In this document: piece by piece, positions 1-64,000 of the stretch
Layout of the letters: the number at the start of each line of letters is the position of its first letter
How positions within the stretch are numbered: the first letter of the stretch is position 1
Source of the DNA: Synechococcus sp. PCC 7336
GTDB lineage: Bacteria > Cyanobacteriota > Cyanobacteriia > Thermostichales > PCC-7336
DNA: 64,000 bases
Direction of reading: 5' to 3'
Assembly: GCF_000332275.1 (NCBI RefSeq)
Contig: NZ_CM001776.1
Span: 1,535,268-1,599,267, forward strand
The notes under the pieces: model-generated
Told to the model about the DNA's origin: nothing
The model's input: the letters and a program-made list of their open reading frames with translations, nothing else
The model's database searches: none
Program-made: the position numbers and the translations under genes

Positions 1-198
1 TCCCTTCATATAAACCTGGATATGTTCGTGAGCTTCGAGGCTGGCTCGCTCGGGCTGTACAACAATAGATGACATTTTCGAAGAAGAAGACATTGAGGCT
101 GGCTTGGGCTTCACTTGGGTGAAACTGGTTTGGCGATCGCTCGACGGTGTTTGCGTTTTAGATTTTGACTTTTGGTTGCGCTTATTCTTGTTTGCCAC
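1..198 (-). CDS. Next gene of the Cmr operon, 5' part only (Cmr5 or Cmr6 candidate)
   Basis: A GTG start at 198-196 opens a frame that stays open to the window edge (66 codons). A strong ribosome binding site (AGGAGG) lies just upstream, overlapping the end of cmr4, whose stop is only 4 bases before this start, so the two are surely co-transcribed. The visible N-terminus is rich in Lys, Ser and Thr and looks disordered; after about residue 45 it becomes more ordered (ERASLEAHEHIQVYMKG). By position in type III-B operons it should be Cmr5 or Cmr6, but no diagnostic motif is visible in this part, so the identity is inference. Confidence 0.55.
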   Translation of the reverse strand, partial: MANKNKRNQKSKSKTQTPSSDRQTSFTQVKPKPASMSSSSKMSSIVVQPERASLEAHEHIQVYMKG

Positions 199-202
199 GG
201 AA

Positions 203-1096
203 TTAACCTCCTACGGCAGGCGTTGCTTGCCTGTCATCTTGTTTCACCTGCGGAGCCTCACTCTTTCCTACCCAGCTCTGCACCCAGCCACGACCGACAT
301 TTGCTTGACCACCCACCTGGAGAAGTCCAGAGAGCAAATCGTGCAAAACCTCGTGGGCTTCGAGAGTTTTCTCGGTTGCAGTGCTGTAGCCCCAAGGGAA
401 ATACAAGAGGGTATCTTTGGGGATGCAAATGTCCGTCCAAAACACCTCTGCCGAACCACCCGCTTCCTCCTCGGTGTCTGCCTGAATTTTGTTGCGGACC
501 TGAGTCCACAGGGAATGCTCCATCAACACCTGAAAATCAGCATCCGGTAAGACAATGCGATTTTGCGACCAGGTTTGTGCAATCTCCCCTTGCAACGACA
601 GCGGCCATTCCTGGCTAAGAGCCAAAGCCGGTGAGACTTCTGTGGGAATCGTTTGTACCTCAATCCTGGCATCGGCGACGTGATAGGTTCCTGCACGAGT
701 GCCAATCGGATGTTTGGGAAGCGTCGGACAGGCTTGCTTACTGACAAGAGCACGATCTCGAATCAGGGAGTGGCAACTCACCCAGGTAAAGACCTCGCGA
801 GTGCCGTTGAGTGCCATCGTCCGCATCGGCACCCATAAGAGCCGCGCATCCCCAAACCAGACTTGATGTACCCCCATTTGCTGTCTCTCCTTCTGTTCTT
901 GCCCAAAGAGCAAGTCAGCATAGGGAGATAGAGATTCAACCTCGCGACGCAAACTTCCCCGCAATGACGAGCCCGGAATGTAAGGAAACTGGGTATGGAC
1001 CTCGCGAGCAATATCCAAAATATTGCCGAGATCTCCTTCTCCACCGCAGTGGATTGGAGCTAAGCCATAAAGATAACCAATACGAAAATCAGTCAA
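203..1096 (-). CDS. cmr4: Type III-B CRISPR RAMP protein Cmr4 (Cas7 family)
   Basis: 297 residues, normal for Cmr4, the backbone subunit of the Cmr effector that lines the crRNA-target duplex and cuts target RNA. The N-terminal half has the family signature: a Gly-rich HCGGEGDLG stretch, then ILDIARE with Asp28 at the place of the catalytic aspartate, then the FPYIPGSSLRGSLR motif (residues 38-51). Near the C-terminus the Gly-rich VGGQANVGRGW loop is typical of Cas7-like RAMPs. The catalytic residue being present suggests that target-RNA cleavage may still be possible. It follows cmr3 by 9 bases and nearly abuts the next gene, so this is an operon. Confidence 0.93.
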   Translation of the reverse strand: MTDFRIGYLYGLAPIHCGGEGDLGNILDIAREVHTQFPYIPGSSLRGSLRREVESLSPYADLLFGQEQKERQQMGVHQVWFGDARLLWVPMRTMALNGTREVFTWVSCHSLIRDRALVSKQACPTLPKHPIGTRAGTYHVADARIEVQTIPTEVSPALALSQEWPLSLQGEIAQTWSQNRIVLPDADFQVLMEHSLWTQVRNKIQADTEEEAGGSAEVFWTDICIPKDTLLYFPWGYSTATEKTLEAHEVLHDLLSGLLQVGGQANVGRGWVQSWVGKSEAPQVKQDDRQATPAVGG

Positions 1097-1105
1097 AATT
1101 TCACC

Positions 1106-5088
<3,983 letters not shown>

Positions 5089-5199
5089 CCACCAGAAATG
5101 CTGTTTGAGGGTGGGGAGGTCGGTGGTGTCGGGTAGGCCGGTGAGTAGTGCGGGATTGTACTGTTCGATCGCCGTTTGTATGAGCGCTTGGAGGTCTGG

Positions 5200-5402
5200 C
5201 GAAAGATTAGCTCTGGGTAGGATGCCCCCGAGAGTAGGTGGCTGATGTAGGTCGGGAAGGCATCTGTGGGGATGCGATCGAACAGGGCGCGATCGCTAGC
5301 TTTGGCGATCGCGTCTGCGCTGGCAGGGGTGTGGGGTGTGGATTCGAGGCCCAGTCCGTAGAGTAGGGCGTTGAGTTTGGCGAACCAGTATTGCTGACAC
5401 AC
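5200..5402 (-). pseudogene. cmr2: Frameshifted N-terminal piece of Cmr2
   Basis: From a GTG at 5402 this frame reads YWFAKLNALLYGLGLES, then ADAIAKASDRALFD and FPTYISHLLSGA. That matches the usual order of the Cmr2 N-terminus (YWxAKxxxLL, then a xxADxIAxASDRxxx block, then HLLSGA). After about 5200-5225 homology jumps to the frame of the main cmr2 body, so a one- or two-base indel separates the halves. Where other Cmr2 proteins have a LLHDP-type HD motif, this one has LLYGLG: the His-Asp pair is absent and the segment is short. The break could be a true mutation, a programmed frameshift or an assembly error. Confidence 0.7.
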
Positions 5403-5709
5403 AGGCGAGTTCTCAGTGCTAGTGAGGGGAGAGGAGTATCGAAAATGGGAGCGACCTCTGTCGATCTCCCGAGCACCAATGGAACTGAAACTCTATACGA
5501 AGCCTTGTCAGTAACTTCTATCAGGTTTTAGGGCACTGGCGCTGTAAATATTTGTTCCAGTACCTTTAGTATTTGTATATAAAGTATGAGTTATGCAACA
5601 TTGAGGGTGTGCTTTTGCTCGGCGGTGCTAGTCCTATGGAAAGGGGCGATCGCGGTTAAAGTCAGTGAATTAGTGGCAAAACAAGCTCTCTTAAGGAAGT
5701 CCGTTTGAG
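5403..5709. other. Intergenic region between cmr2 and the TIR gene
   Basis: This divergent spacer should hold promoters for the minus-strand cmr operon and the plus-strand TIR gene. An AT-rich stretch at about 5540-5600 is the likeliest promoter area. I see no repeat, RNA gene or further coding sequence. The plus-strand gene has AAGGAAG about 10 bases before its ATG. Confidence 0.4.
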
Positions 5710-6552
5710 ATGGAAAAGAAATTTTTTATTAGTTGGTCGGGGGAGATTAGTTGTCAGGTTGCTCGGGCTTTCAATAAATGGTTGCCAGAGGTAACATTAA
5801 ATGCAAAACCATTCCTCTCATCTGAAGATATTGAGAAGGGTCAGAATTGGTTCCTAAAAATTGAACAAGAGTTGCAAGATGCTCATTTTGGCATTATTTG
5901 CATCACTCCAGATAACATTGATTCCAAGTGGCTAAATTTTGAAGCAGGTGCTTTATTGCAGTCTCAAGACAAGAGAGTGATGACATTTCTGCTTGGATTA
6001 GAGAATAGTCAGCTCCATCAAGCGAAGAGCCCTCTAGCATTTTTTCAATCAACCCAGTACTCTAAAGATGATATACAAAGGCTTGTTAAGGCCCTCAATA
6101 ATATTGCTGACAGTCCTCTCTCTGACAGTCAGATTCAGAAGCTATTTAATAGCAATTGGAATGACTTGAAAAATGTATTAGATCCTCTTTTAAGGGAAGT
6201 CTCAAGGAAGATCGTTTTCCTTTTAGAAAGTGAAGGACGTAATGTTACGGAACAGATTGAGGCGGTTGAAAGTCATAATCTTGGTGTTATTAGGACATTA
6301 GTTTTCGAGAAAGATGAGCTGCCTCCACTGGACTCAATCGAGGCAATAGTTTACTTCTATGATAGAACAGAATCTTCATCTGAAAAGTTTCATTTGATGA
6401 TTGATAGACTTAAAAAATCACAGCAAAAGGTTAAGCTGATTGTTTATGTCGAGGGTGTTTTGAGTAATGAAGAAATCGAGCTTTTTAAAAGTTACCAACC
6501 TCCTAAAATCTCTAATATGGCTTCGACTCTAGCCACTCGTATGATTGAGTGA
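5710..6552 (+). CDS. TIR-domain protein with an uncharacterised C-terminal domain
   Basis: 280 residues. Residues 1-130 form a TIR domain: the opening KKFFISWSG strand, the FLSSEDIEKGQNW BB-loop region, the HFGIICITPDN strand and the SKWLNFEAGAL motif, in which Glu78 sits at the catalytic position of NAD-consuming TIR domains. Residues about 190-280 look like a separate Rossmann-like unit (alternating strands such as IEAIVYFYD and KVKLIVYVEG, ending in PKISNMASTLATRMIE); I do not recognise it as a known family. The gene is clearly AT-richer and has fewer HIP1 sites than its neighbours, which suggests recent transfer. It lies divergent from the Cmr operon. A defence effector is likely; a link to Cmr signalling is inference. 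Confidence 0.85.
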   Translation: MEKKFFISWSGEISCQVARAFNKWLPEVTLNAKPFLSSEDIEKGQNWFLKIEQELQDAHFGIICITPDNIDSKWLNFEAGALLQSQDKRVMTFLLGLENSQLHQAKSPLAFFQSTQYSKDDIQRLVKALNNIADSPLSDSQIQKLFNSNWNDLKNVLDPLLREVSRKIVFLLESEGRNVTEQIEAVESHNLGVIRTLVFEKDELPPLDSIEAIVYFYDRTESSSEKFHLMIDRLKKSQQKVKLIVYVEGVLSNEEIELFKSYQPPKISNMASTLATRMIE

Positions 6553-6631
6553 TGGCAAGTGGGCTTGCTATTCGTTGTGTTGTGGCCTAGCAACAGTAGT
6601 GACCCGTTGGTATTTGATGGGTATTTCCAAG

Positions 6632-7462
6632 CTAGAGCGTATCGGGATCGATTCCCTTTTGCCGGAGTTTGTCCAGCAGTTGTTTGCGTAACTGTCGTTC
6701 CTGTTCGGCGCGCTGGCTCTCCAGCTCAGCGCGCTGGCTTTCCTGCCCGGCCTGTCGCAAAGCTTCTCGTTCAGCGCGTTGGCTCTCCTGCTTAGCCAAT
6801 AAAGCCTGTTCGGCCCGCTGGCTCTCCTGCTCGCGCAACAGTCGTTCCTGCTCGGCAACCTCTGCCGGTGCCGTCAGCCGATTCCCCTCTCGGTCGTACC
6901 AATACAGCCACTCTCTCTGGCAATTTCGGTAAGTGCCAGTCTCTCTGCCCAAGCCCAAGCCAATCTCGGGCAACCACACGGGGTCACCCTCCAGCAAGAC
7001 GTAGCGATCGCCTTCGAGTCGATAAATCTCCAAGGGCTGACGCCGTTTGCGGGAGCAGTAGACGGGATTGTAGATTGCGTAGTACAAGACTCCGATATTG
7101 GCGTAGTCTGCCATCTTGGAGCCGTACTCTTGTCCGTAGCTGCGAGAGACGTATTCCACAACCAGAATGGGGAGTGCGCCCTCATGCCAGACCACATAGC
7201 TCTGTCTGCCGTCTGAGCGATCGAAGTGTTCCACCCCCAGACTCAAGAAACCATCCGGGACAATGGCAGGTGTATTGAGTTTGTAATAGACGGCTAAGTT
7301 GATGCCCCAGAACCAATCGGTGCGATCGCGCCAGTGCCAAGCGAGGAGATCGCCCAAGAGGCTGGCGACGAGCGTTTGCAATTCGCTATCCACAGGGGCA
7401 AAGTCAGTTTCGGGCAGTTCGTCTTGGGTAGGGAGGTGTTGTCGAGGTTTGAACTGGACCAT
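6632..7462 (-). CDS. Uma2 family endonuclease-like protein
   Basis: The frame extends to 7615, but the family begins at the ATG encoding MVQFKPRQHLPTQDELPETD, so I place the start at 7462 (276 residues). Uma2 (DUF820) proteins carry a PD-(D/E)XK-type fold: here VPDGFLSLG, then LPILVVEYVSRSYG and the Lys of GSKMADY, followed by YYAIYNP. The C-terminal third is a charged coiled coil built of repeated ESQRAE units, common in cyanobacterial members. Such genes occur in many copies per cyanobacterial genome and their role is unknown. The upstream extension (7463-7615) contains a remnant of another gene pair. Confidence 0.82.
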   Translation of the reverse strand: MVQFKPRQHLPTQDELPETDFAPVDSELQTLVASLLGDLLAWHWRDRTDWFWGINLAVYYKLNTPAIVPDGFLSLGVEHFDRSDGRQSYVVWHEGALPILVVEYVSRSYGQEYGSKMADYANIGVLYYAIYNPVYCSRKRRQPLEIYRLEGDRYVLLEGDPVWLPEIGLGLGRETGTYRNCQREWLYWYDREGNRLTAPAEVAEQERLLREQESQRAEQALLAKQESQRAEREALRQAGQESQRAELESQRAEQERQLRKQLLDKLRQKGIDPDTL

Positions 7463-7494
7463 CAGTTCTGCTCCAATTGAGCTCACTCTATCGT

Positions 7495-7560
7495 AGCGCT
7501 GCCTCCTACTCCGCCGACTCATCACCCTCACCTCCAAACTCAAGCGAGCCCCAAACCCCT
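7495..7560 (-). pseudogene. Remnant of a four-helix-bundle/RelE-like gene pair
   Basis: Upstream of the Uma2 gene the minus strand encodes KGFGARLS directly joined to EVRVMSRRSRR. The same two peptides occur in the intact pair at 9136-9946 (EGFGARLS in the first gene, EVRAMSRRSRR at the start of the second), where some 200 bases separate them. At DNA level a stretch of about 35 bases covering the MSRRSRR codons is nearly identical. This is therefore a scar of a related copy with an internal deletion. Confidence 0.5.
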
Positions 7561-7678
7561 TCAACAACCGCGCCACCCGATTGCGACGGCGATCGCAGAC
7601 AGACGGCTTACCCAACCGCTATCTTTGAAAAGGCACAAGACTTTTCTGTAGGCGGACCCTTTGGGGTAGGAGAGATAG

Positions 7679-7945
7679 ATGGATATTGCACTCACGCCTG
7701 AGCTACAGCGTTTGATTCAGCGACAAGTGAAGAGTGGAAAATATGCTTCAACGAGTGAAGTTTTATTAGCAGGGGTGCGTCTCTTGGACGAAATAGAGTC
7801 GATGTATCGGGGGCGGTATGAGGAATTGCGGCAAGAAGTGCTAATGGGTGTGGACGCTGCTGAGCGAGGGGAGTTCATTCCTGCTGAAACTGTTTTCGAG
7901 CGGGCACAAGCAAGGCTGAATGAGAAGCGAGATCGGGCTACATGA
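7679..7945 (+). CDS. ParD-like type II antitoxin (ribbon-helix-helix)
   Basis: 88 residues starting MDIALTPELQRLIQRQVKSG, with YASTSEVLLAGVRLL following: the standard layout of the ParD/CC2985-type antitoxin, an N-terminal ribbon-helix-helix DNA-binding unit and a charged tail (ERAQARLNEKRD) that should wrap the toxin. The stop overlaps the toxin ATG by 4 bases, so the pair is translationally coupled and probably autoregulated. A GGAGAGATAG ribosome binding site precedes the ATG. Confidence 0.88.
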   Translation: MDIALTPELQRLIQRQVKSGKYASTSEVLLAGVRLLDEIESMYRGRYEELRQEVLMGVDAAERGEFIPAETVFERAQARLNEKRDRAT

Positions 7946-8244
7946 GTTTGACTTGTGTCTTCACGGTTCCTGCCAGTCGAGATTTAGAGGTGATTTTGGA
8001 TCGTCTTGCAGAACTGAACAGTGTAGAGACTGCTGAGCAGTTTCTCGGCAGGGTCAATGATAAGTGTCGCAGACTAACTAGTTTCCCTGGCTTGGGATAT
8101 CGACGAGACGAGCTTTCTCCGGGGATGAGAAGTGTTCCGGTAGCTGACTACTTAATTTTTTATCGAGCATTTGAAGACAGAATTGAAATTCTGAGGGTGG
8201 TGAGTGGATATCGAGATTTAGATACTCTCTTTGAGGAAGAGTGA
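7942..8244 (+). CDS. ParE/RelE-family toxin
   Basis: 100 residues; ParE-type toxin fold: an N-terminal strand and helix (VFTVPASRDLEVILDRLAELNS), a second helix (AEQFLGRVNDKCRRLTSFPGLG), then RRDELSPGMRSVPVADYLIFYRAFEDRIEILRVVSGYRDLD, which matches the C-terminal sheet of ParE proteins, including the YLIFYR strand. ParE members usually poison gyrase and RelE members cleave mRNA at the ribosome; the target cannot be decided here. Pairs with the antitoxin directly upstream. Confidence 0.88.
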   Translation: MSLTCVFTVPASRDLEVILDRLAELNSVETAEQFLGRVNDKCRRLTSFPGLGYRRDELSPGMRSVPVADYLIFYRAFEDRIEILRVVSGYRDLDTLFEEE

Positions 8245-8285
8245 TTCAATTTAAATTAAGATATTTAGGCGATCGAAAAATCTTA

Positions 8286-8567
8286 TAAACCTCATCCATG
8301 TTGAGACCTGGAGTTTTTAGACATTGCACTCGGCCCCCTAAATCCCCCACCAGTGGGGGACTTGTGAGAGTCTGTTGGCTGCGCTCTACAGCTTTAATGA
8401 CCGTGATTTGCCGGTTCGTCTTCCCCGTCTCAAAACCCTAGCTAGCACTGTCGCCAAGTCCCCCAGAATGGGGGATTTAGGGGGCGAATGCAGTGCTTAA
8501 CAGCGTTAGTGAGGGAGACTAAAAGGTGCCTCATTAAAACTACAGGTTTCTGACTAGACTTGGTTTA
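8286..8567. mobile_element. Palindromic MITE-like element, copy 1
   Basis: About 282 bp ending in TAAACC and GGTTTA. Inside are two inverted blocks, CCCCCTAAATCCCCCA and TGGGGGATTTAGGGGG, each forming its own hairpin and able to pair with one another. A second copy lies in inverted orientation at 60551-60835; aligned by eye the two agree over almost their whole length. No open reading frame: a non-autonomous element. Confidence 0.85.
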
Positions 8568-8617
8568 GAAGACAGAGTTATTTCCTTCAAGTCAGAATTA
8601 TTGTTCTTGTCTCTTTA

Positions 8618-8863
8618 GTCTCTAATCAGGTGATTTCCCAAGGACTGGGAAGATTCCAACAGCAATGTTGAAACCCTTTGGTCTAACCTGTTTCCAATCA
8701 GGTGATTTCCCAAGGACTGGGAAGCTATTTTTTGGATCTTAATTTTATTAAATACTATAGTTTCCAATCAGGTGATTTCCCAAGGACTGGGAAGGACATC
8801 ATCTCTGACGAAGGATCCGCTTTGGCGGGTTTCCAATCAGGTGATTTCCCAAGGACTGGGAAG
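8618..8863 (-). CRISPR. CRISPR array, four 35-nt repeats and three spacers
   Basis: Repeats at 8618-8652, 8690-8724, 8760-8794 and 8829-8863; spacers of 37, 35 and 34 bases. The last three repeats are identical; the first differs at two positions. The repeat holds a 6-bp stem (TTCCCA/TGGGAA) around a 5-base loop. Read on the minus strand it ends GATTGGAAAC, resembling the 3' end of cyanobacterial type III repeats, so I orient the array on the minus strand, like the cmr genes. The degenerate repeat is then the leader-distal one, as expected. The array is very short and lies 3.2 kb from cmr2. Confidence 0.93.
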
Positions 8864-9135
8864 AGCCGGTTCCTAGAATCAGCTCCTAGACTGAATTGTA
8901 GACCCCCAAATGCGGGGGGTACAAGAATTTGTAAAACTAATTGAGAATAGCGTCATTAAGCAGCCTTTAAAAACACCTGAAACCCTTGCCCAGAGCAGCA
9001 CGCGGGGGGTTCAACGAGAGAATGCGGGTTTCAGCCGACGAGCGTACCCCCCGCACGGATCGGCTCAGCAACCTTCTTAGTCTTCATCTCGAACTATCGG
9101 TATAGAATTTTAACCAGCATTCCCATCGACTAAGC
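8864..9135. other. Probable CRISPR leader side, with a 12-bp inverted repeat
   Basis: On the minus-strand reading this lies directly upstream of the first intact repeat, so the leader should be here. It contains a perfect 12-bp inverted repeat: TGCGGGGGGTAC at 8911-8922 and its complement at 9044-9055. The inner part also has GCGGGGGGT at 9002-9010. No coding sequence. The G-rich inverted repeats may be a small mobile element inserted in the leader. Confidence 0.5.
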
Positions 9136-9543
9136 CTACATTGGATGCCGAGCCACTCGATTGTAAGCCTCGTGAGACATCACCCTCAACGGCACAATCC
9201 CGTCATCCCCCCAACGACACAACAACCGATAGCGATACCCCACCGGCACCCGCACCAACGTCCGATCGCCCCGCAGCCGCTTCCCCCGCAACACCGCCAA
9301 ACTCACCCCATTGCCAAGATCGGCAATGACCTGCCGCGCTTTCTCCACCACCTTGCGAGGCAAATGCCTCAACTCCACCCCATCCCCCTCAAACGATCGC
9401 AACCACTCCAACCGCTTTTCCCGCCTCGCCAACACCGTAACTTCCTTACGTGCCTTCGCCTCCGCACAACAATGACAATAGGCCCCAAACCCCCGATGCC
9501 CGCAGCCAAACCGCTTGCGATGCCTCCTACTCCGCCGACTCAT
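9136..9543 (-). CDS. Cyanobacterial protein with N-terminal Cys/His motif and RelE-like body
   Basis: 135 residues. I prefer the ATG at 9543 (MSRRSRRHRKRFG) because GGAGGTGAGG lies six bases upstream; an ATG at 9558 is possible. The N-terminus has a putative zinc-binding cluster (FGCGHRGFGAYCHCC). The second half (LRHLPRKVVEKARQVIADLGNG, then GDRTLVRVPVGYRYRLLCRWGDDGIVPLRVMSHEAYN) resembles a RelE/HigB-like toxin fold. It overlaps the 3' end of the four-helix-bundle gene and the two form a pair seen in other cyanobacteria. Function unknown; a toxin-type activity is inference. Confidence 0.72.
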   Translation of the reverse strand: MSRRSRRHRKRFGCGHRGFGAYCHCCAEAKARKEVTVLARREKRLEWLRSFEGDGVELRHLPRKVVEKARQVIADLGNGVSLAVLRGKRLRGDRTLVRVPVGYRYRLLCRWGDDGIVPLRVMSHEAYNRVARHPM

Positions 9544-9946
9544 CGCCCTCACCTCCATTCAGCTCATCCAGCGGCACTGCCCACCCCACAGCCCTCTGCC
9601 TCAATCGCATCACCTCCGCCGCTAACTCCCCATACAGCCCATACAACTCCTCCCCCCGCTTCGCCGTCAGATACCCGTGAGCGATCGCCAACTCCACCCA
9701 CACCTGCACCTTCGACGCCTCCGCCGCCACCCCACTCAAGCGCGCTCCAAACCCCTCCACCTGCCAGCGTCGAAACCAAGCTTCCACCAGCCGCAAACAA
9801 ATCCCCCGAGTCGACCCCACCATCGGCTGTCCCATCTCGTTCCGGGCCACAGGGGGAAACTGCTGCACCACCCGAAACACCTGAATAGCCCCATCCATCG
9901 CCAACTGATACACCGACCATTCCTGAACTTGCGCCACAAGATTCAT
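9527..9946 (-). CDS. Four-helix-bundle protein of the S23/Avd-like family
   Basis: 139 residues from the ATG at 9946 (RBS GCAGGGAG). The pattern EWSVYQLAMDGAIQVFRVVQQFP, then RLVEAWFRRW, AAEASKVQVWVELAIAHGYL and LYGLYGELAAEVMRLRQ gives four amphipathic helices and matches the family of 23S-rRNA intervening-sequence proteins, which includes Avd, the partner of diversity-generating reverse transcriptases. It starts 14 bases after the cas2 remnant, which follows a reverse transcriptase-cas1 remnant. Most cyanobacterial homologues are not next to reverse transcriptases, so a functional link is only a possibility. Confidence 0.75.
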   Translation of the reverse strand: MNLVAQVQEWSVYQLAMDGAIQVFRVVQQFPPVARNEMGQPMVGSTRGICLRLVEAWFRRWQVEGFGARLSGVAAEASKVQVWVELAIAHGYLTAKRGEELYGLYGELAAEVMRLRQRAVGWAVPLDELNGGEGDESAE

Positions 9947-9959
9947 CTCCCTGCTCCCA

Positions 9960-10148
9960 TCACACAATGAACGTCGCATCATCCACCTCCCGCTCCGGCT
10001 GCAGCCCCAAAATCGCCACCTTGCGCCGCGTCGAAGCCGACATCAAATAAAACCGCACCTGGTCTTCCTCCTGCTTGACGCAACGCTCCAACTTGTTGCG
10101 CACCATCTCGTACTGCTCTGGCGTCAACACGCACTCAAACAGCGGCGA
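9960..10148 (-). pseudogene. cas2: cas2, C-terminal two thirds only
   Basis: The minus-strand frame ending at 9960 encodes SPLFECVLTPEQYEMV, then RNKLERCVKQEEDQVRFYLM and STRRKVAILG. This is the second half of Cas2: the FECxLT strand, the EEDxVRFY strand and a basic tail. The N-terminal YxxxYDI(S/P) strand with the metal-binding Asp is missing: the frame upstream reads PYRTQGEL, unrelated to Cas2, with no fitting start. So the gene lost its 5' third by deletion. Cas2 works with Cas1 to insert new spacers, hence the local adaptation module is dead. Confidence 0.8.
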
Positions 10149-10179
10149 TAGCTCACCTTGTGTCCGGTATGGGGATGGG

Positions 10180-10449
10180 TCACCGTTGAGTCGCCTCCTC
10201 CGTTTTGCGCTTGCGATACAGCCGCTTTAACACCACTCGGCTGTTGTGCAACTTGGCCTCAATAATGCTGGCTGCCTGCCGCCGCATAAACTCCTCATCC
10301 TCCGCTACTCCGACAAACAGCTCTGGCGTCACGCCATCCACCCCTGCCGCTCCGCTACCCCGCCGCACCAGCACCCATGCCGCCATCAACTGTTCGAGAT
10401 AAATCTGCATCGACCCCTTGCCTGTCTCTCGCATTAACAATGGGTTCAT
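10180..10449 (-). pseudogene. Reverse transcriptase-Cas1 fusion, internally deleted remnant
   Basis: The 89-residue frame joins two unrelated pieces. Residues 1-50 (QLMAAWVLVRRGSGAAGVDG, then VTPELFVGVAEDE) match the start of the reverse transcriptase domain of cyanobacterial RT-Cas1 or CRISPR RT proteins. From about residue 56, RRQAASIIEAKLHNSRVVLK and RLYRKRKTEE match an internal Cas1 helix that contacts DNA. The RT palm (YxDD) and all Cas1 catalytic residues are absent, so hundreds of codons were lost, apparently in frame. The frame then ends at a TGA. An intact version would acquire spacers, possibly from RNA. Confidence 0.75.
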
Positions 10450-10853
10450 GTTCCCAACGGCCTATCTGCGCCCAAACCCGAGTAGCCGTTCCCAACACCT
10501 GAGTTCGCACCTGAGTTCGTAGCCGCGATCGCCAGTGCGCCTGAGTTCGATGGCCCTGCATTGCCCTCACCCCCGGCCCCTCTCCCAAACTTGGGAGAGG
10601 GGAGAAACAGCCGAAAATCCTTACGGGGCCTTGTTCCCCTGCCCCCAAAGTTGGGGTTAGGGGTTAGGGGAAGGGGGCCACAGGCATCTAGACAAATGGC
10701 CAATGTTTCGGAATATGAATTTCGCCAGCAGCATCAAATTTGGGGGAAGGGGTTAGGGGATGGGGGCCAGACGCTCGTCGAACTGACGCCAGCTCAGTCG
10801 CGAACCATCCGGGCAGGGGTTGATAGAATCCAGTCAACTTCTCTCGGCCTGCC
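10450..10853. repeat. Intergenic zone of short dispersed repeats
   Basis: No supported gene. A 12-base unit CACCTGAGTTCG is tandem at 10496-10519, with a third copy, one base changed, at 10538-10549. At about 10575-10605 lies a palindrome (CCCCTCTCCCAAACTTGGGA and onward), and further C/G-rich hairpins follow to 10680. The stretch at about 10743-10793 (GGGGAAGGGGTTAGGGGATG, later CGAACTGACG) recurs inside the MITE at 30160-30210. Confidence 0.6.
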
Positions 10854-11108
10854 ATGCCCCGCTCCATCCGAGTGCATCCCGACTACCGACCTGCCGTGGC
10901 GATCGCGCTGGAGCGCAATGGCTTTTTGACCCAAGGGGATCTGGCGGTCCATCTCGAAATTGCGCTCTCCACCGTCAGTAACTTTTGCCGGGGGCTGAAT
11001 GTCTCCATCTCGAAGTACGAGCAAATCTGCGAAGCTTTGGGGCTGGACAAGAAAAAAATTCTGAAGCCGAAACAGGCCAGCGATACGCGATCGAAATCTT
11101 GCAGATAA
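10854..11108 (+). pseudogene. N-terminal HTH segment of a larger regulator or NTPase, truncated
   Basis: MPRSIRVHPDYRPAVAIALE, then GFLTQGDLAVHLEIALSTVSNFCRG and YEQICEALGLD form the XRE-like helix-turn-helix that opens many large cyanobacterial AAA/NB-ARC or WD40 proteins. Those continue for hundreds of residues; here homology stops at about residue 73 (KKKILKPK, near 11075) and the rest of the frame is the antisense of the TPR fragment on the other strand. So only the 5' end survives. Residual DNA binding is possible but unproven. Confidence 0.6.
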
Positions 11109-11863
11109 AAATAAGCACTGCCGAGCATCATCAGGATAACCCCCAACAATTCCCGATTTCCTATCTCCTCTACAATCCTCAGGTGTTGATGAAGATAGTC
11201 GATCGCCTGGGGATAGTCTCCAATCGAGAGATAGGTACTGCTGAGATTGCCAAGCGCCCGATTTTCACCTTCGCGATCGCCGCTCGCCCTCGAAATCTCT
11301 AGATGCTTTTGGTGGCACTCAATTGCCCTCTCGTATTCGCCCAGTTTTTGATAAACCTTGCCGATGCCACTCAGAGCTTTTCCTTCACTCCGGGCCTCTT
11401 CGTTCTTTTGGGCGAGCGCCAATTCTTGTTGGAAGTAGTCGAGAGCGCGATCGTAATCTCCCTGAGAGAAGCTGGCATGTCCCAAGCCATTCAAACAAAG
11501 GGAATCCCAGCCTGAATCGAGCTGGCCGAACAGCCTCTCGTAGAGCTCGACCTGTTCGGCATAATTCCCCCACAGGGCCAACTGATTGTGCCATTCGTCT
11601 TGGGTCGGAAGGTTAAGCCGAACCGTCAATAGCGCAGTAGCTTTTCCCCAATCTTCGACTTCGCAAAAATGGTGGAAAGCTTCGATATACCCTCTCGTTT
11701 GCTCGATGTTGCTGGCATCCCGTTGAGGCTTATGTTTGAGAATCCAGTTGAGCGCCGCTCTTAAATGAGTTCGTTTTTGAGCAGGTTGAATCCGTTTTAA
11801 AGATGCTGGGTCGAGTGAGAGTCTTTCTAAAACTGATTGGCCTGAAGGTAAGATATCATCCAT
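10883..11863 (-). pseudogene. TPR-repeat protein, 3'-truncated
   Basis: The frame starts MDDILPSGQSVLERLSLDPA, with a helical N-terminal region and then at least four tetratricopeptide units (examples: ASFSQGDYDRALDYFQQELA, KVYQKLGEYERAIECHQKHL, STYLSIGDYPQAIDYLHQHL, GSAYFYLQDFDR). After QDFDR, near 11085, the frame runs antisense to the HTH gene and no longer resembles a TPR. The protein-coding homology is thus 11085-11863. TPRs mediate protein-protein contacts; the missing C-terminus makes its original role unclear. Confidence 0.7.
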
Positions 11864-11982
11864 CCCTCAACTCCCGCGCTCGCTGGCGACGGTGCAGATC
11901 TTGCTGCCTCGGAAGGTGGTGGCGATCGGAGCGACAGTCGATGCGTGCGATTTGGCGGCTAGCGAACGGGCAAGTCCGACGC

Positions 11983-12810
11983 CTACCGATGCCCTTGAAG
12001 CCAAGCCGCCAAATCGGCCTCACTGGAGAAATCCAACAGTGCTTCCCCCAACTCTTCCAAAGACGAGAGGGAAAGCATATCAACCTGTTGCTGTAGCTTG
12101 GAGGATAGAACCCCAAATCGATGCTTGAGCTGACGCAAAACCAAAGATTGCTCTCCCTCTCGTCTGCCTCGCTCTGCGGCTGTCGAGACAATCTCTTGGT
12201 AAATCACCGATTCCTTCATCACATCCTCCCGCAGTACGCTCCGAATCAAACCCTTATCCAATACTAACCCCGCCAGAATCGCTGCCGACGCCGCAACATC
12301 TCCCCGTTGTCCGCGATCGCCAATCGTCTCAATCCGCTCCGATACCTGCCGTAACGTCCGCTCGCGATCGCCCGTCTGAGCCAACACAGCAAACGGCAGT
12401 AAACCCGGCAACTCCTGAAATTGCGAGGCGGGTACTTCCCAGATACGGATGACCTCAAACTCATGGCGTATCCCGTCACGTTCGAAGATGGTTTGATAAA
12501 CCAACGGGGATTGCGATCGCCGCAGATAAATCACCACCTGCCGCACCCGCTTGTTGGGAAAGCGGCGAAACCCCCGCACCGCATAGTCCGTCATTCGGAA
12601 CGGGATCTCCGCTTTGGGCTCCACCTGGAACTCAATTTGCAGCACGAGCTCTTTGGATTCCAACAGCACCAGAGAATCGGCATAGATGGGACTGCTCAGC
12701 AACTCCGAGGGCTCCAAACGAGCCAACTCGACCGGTTCCCCCAATAGCCAAGTGGCGAGGTCAGCCGTAAACGTTTCCGCAATGAACTTGCAAACGCTGT
12801 CGAAGGACAT
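11983..12810 (-). CDS. Rpn/PD-(D/E)XK nuclease-family protein with DUF4351
   Basis: 275 residues. N-terminal half: PD-(D/E)XK-type core of the Rpn/transposase-like family (YADSLVLLESKELVLQIEFQ, with the acidic and Gln residues, then FPNKRVRQVVIYLR). C-terminal: DUF4351, the typical LKHRFGVLSSKLQQQVDMLS followed by LEELGEALLDFSSEADLAAW. Such proteins are repeated in cyanobacterial genomes and are linked to recombination or mobile DNA; activity here is unproven. Full-length and intact. Confidence 0.82.
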   Translation of the reverse strand: MSFDSVCKFIAETFTADLATWLLGEPVELARLEPSELLSSPIYADSLVLLESKELVLQIEFQVEPKAEIPFRMTDYAVRGFRRFPNKRVRQVVIYLRRSQSPLVYQTIFERDGIRHEFEVIRIWEVPASQFQELPGLLPFAVLAQTGDRERTLRQVSERIETIGDRGQRGDVAASAAILAGLVLDKGLIRSVLREDVMKESVIYQEIVSTAAERGRREGEQSLVLRQLKHRFGVLSSKLQQQVDMLSLSSLEELGEALLDFSSEADLAAWLQGHR

Positions 12811-12837
12811 TGCATCCCCGCGATTACAACCCGGCCA

Positions 12838-13158
12838 TCATAGCGCCTCGCAACGCAACTCCTGTTGAAGCTGAATTCGCAAACAGTCCAAGCTGAGGTG
12901 AAAACTCTCCGAACCAAAAACCAGAATCAGTTCCGAAGAGAGCACCACCAACAGCACCGCGATCGCCCTCCCGCCAGCCACCCCCTCAGCCACCTCGCAA
13001 ATCCCAGCTTCCCCACCCCACTCTCTCAACAGCAAAGCGATCGCCCCCTCCAGCTCGCGAACGCCTTTGTCATGAGCCAGCGCTGCAATCTCCTCAACCA
13101 TCCGAGATTGCTCCCGCTCTGCCTGAGCGATCGCCTCAGCCTTCGAGAGGTATCGCAC
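12838..13158 (-). CDS. Hypothetical protein, weakly supported
   Basis: 106 residues upstream of the Rpn-like gene on the same strand. The first half is a charged helix (KAEAIAQAEREQSRMVEEIA); the middle is hydrophobic (AIAVLLVVLSSELILVF) and could be one membrane segment or a strand pair. I recognise no family. The frame is open and partly overlaps nothing else, but codon use does not clearly mark it as real. Confidence 0.35.
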   Translation of the reverse strand: MRYLSKAEAIAQAEREQSRMVEEIAALAHDKGVRELEGAIALLLREWGGEAGICEVAEGVAGGRAIAVLLVVLSSELILVFGSESFHLSLDCLRIQLQQELRCEAL

Positions 13159-13612
13159 CCGAGCTCCTCTAGAGGATCTGGAGCGCTTGGACGCCTCCTA
13201 CAGTGCGAGGTCAGGACTTTGTTTATTCTTGTTCAAACTCTAACCCCGTCTATTCGGATGTTTCACCCAAATCGGATGTTTCACCCAAATCGGAGGTCCA
13301 TGCCAACCATTGCGAGGCTCATAACAGCAGTATCCGTCGACGCTGTAGTGCCTAGTTTTGATATGCTCTCAGCTCGGATCGTGCTGCGATCGCCAGCTTT
13401 CTACCATTCAGTAGCTTGAAGCAATACAATAAGTTTCCTGACAGCTAGTCGGTCGGATGAGTTTTCCTGCTCGGGCTTGACTGGCGAGTGGAAAACGTTC
13501 TACAAGGAATTCTGGATAGTGGTTGCAGTTGTGGAGGCGATCGCCTCAGCTCGGCAAGCACCACTGGTGTCAATCGCAAACCTAGACTTCGAGCATTAAG
13601 GAGCACCGCACT
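13159..13612. other. Intergenic region upstream of gcvH, with an 18-bp tandem repeat
   Basis: No gene recognised. TCGGATGTTTCACCCAAA occurs twice in tandem at 13254-13271 and 13272-13289. The gcvH promoter should lie in the 3' half; the RBS is AAGGAGC just before the ATG. I found no clear glycine-riboswitch core. Confidence 0.5.
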
Positions 13613-13999
13613 ATGGCTCTGGAATACCCCGCCACTCTTCGCTACGTCGATTCCCACGAATATATTCGGGTGGAAGATAACGTGGCGATCGTCGGGATTA
13701 CAGCTTACGCTGTCGATCAGCTAGGCGACATCGTGTTTGTGGGCTTGCCGGAAGAGGGCGACAGCGTCGATAAAGGTGACGCGATCGGCTCGGTGGAATC
13801 GGTGAAAGCGGTTGAAGATCTGTATGCTCCCATCAGCGGCACGATTGTGGCGATTAATGAGGCTTTAGTCGATAGTCCCGAAAATATTGCGGACGACCCC
13901 TATGGCGATGCTTGGCTATTCAAGGTAGAAATGTCCAATCTCGACGATTTGGACGAAACCATGTCTGTCGAGGACTACAAAGCCATGGTGGACGCCTGA
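13613..13999 (+). CDS. gcvH: Glycine cleavage system H protein
   Basis: 128 residues, normal length. Carries the lipoyl arm that shuttles the aminomethyl group between the P, T and L proteins, a part of photorespiratory glycine breakdown in cyanobacteria. Lys65 in GSVESVKAVEDLYAPISG is the lipoylation site; VGITAYAVDQLGDIVFVGLP is the conserved strand block before it. RBS AAGGAG is well placed. Neither gcvT nor gcvP is adjacent, so the gene stands alone. Confidence 0.97.
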   Translation: MALEYPATLRYVDSHEYIRVEDNVAIVGITAYAVDQLGDIVFVGLPEEGDSVDKGDAIGSVESVKAVEDLYAPISGTIVAINEALVDSPENIADDPYGDAWLFKVEMSNLDDLDETMSVEDYKAMVDA

Positions 14000-14181
14000 G
14001 CCTTGCACTCGACTGCACGGTAAGATTACCCCACAGCTCCCGTTGCCAGGGGTTGCACTGGCGGATGTTCTTCAGATTCGCCGTCCCTACTGTTTCTGTG
14101 GATTGCAGGTTCAACTGTACTGCTGGCAGAGATTGCATATACTGAAGGTGATGAGTCGTTAAGCAATGTGACGAAGACCGG

Positions 14182-14544
14182 GTGTTTGTTCTAGCAGGTT
14201 ATGACTACTTTGTAGTGTTCTTACTGTTGTGCGCGGCATTGCCCGCCATAGCACTGACAGCAGGGGCAATTCTCTCCCCCAAGCAGCGAGACGGACTGCG
14301 GTTAACCACCTACGAATCGGGTATGGAACCGAAGGGGGGAGCTTGGATTCAGTTCAATATTCGCTACTACATGTTTGCACTCGTGTTCGTCGTTTTTGAT
14401 GTGGAAACGGTGTTTTTATACCCCTGGGCAGTCGCGTTTCACAAACTTGGCTTGCTAGGTTTCGTGGAAGCTATCATCTTCGTCACGATCCTAATTTTTG
14501 GACTCGTCTATGCCTGGAGAAAAGGAGCCCTCGAATGGTCATGA
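14182..14544 (+). CDS. ndhC: NAD(P)H-quinone oxidoreductase subunit 3
   Basis: 120 residues from a GTG ([17 protein letters not shown]). Three transmembrane helices and the strongly conserved block [20 protein letters not shown] followed by [15 protein letters not shown] identify NdhC, a membrane-arm subunit of the thylakoid NDH-1 complex at the interface to the hydrophilic arm. Its end overlaps ndhK by 10 bases; ndhC-ndhK-ndhJ is the standard cyanobacterial and plastid operon for cyclic electron flow and respiration. Confidence 0.97.
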
Positions 14545-15287
14545 CACCCCCTGAATCGGAGACGCCAAGTGCAAATCCGGCCAAAGAACTACAGTTCCCG
14601 CTGGATAAACCTCAGGTCACGTCCGATCTGTCTAACAATGTCATTCTGACGAGCCTCAACGATCTCTACAGTTGGGCCAAGATGTCTAGTGTGTGGCCGC
14701 TGCTTTACGGTACGAGCTGCTGCTTTATTGAATTTGCTGCTCTGATTGGCTCTCGCTTCGACTTCGATCGCTTCGGCCTGCTGCCTCGCTCTACCCCCCG
14801 TCAAGCGGATCTGATCGTGACGGCGGGAACGGTGACCATGAAGATGGCCCCTGCCTTGGTCAAGCTGTATCAGCAAATGCCCGAGCCCAAGTACGTGATT
14901 GCGATGGGGGCTTGCACGATTACGGGCGGCATGTTTAGTTCCGACTCCTACACTACGGTTCGGGGCGTCGATAAGCTGATTCCTGTCGATGTTTACATCC
15001 CCGGTTGCCCCCCTCGCCCGGAGGCTATCATTGACGCCATTATCAAGCTGCGCAAAAAGATTGCAGCAGAAGATATTCGCGATCGCGGCAAGCTCGCGCC
15101 CACCCATCGCTATTACTCCATCCCCCACGAACTCGAGCCCGTGCCCGAAATTTTGACAGGGCAGTACCTAGAAGCGGAGAGCCGTCAGGCCCCACCTGCC
15201 GAGTTAGCCGCGATGTACGGCATGCCGGTGCCCGAGGCGATGCAAGCAGAACCCGAGCAATTGGTGGCTGAGGAGGCCGGCAAGTGA
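14535..15287 (+). CDS. ndhK: NAD(P)H-quinone oxidoreductase subunit K
   Basis: 250 residues. Holds the N2 [4Fe-4S] cluster that passes electrons to plastoquinone: adjacent Cys62-Cys63 ([10 protein letters not shown]), the Cys of GACTITGG and the Cys of PGCPPRPEA. The first 35 residues are a variable extension; an ATG six bases later is an alternative start. The C-terminal tail ([17 protein letters not shown]) is acidic. Stop overlaps the ndhJ start by 4 bases. Confidence 0.97.
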
Positions 15288-15805
15288 GCGAACCTAACGA
15301 TTTAGCCCCAACGGGCGAAGAGATTGTCGAGCGGGGTCCCGTATCGCAGTTTTTGAGCGAGAACGGTTTCGAGCACGAGTCTTTGGGCAACGACCATCGC
15401 GGTGTGGAAATGATTTCCATCCAGCGGGAGTATCTAGCCATCGTCGCCAAGCTGATTTACGGTCTGGGATTTAATTACCTGCAATGCCAGTGCGGCTACG
15501 ATATGGGGCCGGGGAAAGATCTGGTCAGCACGTACCATCTGGCTAAGCTGGCTGACAATGCCGATCGCCCCCAAGAACTGCGCATCAAAGTGTTCGTGCC
15601 CCGCGAAGATCCGCGCCTGCCCTCGGTCTACTGGATTTGGAAGACGGCAGACTGGCAGGAACGGGAGACCTACGATATGTACGGCATCGTCTACGAAGGC
15701 CATCCCAACCTGAAGCGCATTCTCATGCCGGAAGATTGGATTGGCTGGCCGATGCGTAAGGACTACGTTACGCCAGATTTCTACGAACTGCAGGATGCCT
15801 ATTAA
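15284..15805 (+). CDS. ndhJ: NAD(P)H-quinone oxidoreductase subunit J
   Basis: 173 residues from a GTG overlapping the ndhK stop. Matches the 30-kDa subunit of complex I: the [20 protein letters not shown] stretch and the family signature [20 protein letters not shown], ending with [12 protein letters not shown]. It forms part of the peripheral arm with NdhK and NdhH. Third gene of the ndhCKJ operon. Confidence 0.97.
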
Positions 15806-15819
15806 TTCGGGTGCCCATT

Positions 15820-15990
15820 ATGACGACAGCGATTGTGGCGGGACTCTTGGTGTTTTACGGTGGTGGCTGCTATGTCATCGCTAAACGCACTAAGCGCAGG
15901 TATACAGGCATGGGACGCTGGGCGATTGTGCTGCTCTGGCCCATTTTTGTGGTGGGTTCCGGTCGGTTTAGGAAAAGCTTGAGCGATTAA
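15820..15990 (+). CDS. Small two-helix membrane protein downstream of ndhJ
   Basis: ATG at 15820 gives 56 residues: a first hydrophobic helix (MTTAIVAGLLVFYGGGCYVI), a basic loop (AKRTKRRYTGMGR), a second helix (WAIVLLWPIFVVG) and a short basic tail. It starts 14 bases after ndhJ on the same strand and is probably co-transcribed. I do not know a named family; a role near NDH-1 is only suggested by position. Confidence 0.6.
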   Translation: MTTAIVAGLLVFYGGGCYVIAKRTKRRYTGMGRWAIVLLWPIFVVGSGRFRKSLSD

Positions 15991-16017
15991 TCTGCAGACT
16001 GCTCATCTCGGCAGGGA

Positions 16018-17166
16018 CTATCCCATGACTCCCCAGCTCATGACGCCAAACTGCCGAACGATCCAAAAAGAACCTGCCCCCGCGAATAACCAGAGTAGCG
16101 CCCCTTGTACTAGAGCTCGCCAACCCACGCGCTTCAGAGCTTGCAGTGACAGCCCCGTGCCAATGGCAAACAGAGTCAAGTTGAAGCCCACTCTGGAGAG
16201 CTTGACGAAGACAGGCGACCAAACGGCAACCTCTGGCACGAATGTCTGAGAGAGTGAGGCCAACAGAAAAAATCCAATAAACCAAGGCACTTGGACTCGG
16301 CTTGCAGCAGCACCATAATGGCGAACCCAATCTTGTTTGTGCCGAGGGATATCTGGGGGACGGGTAGAGATTTTCTGGCCGTTCAGATGGCCGTTCTGGG
16401 CGAGATAGGCGATCGCCAACGATATCGGTAAAATCCATAGCGATCGCGACAACTTGACTACCGTTGCGGTTTCCAACGCTTCTGGACCAAACTGCGAGGC
16501 GGCTCCCACCACACTAGAGACATCGTGAATGGCTAGGCCCGCCCACACGCCAAATTGTCCTTGGGTGAGATGAAAAAAGTCCCCAAGCGGCGCAAAGATA
16601 TAGAGAGCTGCGGCATTGAGTAAAAAGACGGTTCCGAGGGCAACGGTCATTTCACTCTCAACCGCTCCCAAAGCAGTGCTGACTGCAGCAATAGCGGAAC
16701 CGCCGCAGATCGCCGTTCCCGCCGAGATCAGCATCGAGGTGGTTCCCGGAACGTTGAATAAGCGACCGAGCCATCGACCCACCGCAAACGTTGCGGCAAT
16801 GCTGAGGGCGGTGAAGATAATACTGGACGATCCCGCCTCTAACACAATGCCGAAATTTAACCTGAACCCCAATAAAACAACACAGACTTTGAGCAGGTTT
16901 TTTGCCCATAGCTTTGTGGTTTTGGGAAATGGATTGCCAATCGTAATGGCGAGAATGAAACCTGCACTCAGAGCTAGGGACGAGTTCGCCCAAGGGGTCA
17001 GGCAGAGGGCGGCCACCAAGCAAAAAATAATCGTTTTCGCCTGAACCCATTGCTCGCGCTCGCTCGTCCCGGCCTTCTCTTTGGTAAGGGGAGCGTAGTT
17101 TTGGGAGATTGGAACTGCTCGCTTGCAGCCTGGAGTGAGCCGCCTGGATTCGTTTGAAGGTTTCAT
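16018..17166 (-). CDS. YeiH/UPF0324 family membrane protein, putative sulfur-oxyanion exporter
   Basis: 382 residues, about ten transmembrane helices after a roughly 40-residue hydrophilic N-terminus. Family features: KVCVVLLGFRLNFG, the ICGGSAIAAVSTA loop, VALGTVFLLNAAALYIFAPLG and the GLAIHDVSSVVGAASQFG motif. Homologues are annotated as putative sulfate/sulfonate exporters, though direct evidence is thin. It lies 59 bases downstream of the PAPS reductase gene on the same strand, which fits a sulfur-related role. Confidence 0.85.
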   Translation of the reverse strand: MKPSNESRRLTPGCKRAVPISQNYAPLTKEKAGTSEREQWVQAKTIIFCLVAALCLTPWANSSLALSAGFILAITIGNPFPKTTKLWAKNLLKVCVVLLGFRLNFGIVLEAGSSSIIFTALSIAATFAVGRWLGRLFNVPGTTSMLISAGTAICGGSAIAAVSTALGAVESEMTVALGTVFLLNAAALYIFAPLGDFFHLTQGQFGVWAGLAIHDVSSVVGAASQFGPEALETATVVKLSRSLWILPISLAIAYLAQNGHLNGQKISTRPPDIPRHKQDWVRHYGAAASRVQVPWFIGFFLLASLSQTFVPEVAVWSPVFVKLSRVGFNLTLFAIGTGLSLQALKRVGWRALVQGALLWLFAGAGSFWIVRQFGVMSWGVMG

Positions 17167-17225
17167 CTATCCTGGCCCTTAGGTGAGGTTGGAAAATTGA
17201 TGGAGGCGGGATTGTCAGGGCGAGG

Positions 17226-18044
17226 TTAGTTCAGGTGTAAGCCGCACTCCTGTTTGAGGCCGCGAAAGCGAGTGTCGCGATCGCTTTCATCGCCCGCCCT
17301 GAGAGGACGGCTGGAGTGCCAATCTCCAACAGAGGCATACCCGAGCTTGAATAGCGGGTGGTAGGGCAAGTCGTGTTTTTTCAAATACCGGTAAATATCC
17401 CTCGAAGTCCAAGTGAGAATGGGATACACCTTATAAATTTCGGAGCGACGTTCTACTCGGCGTAGCTGCTGGCGGTGTTTGGTTTGCTGCGATCGCAAGC
17501 CTGCTAGCCACGCTCGTGCTCCTAATTCTCGTAAGGCTCGCTGCATGGGTTCTACCTTGCGGAGGCGATCGTAGCGATCGAGGGCTTCTACTGTCTCCTG
17601 CTCCCACAGTCGACCGTAAAGGGCTTCCATGTGAGCGGGACTGAGGTGGGATTGATAGATCTTCAAATTCAGTTGCAATCGTTGGGTTAAGCGATCGGCA
17701 AACTGATAGGTTTCTGGTGGCAAATAGCCAGTATCGATCCAGATTACTGGAATATTGGGAATCACGCGGGTCACCATGTGCAGCATGACGGCAGATTGAA
17801 TGCCAAAGCTGGTACTCATGACTAAATCAGTTGAGAAAGCGGCGGCGGCCCATTCGATCGCGTCTAGAGGGCTAGCGTCTGCAAGCTGTCGGTTGATGGA
17901 ATCTAGATTGAAGGCTGAGTGTTGTGCCTCCGATAAAGTTGCTGGAGCAATTGGGCCAATGTTTCTAGAGGGTGATGGAGGTATGCTAGGAGACCAACTC
18001 CGTCGGCTGCTCTTGCTCGTTTGCTTGGTTAGCGCGGACTGCAT
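17226..18044 (-). CDS. cysH: Phosphoadenylyl-sulfate (PAPS) reductase
   Basis: 272 residues. Reduces PAPS to sulfite using thioredoxin in assimilatory sulfate reduction. The core shows [17 protein letters not shown] (PP-loop), [28 protein letters not shown] and the C-terminal ECGLHLN with the catalytic Cys. The paired Cys motifs that bind an iron-sulfur cluster in APS reductases are absent (YDRLRKVEP where those have CCxxRKVEP), so the substrate should be PAPS. The first 40 residues are Ser/Pro-rich and variable. Confidence 0.93.
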
Positions 18045-18281
18045 GACATGCTCTCTTTCCCGCAGGCAGGAGTAATTAAGATCCTGAATAACCCTCAGTC
18101 AACATTCGCCGTCTGAACTGCCTATAAAGAGAGTCTTGCTCTTGCGTAAGCCATCTGCGAAAACGCTCTCAGACTGTGCTTAAGGAAAATTCATTAATGA
18201 GTGATAAGGAATGTTTCGCAATATCAAAGGAGATCGGTGTTCTATCTGGATGCAAGCCCTCAGAATCAATTCCCCTTCCAC
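18045..18281. other. Spacer between cysH and the amidase gene
   Basis: Should contain the promoter of the minus-strand cysH gene (at its right side, 18045-18180) and the 3' end of the amidase transcript. Nothing else recognised. Confidence 0.35.
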
Positions 18282-19805
18282 TCACGGCCCATTGCAGGCT
18301 GCAGAACGCTCGGCCACTATCGGAGGTAAACGACTCTGCCAGGGTTGAGCGGATTCCAGTTGACCCGCCAGTTGGAACAGCGTTGCCTCATCGCCAAAAC
18401 GACCCACAAACTGCATCCCAATGGGCAGTCCTCGATCGCTCCAGTGCAAGGGCACCGACATTGCCGGTTGCCCCGTCACATTAAAGGGCGAGGTATAAGG
18501 CGTAAAGTCAAACGATCGCTGCGCAATCTGCCCGGTGGCATCGAGCAGTTTTAACAACCAGCCTGCATTCAAAGCTCCGATCGCTTCAGCAACGAGCTGT
18601 TGCACCCTTGGCGGCTTGAGGCTGCCGTGCAGGACAGGAGGTTGGGCCAGTGTCGGGGTGAGCAAGACATCGTATTGCTCGAAGAATTGAGCTATTTTGC
18701 GAGCAGCTACCTGTAGGTAGTTTGCGGCTCGAACATAGTCAGACGCTGACAAAGATTTTCCTAACAAGCCCGCTGAATAGGTTCCTGCTTCAAAATCTCT
18801 CGAAGAGACTTTGCGTCGAGCGAGATGAGCGGTCTTTTCAATTCTCGCGCGCATTTCTGCCGCGACGATGGTGATGAACGAAGTTGCAAAGGCTTCGCGT
18901 TCCAACTGGGGGGCTGCTTCGATAAGTTCGTGGCCTAAAGCTTGCAATAAACTGACGGTGCGGTTCAATCCCTGTATGCAATCTGGGTGAACGGTGCGAC
19001 CTAATAACGGTTGGGAGGTGAAGGCAATGCGCAATTGTTTGGGAAGGGTCGTCACTTCGGCGAGGAACGATCGCGCTTGCGCGGGAGCGACATAAGGCGC
19101 GCCCACGTCAGCACCCGAGATAGCATCCAACATAGCTGCACTATCCCGCACCGATCGCGTCACCAGCCCGATCGCCCCAAAGCCGCGCCAGATTTCACCA
19201 ACATCGGGACCGTTGGGCGTCCGACCTCGGGTTGGCTTGAGTCCAAAAACGCCACAGCAAGAGGCTGGAATGCGAATCGATCCCCCAGCATCGCTCGCAC
19301 TTGCCATCGGCACCATGCCTGCTGCCACAGCAGCGGCAGACCCCCCACTCGATCCGCCAGTGGTGCAAGCTAAATTCCAGGGGTTGCGGGCTATGCCTAA
19401 AGTTTCAGACTCAGTGTACGGGGTCAAACCAAATTCTGGTGTGTTGGTTTTACCCAGAAAGACGACTCCTGTAGATTGGAATCGATTCACGATCTCGCTA
19501 TTGCGATCGGCAGGCACGTTACGGAGCAAGCGGTTGCCATGACTGGTTGGAATGCCTGCAATGGCGATCGTTAAATCCTTCACCAGAAAAGGAACACCCT
19601 GAAAGCTCCCTTCCGGTAGACTTCCCCCAGCAAGAGAGCGGGCGCGATCGTACATTTTATAAACGACGGCATTGAGGTGAGGATTAACTGACTCAATGCG
19701 AGAGATAGCGGCTTCAATGAGCTCTAGGGACTCAACCTGCTTAGTTTTTACCAGTTCGGCCAAACCTAATCCATCGTATTCGCAATATTCAGGAAAAGTA
19801 TTCAA
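18282..19805 (-). CDS. Amidase signature family enzyme
   Basis: 507 residues. Contains the full Ser-cisSer-Lys site: Lys in [13 protein letters not shown], the Gly/Ser-rich [15 protein letters not shown] motif and the nucleophile Ser in [20 protein letters not shown]. These enzymes hydrolyse amide bonds; the substrate cannot be told from sequence, and it is not an obvious GatA because no gatB/gatC partner is nearby. Divergent from the gamma-glutamyltransferase gene, with only 33 bases between them. Confidence 0.9.
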
Positions 19806-19838
19806 AGAGATAGCCTCTTCCTCTCGAATAACGATTGA

Positions 19839-21464
19839 TTGTATATCAATCCTGTGGATGAAAGAAATCAGACTGTGGACTTAACTCGCTACCCCTACCC
19901 TGCCAACCGCCGCGTTGTCATGGGCCGTCGCGGTGCAGTCGCCACCGCTCAACCCCTCGCCAGCGTAGTCGGGCTAGAAATGTTGCTGGCCGGAGGCAAT
20001 GCCGTCGATGCTGCAGTGGCAATGGCGATCGCCCTTACCGTGCTGGAACCCACTGCCAACGGCTTGGGCTCGGATGCCTTCGCACTGGTGTGGGACGGCC
20101 AACTTCACGGCCTGAATGGCTCCGGTCGCAGTCCCCAAGCACTCGATATTACAGTTTTTGCAGGGCAGCACATGCCCCAACGGGGCTGGCAGTCCGTCAC
20201 TGTGCCGGGAGCGGTGTCCGCGTGGCAGGCGTTATGGCGGCGGTGGGGATCGCTGCCGTTCGAGCAACTGTGCGAACCGGCGATTCGATATGCCGAGCGG
20301 GGATATCCCGTCTCGCCAGAGGTATCGCGGATCTGGCAGGCGGAACGGGAGGTGTATTTATCCTTGCGGGGGAGGGAGTACGAAGCCTTTAAGGCTCTCT
20401 TTTTTGCTCGCGATCGCGCCCCCAAAGCCGGAGAGATTTGGGGTAGCCCAGACCAGGCCCGCAGCTTGAGGGCGATCGCCACTTCTGAAGGAGAAAGTTT
20501 TTACCGAGGCAAATTGGCCGACACCATTGCGGCCTTCTCTGCTGCTACAGGAGGACAGCTCGCCGCTGTCGATTTAGCTGCCCACCGACCCGACTGGGTG
20601 GCGCCCATCAGTAGCACCTATCGAGATCTGACGGTTTGGGAACTCCCCCCCAACGGTCAGGGGATTGCTGCATTAATGGCACTGAATATTCTCGAAGGTT
20701 TCGAACTGGCTCGCTATCCGCGCGACTCAGTGGAGAGTTTTCACTGGCAAATTGAGGCGATGAAACTGGCGTTTGCAGATGCCTACCGCAATGTGGCCGA
20801 GCTGCAAGCGATGCAGGTGAGTGCCGCCCAGATGCTGGATAAGGGATATGCCAGCGATCGCCGCCAGTCGATCGGCGAACGGGCCATCCAGTTGCCTGCA
20901 GCGGGCTTGCCCGCAGGCGGGACGGTTTACTTAGCGGCGGCGGATGGAGAGCTGATGGTGTCCTTCATCCAATCCAATTTCGCTAACTTCGGCAGCGGTA
21001 TTGTTGTGCCCGGTACCGGCATTGCCTTACAAAATCGAGCCGCTGGATTTGCGATCGAGCCCGACCATCCCAACTGTGCCGCGCCGAGCAAGCGACCGTT
21101 CCACACCATCATCCCCGGCTTCTTCAGCCGCGACGGCCGACCCCTCGGTCCCTTTGGGGTGATGGGCAAGCACATGCAGCCCCAAGGGCACGTTCAGGTG
21201 GCGGTCAATATCGTTGATTTCGGCCTGAATCCTCAAGCGGCTTTAGACGCCCCTCGCTGGCAGGTGGTGGAGGGCAATCAAGTTTGGCTGGAGCAAGCGG
21301 TTCCCCAGCATATTGCTTTAGGACTGCGCGATCGCGGTCACGATATCGCCGTTGAAGCCGATCCCCGTTCGTTTGGTAAGGGACAAACCATCTTTCGAGC
21401 GGACAATGGCGTCCTCATTGCGGCGTCGGAGCCCCGTGCGGATGGGATGGCGATCGCGCTTTGA
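19839..21464 (+). CDS. ggt: Gamma-glutamyltransferase family protein
   Basis: 541 residues if the TTG at 19839 is used; GTG codons at 19854 and 19875 are more plausible starts (VDLTRYPYPANRRVVMGRRG begins the conserved part). Splits autocatalytically into two chains at a Thr; here the candidate is Thr in PAGGTVYLAAADGE, followed by MVSFIQSNFANFGSGIVVPG. It cleaves or transfers gamma-glutamyl groups, e.g. from glutathione. No signal peptide is visible, so a cytoplasmic place is likely, unlike periplasmic GGTs. Confidence 0.9.
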   Translation: MYINPVDERNQTVDLTRYPYPANRRVVMGRRGAVATAQPLASVVGLEMLLAGGNAVDAAVAMAIALTVLEPTANGLGSDAFALVWDGQLHGLNGSGRSPQALDITVFAGQHMPQRGWQSVTVPGAVSAWQALWRRWGSLPFEQLCEPAIRYAERGYPVSPEVSRIWQAEREVYLSLRGREYEAFKALFFARDRAPKAGEIWGSPDQARSLRAIATSEGESFYRGKLADTIAAFSAATGGQLAAVDLAAHRPDWVAPISSTYRDLTVWELPPNGQGIAALMALNILEGFELARYPRDSVESFHWQIEAMKLAFADAYRNVAELQAMQVSAAQMLDKGYASDRRQSIGERAIQLPAAGLPAGGTVYLAAADGELMVSFIQSNFANFGSGIVVPGTGIALQNRAAGFAIEPDHPNCAAPSKRPFHTIIPGFFSRDGRPLGPFGVMGKHMQPQGHVQVAVNIVDFGLNPQAALDAPRWQVVEGNQVWLEQAVPQHIALGLRDRGHDIAVEADPRSFGKGQTIFRADNGVLIAASEPRADGMAIAL

Positions 21465-21548
21465 TTGGCGTCAGTAATTGGCGATCGCATCCCGAGCATT
21501 ACGCATGCACTCGCATCTGCCCGCAGAAGCGACTACAGTAGGGGCTGA

Positions 21549-24190
<2,642 letters not shown>

Positions 24191-24847
24191 TCCTATGTGC
24201 GAGGGGACAGACAGTCATTCCGAAACATGAAGGGTCCGAAACAGAGGGGGAAAGTCTGGAGAGATTGGCGGTTGCAAGGGCTGCAGTGTCAGTGCGATCG
24301 CATTGCTCAAAGCTCCTAAAATAGATTACCTAAACACCCGAGATCGCGATGTGCGGTAAATGTTATTAATAAAAGATTAAACCAATATGACAAAGGAATT
24401 TCAGTCACTTTTGAAGTGCGGCCGATCGCATAAAACACATTTAGCTCCCATCTTGCCTGACGAGCCCTCTACACTAATGCTCTCGGATGCCAGACTTGCT
24501 TGCTAGTTTCGGCGAGTCTGCTTGCGCGTTTGCGCATGTGTACTCCCATCATTAGAGATTGGGAGACATTTGCATCTGCGATTTTCAGATTTTGCGACTG
24601 AATTCAATGAGATGCTTATTAGGCTATCCTCATATCTTTTTTAAATGCGTGAGAGATGAGTTTCGAGCGACACATCTAAAATTCGGGTGGTTGTGGGGAG
24701 CATTGACCTATAACTGCTTGCAGCGCTGGTGAAATTACTGAAGTAGGGTGATGGATAAAGCTTGCAGGCAATGTCCGGGAGCGAGACTGATGCTCGCGAG
24801 CGTCTGAGATCTGCCCAGAGTTCAAGGTTTGTCTAGAGAAGATTATT
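24191..24847. other. Long divergent intergenic region
   Basis: 657 bases between the synthase-like gene (minus) and the DUF4079 gene (plus), AT-richer than the surroundings, with only scattered HIP1-like sites. It should contain both promoters. No coding sequence, RNA gene or repeat recognised. The DUF4079 gene has an AGAGAAG RBS. Confidence 0.4.
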
Positions 24848-25573
24848 ATGCTGCCACTCTTCGATGCCTCACGAATATTACACCCGATCCTGGCGATCGT
24901 GTTTGTGTTTCCGGTCATTGGCATTGCCACCTTCTATGCTTGGCAGACACGCCAGCGCCGCTTAGCGACAGCTAAGCAAGAAAAAAGCAAAATCCCGCCA
25001 GTGGTGGGGGGCGAGCACGTCAAAATTGGACGCTGGCTAGCCGCTAGCGTTGTCGGGGTGGCCCTAGTGGGTCTGCTCCATCCCACAGTCAAGTACATCG
25101 TCAGAAATAACCGCGCCAGCGAAGCCCCCGCAGAAGTGGCAATTGTCGCGCTCCTGTTCGCGGCCACAATCGTGTCTTGCGTGCTGCTCTATCGAGCCAA
25201 ACCGCCCCTCTGGCGAGGTGTCTTTGCTACCCTCTCCGGGCTGGGTATTGTCTTGATTGGCTGGCAGGACAAAGTGTTAGGTCGAGAAGGCTTCGGTGCG
25301 ATTTTCCGCCGGGACGATCAATGGTATCTCTCTCACTTTTATTACGGCATGGCGGTGGTGCTATTGATGGTATTTGCAGTGGCGATTCAGCCAGATATAT
25401 ACAAAGACAGGTCCAATACTTGGCGTCGAGTGCATATTGCGCTCAATTGTATCGCTCTACTGTTATTTATTTCGCAGGGGGTGACTGGGGCTCGCGATCT
25501 GCTGGAAATTCCCCTTGGCTGGCAGGAATCGACGGTGTTTGGCTGCGATTTTGCCAACCGGATCTGTCCCTAA
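24848..25573 (+). CDS. DUF4079 family membrane protein
   Basis: 241 residues with about six transmembrane helices (e.g. LHPILAIVFVFPVIGIATFY, AIVALLFAATIVSCVLLY, YYGMAVVLLMVFAVAI, HIALNCIALLLFISQGVTGA). Matches the cyanobacterial DUF4079 family, distantly like cytochrome b561-type four-helix proteins; paired His residues (LHP, SHFYYG, HIALN) could bind haem, which is inference. Role unknown. Confidence 0.8.
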   Translation: MLPLFDASRILHPILAIVFVFPVIGIATFYAWQTRQRRLATAKQEKSKIPPVVGGEHVKIGRWLAASVVGVALVGLLHPTVKYIVRNNRASEAPAEVAIVALLFAATIVSCVLLYRAKPPLWRGVFATLSGLGIVLIGWQDKVLGREGFGAIFRRDDQWYLSHFYYGMAVVLLMVFAVAIQPDIYKDRSNTWRRVHIALNCIALLLFISQGVTGARDLLEIPLGWQESTVFGCDFANRICP

Positions 25574-25610
25574 GCGAGATGCGTGGGCGACAGTGGCTGT
25601 CCGCCCGAAC

Positions 25611-25658
25611 ATTGTGCCATCTATCGGACATTGTGCCATCTATCGGACATCGTGCCAT
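25611..25658. repeat. 19-bp tandem repeat, two and a half copies
   Basis: ATTGTGCCATCTATCGGAC at 25611-25629 and 25630-25648, then a partial, slightly changed third copy to 25658. Lies between DUF4079 and the EamA-like gene. Confidence 0.85.
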
Positions 25659-25739
25659 TTAGCAGTATGGTGGGATCTGCTTTACCAGCTCGTCGACCTC
25701 GCGAGGACAGATGTAACTGGACCAGTGAGTGACCGAGCT

Positions 25740-26078
25740 ATGCGGATATCCTATCTACTGCTAGCTGTATCGATCTGTTTGGGAGCGATCGGCCAAATCT
25801 TTCTCAAAATGGGGGCAAACAAAGCAGACACTGCCGCCTTCTTCTTTCTCGAACCGAGACTCCTGATGGGCTTCGGAGTCTATTTCTGCTCGGCAATCCT
25901 TTACACGCTGGCCCTCAAAAAACTGCCTCTATCGGTCGCGTTTCCCAGCGTCTCGCTGAGCTATGCGATCGTTTCCATCCTGGCGCATCTGATTTGGAAA
26001 GAACCCTTCGGGGTCAGGCAGATTGCCGGTCTGGCCACGATCTCGTTAGGGGTGTTTTTGCTCAATCGCAATGGCTAG
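25740..26078 (+). CDS. EamA/SMR-like small transporter
   Basis: 112 residues from the ATG at 25740; the longer upstream frame is only read-through of the tandem repeat. Four transmembrane helices: SYLLLAVSICLGAIGQIFLK, FFFLEPRLLMGFGVYFCSAI, SVAFPSVSLSYAIVSILAHL and QIAGLATISLGVFLLN. Size and the LPLSVAFPSVSLSYAIV motif fit the half-size drug/metabolite transporters related to EmrE and ArnE/ArnF. Such proteins act as dimers; substrate unknown. Confidence 0.8.
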   Translation: MRISYLLLAVSICLGAIGQIFLKMGANKADTAAFFFLEPRLLMGFGVYFCSAILYTLALKKLPLSVAFPSVSLSYAIVSILAHLIWKEPFGVRQIAGLATISLGVFLLNRNG

Positions 26079-26110
26079 TCTAGCCTGCGCTGCCCGGTGG
26101 ACTTGAAGGT

Positions 26111-26617
26111 TCAGTCAGTTGATTCGGGTTCGGCGATCGCAGACTCTAACAACAACTCGTCAAATTTCTCCACTTCGTAACACTGGTGAAACTTATTTGT
26201 GACCTCGAGCAAGTAGGAGCGATTGGCCGGTAGCCGTTGCTTGCGAATAAAGCCTTTTTCCACCAGCTCGGCGACATGTTGGTAAGCTCCCGAGCCCCGC
26301 AATTCCACCAACTCCACCTGCGTAATCGGCCCCCGCAAGACGATCGCCGCTAGCGTGCGCGTCACTGCCAAGCCAATTTCGGGGGGCAGGATATCCGTCA
26401 CCATGTCCGTAAACGGTTCCCGCAACTGCAGGGCAAAGCCGGTCTCCACCTCCAACACTTCTAAGGCAGAATCGCGGTGGGCGTAATCCTCCATTAATTC
26501 GAGCAGGGCATCGTAGGCATCCTCGCGATCGCAGCTGGCCAGTTCGGATAGCTCAGTTAAACTGACTGGCTGCCCTTTGAGATACAAAATTGCCTCAATC
26601 TGGTTTTTGAGTGCCAT
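26111..26617 (-). CDS. scpB: Segregation and condensation protein B
   Basis: 168 residues, two winged-helix domains. ScpB binds the kleisin ScpA and SMC to organise chromosomes. Recognised by the N-terminal LKNQIEAILYLKGQPVSLTE, RTLAAIVLRGPITQVELVEL and the RGSGAYQHVAELVEKGFIRK wing region, which in the family reads like VxxIRG-type motifs. Convergent with the EamA-like gene, 32 bases apart. No scpA neighbour. Confidence 0.92.
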   Translation of the reverse strand: MALKNQIEAILYLKGQPVSLTELSELASCDREDAYDALLELMEDYAHRDSALEVLEVETGFALQLREPFTDMVTDILPPEIGLAVTRTLAAIVLRGPITQVELVELRGSGAYQHVAELVEKGFIRKQRLPANRSYLLEVTNKFHQCYEVEKFDELLLESAIAEPESTD

Positions 26618-27086
26618 TACGTCGGTGGGAAGTTCGAGCTGCGATCGCCTCTATAGGCCATTGAAGCCTGAAATGCTTGCGATAGCAGCAGCTAGGGCAG
26701 AATTGGGCGAGCCGAAAGTACGAAGGAACGAGCGATCGTGCGAGCCTTGCGTTCCACTGGTTGCAGGTTCTGCCGTCGGCTAAGATCTTGGCAAAAATTG
26801 TGCGATCCCTGTCGACTTGAGGGGGATAAGCCCCCATCCCTAGAGTCAGATTGGTTTGATTTGTTAAATTCCTACAGAAACTTTCGCCAAAAGCCGCTAT
26901 CCAAGGATATATGGATAAATAAATCTCTCCAATACACATCCCCATTGCTTCCCATGTTCGATACGCCCCTCCCGTCCGATCGATCTAAATGTATGTATAA
27001 GGTTTTGACTGAAACCCTCATAATGTGAAGATCGGATGAACTCGTTATTGCTACAGTAAGTCATATTCCGCTGCGAGGACTGACCC
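26618..27086. other. Divergent intergenic region between scpB and ftn2
   Basis: Should contain both promoters. The plus-strand RBS is GAGGA before the GTG of ftn2. No convincing small gene, repeat or RNA recognised. Confidence 0.35.
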
Positions 27087-29249
27087 GTGCAGGTACCGCT
27101 GGACTACTACCGGATTCTAATGTTGCCGCTCCAGGCAGATGCCAACAGTATTGAAAGTGCTTATCAACGGCGTTTGTATCAAGAGTTGTGGCCTGGATAT
27201 TCAGCGGATACCGTGGCTGCGAGGCAGCGGCTCATCCAAACGGCTCGCGAAGTGCTCGGCGATGCCGCGCGCCGCCAAGAGTACGACAGCCAACTTACCG
27301 CCACCCACCCTCTGTTAGAGGTGGACCTACAGGATATTCCGGCGGCGTTGGCGATCCAGTGCGAAAACGGCGATTACGAACTGGCACTGTCGGGGGTGCA
27401 GGTGGCCTTGCGCGAGAGTGAGCCCGCCCCCGACCTGCTGCTGACTCAGGCGATCGCCCGCCTGTATTTGGGGCGAGAGCAATGGCAGAAGGGGGATTAT
27501 GAAGCGGCGGCCAGTATGCTGCAGCAGGCGTTGGCCGAACTGATTAACCACCACGTGTTTCCAGAGGTGCAGGCTGAGGTGATTTCAGATCTGAATAAGC
27601 TACGACCCTATCGTATTCTCAAGCTCCTGAGCTTACCTGACGAGTTGGACCCCAAGCGTCAAGAGGGCCTGACACTGTTCCGCAATATGCTGGACGAGCG
27701 CATGGGGATTGAAGGGGCCGGTCAGGATGGCTCGGAGTTGAGTGCTGAAGATTTTCTCCGCTTCGTGCAGAAAGCCCGCACCCAAATGACCGTCAGCGAG
27801 CAGCAGGAGATTTTCGAGATCGAGGCCAAGCGACCCTCCGTGGTGGCCACCTATTTGGCAGTGTATGCCCTGATTGCAAGAGGCTATGTGGAAAATCGTC
27901 CGGCTCTAATTCGGCGAGCGCGGGGATATTTGGTGCGTTTGGCCCAGCGGCACGATATCAATTTAGAGCAGGCTATTTGCGCGCTGTTGCTGGGGCAGCC
28001 GGAGGAGGCTACGCGGTTGCTCGAGCGCAGCAAAGACTCAGAAGCCCTCGATAGCATCCGCAGCGAGTCTGAGGAGATCGCGACCAATGGCGAAACCGAT
28101 GTTCTGTTAGGGTTGTGCCGCTATATCGAGGGGTGGCTGCAAGATGAGGTTTTCCCGGAATATCGCGATCTCGATATCAGTCAAGCTTCATTGAGCACCT
28201 ACTTCGAAAACCCGCAGGTGCAGCAATATCTAGATGAGATGCCCGCATCCAGTGCAGAAATAGACTGGCTGGCGAATTCTATGGAGGGCGGAGTTAGTTT
28301 GCCCTTTAGCGACAGCGATTCCGGCTTCTCGGGTTTGGCAGCGAATGCAGTTCATTCGAATGGCACGACAACTACTCCTGAGGTCTCTCCGTCTGCGGCA
28401 GCAGTCTCCAGCGATACGACATCCACGACGGCTTCCCCACCTGTACCGCCGCTGCCGATGGGTCATTTCAATGGTGGCGATCGCAACGGTCACAGTGCGA
28501 TCGCCGATGGCTATCGCACCGCCGCTCCAGAACCCCCGCCTGGGATCTCTCCCTATGTCGGCGCGATCGCTGAGGCGGACGCGCGTTTGGGGGACGGGGA
28601 TGAGGGCCTGGGCTCGATGTACGAGGGCGAGGCTGAAGATCGTGTTGCTCGCCGCCAGCCAGAGGAAAGCTCTTCAGTATGGTTGTTGCGGCTAGGGGGC
28701 GCAGCCGTCGTGCTGGCGGTGCTAGCTTTGGGCTGGCGAGTGGCAAGCCGCCTGTTTACCAATCCGACCCCCGTTCAGACCGAAATTCAGCCTCTGGTTG
28801 CGCTAGAAGCCTCCCCGGTAGAGATTGCTTCTGCCGCAGAGATTGCCGCTCTGGCTACCGCGAGAAAGTTGACAGAGGCTTCAGCTCGGCGCGCGATCGA
28901 ATCTTGGCAGGCGGTTAAAAGGGAGGCTCTAGGGGAAAACTACAACCTTGCCGCGCTCGATGACATTCTGCTCGAACCGCTGCGGTCTAGCTGGCTGGAG
29001 CGAGCGCAGCAGTTGCAGGCGATCGGGGCTCACTGGAGCTATCCGCAACAAGCGGTGGAAGTGGAACAGGTGATTCCTGGAGCGACTGACGATGTGGGGA
29101 GTGTTGTGGTGCAAATTAGCGAGACAGCAGACTACATTGTCAACGGGCAGCGACAACCCAATATCTCCTACAGCAATCCCTATCGAGTGCGCTACAACTT
29201 GGTCCGTCAGGACGGTCGCTGGATGATTCAGAGTTTTGCCACGTTGTGA
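27087..29249 (+). CDS. ftn2: Cell-division protein Ftn2/ZipN (ARC6 homologue)
   Basis: 720 residues from a GTG. Cyanobacterial divisome organiser that tethers FtsZ. Layout: N-terminal J-like domain (VPLDYYRILMLPLQADANSI, then YQRRLYQELWPGYSADTV and AAREVLGD-like segment), a long alpha-helical TPR-like region to about 410, a Ser/Thr/Pro-rich linker (about 430-520), one transmembrane helix near residue 535 (LLRLGGAAVVLAVLALGW) and a C-terminal IMS/DUF4101 domain ending in YNLVRQDGRWMIQSF. Order and length match ARC6-type proteins. Single gene, own promoter upstream. Confidence 0.93.
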   Translation: MQVPLDYYRILMLPLQADANSIESAYQRRLYQELWPGYSADTVAARQRLIQTAREVLGDAARRQEYDSQLTATHPLLEVDLQDIPAALAIQCENGDYELALSGVQVALRESEPAPDLLLTQAIARLYLGREQWQKGDYEAAASMLQQALAELINHHVFPEVQAEVISDLNKLRPYRILKLLSLPDELDPKRQEGLTLFRNMLDERMGIEGAGQDGSELSAEDFLRFVQKARTQMTVSEQQEIFEIEAKRPSVVATYLAVYALIARGYVENRPALIRRARGYLVRLAQRHDINLEQAICALLLGQPEEATRLLERSKDSEALDSIRSESEEIATNGETDVLLGLCRYIEGWLQDEVFPEYRDLDISQASLSTYFENPQVQQYLDEMPASSAEIDWLANSMEGGVSLPFSDSDSGFSGLAANAVHSNGTTTTPEVSPSAAAVSSDTTSTTASPPVPPLPMGHFNGGDRNGHSAIADGYRTAAPEPPPGISPYVGAIAEADARLGDGDEGLGSMYEGEAEDRVARRQPEESSSVWLLRLGGAAVVLAVLALGWRVASRLFTNPTPVQTEIQPLVALEASPVEIASAAEIAALATARKLTEASARRAIESWQAVKREALGENYNLAALDDILLEPLRSSWLERAQQLQAIGAHWSYPQQAVEVEQVIPGATDDVGSVVVQISETADYIVNGQRQPNISYSNPYRVRYNLVRQDGRWMIQSFATL

Positions 29250-29348
29250 TACTGGCTTTGCCAGCAGTGTTTGCTAGCCGCACGGCAGAGTGCCATCGGT
29301 GGAATCGGGTAGACTCAAAATACACGGATGTTCACGGCGGCCCCGTCT

Positions 29349-30002
29349 ATGACTTCATCTTCCTCTCTAGCTGTGCGCGAGTTACCCCTCTTTCCGCTAC
29401 CTGGCGTTGTACTGTTTCCGGGGCGTCCGCTACCGCTGCACGTGTTCGAGCCTCGCTATCGCATGATGCTCAATACAGTGATGGAAAGCGATCGCCAGTT
29501 TGGCGTGCTGCTGTGGGATAGCGACAATCAAGAAGCTGCGCGCGTGGGGTGTTCTGCGGAGGTGGCCCAGTTGCAGCGGCTGCCCGACGATCGGATCAAT
29601 ATTTTGACGGTGGGAGTGCAGCGGTTTCGGCTACTGGAATACGTGCGCGAGAAACCCTATCGAGTTGGGTTGGTGGAATGGATTGATGACGAGTTCACCC
29701 AACAACCGTTGCAGGGGCTGGTTCGAGACGTTCAAAATCTCTTGAATGATGTCGTCCATCTCTCCGGCAAGCTGACCGATAAAGAAATTGATTTACCCGA
29801 CGATTTGCCTGACGATCCAGTCGAGTTGTCCTACTGGATTGGGGGCAATTTTCAGGGGGCTGCAGACGAGCAGCAACTACTTTTGGAACTCTTGGATACA
29901 GAGAAGCGCCTCCGCCGCGAGGCAGAAATTTTGGATACCACCTGCAAGCATCTGGCTGCCCGCACGGCCCTCAAAGACACGTTTTCCGATCGCGAGGCTT
30001 AG
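29349..30002 (+). CDS. LON peptidase substrate-binding domain protein
   Basis: 217 residues from the ATG at 29349 (MTSSSSLAVRELPLFPLPGV); an upstream GTG/ATG frame exists but lacks homology. Only the N-terminal LON domain is present: VRELPLFPLPGVVLFPGRPL, LHVFEPRYRMM, FGVLLWD and later RYRLLEYVREKPY-like strands. No AAA or protease part, so it is not a protease; role unknown but conserved in cyanobacteria. Its stop codon TAG shares its last base with the MITE that begins at 30002. Confidence 0.88.
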   Translation: MTSSSSLAVRELPLFPLPGVVLFPGRPLPLHVFEPRYRMMLNTVMESDRQFGVLLWDSDNQEAARVGCSAEVAQLQRLPDDRINILTVGVQRFRLLEYVREKPYRVGLVEWIDDEFTQQPLQGLVRDVQNLLNDVVHLSGKLTDKEIDLPDDLPDDPVELSYWIGGNFQGAADEQQLLLELLDTEKRLRREAEILDTTCKHLAARTALKDTFSDREA

Positions 30003-30308
30003 GGCGTGTCATCAGTTAGGACCTGGAATCCTTATCAATACAAGGGTTTTAGCCTCTGGAAACCTGCGAGGGCAAAGAGCTCTTTGATGACATCCCCAAG
30101 ACTCTCCCTGAGATGAGGTATGTGTGGACGTTGGCCGGACAGCTTTGTATCACGCTTCGCGAGGGGGGAAGGGGTTAGGGGATGGGGACCAGACACCTGC
30201 CGAACTGACGTTGTCAAGAAGCCTAAGGCGTCTCTCAGTGCGCAGCGACGCATCTGGCACCTCGTTTTAGGCTAGTTATGACACATTTGCCTAACTGATG
30301 ACAGGCCC
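30002..30308. mobile_element. 307-bp MITE with 19-bp terminal inverted repeats
   Basis: GGGCGTGTCATCAGTTAGG at 30002-30020 and CCTAACTGATGACAGGCCC at 30290-30308 are inverted with one mismatch. TA flanks both sides (30000-30001 and 30309-30310), as a target duplication would leave. Inside is a copy (about 30160-30210) of the G-rich motif also found at 10743-10793. No coding capacity. Confidence 0.88.
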
Positions 30309-31270
30309 TAGGTTTCGAGCAAGTGATGCCTCAGAAATGCTCCGGCTTCGGCGATCGCCCGCTGCCCTTCTTCTAGGATGGGGGCAAATAGATGGAAACA
30401 ATGAATCATGTTTTGCCAGACCTTGAGTTCTACTGCAACATTGACCAATCCAGCTTGACGAGCCAGTTGCAGGGCATCGTCCAGTAAAACTTCCGAAGCC
30501 CCAACGTGAATCAAGAGCGGTGGTAGACCGGACAGATCGCCATAGAGGGGCGATACGAGGGGATGTCTCAGGTGTTCGGCGGCAGTGTACCAAGTCGTGA
30601 CGGAATCGAGCAGTTGCGCAGAGACCATCGGATCGATGTCTGCATGAGTCGTAATGGTTTGGCTCGTTCTGGTCAGGTCGCAGTAGGGTGAAATCAGCAA
30701 TGCTGATGACGGCAATACCTCTCCTGCCTCTTTGAGAGATAACAGCGCTGTCAGTGCGAGATTGCCGCCAGCAGAGTCTCCGGCGATCGCCACCCGAGTG
30801 GGATGCAATGCACGGGTATGGGTCAGCCAGTGGTAAGCAGTCAGCGTGTCCTCTAAGGCTGCTGGATAGGGATGTTCGGGGGCGAGACGATAGTCGATCG
30901 ACATCACACTAACTCCCGATGCTTCAGCCAAATCGCAGGCAATGCGTCGATGAGTTTGGAGGGAGCCGACGACAAATCCACCGCCATGCAGATATAGGAT
31001 GACCCGCTCTGAATTGCCGCGCGGACTTGAAATTAACTCGGCAGCAACACCATCGGCATTGACGGGATTCACTCGTGCAGTGGGATGGGGCGGCAAAGAA
31101 AATCCATCATTGAAGTTCGACCTCATCTCAGGGGGCGTACTGCCCCAAGAAAAGTCTTTCACCATAGCAATAATGTTTTTCAGTTCTTGTTGGCTCACGA
31201 TGCTAATGGGGAACGTCGTAAACATCAGAGTCGCTGAAATTTTAGACCCGCTGCCCCAATTAGAATGCAA
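30308..31270 (-). CDS. Alpha/beta hydrolase of the hormone-sensitive-lipase group
   Basis: Up to 320 residues; the ATG codons for residues 16 and 36 are alternative starts (the latter, MVKDFSWGSTPPEM, is nearest the family start). Family IV esterase: oxyanion-hole motif LYLHGGGFVVGS, nucleophile elbow IAGDSAGGNLALTA, then IDPMVSAQL, with Asp in LIHVGASEVLLDDA region and His in MIHCFHLFA completing the triad. Hydrolyses short esters or lipids; substrate unknown. Its stop codon is formed at the right edge of the MITE. Confidence 0.9.
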   Translation of the reverse strand: MHSNWGSGSKISATLMFTTFPISIVSQQELKNIIAMVKDFSWGSTPPEMRSNFNDGFSLPPHPTARVNPVNADGVAAELISSPRGNSERVILYLHGGGFVVGSLQTHRRIACDLAEASGVSVMSIDYRLAPEHPYPAALEDTLTAYHWLTHTRALHPTRVAIAGDSAGGNLALTALLSLKEAGEVLPSSALLISPYCDLTRTSQTITTHADIDPMVSAQLLDSVTTWYTAAEHLRHPLVSPLYGDLSGLPPLLIHVGASEVLLDDALQLARQAGLVNVAVELKVWQNMIHCFHLFAPILEEGQRAIAEAGAFLRHHLLET

Positions 31271-31293
31271 ATAGGCTCGCAGGGATACTCATT

Positions 31294-31962
31294 GTGATTT
31301 ATTTGCCGGTTTCCGCTCTCCTGTTTTTAGTTCTGCTACTCTCGCTGCCATTTTTAATCTTGGGGTTCACCTTCGATGTCGTCGTGGCAGCAGCAGCGAA
31401 GTTGGGCTTCGCTCCGGAGATCGGACTCTTGCTACTGGTGTCGATCGTCATCGGCAGCACCATCAACATCCCCCTCTATCGGGCAGAATCGACCGTTCTG
31501 GAACCTACCCTCGAAGCCTTTCAGGATTTTTGGGGACAGCAGTTTTGGGGGTTTCCCTTACAGCGCGTCCGTCGCACCACCATGGTGGCGCTGAACGTGG
31601 GAGGCGGGCTAATCCCCGTCATCATTGCCTGCTATCAGTTCGCCCAAGCCTCTGCTGCTTCCATTGTGCTGGTTACGGCCATTGTCACCTCGGTGAGTTA
31701 CTACGCTGCCCAGATCGTGCCGGGGATTGGCATTCAGATTAATCCGCTACTGGCCCCCATCACAGCGGCGATCGCCGCTGCTCTGCTGGCGGGCGGTCCT
31801 CCTGTCGCCTTTGCGGGTGGCGTCTTGGGTACTTTGATTGGAGCAGATTTGCTGCACCTCAAAGAAATTCAAAAAATGTCGCCTGGGGTGCTCAGTATTG
31901 GCGGTGCAGGGGTCTTCGACGGTATTGCTCTATGTGGCTTATTTGCCTTGCTGCTCAGTTAG
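31294..31962 (+). CDS. DUF1614 family membrane protein
   Basis: 222 residues from a GTG. Six or seven transmembrane helices, with the conserved SIVIGSTINIPLYRAE, RRTTMVALNVGGGLIPVIIA and QINPLLAPITAAIAAALLAGG blocks of DUF1614, a family in bacteria and archaea of unknown function. The last bases overlap the end of the convergent Nit1-like gene by 4. Confidence 0.85.
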   Translation: MIYLPVSALLFLVLLLSLPFLILGFTFDVVVAAAAKLGFAPEIGLLLLVSIVIGSTINIPLYRAESTVLEPTLEAFQDFWGQQFWGFPLQRVRRTTMVALNVGGGLIPVIIACYQFAQASAASIVLVTAIVTSVSYYAAQIVPGIGIQINPLLAPITAAIAAALLAGGPPVAFAGGVLGTLIGADLLHLKEIQKMSPGVLSIGGAGVFDGIALCGLFALLLS

Positions 31963-32777
31963 AGGGCGGAGAGGCGGCGGTGTTGCAGGCTGGGCATTTG
32001 GCGGCGTACCTGCTGCAGGCGAGCGGGGTCGATTTCGGCGATCGCCAATCCGGGCTTTTCTCCGCCAGCGTCGGCCAAGATGACCCCCCACGGATCGACA
32101 ATGGCGGCATGACCGTGGGTCTGGCGGCGCTGATAGTGTCGACCCACCTGAGCGGGGGCGATCGCGTAGCAGGTATTTTCAATCGCCCGTGCCTGCACCA
32201 ACACCTGCCAGTGATCTTTGCCGGTGAAGGCTGTAAAGGCCGCCGGGATCGCCAGCACGTCAGCCCCTTGAGAGGCTAAGGTGCGGTAGAGCTCGGGAAA
32301 GCGAACGTCGTAGCAAACCGAGAGTCCCAACGTGCCCAGCTCTTCTACATAGCAAGATTGAATGTCTTGACCGGGCATGACGGTATTTGACTCGCGGTAG
32401 GTATTGCCATCCGGCAGGTTGACGTCAAATAGATGCACCTTTTGGTAGCGAGCCAGCTCTCGGCCATCGGGGCCGATGAGCGAGGCAGTGTTGAAGACTT
32501 TGTTGTTCTCAGTGGGAACGGGGTAGCCTCCCCCCAAGACATATGCTTGAAATCGCTGTGCCATCTTGCGCAGAAATTCTTCTGCCCGTCGAGCAATTTC
32601 GGGGGCCAACTTCGCTTTCTCGGCTTCATCCCCCATGTAGGCAAAATTTTCGGGCAATGCAATCAGCTTGCATCCTCGTCGTTGAGCTAATTCAATCCAC
32701 TCTTCCGCCTGAATCAGATTCTCTGACAGGTCGGGCTTACTCGTCATTTGAATAGCAGCAGCAAGATAAGGCTTCAT
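31959..32777 (-). CDS. Nit1-like carbon-nitrogen hydrolase (deaminated glutathione amidase type)
   Basis: 272 residues. Nitrilase-superfamily fold with catalytic Glu43 (LIALPENFAYMG), Lys in RYQKVHLFDVNLP and Cys in LGLSVCYDVRFPELYR. The motifs KVHLFDVNLPDG and PAAFTAFTGKDHWQVL are typical of Nit1/YafV-like enzymes that clear deaminated glutathione, a repair reaction. The intact triad implies activity; exact substrate is family inference. Confidence 0.92.
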   Translation of the reverse strand: MKPYLAAAIQMTSKPDLSENLIQAEEWIELAQRRGCKLIALPENFAYMGDEAEKAKLAPEIARRAEEFLRKMAQRFQAYVLGGGYPVPTENNKVFNTASLIGPDGRELARYQKVHLFDVNLPDGNTYRESNTVMPGQDIQSCYVEELGTLGLSVCYDVRFPELYRTLASQGADVLAIPAAFTAFTGKDHWQVLVQARAIENTCYAIAPAQVGRHYQRRQTHGHAAIVDPWGVILADAGGEKPGLAIAEIDPARLQQVRRQMPSLQHRRLSAL

Positions 32778-32870
32778 GCGCGATCGATCGATACCAGTGA
32801 CTACAGATAACCTTTAATGCTAGCAGTCCCGACCTCCAGACAACAGGGCAAATTTTCTTAGTGACGGTTC

Positions 32871-33938
32871 CTACGGCGTGCCTGTGTCCATTACGGTGAC
32901 AGCATTGTCAGGACCGAACGCCACTTGCAGTTCGACCGGAGACAGGCTCTCGTTCAGAGCATCGGGTGCCTCTGGAGCAGATGTATCTTGCTCGACGGAA
33001 TCCGCTGAGGATGGTTCGGGCAAAACAGGCTGGGCGGGGGAGGCCTCGGCAGGCGTAAACGTTTCAAACTCGGCCAGGGGGGTTTCTGCCTGTCGATCGC
33101 CTGCCACCTCGCCTTCAGGTGTGGCAGCCACAATGTTGCCATCGGCATCGACGGTCACTCGATACACCAAGGGCTCGGTTAGATCCTGCGGAGATTGCCA
33201 CTCAGCTTCGAGTTGCTCCTGCAAGCGCGTGGCGATCGTGCTGACCTCTGACTGGTTAGCTTGGCGGGCCAGTCCGTTGGCGGCCACTGCCTCAGATTCC
33301 GGTCGAGACTGGCTGCGATCGCGGCTCTCGGGCACGGTGGGAGCCGTTGCCGCATTTCGATCGGGCAATTCTAATAACTGCTCCGATGCTTCTCGAACGC
33401 TTGCAGTTTGACTCTCGGTGACTTCGCGACCGGAGAGTACCAATGCCCCTACTGCAATGCCGATGGCTGCGATGCCGATGGCTGCAATGCTGGCGGTTTG
33501 GCGATACCAAGCCACCGTTGGAGGCGGGGTTTTGAGGCGATCGAGATGGGGGATCGCCTCTTTAATCTCTCCGAGCGACTCAGCTAGATCGTAGAGCTGA
33601 GTCATGCTCAGGTCTACTTGGCCGATGCCCTCTCCCTGGCGCAGGGTAATGCGGTGGCGCACGGCATCTAGGGGGCGAATGGCGACGCTGCCGCTAAAGG
33701 TGCCTTGAGGCTCGGTCCGCAAGAGACTGGCGAGGTAGTGCTCGATGGTGCTGACCAAATCTTTGAGTAGCTCGATATCGCCGCTAAAGGTTTTGGAGGT
33801 CTCGCCCAGTTGCACCACTAGTTCGCAATTGACGGGAGCCACAAGGCCCGACAATCGATCGGGCTGCTCGGTTTGCCCCCGAACGGAAAGGGTACAGGTG
33901 GTGTGGGCGTAGTTTTGGGTAATGGAGGTGGTTGTGGG
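32871..33938 (-). CDS. DUF4335 family protein with one membrane helix
   Basis: 355 residues from the ATG at 33938 (MPTTTSITQNYAHTTCTLSV); an earlier start at 34022 is less likely. The N-terminal 150 residues are the cyanobacterial DUF4335 domain (TCTLSVRGQT, IELLKDLVSTIEHYLASLL, QVDLSMTQLYDLAESLGEI). One transmembrane helix follows (TASIAAIGIAAIGIAVGALVL). The rest is low-complexity, Glu/Ala/Pro/Ser-rich, ending VAFGPDNAVTVMDTGTP. Downstream of DUF3038 on the same strand, as in many cyanobacteria; the pair's job is unknown. Confidence 0.82.
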   Translation of the reverse strand, partial: PTTTSITQNYAHTTCTLSVRGQTEQPDRLSGLVAPVNCELVVQLGETSKTFSGDIELLKDLVSTIEHYLASLLRTEPQGTFSGSVAIRPLDAVRHRITLRQGEGIGQVDLSMTQLYDLAESLGEIKEAIPHLDRLKTPPPTVAWYRQTASIAAIGIAAIGIAVGALVLSGREVTESQTASVREASEQLLELPDRNAATAPTVPESRDRSQSRPESEAVAANGLARQANQSEVSTIATRLQEQLEAEWQSPQDLTEPLVYRVTVDADGNIVAATPEGEVAGDRQAETPLAEFETFTPAEASPAQPVLPEPSSADSVEQDTSAPEAPDALNESLSPVELQVAFGPDNAVTVMDTGTP

Positions 33939-34018
33939 CATGGCGGTTGAGGCCGATCGCGCAAAAGGACAAGTTACAGATTCATAATGCCGTGGCGGCG
34001 GGGCGACACGGCCTGCAG

Positions 34019-34696
34019 TCAAATTTCTGAAACGGGGAGATCGCCGGTCACCGGAACGGCGGTTTCTGGCGCCGCGTCAGCTTCTGGTTCTGTTTCTCCG
34101 TCGGGCAGTTCCAGTTCGGGACGGGTCAGGAGGGCATTCCACAATCGCTGGGGACCGTATTGGCTGCCGTAGAACAGCAGTTCTACTAAGAGGGTTAGAG
34201 CCAGCTCGGTGATGCTATTTTGAGGTCGCCGATCGCCATCTGCCATGCGATCGCGATAGCCCGCATGGAAGGCATCTAAATAATCGGCGATCGAGGGCTC
34301 TTGCAAGGGGGAGACTTCCTTGGCGATGCACTGCTCCAATTTCGCCATTGTGGTGCGGATTTGGGTGTGATTGTGGCGAGCCAGATAGGCGGCGACCAGC
34401 ACCAGTGCTCGTACTTCCTCGATATCGACTTTTTTGCGTCCGCCAGAGCTTTTGCGTAACGGATTCGCATTGCGCAAGCGCCACAGAGTAACGCGATCGC
34501 CGATCGTCTCTGCCAACCCGAGGGCGCTGGCTGCCGAGAGCATCACTTCCGAGCCTTCGTCGCACAGCGCCTCGATCGCCAGCAAGAGAAAATCTAGGTG
34601 AGCTTTGGTGGTTGCTTCCAATCCCGTGCGGTTATCGGGCAGGCTCAACGCTTTTAGCGCTGCGGCTACCCCCTCTCGACTCTCACCACTCATCAT
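34019..34696 (-). CDS. DUF3038 family protein
   Basis: 225 residues, soluble and mostly helical. Family blocks: LDFLLLAIEALCDEGSEVML, VTLWRLRNANPLRKSSGGRK, and VRALVLVAAYLARHNHTQIR. The acidic C-terminal tail (ELPDGETEPEADAAPETAVP) is variable. It precedes the DUF4335 gene, with which it is linked across cyanobacteria; both lack an assigned function. Two ATG codons in tandem mark the start. Confidence 0.85.
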   Translation of the reverse strand: MMSGESREGVAAALKALSLPDNRTGLEATTKAHLDFLLLAIEALCDEGSEVMLSAASALGLAETIGDRVTLWRLRNANPLRKSSGGRKKVDIEEVRALVLVAAYLARHNHTQIRTTMAKLEQCIAKEVSPLQEPSIADYLDAFHAGYRDRMADGDRRPQNSITELALTLLVELLFYGSQYGPQRLWNALLTRPELELPDGETEPEADAAPETAVPVTGDLPVSEI

Positions 34697-34868
34697 TCGA
34701 CTTACCGCCTCTCAATCGTTGCCGTTGCTGCGATGGATTCCCGAACCAAACGTTTCGCGATCGCATTTGGCCTTGTCTAGGCTACCCAGCAAAGGTCGCC
34801 CCACACAAAAAAGCTTCCAGCGGGCAATGGCCAACTGTCAGCCTATAGCTATCATATCGGGCTGACAC

Positions 34869-35831
34869 CTAAGTCATCGAACCAGCCACAGCCACGTCTA
34901 AATCGCGAAATAAGGGCGTACTCAGATAGCGCTCGCCAAAACTAGGTTGCACCATCACCATCAGCTTGCCCGCATTTTCGGGACGGCGACCCACCTGAAT
35001 GGCCGCCGCTAGAATCGCTCCAGTCGAAATGCCGGAGAGTATCCCTTCTTCGCGGGCGAGCCGACGACTGTAATCGATACTCGTGTCGTCGTCGATCGCA
35101 ATCACTTCGTCAATCACCGAGCGATCGAGAATGTCGGGAATAAATCCCGCCCCAATCCCCTGAATTTTGTGAGAAGCCGGACGCCCGCCACTCAAAACTG
35201 CACTGGCGCTGGGCTCCACCGCCACCACGCGCACGTCGGGCTTGTGCTGCTTGAGGTATCGGCCCACCCCCGTAATCGTACCGCCAGTCCCGACTCCGGC
35301 TACAAAGAGATCGACCGTACCGTCTGTATCCTGCCAAATTTCGGGGCCGGTGGTGCGATAGTGAATGTCGGGGTTGGCAGGATTGGTAAATTGCCCCAGC
35401 ATAATGGCGTTGGGGTTCTGGCGCACGATTTCTTCTGCCTTCCAGATGGCTTCCCCCATACCGCCACCGCCGCGCACTAGCTCCACCCGAGCCCCATAAG
35501 CTTTCAGCAGGAGTCGTCGTTCCACACTCATACTCTCGGGCATGGTGACAATCAGACGGTAACCCTTAGCTGCTGCTGCCATTGCCAAGCCCACCCCCGT
35601 ATTGCCCGAGGTGGGCTCCACCAAGATGGTTTTGCCGGGGGTAATCCGACCGGCCCGTTCGGCGTCTTCGATCATGCTGACCGCAATTCGATCTTTGACG
35701 GAAGCAGCGGGATTGAAGCTTTCTAGCTTCACCACAAGGCGCGCTCGACAGCCTTCCGACTGGGGGATGCGGTTGAGCTGGACGAGGGGAGTGCGCCCGA
35801 TCGATTGAGTAATGTTCTGGGCAATGTTCAT
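34869..35831 (-). CDS. cysK: Cysteine synthase (O-acetylserine sulfhydrylase)
   Basis: 320 residues. PLP enzyme that makes cysteine from O-acetylserine and sulfide. PLP Lys in [19 protein letters not shown]; substrate loop [18 protein letters not shown]; phosphate-binding [16 protein letters not shown]; ends with the catalytic-site [15 protein letters not shown] and [11 protein letters not shown] segments. Length and motif set match CysK rather than cystathionine synthase. Same strand as def and the pterin dehydratase gene upstream; only 24 bases separate it from def. Confidence 0.96.
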
Positions 35832-35855
35832 GGGCGTGGGCGTTAAGAAATAAAG

Positions 35856-36401
35856 TTAGACTGCGCTTGTGGTGCTGGCGGGCGATCGCAGGCGATCGAT
35901 GAAGAGAATGCCGTTGAGATGGTCGATTTCGTGTTGCAAGACGCGGGCCAGAAACCCGCTGGCAGTGAATTCAACCCGATCGCCGTCAGAATTGTACGCC
36001 GAGAGGCGAACCCAGTCAGGCCGCCATATTTCCCCTCGGCGATCGGGCACGCTCAGACAGCCTTCCGTAAAGCTGCAGGTTTGGGCGGAATCATCCACAA
36101 TCTCGGGATTGAGCCAAATCTGCAGAGCAATATCGGGGGCTTCGGGATAGCGGGGGTTGTTGTGGCATTCGACGGCGATCGCCCGCAGGGAGCGACCCAC
36201 TTGAGGCGCTGCTAGACCGACGCCATGGTGCGATCGTAAAGTATCGACTAGATCGACTAAAAATGCCTGAAACTCTGGGATAGAAATCATCTCCTGCGCC
36301 ACGGGCTGCGCCACTTGACGCAGGATCGGGTCGCCAATTTCGAGAACACTCAAGCAAGCCACGAGCAGTACTTCGCCAGCGGAGAGGGAACGACTTCTCA
36401 A
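35856..36401 (-). CDS. def: Peptide deformylase
   Basis: 181 residues. Removes the formyl group from new N-termini. All three motifs are intact: GVGLAAPQVGRSLR (motif 1), EGCLSVPDRRGEI with the metal Cys (motif 2) and LQHEIDHLNGILF with the two metal His and catalytic Glu (motif 3). The first 15 residues are variable and a later start is possible. Confidence 0.95.
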   Translation of the reverse strand: MRSRSLSAGEVLLVACLSVLEIGDPILRQVAQPVAQEMISIPEFQAFLVDLVDTLRSHHGVGLAAPQVGRSLRAIAVECHNNPRYPEAPDIALQIWLNPEIVDDSAQTCSFTEGCLSVPDRRGEIWRPDWVRLSAYNSDGDRVEFTASGFLARVLQHEIDHLNGILFIDRLRSPASTTSAV

Positions 36402-36431
36402 TCCTAGCTTCCCAGCTTGCCATCCCCGACA

Positions 36432-36722
36432 CTAGCCAGCCAGTTCGTCCATCTTGGCAGCCAACTCGAAGTCTAGATTGGAGATCCCTCCGACATCGTG
36501 GGTGGTCAGATCCACCACTACTTTGTTGTAAACATTGAACCATTCGGGATGGTGGCCCATTGCTTCTGCCACGAGGGCAGCACTACTCATCCAGCCAAAG
36601 GCTTCGACAAAACTACCAAAGCGATATTCCTTATGCAGCTTGCCGTCTTCGATCGTCCACAAAGAGAGTCGGTCCAACCCGGACTGGATCTCGTGATTAC
36701 TCAATTTTGTTGCGCTAGCCAT
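36432..36722 (-). CDS. phhB: Pterin-4a-carbinolamine dehydratase
   Basis: 96 residues, the usual length. Small PCD/DCoH fold: [20 protein letters not shown], then [22 protein letters not shown] with the active-site His pair, [20 protein letters not shown] and [13 protein letters not shown]. Recycles oxidised pterin cofactors; in cyanobacteria without aromatic hydroxylase its use is less clear. Start of a minus-strand run phhB-def-cysK. Confidence 0.94.
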
Positions 36723-37169
36723 AGGAGCATCCTCTCGTCGACCGCTTCAGTATGCACCCTCAAATACCGGTTCGGTCAACTGGCACGATTGTCCCAATCG
36801 CAGCACGATCGCCCCTTCACCTCCAGCGAGGAACCCGCAAGCAATTGAGATAATCTTGCAGAACAATACAAATGCCGAATTCCCTCCAATATTAAGAAGT
36901 CATTAAAGGTCGAAACGAAAGAATTTACATTCCAACCAATTTCTAAACATTCTGTCGATCCCCGCAAAGATGACATAGCGTAATAAATAGGACATTATGA
37001 ATTGTCCAGTTTTGTTGGCTCCAGCGATTGATACTGTCTAGTCATTTGATGCCCTCTAGTCATTGATGTCGCCTGTCGATTTCTATTATCTATCAGAGCC
37101 AGCTAACCCATAACTTCGCCAAACCAACACTTTTCTGACGTCACCGCTTGCACTTAAGGCAATATCACA
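36723..37169. other. Divergent AT-rich intergenic region
   Basis: Between phhB (minus) and the GH57 gene (plus); expected to hold both promoters. TCTAGTCATT recurs twice near 37040-37065. No coding or RNA gene recognised. The GH57 start has a weak AAGG RBS. Confidence 0.4.
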
Positions 37170-39749
37170 ATGCATTCAGTTCACGATCGTTCGGACCGAG
37201 GCGGAGCCCTCGCCTTTTTAGGCGCCGAAGCGGCTCCCGAGCAGGCTTCTCGCGTCGGACATGCTGCCTACGTCACCATTCACGGTCACTTTTATCAACC
37301 CCCCCGCGAAAACCCCTATTTAGATGACATCGAGCCCCAGCCGGGGGCAGCTCCCTACGAGAACTGGAACGAGCGCATTCTGGCCGAGTGCTACCGCCCC
37401 AATGCCTTTGCCCGCATTTTGGACGAGCGGGGACAAGTGGTCCAAATCGTCAATAATTACGAATATCTCAGCTTTAACCTCGGCCCAACCTTGATGTCGT
37501 GGCTAGAGCGTCACGATGTTGAGGTCTACCGTCGAATTTTGGCTGCCGATCGCAACAGTGCTCGCCGTCTCGACGGCCACGGCAATGCGATCGCCCAACC
37601 TTACAATCACGTTATTTTGCCTCTAGCCAACGAGCGGGATCGGCACACCCAAATCCGCTGGGGCATCGCCGATTTCGTCAAGCGGTTCCAACGGCGACCC
37701 GAAGGCATGTGGCTGCCCGAAGCGGCGATCGATCTGCCCACAGTGGCAGCCCTCGTGGAGGAGGGAATTCAATTTGCGATTCTCGCTCCCAGTCAGGCTC
37801 AGCGATGCCGACCGATGGGCAGCAACGATTCCGAATGGCACGAAGTGAGCAATAGCCAAATCGACCCGACGCAACCCTACCGCTGCTTTTTGCCAGCGGA
37901 CGATCCCTCGCAGCCACAGCGCTATCTCGATATCTTTTTCTATGACGGTCCTGTCTCGCGGGATATGGGCTTTAACGATGTGGTGGATAGCAGCCACCAG
38001 CTCGTCGGCCGCCTCGCCCAATGCTTGCAAGATCGCGGCGATCGCCCCCAACTAATCCATTGCGCCACCGATGGCGAAACCTTCGGCCACCACAAGCGGG
38101 ATAAAGAACGGACGCTAGCTTTTGCCTTTGCCTACGGCTTGCCGCAGGCCGGGTTAAGCATTACCAACTACGGCCACTACCTCAGCCAACATCCTCCCAC
38201 CTGGGAAGTGCAACTCAAGCCCGTGACCGCTTGGAGTTGTGCCCACGGCGTCGGTCGCTGGGAACGGGATTGTGGCTGTGCCAGCGAATCGGGCTTGCAC
38301 CAAAAGTGGCGGCAGCCGCTGCGGCAGGCACTCAACTGGTTGCGCGATCGCCTCGGAGAGGTTTACGAATCGAAGGTATCTACTTATCTGCGCGATCCCT
38401 GGGCAGCCCGCGATGCCTACATCGATGTCATTCTCGATCGCACCCCCAAACAAATCGATCGGTTTTTGCAAGCCCACCGCAGTCGCGAACTGCGGGCCAA
38501 CGAAGTGGTGGATGTGTTGCGACTGTTAGAAATGCAGCGCAACAGTCAACTGATGTTCACCAGTTGCGGCTGGTTTTTTGAAGAGCTCTCGCGCCCAGAA
38601 GGGGTACAGATCTTGCGCTATGCGGCGCGGGCGATCGAGCTGGCTGGAGATGCCGCCAGTATCGATCTCGAAACGGAGTTTCTAGAACGCCTGCAACAGG
38701 CTCCCAGCAATTGCGAGGAGTATGGCGATGGGGCTGAAATCTACCGACAGCGAGTGCTATCGGCCATTGTTTCCCCTCGGCGAATCGCGGCTCACTATGC
38801 CATTAAGTCGCTGTTTAGCTCGTTTTCTCGGGAAGCTCAGATTTATAGCTACACCGTCGAGCAGTTGGATGCAGATGTTCCCCATCGCGCCACAATTGGC
38901 GGCGATACGCTGGCGCTCGGCCGCTTGCTGGTGAAATCCAGCATTACGCAAGAGTCACACGACTTAATCTATGGGGTCTTGCATCTGGGGGGCTGGGATT
39001 TCCATTGCTGCATACAGCCGTTCCCCGGCCAGCGGCGATACGAAGATATTCAAGCCCGCTTGTTTGGCTGTCTCGACCATCGCGCCCAAGCGGCGATCGC
39101 CCTACAGTCGGAATTCGGACGCGAGTATTACACCCTCGACAGCTTGATCTCCCGCGATCGCCACGAGATTATGCGCATGTTGACCCATTCCACCCTCGGT
39201 CACCTCAATCGCCTCTATCGCAAGATCTATCAAGATAACTACCGCGTACTGCTGGCTTTCCGTCGCGACGACTTGCCCGTCCCAATCGAGTTGCAAGCCG
39301 CCGCCAGCATGACCCTCAACCAGCGTCTGGCGCTGTTGATGGAGTCGCTCGAACGAAATCCCGAGCGGGGTCATATGCTCCAGCAGCTCCAGCAAGTCGT
39401 CACAGAAGCTGAGGAGTTAGGCTGTTCGCTCCAGTTGGAGGAGGCAACCGCCAGCCTCAATCGACTGCTGCGGCAGCAGTTATGGCATATCCTCCACGCT
39501 CGCGAATTGGCGGCTACGGCTCAGCCCTTGCTCCAGCTCGATTGCTATCTCAATGTGGTTGAGATTTTGCGGGCCCCAATCGACGTCGATCGCGCTCAGG
39601 AAATGTATCTCGCCTGCTTGAGCCAGCATGCTGTGGCTGCCACCCAAACGGGGGCGAGCGTGCCGCTGTCGGGGTTGTTGGCCCTCGGCAATCGCCTACA
39701 CATCAATGTCAACACCTGTTTAGAACGCTGGGTTCAGCAGGTTTCCTAA
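37170..39749 (+). CDS. GH57-type glycoside hydrolase with DUF3536
   Basis: 859 residues. N-terminal GH57 catalytic barrel: VTIHGHFYQPPRENPYLDDI, NWNERILAECYRPNAFARIL, FNLGPTLMSWLERH, then RPEGMWLPEAAID and the HCATDGETFGHH segment. The C-terminal half is DUF3536 (e.g. SRDRHEIMRMLTHSTLGHLN), long and helical. Related cyanobacterial proteins are annotated as alpha-amylase/alpha-mannosidase-like; the true substrate is unknown. Likely glycogen or other alpha-glucan turnover. Single gene. Confidence 0.9.
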   Translation: MHSVHDRSDRGGALAFLGAEAAPEQASRVGHAAYVTIHGHFYQPPRENPYLDDIEPQPGAAPYENWNERILAECYRPNAFARILDERGQVVQIVNNYEYLSFNLGPTLMSWLERHDVEVYRRILAADRNSARRLDGHGNAIAQPYNHVILPLANERDRHTQIRWGIADFVKRFQRRPEGMWLPEAAIDLPTVAALVEEGIQFAILAPSQAQRCRPMGSNDSEWHEVSNSQIDPTQPYRCFLPADDPSQPQRYLDIFFYDGPVSRDMGFNDVVDSSHQLVGRLAQCLQDRGDRPQLIHCATDGETFGHHKRDKERTLAFAFAYGLPQAGLSITNYGHYLSQHPPTWEVQLKPVTAWSCAHGVGRWERDCGCASESGLHQKWRQPLRQALNWLRDRLGEVYESKVSTYLRDPWAARDAYIDVILDRTPKQIDRFLQAHRSRELRANEVVDVLRLLEMQRNSQLMFTSCGWFFEELSRPEGVQILRYAARAIELAGDAASIDLETEFLERLQQAPSNCEEYGDGAEIYRQRVLSAIVSPRRIAAHYAIKSLFSSFSREAQIYSYTVEQLDADVPHRATIGGDTLALGRLLVKSSITQESHDLIYGVLHLGGWDFHCCIQPFPGQRRYEDIQARLFGCLDHRAQAAIALQSEFGREYYTLDSLISRDRHEIMRMLTHSTLGHLNRLYRKIYQDNYRVLLAFRRDDLPVPIELQAAASMTLNQRLALLMESLERNPERGHMLQQLQQVVTEAEELGCSLQLEEATASLNRLLRQQLWHILHARELAATAQPLLQLDCYLNVVEILRAPIDVDRAQEMYLACLSQHAVAATQTGASVPLSGLLALGNRLHINVNTCLERWVQQVS

Positions 39750-40083
39750 AGAGTCTCCCCTCTGTGTTTTCAAACCAGTTGGCAATCTGCGCAAGTTCCT
39801 CCATCTCCCGAACGTATTTGAGGGGGTTGGGGGAACTTAAGGCTAGGTTGGGCGAGTGTGCGAGCGGGCTGTAGCTCTCCTGCTGCCCCTAGACTCAAGT
39901 GTTCGGCGGCAATGGCAATTTTGATTCTGCCGCGATGCGCACTGTTATTCCGGGCAGAATGGTGTTGAACTATGAAGGAATGATTAAAACTAATGGCAAG
40001 GTTCAGTGGCTTTGTCCGTCGTCTGCTGCTGGCCAAATTTCTTCACTCTTCAAGTCACGCCTCAATTGCCGCTGGAGTCTCCC
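39750..40083. other. Intergenic region before the AbrB-type gene
   Basis: No gene or repeat recognised. The promoter for 40084 should be here; the start has TCTCCC rather than a clear purine-rich RBS. Confidence 0.35.
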
Positions 40084-40590
40084 ATGAATTACCTTTGGAC
40101 CGTGCTACTCGCCCTAGTAGGAAGTGCGATCGCCGTCAAACTTCGCATTCCGGCAGGGGCTTTAGTGGGCTCGTTATTGGCCGTGGGCTGCGCGAACGCA
40201 CTGAATGTGTTTTCGGTTCCCACTCCCCCGCAAGGAACCAAATTTATCCTACAGGTGGGATTGGGGATTCTATTGGGGGCCACCATTACGAGCGATGCGC
40301 TAGCAGGGTTGAGAGATCTGTGGCGACCTGCGCTCCTCTGCACCTCCATTACGCTTGTAGCCGGAATTGCCTCTGGTTTGGCGATCTCTCGCTGGCTGGG
40401 CTTAGAGCGGCTGACGGCATTACTCGGCTCTGCGCCAGGGGGCATGTCGGATATGAGTCTCATTGCCTTAGATATGGGGGCACAGGGGCCGACCGTCGTA
40501 CTCATGCACTTGACCCGCATGGTTAGCGTGATTGTCGTTGTCCCCATTGTGGTCAAACTGGCAGTGCGTTGGGGCAGTCCGTTAGGGTAA
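40084..40590 (+). CDS. AbrB-type membrane protein, single-repeat form
   Basis: 168 residues from the ATG at 40084 (MNYLWTVLLALVGSAIAVKL). Five or so transmembrane helices; GTKFILQVGLGILLGATITS and the APGGMSDMSLIALDMGAQGP motif identify the AbrB duplication family (sometimes called ammonia-monooxygenase-like). Full members have two such repeats (about 350 residues); this one has a single repeat, common in cyanobacteria, and may work as a dimer. Substrate unknown. Confidence 0.82.
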   Translation: MNYLWTVLLALVGSAIAVKLRIPAGALVGSLLAVGCANALNVFSVPTPPQGTKFILQVGLGILLGATITSDALAGLRDLWRPALLCTSITLVAGIASGLAISRWLGLERLTALLGSAPGGMSDMSLIALDMGAQGPTVVLMHLTRMVSVIVVVPIVVKLAVRWGSPLG

Positions 40591-40682
40591 TTGTTGACTA
40601 ATGCTGAAGCCCGCAAAGCCTTTCCCTTAGAAGTCGTTGGCCGTTGCCGAGAGAATTGCTAGATACGGCAACTCTAACGGTC

Positions 40683-41147
40683 TCAGGTCAACTCTTTCAG
40701 CAGGCCCGCACAGGCATCCAATAATAAGTCCACTACATAGCGAAACCCTGCATCTCCTCCGTAATAGGGATCGGGCACTTCGCGATCGCTGTAATGGCTG
40801 CAATAGCTGCAGATCGGCTCGACCTTTTCGGCATAGCGACCGTCAACATCCCAGCGCAGGATATCGCGGTAGTTTTCTCGGTCCATCGCTAAGATGAGGT
40901 CGAACTGTTCGAAATCAGTCTTGTCGAACTGTCGGGCTCGCCCAGACAGGTGAATCCCTCGGGCAAGGGCGGCCTGTTGCATGCGGCGATCGGGGGGGGA
41001 GCCGATATGGTAGCTGGACGTTCCGGCTGAGTCGCAGGCAATGTGGTCGGAGAGGTTCGCTTCTGTCACTAGATGGCGCATAACGCCTTCTGCGGTGGGC
41101 GATCGACAAATATTGCCGAGACAAACGAAGAGCAGTTGGGTGGGCAT
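40683..41147 (-). CDS. Low-molecular-weight protein-tyrosine phosphatase
   Basis: 154 residues from the ATG at 41147 (MPTQLLFVCLGNICRSPTAE). The P-loop C-x5-R is complete (Cys9, Arg15) and the general-acid Asp lies in REVPDPYYGGDAGF. Dephosphorylates Tyr-phosphoproteins; in bacteria often linked to exopolysaccharide control, though no kinase is adjacent here. The seven-codon upstream extension is unlikely to be translated. Confidence 0.93.
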   Translation of the reverse strand: MPTQLLFVCLGNICRSPTAEGVMRHLVTEANLSDHIACDSAGTSSYHIGSPPDRRMQQAALARGIHLSGRARQFDKTDFEQFDLILAMDRENYRDILRWDVDGRYAEKVEPICSYCSHYSDREVPDPYYGGDAGFRYVVDLLLDACAGLLKELT

Positions 41148-41227
41148 GGCTGGGCCGAAGCGGGACACGACGGTTGAAATTGTATCGCAGCAAGGGCTGA
41201 GGGCGCAGTCTAAGCGGCGGGACGGGG

Positions 41228-42934
41228 TTAATGCTTTCGAGTGGGCGATCGCGATCGCAACACCGTCAAAATCAGAAAGATGGCCGGAATCATCCCCACC
41301 ACCACAATCGCTAACGCCCCCGGTGCCGACTGAGCCAAACGCTCGTCCGACGCCAGCCGAAAGACCCGCACGGCCATCGTGTCAAAATTGAACGGGCGCA
41401 ACACCAATGTGGCCGGCAGCTCCTTCACCACATCCACAAACACCAACATGGCTGCACTGAATAGACCGCTCGCGATCAGGGGGGCATGCACTTGGGTCAG
41501 GGTGGCGATGGGGCTGTAACCGAGGCTGCGGGCGGCATCGTCGAGACTGGGCTGAATGCGCACTAGGCTCGATTCAATCGTATTGAAAGAAACCGAAAGG
41601 AAGCGCACCAGATAGGCGAACACCAGTCCGGCGATCGTGCCACTCAGCAGCAATCCGGTGGAAAAATTGAAGGTATTGCGCATCCAGGCATCGATCGCAT
41701 TATCCAGTCCCGCCATCGGGATCAGCACGCCGACAGCAATCACAGAACCGGGGACGGCATATCCCATCGTGGCAAAACGGGCCGCAAATCGCATGACCGA
41801 ATTCCTCTGCAAGCGCAGTCCGTAGGCGATGAGTAAGGCGATCGCCACCGCTAACAGTGAAGTCAGAGACGCCACCATCGCAGTATTGGCGACATAGCCC
41901 CAAAACCCCCGCCCCAAACCTAGTCGGGCCTGCCGCACAGACCAATTCAATAGCACCCCTCCTGGCAGCAAAAAGCCCAGTCCAACCGGGATCGCGCAGG
42001 TTAAAAACGCTGCAGCAGCCCGCCAGCCGCTCAAGTCGTGACTGGGGGGCAGGAGACGACCGGCAGACTGTTGTTCGTATCGCATCCGTCCGCGCGATCG
42101 CCGCTCCAGCATGAAAATGCCGAAAATAAACATCAGCAACAGTGCCGCCAACTGCGCCGCCGCCACCGGTTCCCCCAGACCGAACCAGGTGCGAAAAATC
42201 CCGGTGGTAAAGGTATCTACCCCAAAAAACTGTACGGTGCCAAAATCATTCAGAGTTTCCATCAGCACCAACGCTACACCCCCCGCGATCGCCGGTCGCG
42301 CCAGCGGCAGAGCCACCGTCCAAAAGGTTCGCCAGGGGCCACAGCCGAGACTGAGGCTAGCTTCTAAGAGCGATCGCGATCGCTTCAAAAAAGCAATGCG
42401 CGTCGGTAGATAGACATAGGGATAGAGCACCAGCACCAGCATGGCGATCGCCCCCCCCAGCGAGCGAATGGGGGGAAACCAATAATCGCGCGGTCCCCAA
42501 CCGGTCCAAGCCCGGATCGCCGACTGCACGGGACCCGAGACATCGAACACATCGGTATAGGTATAGGCCAACACGTAGGCGGGGGCAGCAATGGGCAATA
42601 GCAAGGCCCATTCAAACACCTGGCTGCCCGGAAAGCGGCAGAGGCTGACCAGCCAAGCCGTTGCCACCCCAATCGCAGCCGCACCGCTCCCCACCCCCAG
42701 CATCAACCAAATGGAATTGCGGATATAGCGAGGCAAAACAGTGGAGGCAAGCTGCTGCCAAATTTCACCCGTGGGGGCAAAGATATTGCCCAACACCACC
42801 CATACCGGAATCGAAAATAGTAGGGCGATCGCCATGACTGCGGCGGTCCATCCGTTCGGCGCGATTCGCTTGACGAAGCTGAAAATCTGAGCGCGGGGCG
42901 ATCGCTTTCCGTCAGCAGGGCTCGGGTCGTGCAT
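41228..42934 (-). CDS. ABC transporter permease, ferric-iron type (FutB/FbpB-like)
   Basis: 568 residues with about twelve transmembrane helices in two permease halves. The EAA loops are visible in each: LEASLSLGCGPWRTFWTVALPLARPAI (first; split motif EASLSLG...P) and DDAARSLGYSPIATLTQVHAPLIA (second). Also LPIAAPAYVLAYTYTDVFDVSG, typical of the iron-permease family. Neither the ATPase nor the binding protein is adjacent, so the system is assembled from separate loci, as often in cyanobacteria. Iron as substrate is family inference. Confidence 0.87.
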   Translation of the reverse strand: MHDPSPADGKRSPRAQIFSFVKRIAPNGWTAAVMAIALLFSIPVWVVLGNIFAPTGEIWQQLASTVLPRYIRNSIWLMLGVGSGAAAIGVATAWLVSLCRFPGSQVFEWALLLPIAAPAYVLAYTYTDVFDVSGPVQSAIRAWTGWGPRDYWFPPIRSLGGAIAMLVLVLYPYVYLPTRIAFLKRSRSLLEASLSLGCGPWRTFWTVALPLARPAIAGGVALVLMETLNDFGTVQFFGVDTFTTGIFRTWFGLGEPVAAAQLAALLLMFIFGIFMLERRSRGRMRYEQQSAGRLLPPSHDLSGWRAAAAFLTCAIPVGLGFLLPGGVLLNWSVRQARLGLGRGFWGYVANTAMVASLTSLLAVAIALLIAYGLRLQRNSVMRFAARFATMGYAVPGSVIAVGVLIPMAGLDNAIDAWMRNTFNFSTGLLLSGTIAGLVFAYLVRFLSVSFNTIESSLVRIQPSLDDAARSLGYSPIATLTQVHAPLIASGLFSAAMLVFVDVVKELPATLVLRPFNFDTMAVRVFRLASDERLAQSAPGALAIVVVGMIPAIFLILTVLRSRSPTRKH

Positions 42935-42955
42935 GGTTGATTCCAGTCGGGCTGA

Positions 42956-44455
42956 CTAGGCCAGCACCCACTCTACCAGAGTGCGCACGCCATACCCGGT
43001 GGCCCCTTTGTTGTGGTAGGAGTAGTCCTTGTCGGTCCAGACAGTCCCGGCAATATCGAGGTGAGCCCAGGGAGTTTTGTCTACAAACCGCTGCAAAAAC
43101 AGAGCTGCACTAATGGAACCGCCATCGCGGCTGCCGGTATTTTTCATATCCGCCACCACCGAACTCAAGCTTTCGGCATAGCTGTCTTCTAGAGGCATTT
43201 GCCAGATTTGCTCCCCCGATCGCTCGGCGGCAGCCTTCAACTCGGCAGCCAGCGCCTCATCCGGCGTGAATAAGCCACTAATGCGCTTGCCCAACGCAAC
43301 CATAATGGCCCCCGTGAGCGTCGCCAAGTCCACAATGGCATCCAGCTCCAACTTGTCGGCAAACACCAGTGCGTCAGCTAAGGTCAGACGACCTTCAGCA
43401 TCGGTGTTGTTGATCTCGATCGTCTTTTGGTTGGAGGCGGTGAGAATATCGCCGGGGTGGAGGGCGCGACCGCTAATCATATTTTCGGTGGCAGCCACAA
43501 TAAAATGTACTTCCGCGTTCGGTTTGAGGGCGGCGATCGCCCGCGCTGCGCCGAGGGTTGCTGCCGCCCCCCCCATGTCGGTCTTCATCATGCCGATGCT
43601 GGCCATCGAGGTTTTGAGGTTGAGACCGCCCGAATCGAACGTGACCCCCTTGCCGATAATGGCCAGTCTGCGCTTGGGCTCTCCGACGGGCCTGTAGGTC
43701 AGGTGAATAAATTGGGGGGGAAGGTCTGATGCTTGAGCCACCCCCAAGAACGCCCCCATTCCCAAGGCTTCGCATTCTGCCCAGCCCAGCACTTCCACAT
43801 CGAGGCCGTACTCTACGGCGATCGCTCGGGCGGCGTCCGCCAGAGCGAGGGGGGTGACAATATTGGCAGGGGCGGCCACTAACTCGCGAGCGAGTATCGT
43901 TCCGGCGGCCACTTCGCGCGCCCGAGCCAGAGCCGGTTCGTTGGGTTCGAGTCCTAAGAAAACAGCGGACTCGATGTTGCAGCCATTGCCATTTTCAGTC
44001 CCAGATTTGAACCGTACGTCGCGGTGAGCCACCAATAATACGCCTTCTGCCATCGCCTGCAGGCACTCCTCCGCCTCCAGCTCGCTGTCGGGGAAAGCAA
44101 AGGCGACCGTCTTGGCTTTGAGACTATTAGCCTTGCGCAGTCCCGCCGCTGCCGCGTTGCGCAGGATTTCAGTGGCGAACTTGTCGGCCTTGCCCAACCC
44201 CACCAGCACCACTTTGCGGATGGCGCGCCCGATGCGAGTGGCTGCCGTACTGCCTGCTTTGGCCTTAAATTCGGTTTCTGCCGCCAACTCGGCGATCGCT
44301 CCCTCCCAATCCGAAGCATCGATCGCCTCGATTCCAGCGGGCCAAACGATGCCGTCGTCAGTCTGAAAACATCCTAAAATCAGGCAATCCCCAGACCAGC
44401 CCGAAATGGGGGTCAATCCCGAACTCAGTTGAAGAGAGGGCATTTGAATCTGCAT
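42956..44455 (-). CDS. pepA: Leucyl aminopeptidase (M17)
   Basis: 499 residues. Two-metal cytosolic aminopeptidase: signature NTDAEGRLTLADALVFA, metal-binding KGVTFDSGGLNLK and DMGGAAATLGAARAIAALKP, and active-site-lining LDAIVDLATLTGAIMVALG. The N-terminal 170 residues are the macro-like domain of the family. Ends DYSYHNKGATGYGVRTLVEW. Probably helps peptide turnover. Confidence 0.96.
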   Translation of the reverse strand: MQIQMPSLQLSSGLTPISGWSGDCLILGCFQTDDGIVWPAGIEAIDASDWEGAIAELAAETEFKAKAGSTAATRIGRAIRKVVLVGLGKADKFATEILRNAAAAGLRKANSLKAKTVAFAFPDSELEAEECLQAMAEGVLLVAHRDVRFKSGTENGNGCNIESAVFLGLEPNEPALARAREVAAGTILARELVAAPANIVTPLALADAARAIAVEYGLDVEVLGWAECEALGMGAFLGVAQASDLPPQFIHLTYRPVGEPKRRLAIIGKGVTFDSGGLNLKTSMASIGMMKTDMGGAAATLGAARAIAALKPNAEVHFIVAATENMISGRALHPGDILTASNQKTIEINNTDAEGRLTLADALVFADKLELDAIVDLATLTGAIMVALGKRISGLFTPDEALAAELKAAAERSGEQIWQMPLEDSYAESLSSVVADMKNTGSRDGGSISAALFLQRFVDKTPWAHLDIAGTVWTDKDYSYHNKGATGYGVRTLVEWVLA

Positions 44456-44715
44456 TGGAAACCTGCGAATGGCGGCAACGATAAAGACTGTCCCTACCCT
44501 ACTCTACCTTTGGATTTGATGGCATTCGGCTAGGGGGGCGATCCTCGAAAACTCCTGTCAGCTCTGGGAATGCGCTTGCGAACCCAGGCGGTTTCTCCTG
44601 CAACGCTCTTCCAAACAGCGGTGCTAGAATCCACTTACTGCTTGCCCCTTCAAACTGCTTGCCCCCTTAAAGCACAACGCCACTCTAAAAGACCCCAACC
44701 GACAAGGATAGTGTC

Positions 44716-45147
44716 GTGGCTGCCCATCCTCCCCAACCTCCCTCCAAGCACAGATACGCCCACAAAATCGATGTCGCGAAGATCTATCCCTGTCCTGTTT
44801 GTCAAAAAGGACAGATTCGCCCCATTACCTTGATGGATGCATTGGGCTGTAGCCACTGCCAGCAAATTTTTGCCACCACCTCCGATGGCATGGAAATCGA
44901 GCATCTCGCCATGTCTTATGCCACCCGTAAAAGTTGGTACTGGGAAGGCCAGCGCTGGGTTTCTACCTACGAGCGCGATCGCACTCAAGTGGTGCTCTCC
45001 CGAGGGGCAGTGTTCTGCACGATTGGGCTAGCAGCGGGGGCTATTTTAGCCGGACTATTTGGCTTTCCGTTACGGTGGATCTTTATTTTGGCAGTCACCT
45101 CGGTCTTTGCCCTGTGGTTGATTTTGGTGGCACTGCCCAACCGCTGA
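44716..45147 (+). CDS. Conserved cyanobacterial protein with zinc ribbon and two membrane helices
   Basis: 143 residues from a GTG. Residues 26-55 have a CPVCxxG...CSHC zinc-ribbon pair (YPCPVCQKGQI, GCSHCQQIF). The C-terminus has two transmembrane helices (VFCTIGLAAGAILAGLFGFP and WIFILAVTSVFALWLILVAL). I recognise it only as a conserved cyanobacterial hypothetical. A direct repeat ACTGCTTGCCCC lies upstream at about 44636-44666. Confidence 0.75.
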   Translation: MAAHPPQPPSKHRYAHKIDVAKIYPCPVCQKGQIRPITLMDALGCSHCQQIFATTSDGMEIEHLAMSYATRKSWYWEGQRWVSTYERDRTQVVLSRGAVFCTIGLAAGAILAGLFGFPLRWIFILAVTSVFALWLILVALPNR

Positions 45148-45323
45148 GCGACAGCATTCGGCCCGAGAGAAGCCCCATTGGCAGCCCCAAGCAAACTTTC
45201 AGATCCTTCCTTTTCCTCGAAGGGCGCGCTAGTCTACTGCTGAGAGGCAACTGTTCGCCCACATTTCTCCTAAGCCTGCAACAGTTGCCCGTGCTATAGT
45301 CCGGCACTCATGAGAATTCTGCA

Positions 45324-46592
45324 GTGAACCACTACGATCTAACGACTGTGCTGCGTCAGGTGTGGCGCGTTCGATCGCAACTCAGCCAACTGTCGGGGGC
45401 AACCAAAAACCGCGCCCTAGAGGCGATGGCTACTGCTCTGCAAGAGCGTGCCGACAGCATCTTAGAAGCCAATACCGTCGATCTCGAAAATGTGCGGGGA
45501 CAAAAACAGCCCCAGTGGATGCTGGAGGGGATGAAGCTCACTCCCGAACGCTTGAAATTGGCCGCTCTGCAATTGTCAGCTTTAGCGGGTTTGCCCGATC
45601 CGGTGGGGACACTGGACGGCCATTGGAACTACGACAGCGGGGCCTCGCTGGCCTGCTATCGGGTGCCGCTCGGGACACTGGGTTTGGTCTACGAGGTGTA
45701 TCCCGAAATTCAAATGGGCGGTATTGGCATGGCCCTCAAATCGGGCAACGGCCTTGCTGTGGCAGGCAGTCCCCCTCTGGCTGCGACTCAGGCTGCGATC
45801 GCGTCATTGTTGAGTGTGGCGGCTTACGAGGCGGGCATTCCTGAAGGGGCGATTCAAACTATTCCTGCCGATCGCTCGGAAAACTTGCAGGCTCTGTTGA
45901 GACAGCAGCATTTTGTCGATGCTTTGTTGGTGTGTGGCCGGAGCAGTTGGGTGGAGCGCATGCAGGAGGAGAGTGCAGTGCCGACGATTGCCGCACAGTT
46001 TGGGCAGGGATATGTGTACATTGCGGCCAGTGCCAGTTGGGAGCAGGTGCAATCTACGCTGGTGGAGGGGTGTTTTGGGGCTGGCAGCCAGTCGGGCGAT
46101 CGCCATCAGCCTTTCCAACGACCGATGTTGGGAATTCTGATGCACGAGGCTTGGGCGGAACGATATTTAGAAAAGTTTTTGGTGGCGTTAGAAAACTACC
46201 TGTTAGTGGCAGATGCCCGCTCGCGAGCTCTGATACCGGAGTTGCCCCCTCTGCCGGCGGGAGATGAGTTGCCCAGCGATCGCCATCTCCTGCCGTTAAG
46301 AATTGTGGCCAATTTGCCGGAGGCGACTGACTGGCTCGACAAACACAGTTACGGTCAGCTAGAGGCGATCGTGACTGATTCTGCTGGCGATATCGAGCAG
46401 TTTTCTCGCTCGGTAGAGGCTAGTATTCTCTATGTCAACAGCTATCCCAATCTGGGCGACCCCACCAATAGCCAACTGGGTGCTTTCCTCGGCATTGCCA
46501 CTTCCAAGCTGCCTGCTCGCGGCCCAATTAGTCTCAAGAGCCTGACGACAGTAAAATATATTTCTTGGGATAAAGCTCAATCAGGGTTCTAG
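45324..46592 (+). CDS. ProA-like glutamate-5-semialdehyde dehydrogenase homologue lacking the catalytic Cys
   Basis: 422 residues from a GTG. Homologous over its length to gamma-glutamyl-phosphate reductase: SGATKNRALEAMATALQERA, VYEVYPEIQMGGIGMALKSG, TQAAIASLLSVAAYEAGIPE and the C-terminal LGIATSKLPARGPISLKSLT. However, at the site where ProA has GTCNAMETLLVHE this protein reads PFQRPMLGILMHE: the catalytic Cys is replaced by Gln. The nucleotide-site and other loops also deviate (CGRSSWVERM). So it may be inactive in proline synthesis, or act in another way. Confidence 0.82.
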   Translation: MNHYDLTTVLRQVWRVRSQLSQLSGATKNRALEAMATALQERADSILEANTVDLENVRGQKQPQWMLEGMKLTPERLKLAALQLSALAGLPDPVGTLDGHWNYDSGASLACYRVPLGTLGLVYEVYPEIQMGGIGMALKSGNGLAVAGSPPLAATQAAIASLLSVAAYEAGIPEGAIQTIPADRSENLQALLRQQHFVDALLVCGRSSWVERMQEESAVPTIAAQFGQGYVYIAASASWEQVQSTLVEGCFGAGSQSGDRHQPFQRPMLGILMHEAWAERYLEKFLVALENYLLVADARSRALIPELPPLPAGDELPSDRHLLPLRIVANLPEATDWLDKHSYGQLEAIVTDSAGDIEQFSRSVEASILYVNSYPNLGDPTNSQLGAFLGIATSKLPARGPISLKSLTTVKYISWDKAQSGF

Positions 46593-46775
46593 CCGAGGGA
46601 TCGTTGTTAACATCTACACTAAATTTTGGCACGGTCTGCCCAGGTCAAACAGAGATTCACGAAGCTATTCGGAATTTTATGTCAAGCCTTCTACCTCTAC
46701 TGGTAGAAAGCAAACACGAGCAGACGCAAGTAATATGCTCTATACTTTTGAGCAGAGTTAGTCAATGTATATTCT

Positions 46776-47765
46776 GTGAGCATCAGAGAACTTTTAGCTA
46801 GGATACGCAACAAATTATTTGGAGTGAATGCGATCGCAGACGGTATGAAGGCGATAGAAACTGCAGTGGGGGATTTACGAATAGAAATCAAGGATACCTT
46901 GAAAAAAGTTAACTTAAATGTATCCGATCTTTCTCCACAAGGAGAGTTTGTCCCACCAGGTCATTTTTATTCTTGCATTCCGTCAAAAGAGAATATAGAT
47001 CGCATTCGTTCTATTGAATGGCATCCCGAGGCATTGCCTGGAATTGAAATTGACTCAGATGCTCAGTTCGAGCTTTTAAAACAATTTCAAGCTTATTATA
47101 AAGACATCCCATTTACACCTCAAAAACAGACACAACTTCGTTATTTTTACGAAAACCCTGCCTATTCCTATACTGATGCCATCTTCCTCCACTGTTGGCT
47201 GCGTCACCTGAAGCCCAAACGGGTCATTGAGATTGGTTCAGGCTATTCATCCTGTGTCACATTAGATACGAGCGAAAAATTTTTCGATAGCGCAATTGAC
47301 TGTACCTTTATTGAGCCCTACGCCGATCTGCTAAAATCTCTAATTAAGCCAGAGGATTGCGATCGTATTCATATCATTGAAACAGCCCTACAGGATGTCG
47401 ATCTGTCGATCTTTAACGCTCTCGAAGCCAATGACATTTTGTTTATTGATTCTACTCATGTCAGCAAGGTAGGTAGTGATGTTAACCAGCTCATTTTTGA
47501 AATTCTACCTCGATTAAATCCTGGTGTTTTGATTCACATGCACGATATTTTCTATCCTTTTGAATACCCGTTGTCTTGGCTGGAAGAAGGGCGAGCTTGG
47601 AACGAACAATATATTCTTCGGGCTTTCTTGCAGTTTAACAATCACTTCCGAATCCGACTACTTTCAACCTATGTTATTCGTCAGTTCCAAAATTGGTTTG
47701 GAGAACACATGTCCGATTGTTTAAAAAACCCTGGCGGATCGATTTGGATTGAGAAGACTGAATAA
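46776..47765 (+). CDS. Class I SAM-dependent methyltransferase (Methyltransf_24-like)
   Basis: 329 residues from a GTG (MSIRELLARIRNKLFGVNAI). The core KRVIEIGSGYSSCVTLDT is motif I; CTFIEPYADLLKSL and NDILFIDSTHVSKVGSDVNQ follow, the latter typical of Methyltransf_24 proteins found in sugar or cell-surface clusters. PGVLIHMHDIFYPFEYPLSW is a conserved later strand. First gene of the cluster on the plus strand; likely modifies a sugar. Confidence 0.82.
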   Translation: MSIRELLARIRNKLFGVNAIADGMKAIETAVGDLRIEIKDTLKKVNLNVSDLSPQGEFVPPGHFYSCIPSKENIDRIRSIEWHPEALPGIEIDSDAQFELLKQFQAYYKDIPFTPQKQTQLRYFYENPAYSYTDAIFLHCWLRHLKPKRVIEIGSGYSSCVTLDTSEKFFDSAIDCTFIEPYADLLKSLIKPEDCDRIHIIETALQDVDLSIFNALEANDILFIDSTHVSKVGSDVNQLIFEILPRLNPGVLIHMHDIFYPFEYPLSWLEEGRAWNEQYILRAFLQFNNHFRIRLLSTYVIRQFQNWFGEHMSDCLKNPGGSIWIEKTE

Positions 47766-47909
47766 TGAACTTTGCGCTAAAATCTTCATATTGTAATGCT
47801 TATATGAGTCTCTTATGCTATTGCAGTTGGCCTCATCTTTCGATAACTAAGATAGCAGAAAGTGCCTACGAGAGACTGGAAATCGAGATAGATGATTCCA
47901 AAAAGCTCT

Positions 47910-48010
47910 AGGGCACCTCGAAAAATAGGGATCGCCTCAAAATTGGCAACGAGATTTCAAGGGTTTCAGCCTCCAAGCGGGAGAGAACAAGCAATTAATC
48001 GAGGTGCCCT
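47910..48010. mobile_element. 101-bp palindromic mini-element with 12-bp inverted ends
   Basis: AGGGCACCTCGA at 47910-47921 and TCGAGGTGCCCT at 47999-48010 are perfect complements. The inner CAAGGGTTTCAGCCTC (about 47958-47973) resembles CAAGGGTTTTAGCCTC inside the MITE at 30041-30056. Located between convergent genes; it could also serve as a terminator. No coding capacity. Confidence 0.6.
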
Positions 48011-48043
48011 CCATTCTTAATTCTTATGTTTTGTTTTGCTTCT

Positions 48044-48853
48044 TTAGCGATCTCTGCTAACCCGTTTTTGCGAAAATTCTGCATAAGCTTCCAACACAGA
48101 ATTGGCTATGTCAAACATTCGTATAGAACCTTTGTCTAACCAAAGAATGTGAGTGGCTATCTTGCGCAGAAAATCATTTGAGTGAGATACAATTGCTACC
48201 AGGCTACTAGATTCCATCATGTCTGAAATTCGCCGCTCGCATTTGAGGCGGAATGAGCTATCGCCTACGCTCAAAACCTCGTCTAGAAATAAAATATCTC
48301 GTTCGATAGAGGTGGCAACTGCAAAACTTAGCCGCGATCGCATTCCAGAAGAGTAGGTGCGCATTGGTCGATCTATGTAGTCTGCTAGTTCGGAAAAAGC
48401 AATGATACGATCCATCTGTAGTAAGATTTCTTGGCGCGTCAAACCCAGCAATATCCCACTCAAAATAATATTGTCTCGCCCAGATAAATCTCGATTAATG
48501 CCAGCCCCTAAAGAGAGTAAAGCTCCGACTGTTCCTCGAACAGTTACTTGACCTTCGTCTGGCAATAAAATTCCTGACAAAACTGAACATAGAGTGCTTT
48601 TACCAGCACCATTCATACCAATAACACCAATAATTTGTCCGCGATGCCACTTTAAACTCACATGTCTTAGTGCCCAAAATCCATCGCCCTCGAACCGGGC
48701 GTCCGAATTAGGCATGTTGGCTCGCTTTCCTGCCGCCAATTTTGCCTGTAAAGAGGTACGATAGCGCAGCCCTAAGTCATTAGCCTCAATCAAAGGTAGA
48801 TCTTCTGTAGGATTGAGGATAGAAGCTGGTAGGTGTTTCGAGGTGTTGTTCAT
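48044..48853 (-). CDS. ABC exporter ATPase for polysaccharide (Wzt/TagH type)
   Basis: 269 residues from the ATG at 48853, which overlaps the end of the permease gene; a longer frame to 48964 is antisense-like and unlikely. Walker A GMNGAGKST, the Q-loop region, the signature TYSSGMRSRLSFAVATS and Walker B RDILFLDEVLSVGD are intact. No C-terminal carbohydrate-binding domain is present, unlike E. coli Wzt. Works with the upstream permease to export O-antigen-like chains. Confidence 0.9.
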   Translation of the reverse strand: MNNTSKHLPASILNPTEDLPLIEANDLGLRYRTSLQAKLAAGKRANMPNSDARFEGDGFWALRHVSLKWHRGQIIGVIGMNGAGKSTLCSVLSGILLPDEGQVTVRGTVGALLSLGAGINRDLSGRDNIILSGILLGLTRQEILLQMDRIIAFSELADYIDRPMRTYSSGMRSRLSFAVATSIERDILFLDEVLSVGDSSFRLKCERRISDMMESSSLVAIVSHSNDFLRKIATHILWLDKGSIRMFDIANSVLEAYAEFSQKRVSRDR

Positions 48854-49704
48854 TAGAAATGTTTGATCAGACGACGATTGTAATGTCGATAAACGCTTCC
48901 CCCCACAAGCAAAGTCAAGAGACTCACAACACTTAAGGTCAGCCAATGGGATAGTGGAATCCATTGGGGAGAATACAAGACACTTCTGAATCCTTCAAAC
49001 ACTAGTGCAAGTGGGTTGAGTAAAAAGATTCGGTGCGGCCAGCTCCCTTCACCAAATCGCTGAACAATTAAATCCGTACCATACATACCTGGGCTCAGAA
49101 ACCATACAATCCGAATAAAATGATTGATGTATTGACTTAGATCTATGGCAAAGACACCCATCGTGGAACATAACAACACAGATCCTAGAGTGAGTATTGT
49201 TGTAAAGCCGATCAGAGGAATGACCTGAATTAATTCGATTCCGAGAGGCTGTCCAATAGCCAAAGCAACTGCAATCAAGGTTAGTATTCCGGCAATAAAA
49301 AATACAAGCTGTTCCAAGACTAGTGTGCAGGGCAAGACCCAAGTAGGAAATGGAAAGGCTTTGATCAAAGGCTCTCGCGCTCGCAATAGCATTGCCGAGC
49401 GAGCTAGGGCAGTACTGAAGAACTTCCAGGACAGCAGCGCACAACCGATAAACAGAAAGTAAGGTTGATATCGATCTGCTCCCAGTACAATTCGTTTAAA
49501 AATACCGAATACACCAATCATGACGAGGGGATCGATAAACCACCAGCTCCAACCAAATCTAGACCGGGTGAGATTCAGAATTAACTCGAAGCGAGTCAAT
49601 TCTGTAATCAATCTGACATTAGCCCTCAACCCTTTGCGTATCCCCTTCGAAGAAGATGGCGCTTCGAGCGAGGGGCGGTTTATAGATTGAGAGGTATTAG
49701 CCAT
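48853..49704 (-). CDS. ABC-2 type polysaccharide exporter permease (Wzm type)
   Basis: 283 residues with about six transmembrane helices: RFGWSWWFIDPLVMIGVFGI, CALLSWKFFSTALARSAMLL, EQLVFFIAGILTLIAVALAI, TTILTLGSVLLCSTMGVFAI and so on. The FARD..QYxxHFIRIVWFLSPGMYG stretch (here IDLSQYINHFIRIVWFLSPG) is typical. First gene of the exporter operon; overlaps the ATPase by one base. AT-richer than the housekeeping genes. Confidence 0.88.
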   Translation of the reverse strand: MANTSQSINRPSLEAPSSSKGIRKGLRANVRLITELTRFELILNLTRSRFGWSWWFIDPLVMIGVFGIFKRIVLGADRYQPYFLFIGCALLSWKFFSTALARSAMLLRAREPLIKAFPFPTWVLPCTLVLEQLVFFIAGILTLIAVALAIGQPLGIELIQVIPLIGFTTILTLGSVLLCSTMGVFAIDLSQYINHFIRIVWFLSPGMYGTDLIVQRFGEGSWPHRIFLLNPLALVFEGFRSVLYSPQWIPLSHWLTLSVVSLLTLLVGGSVYRHYNRRLIKHF

Positions 49705-49924
49705 AACGGATAGAACGATCGGACAAACGAGTGTTTGATTCAGGCTTGAATTGAGTGGGAGTACTTTAAATCAGCCCCATTTCCAGTGGCATCGCAACAG
49801 ATACATGGAATGAAGATGTAGCCACGGACTACAATAGCACTGCCCAGACCTTGTGTTCTGAAAGCACGGTGGAATCGGGGCTAGTTGCCGATTGCCGGCA
49901 GCTTCGCAATGATAAACTCTCTTC

Positions 49925-52900
49925 GTGCATCCATGTATTTCTCAGCTACTGAGATCGCGAGCCGTTGCGATCTCGGCCCAAGCTTGTAACGAACCTGGGA
50001 GAACGCTTGTACCGTTGACAATCTCGATTGGACATTTGGACCGAAGCTTGCCCTCAGACTCCAAACAAGTGTTGCTGGTGTTAGGTATGCACCGGAGTGG
50101 GACTTCTGCCCTCACAGGAGTCTTGAAGTATCTGGGGTTTGCGTTACCCTCTCGCTTGATGGAGCCTGCCGAAGACAATCAAACGGGATTTTGGGAATCT
50201 GCCGAGCTGGCTGATATTCACGATGCTGCCTTCGCTTCTGCTGGAATGCAGTGGAATACGCCGATGTCGATATCGCCCGATTGGTTCCAGTCAGAGGCTG
50301 CCGCTGCCGCCTCTGAGCAGATCTTGGAAGTGCTAGAGCGAGATTTTGCCAATTGCTCGCTGTTTGCGATTAAAGACCCCCGTATCTGTCGGCTCTTTCC
50401 CCTATGGCGTTCAGTCTTGCATCAGCTCGATTGCCGCGTTCGCGTCATTATTCCAGTGCGCCATCCGCAAGAGGTGGTGGACTCTTTAGTGACTCGCGAT
50501 CGCATGAATGCTAGGCGGGCACAGCTATTGTGGCTATACCACCTGTTGGATGCAGAGAAAGCAACCCGCGACTATCCCCGCACGTTTGTTCACTTTCACG
50601 ATTTACTCGCAGATTGGCGGGCAACGATCGCCCAGATAGAGGTCGACCTCGGCTGGCGGTTCCCGGAGCGATCGCCTGAGATAGAGGCAGCGATTGATGA
50701 TTTTTTACAGCCACAGTTACGACACCATCGAGTTCCTAACATTGCTCGGGTGTCTTCAGCGGAGACTATAGAGTTAGTTGAGTTAGCATATGAACAATTA
50801 TTGCGCGCTCATGCCGGAAAACCATTAGACTTGGCAGTAATGGATGAAATCTCGCGCGAGTTGATCCGGGCCGAACAAGTTTTCGCAGAGACTGGGGCGG
50901 AAGCAGGGGCTAAGTATGCTGAATTAACGTTGCAGGTAAAGCAACTAGAACAGCTGCAGGCAACATTGATGCACCAAAACACAGAATTAGAGAGGCGTTT
51001 TAGGGAAACAGAACGGCAGCAGGAAAAATTGAGTCAGTACAACTTTCAACTAGAAGAGCGGTTAATCCAACTGCAACAATCTCTATCCTGGCGTTTAACC
51101 ACTCCATTGCGATGGATGAAAGCTAGAGTTCAAAGCTCGGTCAGCCGGTTTCCAGTGCGAGAAGACCTCAACCGCAGTTGTCTGTTTGATAAAACCTACT
51201 ACAGTCAGCAATATGCAAAAAAGATCGAGGCCTTGGGCTTGTCTCCGTTGCAGCATTTCATTCAAATTGGGGCCTCGCAGCAATGTAGGCCCCATCCATT
51301 ATTCGATATAGCGTTTTATTGCTCTTGCAATCCAGATGTTGTCGCCAGTGGACTCAATCCCCTCTGGCATTACTTAACCTACGGTGGTGCAGAGGGGCGC
51401 AAGCCCCACCCACTGTTCGATTCAGCTTATTATTTGCGGGAGAATCCTAATGTGGCCCGAGCGGGGCTAAACCCTCTGGAGCATTACCTTTGCAAGGGGG
51501 CCGGGCAACGGCTAAATCCCTGCGAATTTTTCGATACTAATTTTTATCTGCAGAGTTTGGAAAATAATTCTGCTGCTCTGCAGAACCCACTACTGCACTT
51601 TATCCAAACGGGAGTCAGGGAAGGCCGCAAGCTTAATGTCGATAACTTTCAACCTCTGGATTGGAAGGTGTGGGTAGTGCTAGAGCAAGCAGCACTGAGA
51701 AGATCGCTGGATGAGGAAGCTGCTGCACTGTCTTTTCCCTACTGCGATCGCCCCGAAGTCAGCATTCTCATTCCTGTCTTTAACAAGGTGGAATACACGC
51801 TGCAGTGTTTGAAGGGGCTGATGCAACAAATCACAGACTTTCCATTTGAAGTGATTGTGGCAGATGATGCTTCCTCAGACGATAGTCAACGGCTATTGGC
51901 GTCAGTGCCGGGATTGCAGTACCGACGCAATCCTGACAATCTGGGCTTTTTGCGATCGTGCAATCGGGCTGCTCGGAAGGCTCGGGGACGGTATCTAGTG
52001 CTGCTCAATAACGATACTGTACCCTTACCCAACTGGCTGACAGAGATTGTTGCCCCATTACAGACCGATGGCAGTGTGGGCTTGGTGGGGTCGATGTTGC
52101 TCTATCCAGATGGACGCCTACAGGAGGCAGGTGGGTCTATTTGGCAGGACGGTTCGGGCTGGAATATTGGTCGATTGCAGGAGCCCCAGGCTTGCGATTA
52201 TCAATTTGTGCGAGAGGTGGATTATTGTTCTGGGGCTGCGCTTGCCCTGTCGATGGACCTCTGGCAGCAGTTAGATGGATTTGACCTGCGGTATGCCCCA
52301 GCCTATTACGAAGATACCGACTTGGCCTTTCGGGTGCGCGAAACTGGCTTGAAAGTGATTTACACCCCGTTTTCACAATTGGTTCATTTTGAGGGAATTA
52401 GCTCGGGCACTGATTTGAGCGTTGGAGTCAAGCGCTATCAAGCCATCAACCGCTCGGTGTTTGCCGAGCGCTGGAAAGAACAACTTCTAGATCGGCAGCC
52501 ACCCGACAGCCCCGAACTGGCCACTTATTCTGTTGGCAAGCAACGGCAATTATTGTGGATCGATGCCCTAACCCCTACCCCCGATCGCGATTCCGGCTCT
52601 GTCGATGCATTAAACTTTTTGACCGTAGCCCGCCAAAGTGGCTGGGAAGTATCATTTATTCCGGCCAGTAATTTGCTCAGGAACGGACACTATACGAAAG
52701 ATTTACAGCGGTTGGGCATTCGCTGCTTGTATTGGCCCTACATCAGTTCGGTGGAAGCATACTTGCAGCAATACGGCCATTTATTCGATGTAGTTGTTTT
52801 GTCTCGCGTCTCGGTGCCAGGGCCACTCCTCTCTACCGTGCGACAACATGCCCCTCAAGCGGCGATCGCCTTCAATACGGTCGATCTTCATTTTCTGCGC

Positions 52901-53665
52901 CAGCAGCGGCAGTTGGAGATTCGAGGAGAGGGTTCTGAGAACGAGGTGAAAGCGACCCGAGCATCAGAGTTGCAGATGTTACGGGAGAGCGACCTCACTA
53001 TCGCTATTAGCGAGCAAGAGGCGGAGATTCTGAGATCTCTCGATCCGAGCGCAACTGTTAGCGTGGTTCCAATAGGGCGCTCTATTACCGGGCGCAAAGC
53101 AGCATTCGAGCAGCGGCGAGACATTTGCTTTCTCGGCGGTTTCCAGCACGATCCCAACATCGATGCTGTGAAATATTTCATCGAATATATTTGGCCGTTG
53201 ATAGCTGAGCGCCTACCCGATTGCAAATTCCTCATTGCCGGCTCAGATATTCCAGCCGAAATTCGCCACCTGGAGGGCGATCGTATTGAAATCCTTGGCT
53301 ACATCCCCGATCTGGCCGATTTGTTTGAGAGGGTGCGCCTATCGGTAGCTCCTCTAAGATTTGGGGCAGGGATGAAGGGTAAAGTTGTATCCAGCCTCAG
53401 TCATGGTGTTCCTGTGGTGGCTAGTTCTATTGCAATGGAAGGAATGAGTATAGGAAAATATTTGCAGACACTAATTGCAGATAAACCTGCAGCATTTGCT
53501 GACTGTGTAGCCAGTACATACACTAATCAAGAAGAATGGGAGCAACTGTCTCAAGCTGCTTTGGACTGCTCTTGCAAGCAGTTTTCTCTAGAGGTCGTCA
53601 CACCCAAAATCCAACAAGTTTTTAAACAACTATTTCAACTACGGCAGGAGAGGGTTGGTTGTTAG
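49925..53665 (+). CDS. Sulfotransferase / GT2 / GT4 multidomain protein
   Basis: 1246 residues from a GTG (start uncertain by some codons). Domain order: residues about 45-300 sulfotransferase with the PAPS loop LGMHRSGTSALTGVLKYLG and RHPQEVVDSLVTRDRM; about 320-400 coiled coil (LEQLQATLMHQNTELERRFR); about 415-575 four repeats of the FDxxYY...NPLxHYL..G...R type; about 605-860 GT2 (VSILIPVFNKVEYTL, DDASSDDS, LLNNDTVPLPNW); about 870-1240 GT4-like (FLGGFQHDPNIDAVK, APLRFGAGMKGKVVSSLSHG). So it could both sulfate and lengthen a glycan. Divergent from the exporter. Confidence 0.88.
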   Translation: MHPCISQLLRSRAVAISAQACNEPGRTLVPLTISIGHLDRSLPSDSKQVLLVLGMHRSGTSALTGVLKYLGFALPSRLMEPAEDNQTGFWESAELADIHDAAFASAGMQWNTPMSISPDWFQSEAAAAASEQILEVLERDFANCSLFAIKDPRICRLFPLWRSVLHQLDCRVRVIIPVRHPQEVVDSLVTRDRMNARRAQLLWLYHLLDAEKATRDYPRTFVHFHDLLADWRATIAQIEVDLGWRFPERSPEIEAAIDDFLQPQLRHHRVPNIARVSSAETIELVELAYEQLLRAHAGKPLDLAVMDEISRELIRAEQVFAETGAEAGAKYAELTLQVKQLEQLQATLMHQNTELERRFRETERQQEKLSQYNFQLEERLIQLQQSLSWRLTTPLRWMKARVQSSVSRFPVREDLNRSCLFDKTYYSQQYAKKIEALGLSPLQHFIQIGASQQCRPHPLFDIAFYCSCNPDVVASGLNPLWHYLTYGGAEGRKPHPLFDSAYYLRENPNVARAGLNPLEHYLCKGAGQRLNPCEFFDTNFYLQSLENNSAALQNPLLHFIQTGVREGRKLNVDNFQPLDWKVWVVLEQAALRRSLDEEAAALSFPYCDRPEVSILIPVFNKVEYTLQCLKGLMQQITDFPFEVIVADDASSDDSQRLLASVPGLQYRRNPDNLGFLRSCNRAARKARGRYLVLLNNDTVPLPNWLTEIVAPLQTDGSVGLVGSMLLYPDGRLQEAGGSIWQDGSGWNIGRLQEPQACDYQFVREVDYCSGAALALSMDLWQQLDGFDLRYAPAYYEDTDLAFRVRETGLKVIYTPFSQLVHFEGISSGTDLSVGVKRYQAINRSVFAERWKEQLLDRQPPDSPELATYSVGKQRQLLWIDALTPTPDRDSGSVDALNFLTVARQSGWEVSFIPASNLLRNGHYTKDLQRLGIRCLYWPYISSVEAYLQQYGHLFDVVVLSRVSVPGPLLSTVRQHAPQAAIAFNTVDLHFLRQQRQLEIRGEGSENEVKATRASELQMLRESDLTIAISEQEAEILRSLDPSATVSVVPIGRSITGRKAAFEQRRDICFLGGFQHDPNIDAVKYFIEYIWPLIAERLPDCKFLIAGSDIPAEIRHLEGDRIEILGYIPDLADLFERVRLSVAPLRFGAGMKGKVVSSLSHGVPVVASSIAMEGMSIGKYLQTLIADKPAAFADCVASTYTNQEEWEQLSQAALDCSCKQFSLEVVTPKIQQVFKQLFQLRQERVGC

Positions 53666-53862
53666 GGAGACCATGCATCTAAATGAGCTCCCCTTGCGAG
53701 TTTCAAGCATGTTTCGAAGAAGCTTAAAGCAATTGAAACCTCAAAGATATCTCCCAATAAGTCCTAGCCAAGATTTACTAGAGCTGGTAGAAATGTTGTG
53801 GGCCTCCTCTGCTTGAATCTCAATCTAGCTGAAGAAAAATTGACATTTCCCAATCGGAAGAA
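53666..53862. other. Spacer after the trifunctional glycosyltransferase
   Basis: Convergent junction. No gene or clear terminator hairpin recognised. Confidence 0.3.
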
Positions 53863-54630
53863 TTATTCGAAAAAACTAGCAAATTGAGTATTTTGGAAAT
53901 ATTCCTTTAGCTCATGGTAATTTTCAATTACATTGCTAACGTGAGTTTGTACAATCTTCTTAGTTTCAGTATAGAGTCTGCGATCGCTGACACCTAAAAA
54001 CTCACACAAATCCTGATGGCTATCTTTTGGCTTGGAAATCAGTTCTTCATAGGTAATCTCAAGCATGCGGTGCCTATCCAGCTTTTGCTTGATTGATTCT
54101 TGCCAGTCAAGTACTTTCTTGAAGTCTTTCAGACATTCCAACGGGTCAAGGTGGACTTGACTCACTTTGGGGCGCTGCCTTTCATCGGCCACAAGCGTAA
54201 TCTTAGTTATATAGTTTGCTACATACCAGGACAGATATCTTTTCAAAAGATTTTCCCTGACGAGATAGACAATCTTTATATCTTTATCTCGAAGTATAAA
54301 CTGACTAATATCTACAAAGTCAGACAAGTAAAACTCATCATGTTTAAATTTAAAACCAGCAACTTTTCTGCCCTGACTATCAAATGCATATTTGTAGATA
54401 AACTTACTCAAATCCTTTCTATCTTCTTCCAAAGACTGGCGAAGAACTGGATTTTTTAGCATCTTCTGGTGATAGTTACCAACAAGAGCACCAATTTTCC
54501 CATTGTGTAGAAAGATCTCGCCATTGCACCAGATATCTGGATGTGAGCGCAATAGATGAACTAACATTGTGCTGCCCGAGCGCGCTGGACACAAGATAAC
54601 GAAGATATCGTCTTTTAAATAATCTGACAT
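53863..54630 (-). CDS. Sulfotransferase family protein
   Basis: 255 residues. PAPS-binding P-loop-like CPARSGSTMLVHLLRSHPDI near the N-terminus, 3'-phosphate motif IVYLVRENLLKRYLSWYVAN, and a LEITYEELISKPKDSHQDLC strand-helix unit, typical of Stf0/carbohydrate sulfotransferases. AT-rich compared with flanking glycosyltransferase genes, suggesting acquisition. Likely sulfates the glycan built by the cluster. Confidence 0.85.
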   Translation of the reverse strand: MSDYLKDDIFVILCPARSGSTMLVHLLRSHPDIWCNGEIFLHNGKIGALVGNYHQKMLKNPVLRQSLEEDRKDLSKFIYKYAFDSQGRKVAGFKFKHDEFYLSDFVDISQFILRDKDIKIVYLVRENLLKRYLSWYVANYITKITLVADERQRPKVSQVHLDPLECLKDFKKVLDWQESIKQKLDRHRMLEITYEELISKPKDSHQDLCEFLGVSDRRLYTETKKIVQTHVSNVIENYHELKEYFQNTQFASFFE

Positions 54631-54668
54631 AAGAAATAATTTTTAACGTTCTGTAGTAAGCCAGCTTT

Positions 54669-55667
54669 TTATTCCTGAATGTCGACATGTCGAATGCAAC
54701 ATTCAGGAGTCCGGTCTTTATAGACTCGCATCTCGCTCTTCTCACTACCTATTAACGAAAAGATACCAAACATCATTGTCGGTTTGAGATAGCCGCAATC
54801 AATCAGAGTATCGTTTACATGCTCGATAAAGTCAATGAATGCTGTATCGGCTTTGTCTTCTACATCGAAATTATGGCCGTAACCTCTTTCAATAAAAATA
54901 TCTGGCAAATTGCCAAATGCGTAGAACTTTTCACACTCAAACATGTCCACAAGTAGCTTGAGAATATCTTGAGCCCGGATGCCTTCAAACCCCTTGTGTG
55001 CGCAATTCCAATTTACAAATTTCTCATGATATTTCTGAAACTGATGCTGGAACTTATATTTATCGGGTAGAAAATCCCACATTTTTTCGATAAATTCAAG
55101 TGCCTCTGGCCATCTCATATGACCATTGCGTCCAATCATGTCAATTGTTAAGAAGCGACCATTCGGCTCTAGAAATTGAACGATCTGTTCAAAAAGAGAT
55201 TCTAGCTCTACAATATGGTGTAAAGTATGATGGGCTATAAAGGCTGAATACTGATGATTCAGTTGAAAATCATTGAAATCAGTTTCGTGAAAGCTAAAGT
55301 GCTGCTGAAGGTTTTCTTCTTTAACTAACTGCTGGGCACGGCCCAATCTAATTGGAGAAAGCTCATGGCACTCTAGCACAAACTCTTTAATGCCTGACTT
55401 GACCAAGCCTTTTGCAATTTTAATTTCAACATTGCAATCTCCCGAGCCTATACTCATAATATGTTGGGAAGTTGTTTTTGGTAAAATCTCGGCAATATGG
55501 CTTATATAGAAATCTAGAGCATTAGTAATGCCAAATACTTCTTTAAGTCTTGGAATGACAAACTTCTTAGTATAGTAATGATATATTGGGGGAAGCTTTT
55601 TGAGCTTGGATGGGTCTTCAAACTGCTGAATTTGGTGCTTGACCCTAGACTTATAGCCTCTAAACAC
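54669..55667 (-). CDS. SAM-dependent methyltransferase
   Basis: 332 residues. Rossmann methyltransferase core: HIMSIGSGDCNVEIKIAKGL (motif I), FVLECHELSPIRLGRAQQL, HFSFHETDFNDF, then FIAHHTLHHIVELESLFEQI and FLEPNGRFLTIDMIGRNGHM. Same strand as the sulfotransferase downstream, 38 bases apart, probably one transcript. AT-rich, like that gene. Acceptor unknown. Confidence 0.82.
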   Translation of the reverse strand: MFRGYKSRVKHQIQQFEDPSKLKKLPPIYHYYTKKFVIPRLKEVFGITNALDFYISHIAEILPKTTSQHIMSIGSGDCNVEIKIAKGLVKSGIKEFVLECHELSPIRLGRAQQLVKEENLQQHFSFHETDFNDFQLNHQYSAFIAHHTLHHIVELESLFEQIVQFLEPNGRFLTIDMIGRNGHMRWPEALEFIEKMWDFLPDKYKFQHQFQKYHEKFVNWNCAHKGFEGIRAQDILKLLVDMFECEKFYAFGNLPDIFIERGYGHNFDVEDKADTAFIDFIEHVNDTLIDCGYLKPTMMFGIFSLIGSEKSEMRVYKDRTPECCIRHVDIQE

Positions 55668-55793
55668 AAGATTCTCCTACTTTATTGAATCGATATGCTC
55701 CCCGTCATCTTACTATAATGCTTTCTAGCATATTAAATCTGGCACGATCGCAACTAGAGTAGGTATGGAGAATAGGCTTCCGCATTGGTGGCA

Positions 55794-57911
55794 ATGGGTA
55801 TGAAACAAACTCTACAAGCACTCTCGAACGCTTGGAGAGTGTTTGAGACAGAGGGGCTGAAAAGCTTCCTGACTCGCACGCGCCTCAAACTGCGAAAAAT
55901 CCTAAAGGGCGATCGCACAAACGCCTTTCGCGCCGAGATCGCTCGGTACGCCAAATTAGCTCCCCCCGGTCCTTTAGACTTTAAGACCGTTTCTCAGCCA
56001 GAGGTTTCGATTATCATCCCTGTCCACAATCAGTCCTCATACACCTATAACTGCTTAAAATCTCTCCATCAGCGCACCACCGACAAGATTCCATTTGAGA
56101 TTATCGTAATAGACGATGCCTCAACGGACGATACAACTGAGGTATTGCAGGCGATCGCCGGAATTCGCGTCCTACGCAACACCACCAATCTGGGCTTCAT
56201 CCAGTCCTGCAATCGCGGCATAGAAGAGGCCCGTGCCGATTGGGTGTGCTTCCTCAATAACGACACTCAAATCTTGCCGGGGTGGCTGGAGGCGTTGGTC
56301 CAGACGATGCGATCGCACTCGAATATTGGGGCTGTAGGGTCGAAATTAATCTATGCCGACGGTCGCCTACAGGAGGCCGGTGGCATTATCTGGCAGGATG
56401 CAACGGGCTGCAATTACGGCCGTTTAAACAGCCCGCAAGAGCCCCAATACAACTACCTCCGACCAGTGGATTACTGCTCCGCCGCCAGCTTGCTCGTGCG
56501 TGCCGATTTACTGGCAGACCTCGGCGGATTTTCGACAGACTTCTTGCCTGCCTATTACGAAGATACGGATTTGTGCTTTGCTCTGCGCGATCGCGGTTAT
56601 GACGTACTTTATCAGCCCCAATCACAACTGATTCACTACGAGGGAGTCACCTGCGGCATCGATGAAACCAGCGGGGTCAAGCAGCATCAAACGATCAATC
56701 GCGACAAATTCCAGCACAAATGGCAAACAGCCCTACAACACCATTGCCACAGTCAGCGGGATGGCGCTGTCTTGGGAGCGCGACGGTTGTGCGCGCGGCC
56801 CATCATACTCGTTATCGATTCCTACGTTCCGGCTTACGATCGCGAGTCGGGTTCTTGCCGCCTGTTTCACATCCTCAAGCTGCTGTTGGAACTGGGATGT
56901 ACTCCCATTTTTTTACCCAATAACGGCTTGCCTGCCGAACCCTACACCTCCGAGTTGCAACAGATGGGGATCGAAGTCCTCTACACTACCCCCAACCAGC
57001 CAGATTTGCAGTTGCAACTGCGCGACCGCCTTCCCATGCTCGATCTCGCTTGGGTTTGCCGACCGCAATTGTGCGAGAAATACTTTGACCTGTTGCGATC
57101 GCGACCCGACCTCCCCGCGATCTACGACACCATCGACTTGCACTTCCTGCGCATGCAGCGACAGGAGGACTACATGAAGTCCAACGATGGCGATCTGAGT
57201 TGGCAGCAGATGAAGGAGCTGGAGTTGGGCTACGCTCGGGCCGCTGATGCCACAGTCGTCGTCACTGATGTGGAGCAGAAGCTTTTAGCTGAACTGGGCA
57301 TCGATCGCGTGCGTGTCGTGCCCAACATTCATATTTCCTATGCCGGAACACTACCCGAATTTGACGCCCGCAGCGGATTGTTGTTTATCGGCGGCTACAA
57401 CCACCAACCCAATGTGGATGCCGTTGTCTGGCTGTGTCAGGAGATTATGCCCCTCGTCTGGGCGGAAGATCCCGAGATGACGGTGACCCTCTTGGGTAGC
57501 AACCCGCCGGATGGGGTGCGAGAGTTAGGCGGAGATCGCGTGATTGTGACTGGCTATTTAGCGGATGTGGACCCCTACTTTCTCCAAGCAAGGCTATTTG
57601 TCGCTCCCCTTCGCTTTGGAGCTGGCATGAAGGGCAAAATTGGCCACAGCTTGTCCTACGGTTTGCCCGTAGTAACCACCTCAATTGGCTCGGAGGGGAT
57701 GGGATTGGTGGCGGGAACAGATGCGATTGTGTGTGACGAGCCCGGAGTCTTTGCTAAAGAAGTATTGAGTTTGTATGGAGATCGCGATCGCTGGACGAAG
57801 ATGTCTGCCCAATCCCTGCGAACGATTCAGCGCTTTGGCCCAGAAGGCTTGAAAGGATCGCTGCAGTCTCTTGTGAGTGAACTGCAATCGATCTCCACGC
57901 CTGTTCGGTGA
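55794..57911 (+). CDS. Two-domain glycosyltransferase (GT2 + GT4)
   Basis: 705 residues from the ATG at 55794; an ATG at 55800 and a TTG at 55785 are alternatives. N-terminal about 60 residues helical, then GT2 (VSIIIPVHNQSSYTYNCLKS, DDASTDDTTE, FLNNDTQILPGWLEAL, AYYEDTDLCFAL), then a GT4-like domain (PIILVIDSYVPAYDRESGSC, FIGGYNHQPNVDAVVWLCQE, APLRFGAGMKGKIGHSLSYG). It is a paralogue of the C-terminal 640 residues of the 1246-residue protein, which adds sulfotransferase parts. Higher GC than the methyltransferase beside it. Confidence 0.9.
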   Translation: MGMKQTLQALSNAWRVFETEGLKSFLTRTRLKLRKILKGDRTNAFRAEIARYAKLAPPGPLDFKTVSQPEVSIIIPVHNQSSYTYNCLKSLHQRTTDKIPFEIIVIDDASTDDTTEVLQAIAGIRVLRNTTNLGFIQSCNRGIEEARADWVCFLNNDTQILPGWLEALVQTMRSHSNIGAVGSKLIYADGRLQEAGGIIWQDATGCNYGRLNSPQEPQYNYLRPVDYCSAASLLVRADLLADLGGFSTDFLPAYYEDTDLCFALRDRGYDVLYQPQSQLIHYEGVTCGIDETSGVKQHQTINRDKFQHKWQTALQHHCHSQRDGAVLGARRLCARPIILVIDSYVPAYDRESGSCRLFHILKLLLELGCTPIFLPNNGLPAEPYTSELQQMGIEVLYTTPNQPDLQLQLRDRLPMLDLAWVCRPQLCEKYFDLLRSRPDLPAIYDTIDLHFLRMQRQEDYMKSNDGDLSWQQMKELELGYARAADATVVVTDVEQKLLAELGIDRVRVVPNIHISYAGTLPEFDARSGLLFIGGYNHQPNVDAVVWLCQEIMPLVWAEDPEMTVTLLGSNPPDGVRELGGDRVIVTGYLADVDPYFLQARLFVAPLRFGAGMKGKIGHSLSYGLPVVTTSIGSEGMGLVAGTDAIVCDEPGVFAKEVLSLYGDRDRWTKMSAQSLRTIQRFGPEGLKGSLQSLVSELQSISTPVR

Positions 57912-57923
57912 GGTCCATAGGCG

Positions 57924-58907
57924 GTGCTGCAACCCTTTCCCCAACCAGAGGCAGATCGCGAATCGATCGATATTGTCTTAGCGACCTATTGCCCGAATCT
58001 GGATTATTTCGCAGCTCAAATTCAGTCTCTGCAACAACAGACCGATACCGATTGGCTCTGTCACATCATTGATGATGGATCGGGCGAAAAGCCACTCCAG
58101 GCGATTCGAGACTGTATTGCCGGAGACGATCGCTTTGTCCTGCATCCCTTTCCAGACAATGTCGGAGCCTATCGCAATTTTGAACGAGGATTGGGCTGTT
58201 GCCGCAAAACTGCAACGGCGATCGCCTTTTGCGATCAAGACGATATTTGGCTGCCATCTAAATTGGAACGGATGCTGGAGGTGCTGCGCGAGCGGGAAGC
58301 CGTGCTAGTTCATTGCGACTTGGAAATTATCGACGAGCGCGATCGCACCATCCATCCCTCCGGCTGGAATTATGAGGGTCGGGTTCCCGAGGTTGTAACG
58401 CTGCAGTTACTGCTACTCAAGAACGTTGTGACCGGTTGTGCCTGTCTGTTTAGAGCCGATCTCCTGCCGAAGGTGTTGCCCTTTCCCGAACCGACATCTG
58501 GGGATTGGTTTCACGATTGGTGGATCGCGTTGGTGGCGGCTCGGATGGGAACGATTGCCCACGTTCGAGAGCCGTTGGTGCGCTATCGCCAACATGACAG
58601 CAATGTCGTGGGAGCAACGCGCGAGGTGGGTCAGTTGGGACGGGAGTTGGGCCAGTGGTGGAGCAATCGTTTTCGCGTTACGGGTGAAGGCTATCGGGCC
58701 TACTGCGAGTTGGTGAGTGCTTTAGGCGATCGCTTTCCAACCCACAACCAGAAGCCGATACAGCGCGATTTTGGCCGTCACCTACTGGGCCTCGCTTGGC
58801 AAAGTTGGCGCGTGGGCTATGGGGTAGAGGGCACTGCATTGCGATTAGCGGTCTTGGCCTTTCTAGACGACTTCAAACACCTCTCTGGCCGTCCGTTCCC
58901 TGACTAA
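57924..58907 (+). CDS. GT2 family glycosyltransferase (rhamnosyltransferase-like)
   Basis: 327 residues from a GTG. GT-A fold with IDIVLATYCPNLDYFAAQIQ, CHIIDDGSGE and the DQDD motif AIAFCDQDDIWLPSKLERML, followed by HCDLEIIDERDRT. The DQDDxW motif is typical of rhamnosyl- and other O-antigen-type transferases. Twelve bases downstream of the previous gene, so the two form an operon. C-terminal region helical. Confidence 0.86.
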   Translation: MLQPFPQPEADRESIDIVLATYCPNLDYFAAQIQSLQQQTDTDWLCHIIDDGSGEKPLQAIRDCIAGDDRFVLHPFPDNVGAYRNFERGLGCCRKTATAIAFCDQDDIWLPSKLERMLEVLREREAVLVHCDLEIIDERDRTIHPSGWNYEGRVPEVVTLQLLLLKNVVTGCACLFRADLLPKVLPFPEPTSGDWFHDWWIALVAARMGTIAHVREPLVRYRQHDSNVVGATREVGQLGRELGQWWSNRFRVTGEGYRAYCELVSALGDRFPTHNQKPIQRDFGRHLLGLAWQSWRVGYGVEGTALRLAVLAFLDDFKHLSGRPFPD

Positions 58908-58982
58908 ATTCCGCAGTTGGGCGGTTGCAGCTTCACCATAAACTCTAAACTGTGTGGAAAGCTCCACATCTAGGAGAGACGA

Positions 58983-59141
58983 GTGAAGCTTGCAACATTG
59001 CAGCGAGAATGGTTTGCCAACCTAAAAGGAGACATTCTGGCCGGGATGGTCGTTGACCTAGCGCTGATTCCAGAGGCGATCGCCTTCTCGATGATTGCGG
59101 GCGTCCCGGCCTGGTTCCATCTCCGTTGGTGGCGATTGTGA
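58983..59141 (+). pseudogene. SulP-family transporter, N-terminal fragment
   Basis: A GTG at 58983 encodes [20 protein letters not shown], then [15 protein letters not shown]: the conserved start of SulP anion transporters (first helix with the PEAIAFS motif). Homology stops at about residue 42, and the frame ends at 59141. The typical protein has over 400 further residues and often a STAS domain; none is found downstream. Thus a decayed remnant. Confidence 0.75.
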
Positions 59142-59485
59142 CCATTACGGCGATCGCACATTCCTATCTTGCGGTTTCGCTAGCGATCGCCGACTTGAGG
59201 ATTGCAACGGCCTCGTTCGAGGGATCTGCGTCAGTCAATCTTGCCAACGGTCGATCGCAGCTCTGGCTAAGAATTTTATGCAAAAATGATTTGGTTCCGG
59301 CAAGACTGAGGAGTACTTTTATAAGTTGTTTAAGTGTTTTCTCTAATAGATTGAGGAAGAAGGAGATCGTTTTCATCGAAAAATGGGTACTTTTATGAAA
59401 AGCCTCCAATCGGTACTGCAGTCTGCATGCTTGGCGGTACTGATTCATTATTCGACAATCCAAGCCTGTCTGCCCCATAGAGTTA
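59142..59485. other. Non-coding remainder after the SulP remnant
   Basis: No supported gene. The first part, just past the SulP stop, reads [20 protein letters not shown] in the frame shifted by one base, possibly another piece of the same dead gene. The rest is AT-richer and shows no repeat. Confidence 0.3.
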
Positions 59486-60448
59486 ATGAATACCCGTCAA
59501 GACACTCAAGTCCAGGAGCAATTGCGCGAACTGACCCAAGCCGCTGAAACATCCGAGCCCGATCGGCTTATTTTATCGGCGAGCGATGAAAGTTCGGGTG
59601 GAGATTTCGATCTAGTGAGCAAAAAATTTCTGGAATATTTTCTCAACTACCCAGTGATCGAAAACTTGAAAAAGGCAGATTTGCTGAGCGATCGCGATAT
59701 TGAAAAACTGGCTTGCGAATGGCGGCGGATGGGAGGGAAGCTAGACCATATTTTGCTCGATCGGATGGGGTTTAAGAGTGCGACGGTTGACTTTTTTCGC
59801 GATTCAGGAGAGTTGGCTAAAGGTCGAGGATGTAAGCGATTGGGGGAATTTTTGCGAGCGGCTGGATTGGTGAGTGAGGAAGAAATTAAGTTTGCTCTGC
59901 AGCAGGTGCGATCGCAGAATCGCCGACTCAAAATTGGCGAAGCTTTGGTGGAGTATGGCTTGATTAAGCAATCGACGGTTGAGTATTTTGCCGATGAGTT
60001 TGTGGATTCTCAGTCTCGCGAGGAGAGGCTCTCGGGCCACCAGGATGCCTTATATGCCGACGATTTAGACGTAGACGGCAAATTCCATCAGTCTGAGTTT
60101 ATGCTCGTTTTCAATCGCAATGAAGTGTTTTCTAGTGTTAGTCTCAAATCTCGGATGTATTCGGTTGGGCGGGATTCTAAGGTCGATATTTTGATTGATG
60201 ATAAGTGTGTTTCTCGGCGACATGCCTATTTGATTCGTTCCAGTCAAGGAGATATTCGGCAGTCCGAGACATATGAAGTTTTAGATTGTGGTCGAGACAA
60301 AAAGTATAGTAAGCATGGCGTGTTTGTGAACGGGAAAAAGGTCAGGCACCGGGTTTTGCGGTATGGGGATGTGATTGGGTTTGGTCCCAATATTCGGGCT
60401 CGGTTTCTGCCGAGAGAGATGGCTGAGGTTGAGATGTCCGCGCTGTAG
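59486..60448 (+). CDS. FHA-domain protein with a GspE-N-like helical N-terminus
   Basis: 320 residues. C-terminal forkhead-associated domain (about 215-315): SRMYSVGRDSKVDILIDDKC, VSRRHAYLIRSS and HGVFVNGKKVRHRVLRYGDV carry the expected Arg, Ser, His and Asn of phosphothreonine binding. Two helical repeats before it (RLGEFLRAAGLVSEEEIKFA and KIGEALVEYGLIKQSTVEYF) look like the MshEN/GspE N-terminal fold, which in some proteins binds c-di-GMP. A phospho-signalling adaptor is likely; partner unknown. Confidence 0.85.
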   Translation: MNTRQDTQVQEQLRELTQAAETSEPDRLILSASDESSGGDFDLVSKKFLEYFLNYPVIENLKKADLLSDRDIEKLACEWRRMGGKLDHILLDRMGFKSATVDFFRDSGELAKGRGCKRLGEFLRAAGLVSEEEIKFALQQVRSQNRRLKIGEALVEYGLIKQSTVEYFADEFVDSQSREERLSGHQDALYADDLDVDGKFHQSEFMLVFNRNEVFSSVSLKSRMYSVGRDSKVDILIDDKCVSRRHAYLIRSSQGDIRQSETYEVLDCGRDKKYSKHGVFVNGKKVRHRVLRYGDVIGFGPNIRARFLPREMAEVEMSAL

Positions 60449-60550
60449 AGATTGGTGCGGTATGAGTTTCGACTGCTGCGATCGGGCTGTCATGAAGGGT
60501 TTTGAACTGCTCTGGAGAGATCGCTTTTGTATGATATTTTGGATTCTTAG
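60449..60550. other. Short spacer before the MITE
   Basis: Contains the FHA gene's end region; nothing else recognised. Confidence 0.3.
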
Positions 60551-60835
60551 TTAAACCGAGTCTAGTCTGAAACCCGTAGTTTTAATGAAGACACCTATGA
60601 GTCCCTCTCACTAGCGCTGGCGATCGCTGCATTCGCCCCCTAAATCCCCCATTCTGGGGGACTTGACGACAGTGCTAGCTGGGGTTTGGAGACGGGGAAG
60701 ACGAACCAGCGAATCGCGGTCATTCAAGTTTTAGAACGAAGCCAATAGCCTCTCACAAGTCCCCCACTGGTGGGGGATTTAGGGGGCTGAGTGCAACGCC
60801 TGAAAACTTCAGGTCTCAACATGGATGCGGTTTAG
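60551..60835. mobile_element. Palindromic MITE-like element, copy 2 (inverted to copy 1)
   Basis: About 285 bp, ends TAAACCG and CGGTTTA. Reverse-complement of the element at 8286-8567 with scattered differences; the same two blocks (CCCCCTAAATCCCCCA and TGGGGGATTTAGGGGG) are kept. No coding capacity. After it (60840-60900) a further short palindromic motif (CCCCTAACTTTGTAGGGG) occurs. Confidence 0.85.
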
Positions 60836-60919
60836 AAGGAGTTGTTGAAGTTAGAGTGCCCCTAACTTTGTAGGGGAATTTGGGGCTGTGGGCGATCTCG
60901 CGCCATTAGCAGCCAAAAC

Positions 60920-61171
60920 TTAAATTACGCCAACAATCACTAAAACAAGGCCGATCGCGCCACAGGCGATCGCCCCAACCAAAAACGCTTTAGACGAGGT
61001 ATCCGCCTCTTTCTGTAATTGCTCTTCACTTTTGGTGCTGATAATAAAGCGATGCTTGCCACTCGGTAACTTCACCTGCAAATTTCCCGCTCGACCTTCC
61101 ACCTCCCCTAACACATACACTTCTCGCCCCACCGGTTCTGCCTCGCAAAGCGTGCCTGTCGGGCAGCCCAA
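60920..61171 (-). pseudogene. GIDE/E3-ligase-like membrane protein, C-terminal fragment
   Basis: 83 codons. REVYVLGEVEGRAGNLQVKL, then PSGKHRFIISTKSEEQLQKE and a final transmembrane helix (FLVGAIACGAIGLVLVIVGV) match the end of the cyanobacterial GIDE-domain membrane proteins. Those normally have a further 150-200 N-terminal residues with another helix. Here the 5' part runs into the 3' end of the ATPase gene (overlap 61108-61171), so the N-terminus was lost by deletion. Translation from the ATG at 61171 is possible but would give only the tail. Confidence 0.65.
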
Positions 61172-61761
61172 ATGTGGAGCCGATCTGCTGCTTCGCGCCA
61201 GGAGTGACCGGCTGCACGGGCAATCTCCACTGCGATCGCAGGCTCTAGGGCCAAACCGCTAGAATCCATATCCGGCAGTGTGGCGGCTGCAATTTTGCGC
61301 GCGGCCCAGACTTGTAATGTGGCTGCATCCATCGGAGGCAGCGAGATCCTCTCGACTCGAAACCCCATCCAGCGAGCAGCCCAGGCCAAATCGACATGAG
61401 TCCCAACCGCAATGGTGGCGTTCGCACTCGCCGCACGAGCGAGGCCCGCGAGCAGGAGAGGGAGGGGAATGCGATCGGCCTCGTCCCAATAGGCAATGGC
61501 ATCTACCGCCGGGAGGTGCCAGCGCTGCAGGACTTCAATGGGGTAGTAGCTATAGGGGCCGGGATACTGCGATCGCCAGTGGAGCAAGTGCGAGGTTTTG
61601 CCCGCACCGCGATCGGCCTGCAGTTGCACGAAGGTGTTTTGGCCCGGTTGGGGTGGCGAAATGCCGCGATCGATCCAGGTGCCTGCTGCTGCTCCCGGTG
61701 TCTCTTCGAGGATGAAGGGATTGCCCCTCAAACCCAAGCAAGCATAGGGATCGTGCTTCAT
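61108..61761 (-). CDS. Small P-loop ATPase of a cyanobacterial conserved family
   Basis: 217 residues. Begins YACLGLRGNPFILEETPG; Walker A-like QADRGAGKTSHLLHW; Walker B-like DAIAYWDEADRIPLPLLLAG; then ATIAVGTHVDLAWAARWMGF (sensor-1-like) and a helical C-terminal part (AAGHSWREAADRLHIWAARQ). Its ATG overlaps the stop of the arrestin-like gene by 4 bases. The last dozen residues lie in the junction with the GIDE fragment and may not be native. A chaperone or switch role is plausible; unknown. Confidence 0.72.
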   Translation of the reverse strand: MKHDPYACLGLRGNPFILEETPGAAAGTWIDRGISPPQPGQNTFVQLQADRGAGKTSHLLHWRSQYPGPYSYYPIEVLQRWHLPAVDAIAYWDEADRIPLPLLLAGLARAASANATIAVGTHVDLAWAARWMGFRVERISLPPMDAATLQVWAARKIAAATLPDMDSSGLALEPAIAVEIARAAGHSWREAADRLHIWAARQARFARQNRWGEKCMC

Positions 61762-62129
61762 CGCCGGGAGTTTTTAGGCAGGACTCGAAAGCTTGCGGTC
61801 TCTTTTAAAGATTTCAGCCAGCCCAGCGCGACCCGCACCTCGACCTCCCAGATGACGCGAATCAATTCGCCATCGTAGGAGATCGGCACATCGTCGGGCA
61901 GGGGGAAGCGAAAGGGGAACTGACGGCCGATCGCCCACGTCGCTCCCTCTAGCGGGGGCGACACGCTGTCAATGGTTCTTTTGTCGCGAGTGCCCCGTCC
62001 TTCTGTGCGCCACAGCGCTTCGATCTCGATCTGCTTGGGGGGATTGTTGCGATCGAGCGATACAGACACCTGACCGGCGATCTCGCCCCCCACCTCGAAA
62101 GTATCGGTTTCGAGCACAATGTGAATCAC
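61758..62129 (-). CDS. Arrestin-like beta-sandwich protein
   Basis: 123 residues using the GTG at 62129, which overlaps the stop of the previous gene (GTGA) and has GGAGG eight bases before; an ATG at 62159 is an alternative. Sequence HIVLETDTFEVGGEIAGQVS, then QIEIEALWRTEGRGTRDKRT, FPFRFPLPDDVPISYDGELI and IWEVEVRVALGW fits an arrestin/Spo0M-like sandwich: alternating strands with the RFPLPDDxPxSYDG turn. No catalytic residues expected; a scaffold or adaptor. Confidence 0.68.
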   Translation of the reverse strand: MIHIVLETDTFEVGGEIAGQVSVSLDRNNPPKQIEIEALWRTEGRGTRDKRTIDSVSPPLEGATWAIGRQFPFRFPLPDDVPISYDGELIRVIWEVEVRVALGWLKSLKETASFRVLPKNSRR

Positions 62130-62869
62130 GCCACCACCTCCGGCAATACCTTGAGGCAAAAGACACTATCGTCATCCACCGCACGGGGTTGGCGCAACCA
62201 GACTTCCACATGCCAGCGCAGTTGATTGTGGGTCGCCTCAAATGAGGGCGGACCTCCTACAGGAATGCGGACTTGCCAAGTGCCGCGCACCGCCTTGCCT
62301 CCGGGTACGAGAGCCTGAGTTCCCAAATCGACTTCAGAGACAGGGGCATAAGCCTTGCGAGTATTCGTGCCCTGCTTGTAAATAACCCGCTCGCTACAGA
62401 GCAGCTTCGCTTCCAGTTGCCCGGAGGATTGAACCCGTCGGTTGCCACGCATTTGCCGTTCGAAAGTCACAGTGACATCATCCCCCAGTCGCAAAGGCCA
62501 GTGAGACAGCACCAGCTCGCCCGGTTTGTAGCTGCGCACGACCCGCAACTGATAGATAAACAGAGCCCAAAGCACGAGCGTGACTAAAACAAAGCCCCCA
62601 ACGAAAATGACGGCAAAGATGCCAACAACAATCGTTGCGGCAAAGATGCCGCCCATCATTGACAGGAACAACAGGGCAAACCCGATATCCATTGCCGTCA
62701 AGATGGCGGCTGCAATTCCGAGCCCGTACACGGGTCCCCAACTGTCCGAGCGATCGACGAGGGTGTAGCGACCGTCTTGCAAGGTGGGCTCTACGAGAGG
62801 CTTTTCTGCCACCGAAGTCCGTCGGGGTCTTCCTTGGGTTCGCAAGCGATTGAGTTTGGATCGCGCCAC
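62126..62869 (-). CDS. Membrane-anchored arrestin-like protein
   Basis: 247 residues. After a basic N-terminus (MARSKLNRLRTQGRPRRTSV) two or three hydrophobic segments occur (YGLGIAAAILTAMDIGFALL, GIFAATIVVGIFAVIFVGGF, VLVTLVLWALFIYQL). Then a beta-rich domain: LEAKLLCSERVIYKQGTNTR, VRGTWQVRIPVGGPPSFEAT and LRWHVEVWLRQP, reminiscent of the arrestin fold (strand pattern W-x-VRIPxGGPPSF). First gene of a four-gene minus-strand operon with overlapping stops and starts. Confidence 0.68.
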   Translation of the reverse strand: MARSKLNRLRTQGRPRRTSVAEKPLVEPTLQDGRYTLVDRSDSWGPVYGLGIAAAILTAMDIGFALLFLSMMGGIFAATIVVGIFAVIFVGGFVLVTLVLWALFIYQLRVVRSYKPGELVLSHWPLRLGDDVTVTFERQMRGNRRVQSSGQLEAKLLCSERVIYKQGTNTRKAYAPVSEVDLGTQALVPGGKAVRGTWQVRIPVGGPPSFEATHNQLRWHVEVWLRQPRAVDDDSVFCLKVLPEVVA

Positions 62870-62996
62870 GCCATCTGTCTGTAAGTTATGCCCTGTATTG
62901 TAGGCGGTGCCTCGGGGGGAATTGCGGTTCTTCAGACAGAATTCACTGCGATCGCATGTTGCTGTCGCGCATTCGCGAACCCCATCGCTGCCCAGT

Positions 62997-63251
62997 TCAG
63001 CTCTCGGACGGCCACAAATCCTTCAAGAGATCCATCACCTCAGCTTCGTTGGTTTCCACCTGACCGAAATTATCCTGTTCGTCAAACAAGCGATTGCTTT
63101 GGCGGTAGTCATTGATGCAACCGGCCTGCTTGGCATGACGGCACACTCTCGCCCACAGTCGCGCTTTAGTGCCCTCGCCTCCATAAGCAAACTGGACTTT
63201 GTCGCCAGAAATATGTACGTGGCAAATCGGGCAAGTTGCCGTACTGCTCAT
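62997..63251 (-). CDS. Conserved small protein with Cys motifs
   Basis: 84 residues. CPICHVHISGDKVQFAYGGE at the N-terminus and CRHAKQAGCIN further on give four Cys that could bind zinc; the C-terminus is acidic (NEAEVMDLLKDLWPSES). I recognise it as a conserved cyanobacterial hypothetical, often with two CxxC-like elements. No named function. Confidence 0.7.
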   Translation of the reverse strand: MSSTATCPICHVHISGDKVQFAYGGEGTKARLWARVCRHAKQAGCINDYRQSNRLFDEQDNFGQVETNEAEVMDLLKDLWPSES

Positions 63252-63618
63252 CTGCTCATCTCCTTAACCGACATTCGGTAGCCTCGATTGGCGAGGGTGG
63301 CTATTCTCGGGGCTAATGTATCAGTCGCCCTACATTCCGATATGACAAATTACCAATTCGTGACAATTGGGTAGGTGGGCGTGCCATTCGAGTAACGCAG
63401 GCAACGGCACTTCCTTCAAAATCGTCGAGTTCCCCACCGACCTCGTCTTGCCACGATTGATGTGCGGGTTACTCGGCAAGGTGAGTCTGCGCGATCTGGC
63501 TGAGGTCTTTTCATGGGGGAGATGAGTGAAGCTTTATCGCAATTTGCCGCTTCTACCCCGAAGAAATTTCTAAAATAGAAGTACAAAGCTTTGCAAGTTG
63601 TCTTTCAGCGAGGTTGTT
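63252..63618. other. Intergenic region with a transposase-like scrap
   Basis: Contains the transposase-like fragment at 63415-63525; the rest shows no gene. The 3' part should carry the promoter of the 39-residue protein at 63619. Confidence 0.35.
63415..63525 (+). pseudogene. Transposase N-terminal fragment, candidate
   Basis: The frame FKIVEFPTDLVLPRLM, then CGLLGKVSLRDLAEVF resembles the start of an IS6-type transposase (FP-x-V...L-SLRDLAE), with the stop at 63525. Only about 35 residues remain. Weak; a chance similarity is not excluded. Confidence 0.4.
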
Positions 63619-63738
63619 ATGGGACACTCTGCAAAAGTCAAAAGAACGTCCAACGGCGATGGCTTTTTCCTGGCGACGATGGCAGCCATTGTGCTTTTGT
63701 GCCTATTTACGCTCATCGTTTTAATTGGCATTTTCTAA
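63619..63738 (+). CDS. Small single-helix membrane protein
   Basis: 39 residues: a basic Ser/Lys-rich N-terminus (MGHSAKVKRTSNGDGF) then one transmembrane helix (LATMAAIVLLCLFTLIVLIGIF). The ATG is preceded by GAGG. No known name, but such short single-span proteins are common in thylakoid complexes. Coding status rests on the clean helix pattern. Confidence 0.55.
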   Translation: MGHSAKVKRTSNGDGFFLATMAAIVLLCLFTLIVLIGIF

Positions 63739-63850
63739 CTGAGGAGCGAGTGACATCCTTGCAATGCTGACAGCGGTGGTCGAGTTCTACTCGATCCGCT
63801 GCTGCCGGTTTTTTTGTGCTAAATGGCTGCCGTTGGGTGTAGAGAATCCC

Positions 63851-64000
63851 TCAAGAGATGAGGGGAGCGTTGCTGTAGCGATGAATCGCTTTGGCGAGTT
63901 GCAGTTCGTTACCGGTTTCGTTCCACTCGACGCGATCGAAGATTTGTTTGAGCAGATAAACGCCGCGCCCGCATTCGTCAGTAGTGGCAATGTCGCGACC
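63851..64000 (-). CDS. RsbW-like anti-sigma / histidine-kinase-type ATPase, C-terminal part
   Basis: Frame open from the window edge to a stop at 63851, giving 49 residues: TTDECGRGVYLLKQIFDRVE, then WNETGNELQLAKAIHR. GRGVYLL is the G2 box of the HATPase_c_2 family (RsbW/SpoIIAB type), followed by the usual final strand. Such proteins bind ATP and sequester an anti-sigma partner or antagonist. N-terminal part is outside the window. Confidence 0.78.
   Translation of the reverse strand, partial: GRDIATTDECGRGVYLLKQIFDRVEWNETGNELQLAKAIHRYSNAPLIS

Follow-up and report, generated by a model that had tools for sequence, protein, structure and literature searches.

Conserved scraps beside a type III-B CRISPR system of Synechococcus sp. 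PCC 7336 point to the recent collapse of an RT-Cas1 and cas2 adaptation operon

The genome of Synechococcus sp. PCC 7336, a single contig of 5.07 Mb, contains an open reading frame of 89 residues (MNPLLMRETGKGSMQIYLEQLMAAWVLVRRGSGAAGVDGVTPELFVGVAEDEEFMRRQAASIIEAKLHNSRVVLKRLYRKRKTEEATQR; minus strand, 10180-10449) in the same window as the effector genes of a type III-B CRISPR system. All positions refer to the window, the 64,000-nucleotide stretch of DNA that was analyzed, unless stated otherwise. The initial annotation, made from the sequence alone, regarded this frame as a relic of a reverse transcriptase (RT)-Cas1 fusion. The locus raises the question of where so short a frame came from and whether the III-B system once acquired spacers from RNA. 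In the literature consulted, neither RT-Cas1 relics nor this locus of Synechococcus sp. PCC 7336 had been described before.

In the analysis, 16 intact RT-Cas1 proteins of cyanobacteria were combined into a search profile, which was run against the 1,849 six-frame open reading frames of the window. The 89-residue frame as a whole was matched with an E-value of 3e-23. It was matched twice in order, at profile positions 3-42 (i-E 1.2e-11) and 420-460 (i-E 4.1e-12), and the best unrelated frame of the window had an E-value of 1.4. The library models found the Cas1 half only (Pfam Cas_Cas1, E 9e-5, residues 48-86; PADLOC Cas1, E 8.7e-5), and the RT half had no match in Pfam, PHROGs, or PDB. Since Pfam RVT_1 starts further in and does not cover the N-terminal region, the libraries are blind to this half. 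The two ordered domains of one profile match bear out the initial annotation, according to which the frame starts as a CRISPR-linked RT and ends as a Cas1 helix. Of the two observations that it had named as speaking against itself, a match for one half only was obtained with the library models but not with the RT-Cas1 family profile, which detected both halves; the other, an intact RT-Cas1 elsewhere in the genome giving the same peptide, was not found in the genome. The other cas1 genes of the genome were considered as a source of the peptide and rejected, as they encode intact proteins of 335 and 553 residues and belong to arrays with other repeats.

Searches with intact proteins (tblastn) revealed four scraps that lie collinearly on the minus strand and correspond to residues 8-54, 431-470, and 628-647 of a 671-residue RT-Cas1, followed by residues 33-92 of the 92 residues of Cas2. 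Scrap 1 (10303-10449), the start of the 89-residue frame, represents the N-terminal RT region (residues ~8-50), gave the first of the two profile matches, and is 59% identical to the RT-Cas1 of genome G103 (tblastn 2.7e-14). Scrap 2 (10189-10299), which gave the second profile match, corresponds to a Cas1 helix (residues ~433-469) and shares the reading frame of scrap 1. The frame therefore consists of 49 residues of the RT-Cas1 N terminus joined in frame to 37 residues of the Cas1 helix, and about 380 residues between them are missing. Scrap 3 (10136-10186) is a Cas1 C-terminal stretch, TVTHPHTGHKVSYRRCL (residues ~630-646; profile E 3.6e-6), with 75% identity to the RT-Cas1 of genome G058 (tblastn 9e-7). 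The cas2 remnant (9963-10142), which has lost its N terminus, was recognized by the Cas2 profile (E 1.9e-27), by tblastn (3e-24), and by PADLOC. Since scrap 3 is in a different frame from scrap 2 and the cas2 remnant is in yet another, the 89-residue frame is only the open part of a longer pseudogene.

What is left does not amount to a working enzyme in any of its parts. About 570 of the 670 residues of RT-Cas1 are deleted, and no catalytic residue of RT or Cas1 remains. The RT motif YGDD (residues 231-234; YxDD class) falls in the deleted stretch ~51-432, and E495 of the Cas1 motif GYEG, His553 and His555 of LHTHFG, and DLVEEF (572-577) fall in the deleted stretch ~470-629. The adjacent cas2 is likewise incomplete.

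When the 89-residue peptide was compared with 116 genomes, two ordered matches within one open reading frame were found in G103 (675-residue frame; query residues 4-59 and 46-88) and G058 (672-residue frame), and the same ordered match, though weaker, in G082. Among 390 members of the class, about 25 genomes carried both halves in one frame of 660-740 residues, about 1.25 kb apart and in the same phase. These intact relatives have the RT motif YGDD and the Cas1 signatures, and cas2 usually comes next downstream. The pattern occurs, for example, in Phormidesmis priestleyi, Leptolyngbya sp. PCC 6406, Nodosilinea, Microcoleus sp. FACHB-1515, and Arthrospira sp. PCC 9108. In a FastTree phylogeny that included the relic as a partial row, the relic grouped within a subclade made up of Phormidesmis, Leptolyngbya, Nodosilinea, and Microcoleus sp. 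FACHB-1515, apart from Arthrospira, Richelia, and the outgroups (split support 0.996); this placement holds at the level of the subclade. With one reading frame homologous to one protein, and with a position inside the cyanobacterial RT-Cas1 clade, the relic descends from a true RT-Cas1 fusion, as had been proposed. Silas et al. 2017 (PMC5513706) place the RT-Cas1 of Arthrospira in branch 5, which is specific to cyanobacteria. The relic and branch 5 are homologous and collinear in the RT N terminus, the Cas1 helix, the Cas1 C terminus, and the adjacent cas2, whereas the relic, with its large deletions and truncated cas2, is not functional.

The neighboring genes are also those of RT-Cas1 loci. 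Downstream of the relic, the four-helix-bundle gene (PF05635 / TIGR02436; minus strand, 9527-9982) is open and, according to HMMs and synteny, is the usual neighbor of cas2 in such loci. The next syntenic neighbor, a gene for a DUF7682 and ParE-like protein (minus strand, 9136-9558), is open as well (Pfam; synteny with loci L041, L043, L044, and L156). Upstream of the relic lies a remnant of an HTH-NTPase gene (plus strand, 10854-11072), a divergent gene that flanks many intact RT-Cas1 loci; the first 73 of 474 residues are left, with 81% identity to G058 (E 1e-34). This cut gene meets head-on, within 10854-11863, the N-terminal part of a TPR gene (minus strand, 11108-11863; tblastn E 8e-54) that is inverted relative to the G058 locus. 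The locus of Microcoleus sp. FACHB-1515 (L043/L028) has rt-cas1, cas2, the four-helix-bundle gene, the DUF7682/ParE-like gene, and the divergent HTH-NTPase gene in the same order, with a CRISPR array and cmr genes close by. It differs from the locus described here in that its genes are intact, with 57-75% identity to the scraps, and its CRISPR repeat is another one.

The cassette of cas2, four-helix-bundle, and DUF7682 genes has left a second and smaller wreck, which was detected by tblastn and DNA matches on the minus strand at 7496-7600, at the 5' end of the open reading frame 6632-7615. It consists, in this order, of Cas2 residues ~10-24 (VCDRRRNRVARLLKG; 7556-7600; Cas2 tblastn 1.7e-6), a piece of 26 nucleotides that matches 9734-9759 of the four-helix-bundle gene with 88% identity, and a piece of 41 nucleotides 95% identical to 9517-9557, where the four-helix-bundle gene ends and the DUF7682 gene starts. 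A dispersed repeat was rejected as the source, the core of the 41-nucleotide piece being present at only two sites of the genome, 2 kb apart. Since the pieces are ordered and the core is confined to these two sites, a second copy of the cassette appears to have stood nearby and to have shrunk to about 105 bp.

At least three deletions have cut the operon, because scrap 3 and the cas2 remnant continue in other frames. The first deletion was in frame and thus produced the 89-residue frame; the other two changed the frame. These two further deletions, the cas2 remnant, and the second wreck had gone unnoticed in the initial annotation. At the first junction, D1 (minus strand, 10300-10302), RT residue ~50 (GVA) is joined to Cas1 residue ~433 (DE) in G103 numbering, and the alignment to intact relatives showed that about 380 codons were lost with the frame kept, in agreement with the in-frame removal claimed initially. 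The end points of D1 and D2 are approximate, as identity to even the closest relatives reaches only about 70%. At the third junction, D3, scrap 3 and the cas2 remnant share 7 nucleotides (10136-10142). In Microcoleus, the Cas1 side reads CGC TGT TTG GAG and the Cas2 side GTG TTT GAG TGC, with TGTTTG in common; the probability of an overlap of at least 6 nucleotides at one random junction is about 0.001, although the bases of the ancestor may differ from those of the relatives. At the D1 site, CAR-GA codons of similar sequence and equal phase stand on either side in the relatives; a deletion between them would keep the frame, although this is suggestive only. From these junction sequences, it is likely that the deletions arose between short direct repeats.

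The scraps have otherwise changed little. Over the 90 retained RT-Cas1 columns, the relic has a mean identity of 61% to the intact proteins (best, 72%), and the intact proteins have mean identities of 49-68% among themselves over the same columns. All 20 columns that are invariant among the intact proteins are unchanged in the relic, and there are no stop codons inside the scraps. Since the scraps show no drift and all invariant residues are kept, the deletions are recent, and the sequence must have been under selection until not long ago. The adaptation pair of rt-cas1 and cas2 has thus been cut by several internal deletions to conserved scraps.

Other origins of the frame were weighed against this one. 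It was conceivable that two separate neighboring genes, a free-standing CRISPR-linked RT gene and a cas1 gene, were joined in frame by one chance deletion and had never been fused. RT and Cas1 are unfused in some CRISPR loci (PMC5541045), and stand-alone Cas1 proteins with 61-67% identity to the Cas1 domain exist. However, the nearest relatives of both halves are fused frames of 660-740 residues (about 27 intact cases), and the relic nests inside the fused clade, which makes separate genes a very unlikely source. The weak library matches, limited to Cas1, might also have reflected a chance likeness of a random GC-rich frame to RT and Cas1. This idea was refuted by the profile search, in which two domains were matched in order with an E-value that stands out among all frames of the window, and its probability is practically nil.

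On the other hand, the 89-residue chimera may be a retained mini-protein with a new function, such as binding repeat DNA or Cas2, as its frame is open and has kept every invariant residue. Yet conservation is just as high in scrap 3, which is out of frame, and in the cas2 remnant, which lacks a start, so that the conservation dates the collapse only and does not indicate a new function of the frame. Moreover, the searches of 116 and 390 genomes found the same chimera in no relative, and the catalytic residues are absent; we therefore consider a mini-protein very unlikely. An assembly or sequencing artifact in an intact operon is more improbable still, given a single-contig genome, several independent junctions, the second wreck 2 kb away, the truncated HTH gene adjoining, and independent broken copies in other genomes. 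We conclude with high confidence that the locus is best explained as a recently collapsed RT-Cas1/cas2 adaptation operon of a III-B system in which acquisition has probably stopped. The case is one of ordinary decay in a known system, with comparable wrecks in other cyanobacteria.

The III-B effector genes cmr4, cmr3, and cmr2 (cas10) occupy 203-5088 on the minus strand (PADLOC: Cmr2, E 1.6e-293; Cmr3, 6e-57; Cmr4, 6e-28); cmr5 and a gene for a Cmr1-like RAMP protein are found just outside the window, to its left. In genome G373 (L145), RT-Cas1 and cas2 adjoin cmr2, and the cmr2, cmr3, and cmr4 genes are 48, 48, and 64% identical to those of the window (48-64% with cmr1 included); the RT-Cas1 there differs from the relic in being nearly full length, with a frameshift and a stop that reflect decay or sequencing error. 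In Microcoleus (L043), the cmr genes are at most 10 kb from RT-Cas1. The pairing of RT-Cas1 with homologous cmr2, cmr3, and cmr4 in these two relatives supports the assignment of the relic to the type III-B system. In Cas10/Cmr2, the HD part at the N terminus (5065-5402, minus strand, to ~5202) is out of frame with the remainder (from 5106). No HD histidine was visible in the 5065-5402 region; the GGDD motif is intact. This change of frame may be either a frameshift or a sequencing error.

A large array, whose 103 repeats (GTTTCCAATCAGGTGATTTCCCAAGGTGTGGGAAAG) are identical and which is interrupted by a transposase-like gene, is located left of the window and the cmr genes (G000:C1:1523093-1532341; L032), and a small array of four repeats, a variant of the large-array repeat, is found at 8613-8864 (plus strand). 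The case represents a III-B system that recently lost its RT-Cas1 module but still has most of its effector genes and a long array. Both intact cas1-cas2 modules of the genome adjoin arrays with unrelated repeats, so the III-B array is probably frozen; without its own Cas1-Cas2, it would no longer gain spacers. The identity of all 103 repeats fits recent activity and is by itself no sign of freezing. Acquisition in trans is known elsewhere, from type VI-B using II-C Cas1 (PMC8092290), which counts against a frozen array.

Before the collapse, the module could have used RNA as a source of spacers. RNA spacer uptake was shown for the III-B RT-Cas1 of Marinomonas mediterranea (PMC5576922), which has the same domain pair and effector type as the system here; unlike the relic, it is intact, and it belongs to a different branch, RT branch 1 (PMC5513706). 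In the literature consulted, we found no demonstrated RNA uptake by the cyanobacterial RT-Cas1 branch. No spacer of a 7-kb stretch of the array matched the phage and plasmid collections, which is in line with the enigmatic spacers of Arthrospira III-B; the spacer source was reported as enigmatic for branch 5, which includes Arthrospira (PMC5513706). Because the RT core is deleted and the spacers are unmatched, we can only infer RNA-capable acquisition by the lost RT-Cas1, as a plausible ancestry of the system.

Broken RT-Cas1 copies were found in about 11 other genomes, which suggests that RT-linked acquisition is evolutionarily fragile in cyanobacteria. Residues 2-83 are left in G188 (L141), between two arrays, and residues 421-477 in G179 (L142). 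RT-Cas1 is shredded in G168 (L147) and G178 (L144), lacks 116 residues of the RT core in G312 (L146), carries frameshifts or stops in G264, G373, and G329, and is reduced to C-terminal pieces in G422 and G183. In G029, an RT piece is separated from a Cas1 piece by 9 kb. In a tally made by hand from the listed rows, at comparable search thresholds, about 7 RT-Cas1 copies were broken and 27 intact, compared with about 3 broken and 100 intact orthologues of the plain cas1 of the genome. The difference gave a Fisher P of 0.002, or 0.02 on a stricter count, values that are uncorrected for kinship, draft assemblies, and the double length of RT-Cas1, and the excess of decay over plain cas1 is thus a lead. 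A broader idea, which we put forward tentatively and regard as rather doubtful, is that cyanobacterial RT-Cas1 modules may have been lost repeatedly and faster than ordinary cas1, with type III effectors and long arrays persisting. RNA-capable acquisition would then be costly and repeatedly shed, and at the present locus the cas2 cassette would have been duplicated and both copies shredded.

The window and the related loci showed several further features. In most of the intact RT-Cas1 loci of cyanobacteria, cas2 is followed by a PF05635 gene, often present twice (L035-L044, L052, and L143-L156), and in L143 a PF05635 gene lies behind a plain cas1-cas2. This family resembles Avd, the RT partner in diversity-generating retroelements, and the four-helix-bundle protein could assist the CRISPR RT as an accessory factor. 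A TIR-domain protein (plus strand, 5710-6552; Pfam TIR_2, E 1e-11), encoded between the cmr genes and the small array, is a possible type III ancillary effector. The interval from the second wreck to the small array contains a ParD/ParE-like type II toxin-antitoxin pair (plus strand, 7679-8244; Pfam, E 9e-7 and 2e-14). Palindromic repeats that are GC-rich and dispersed (CCCCTCTCCCAAACTTGGGAGAGGGG) occur in the gap between the relic and the HTH remnant (10560-10780) and elsewhere in the genome (L034:5774-7802).
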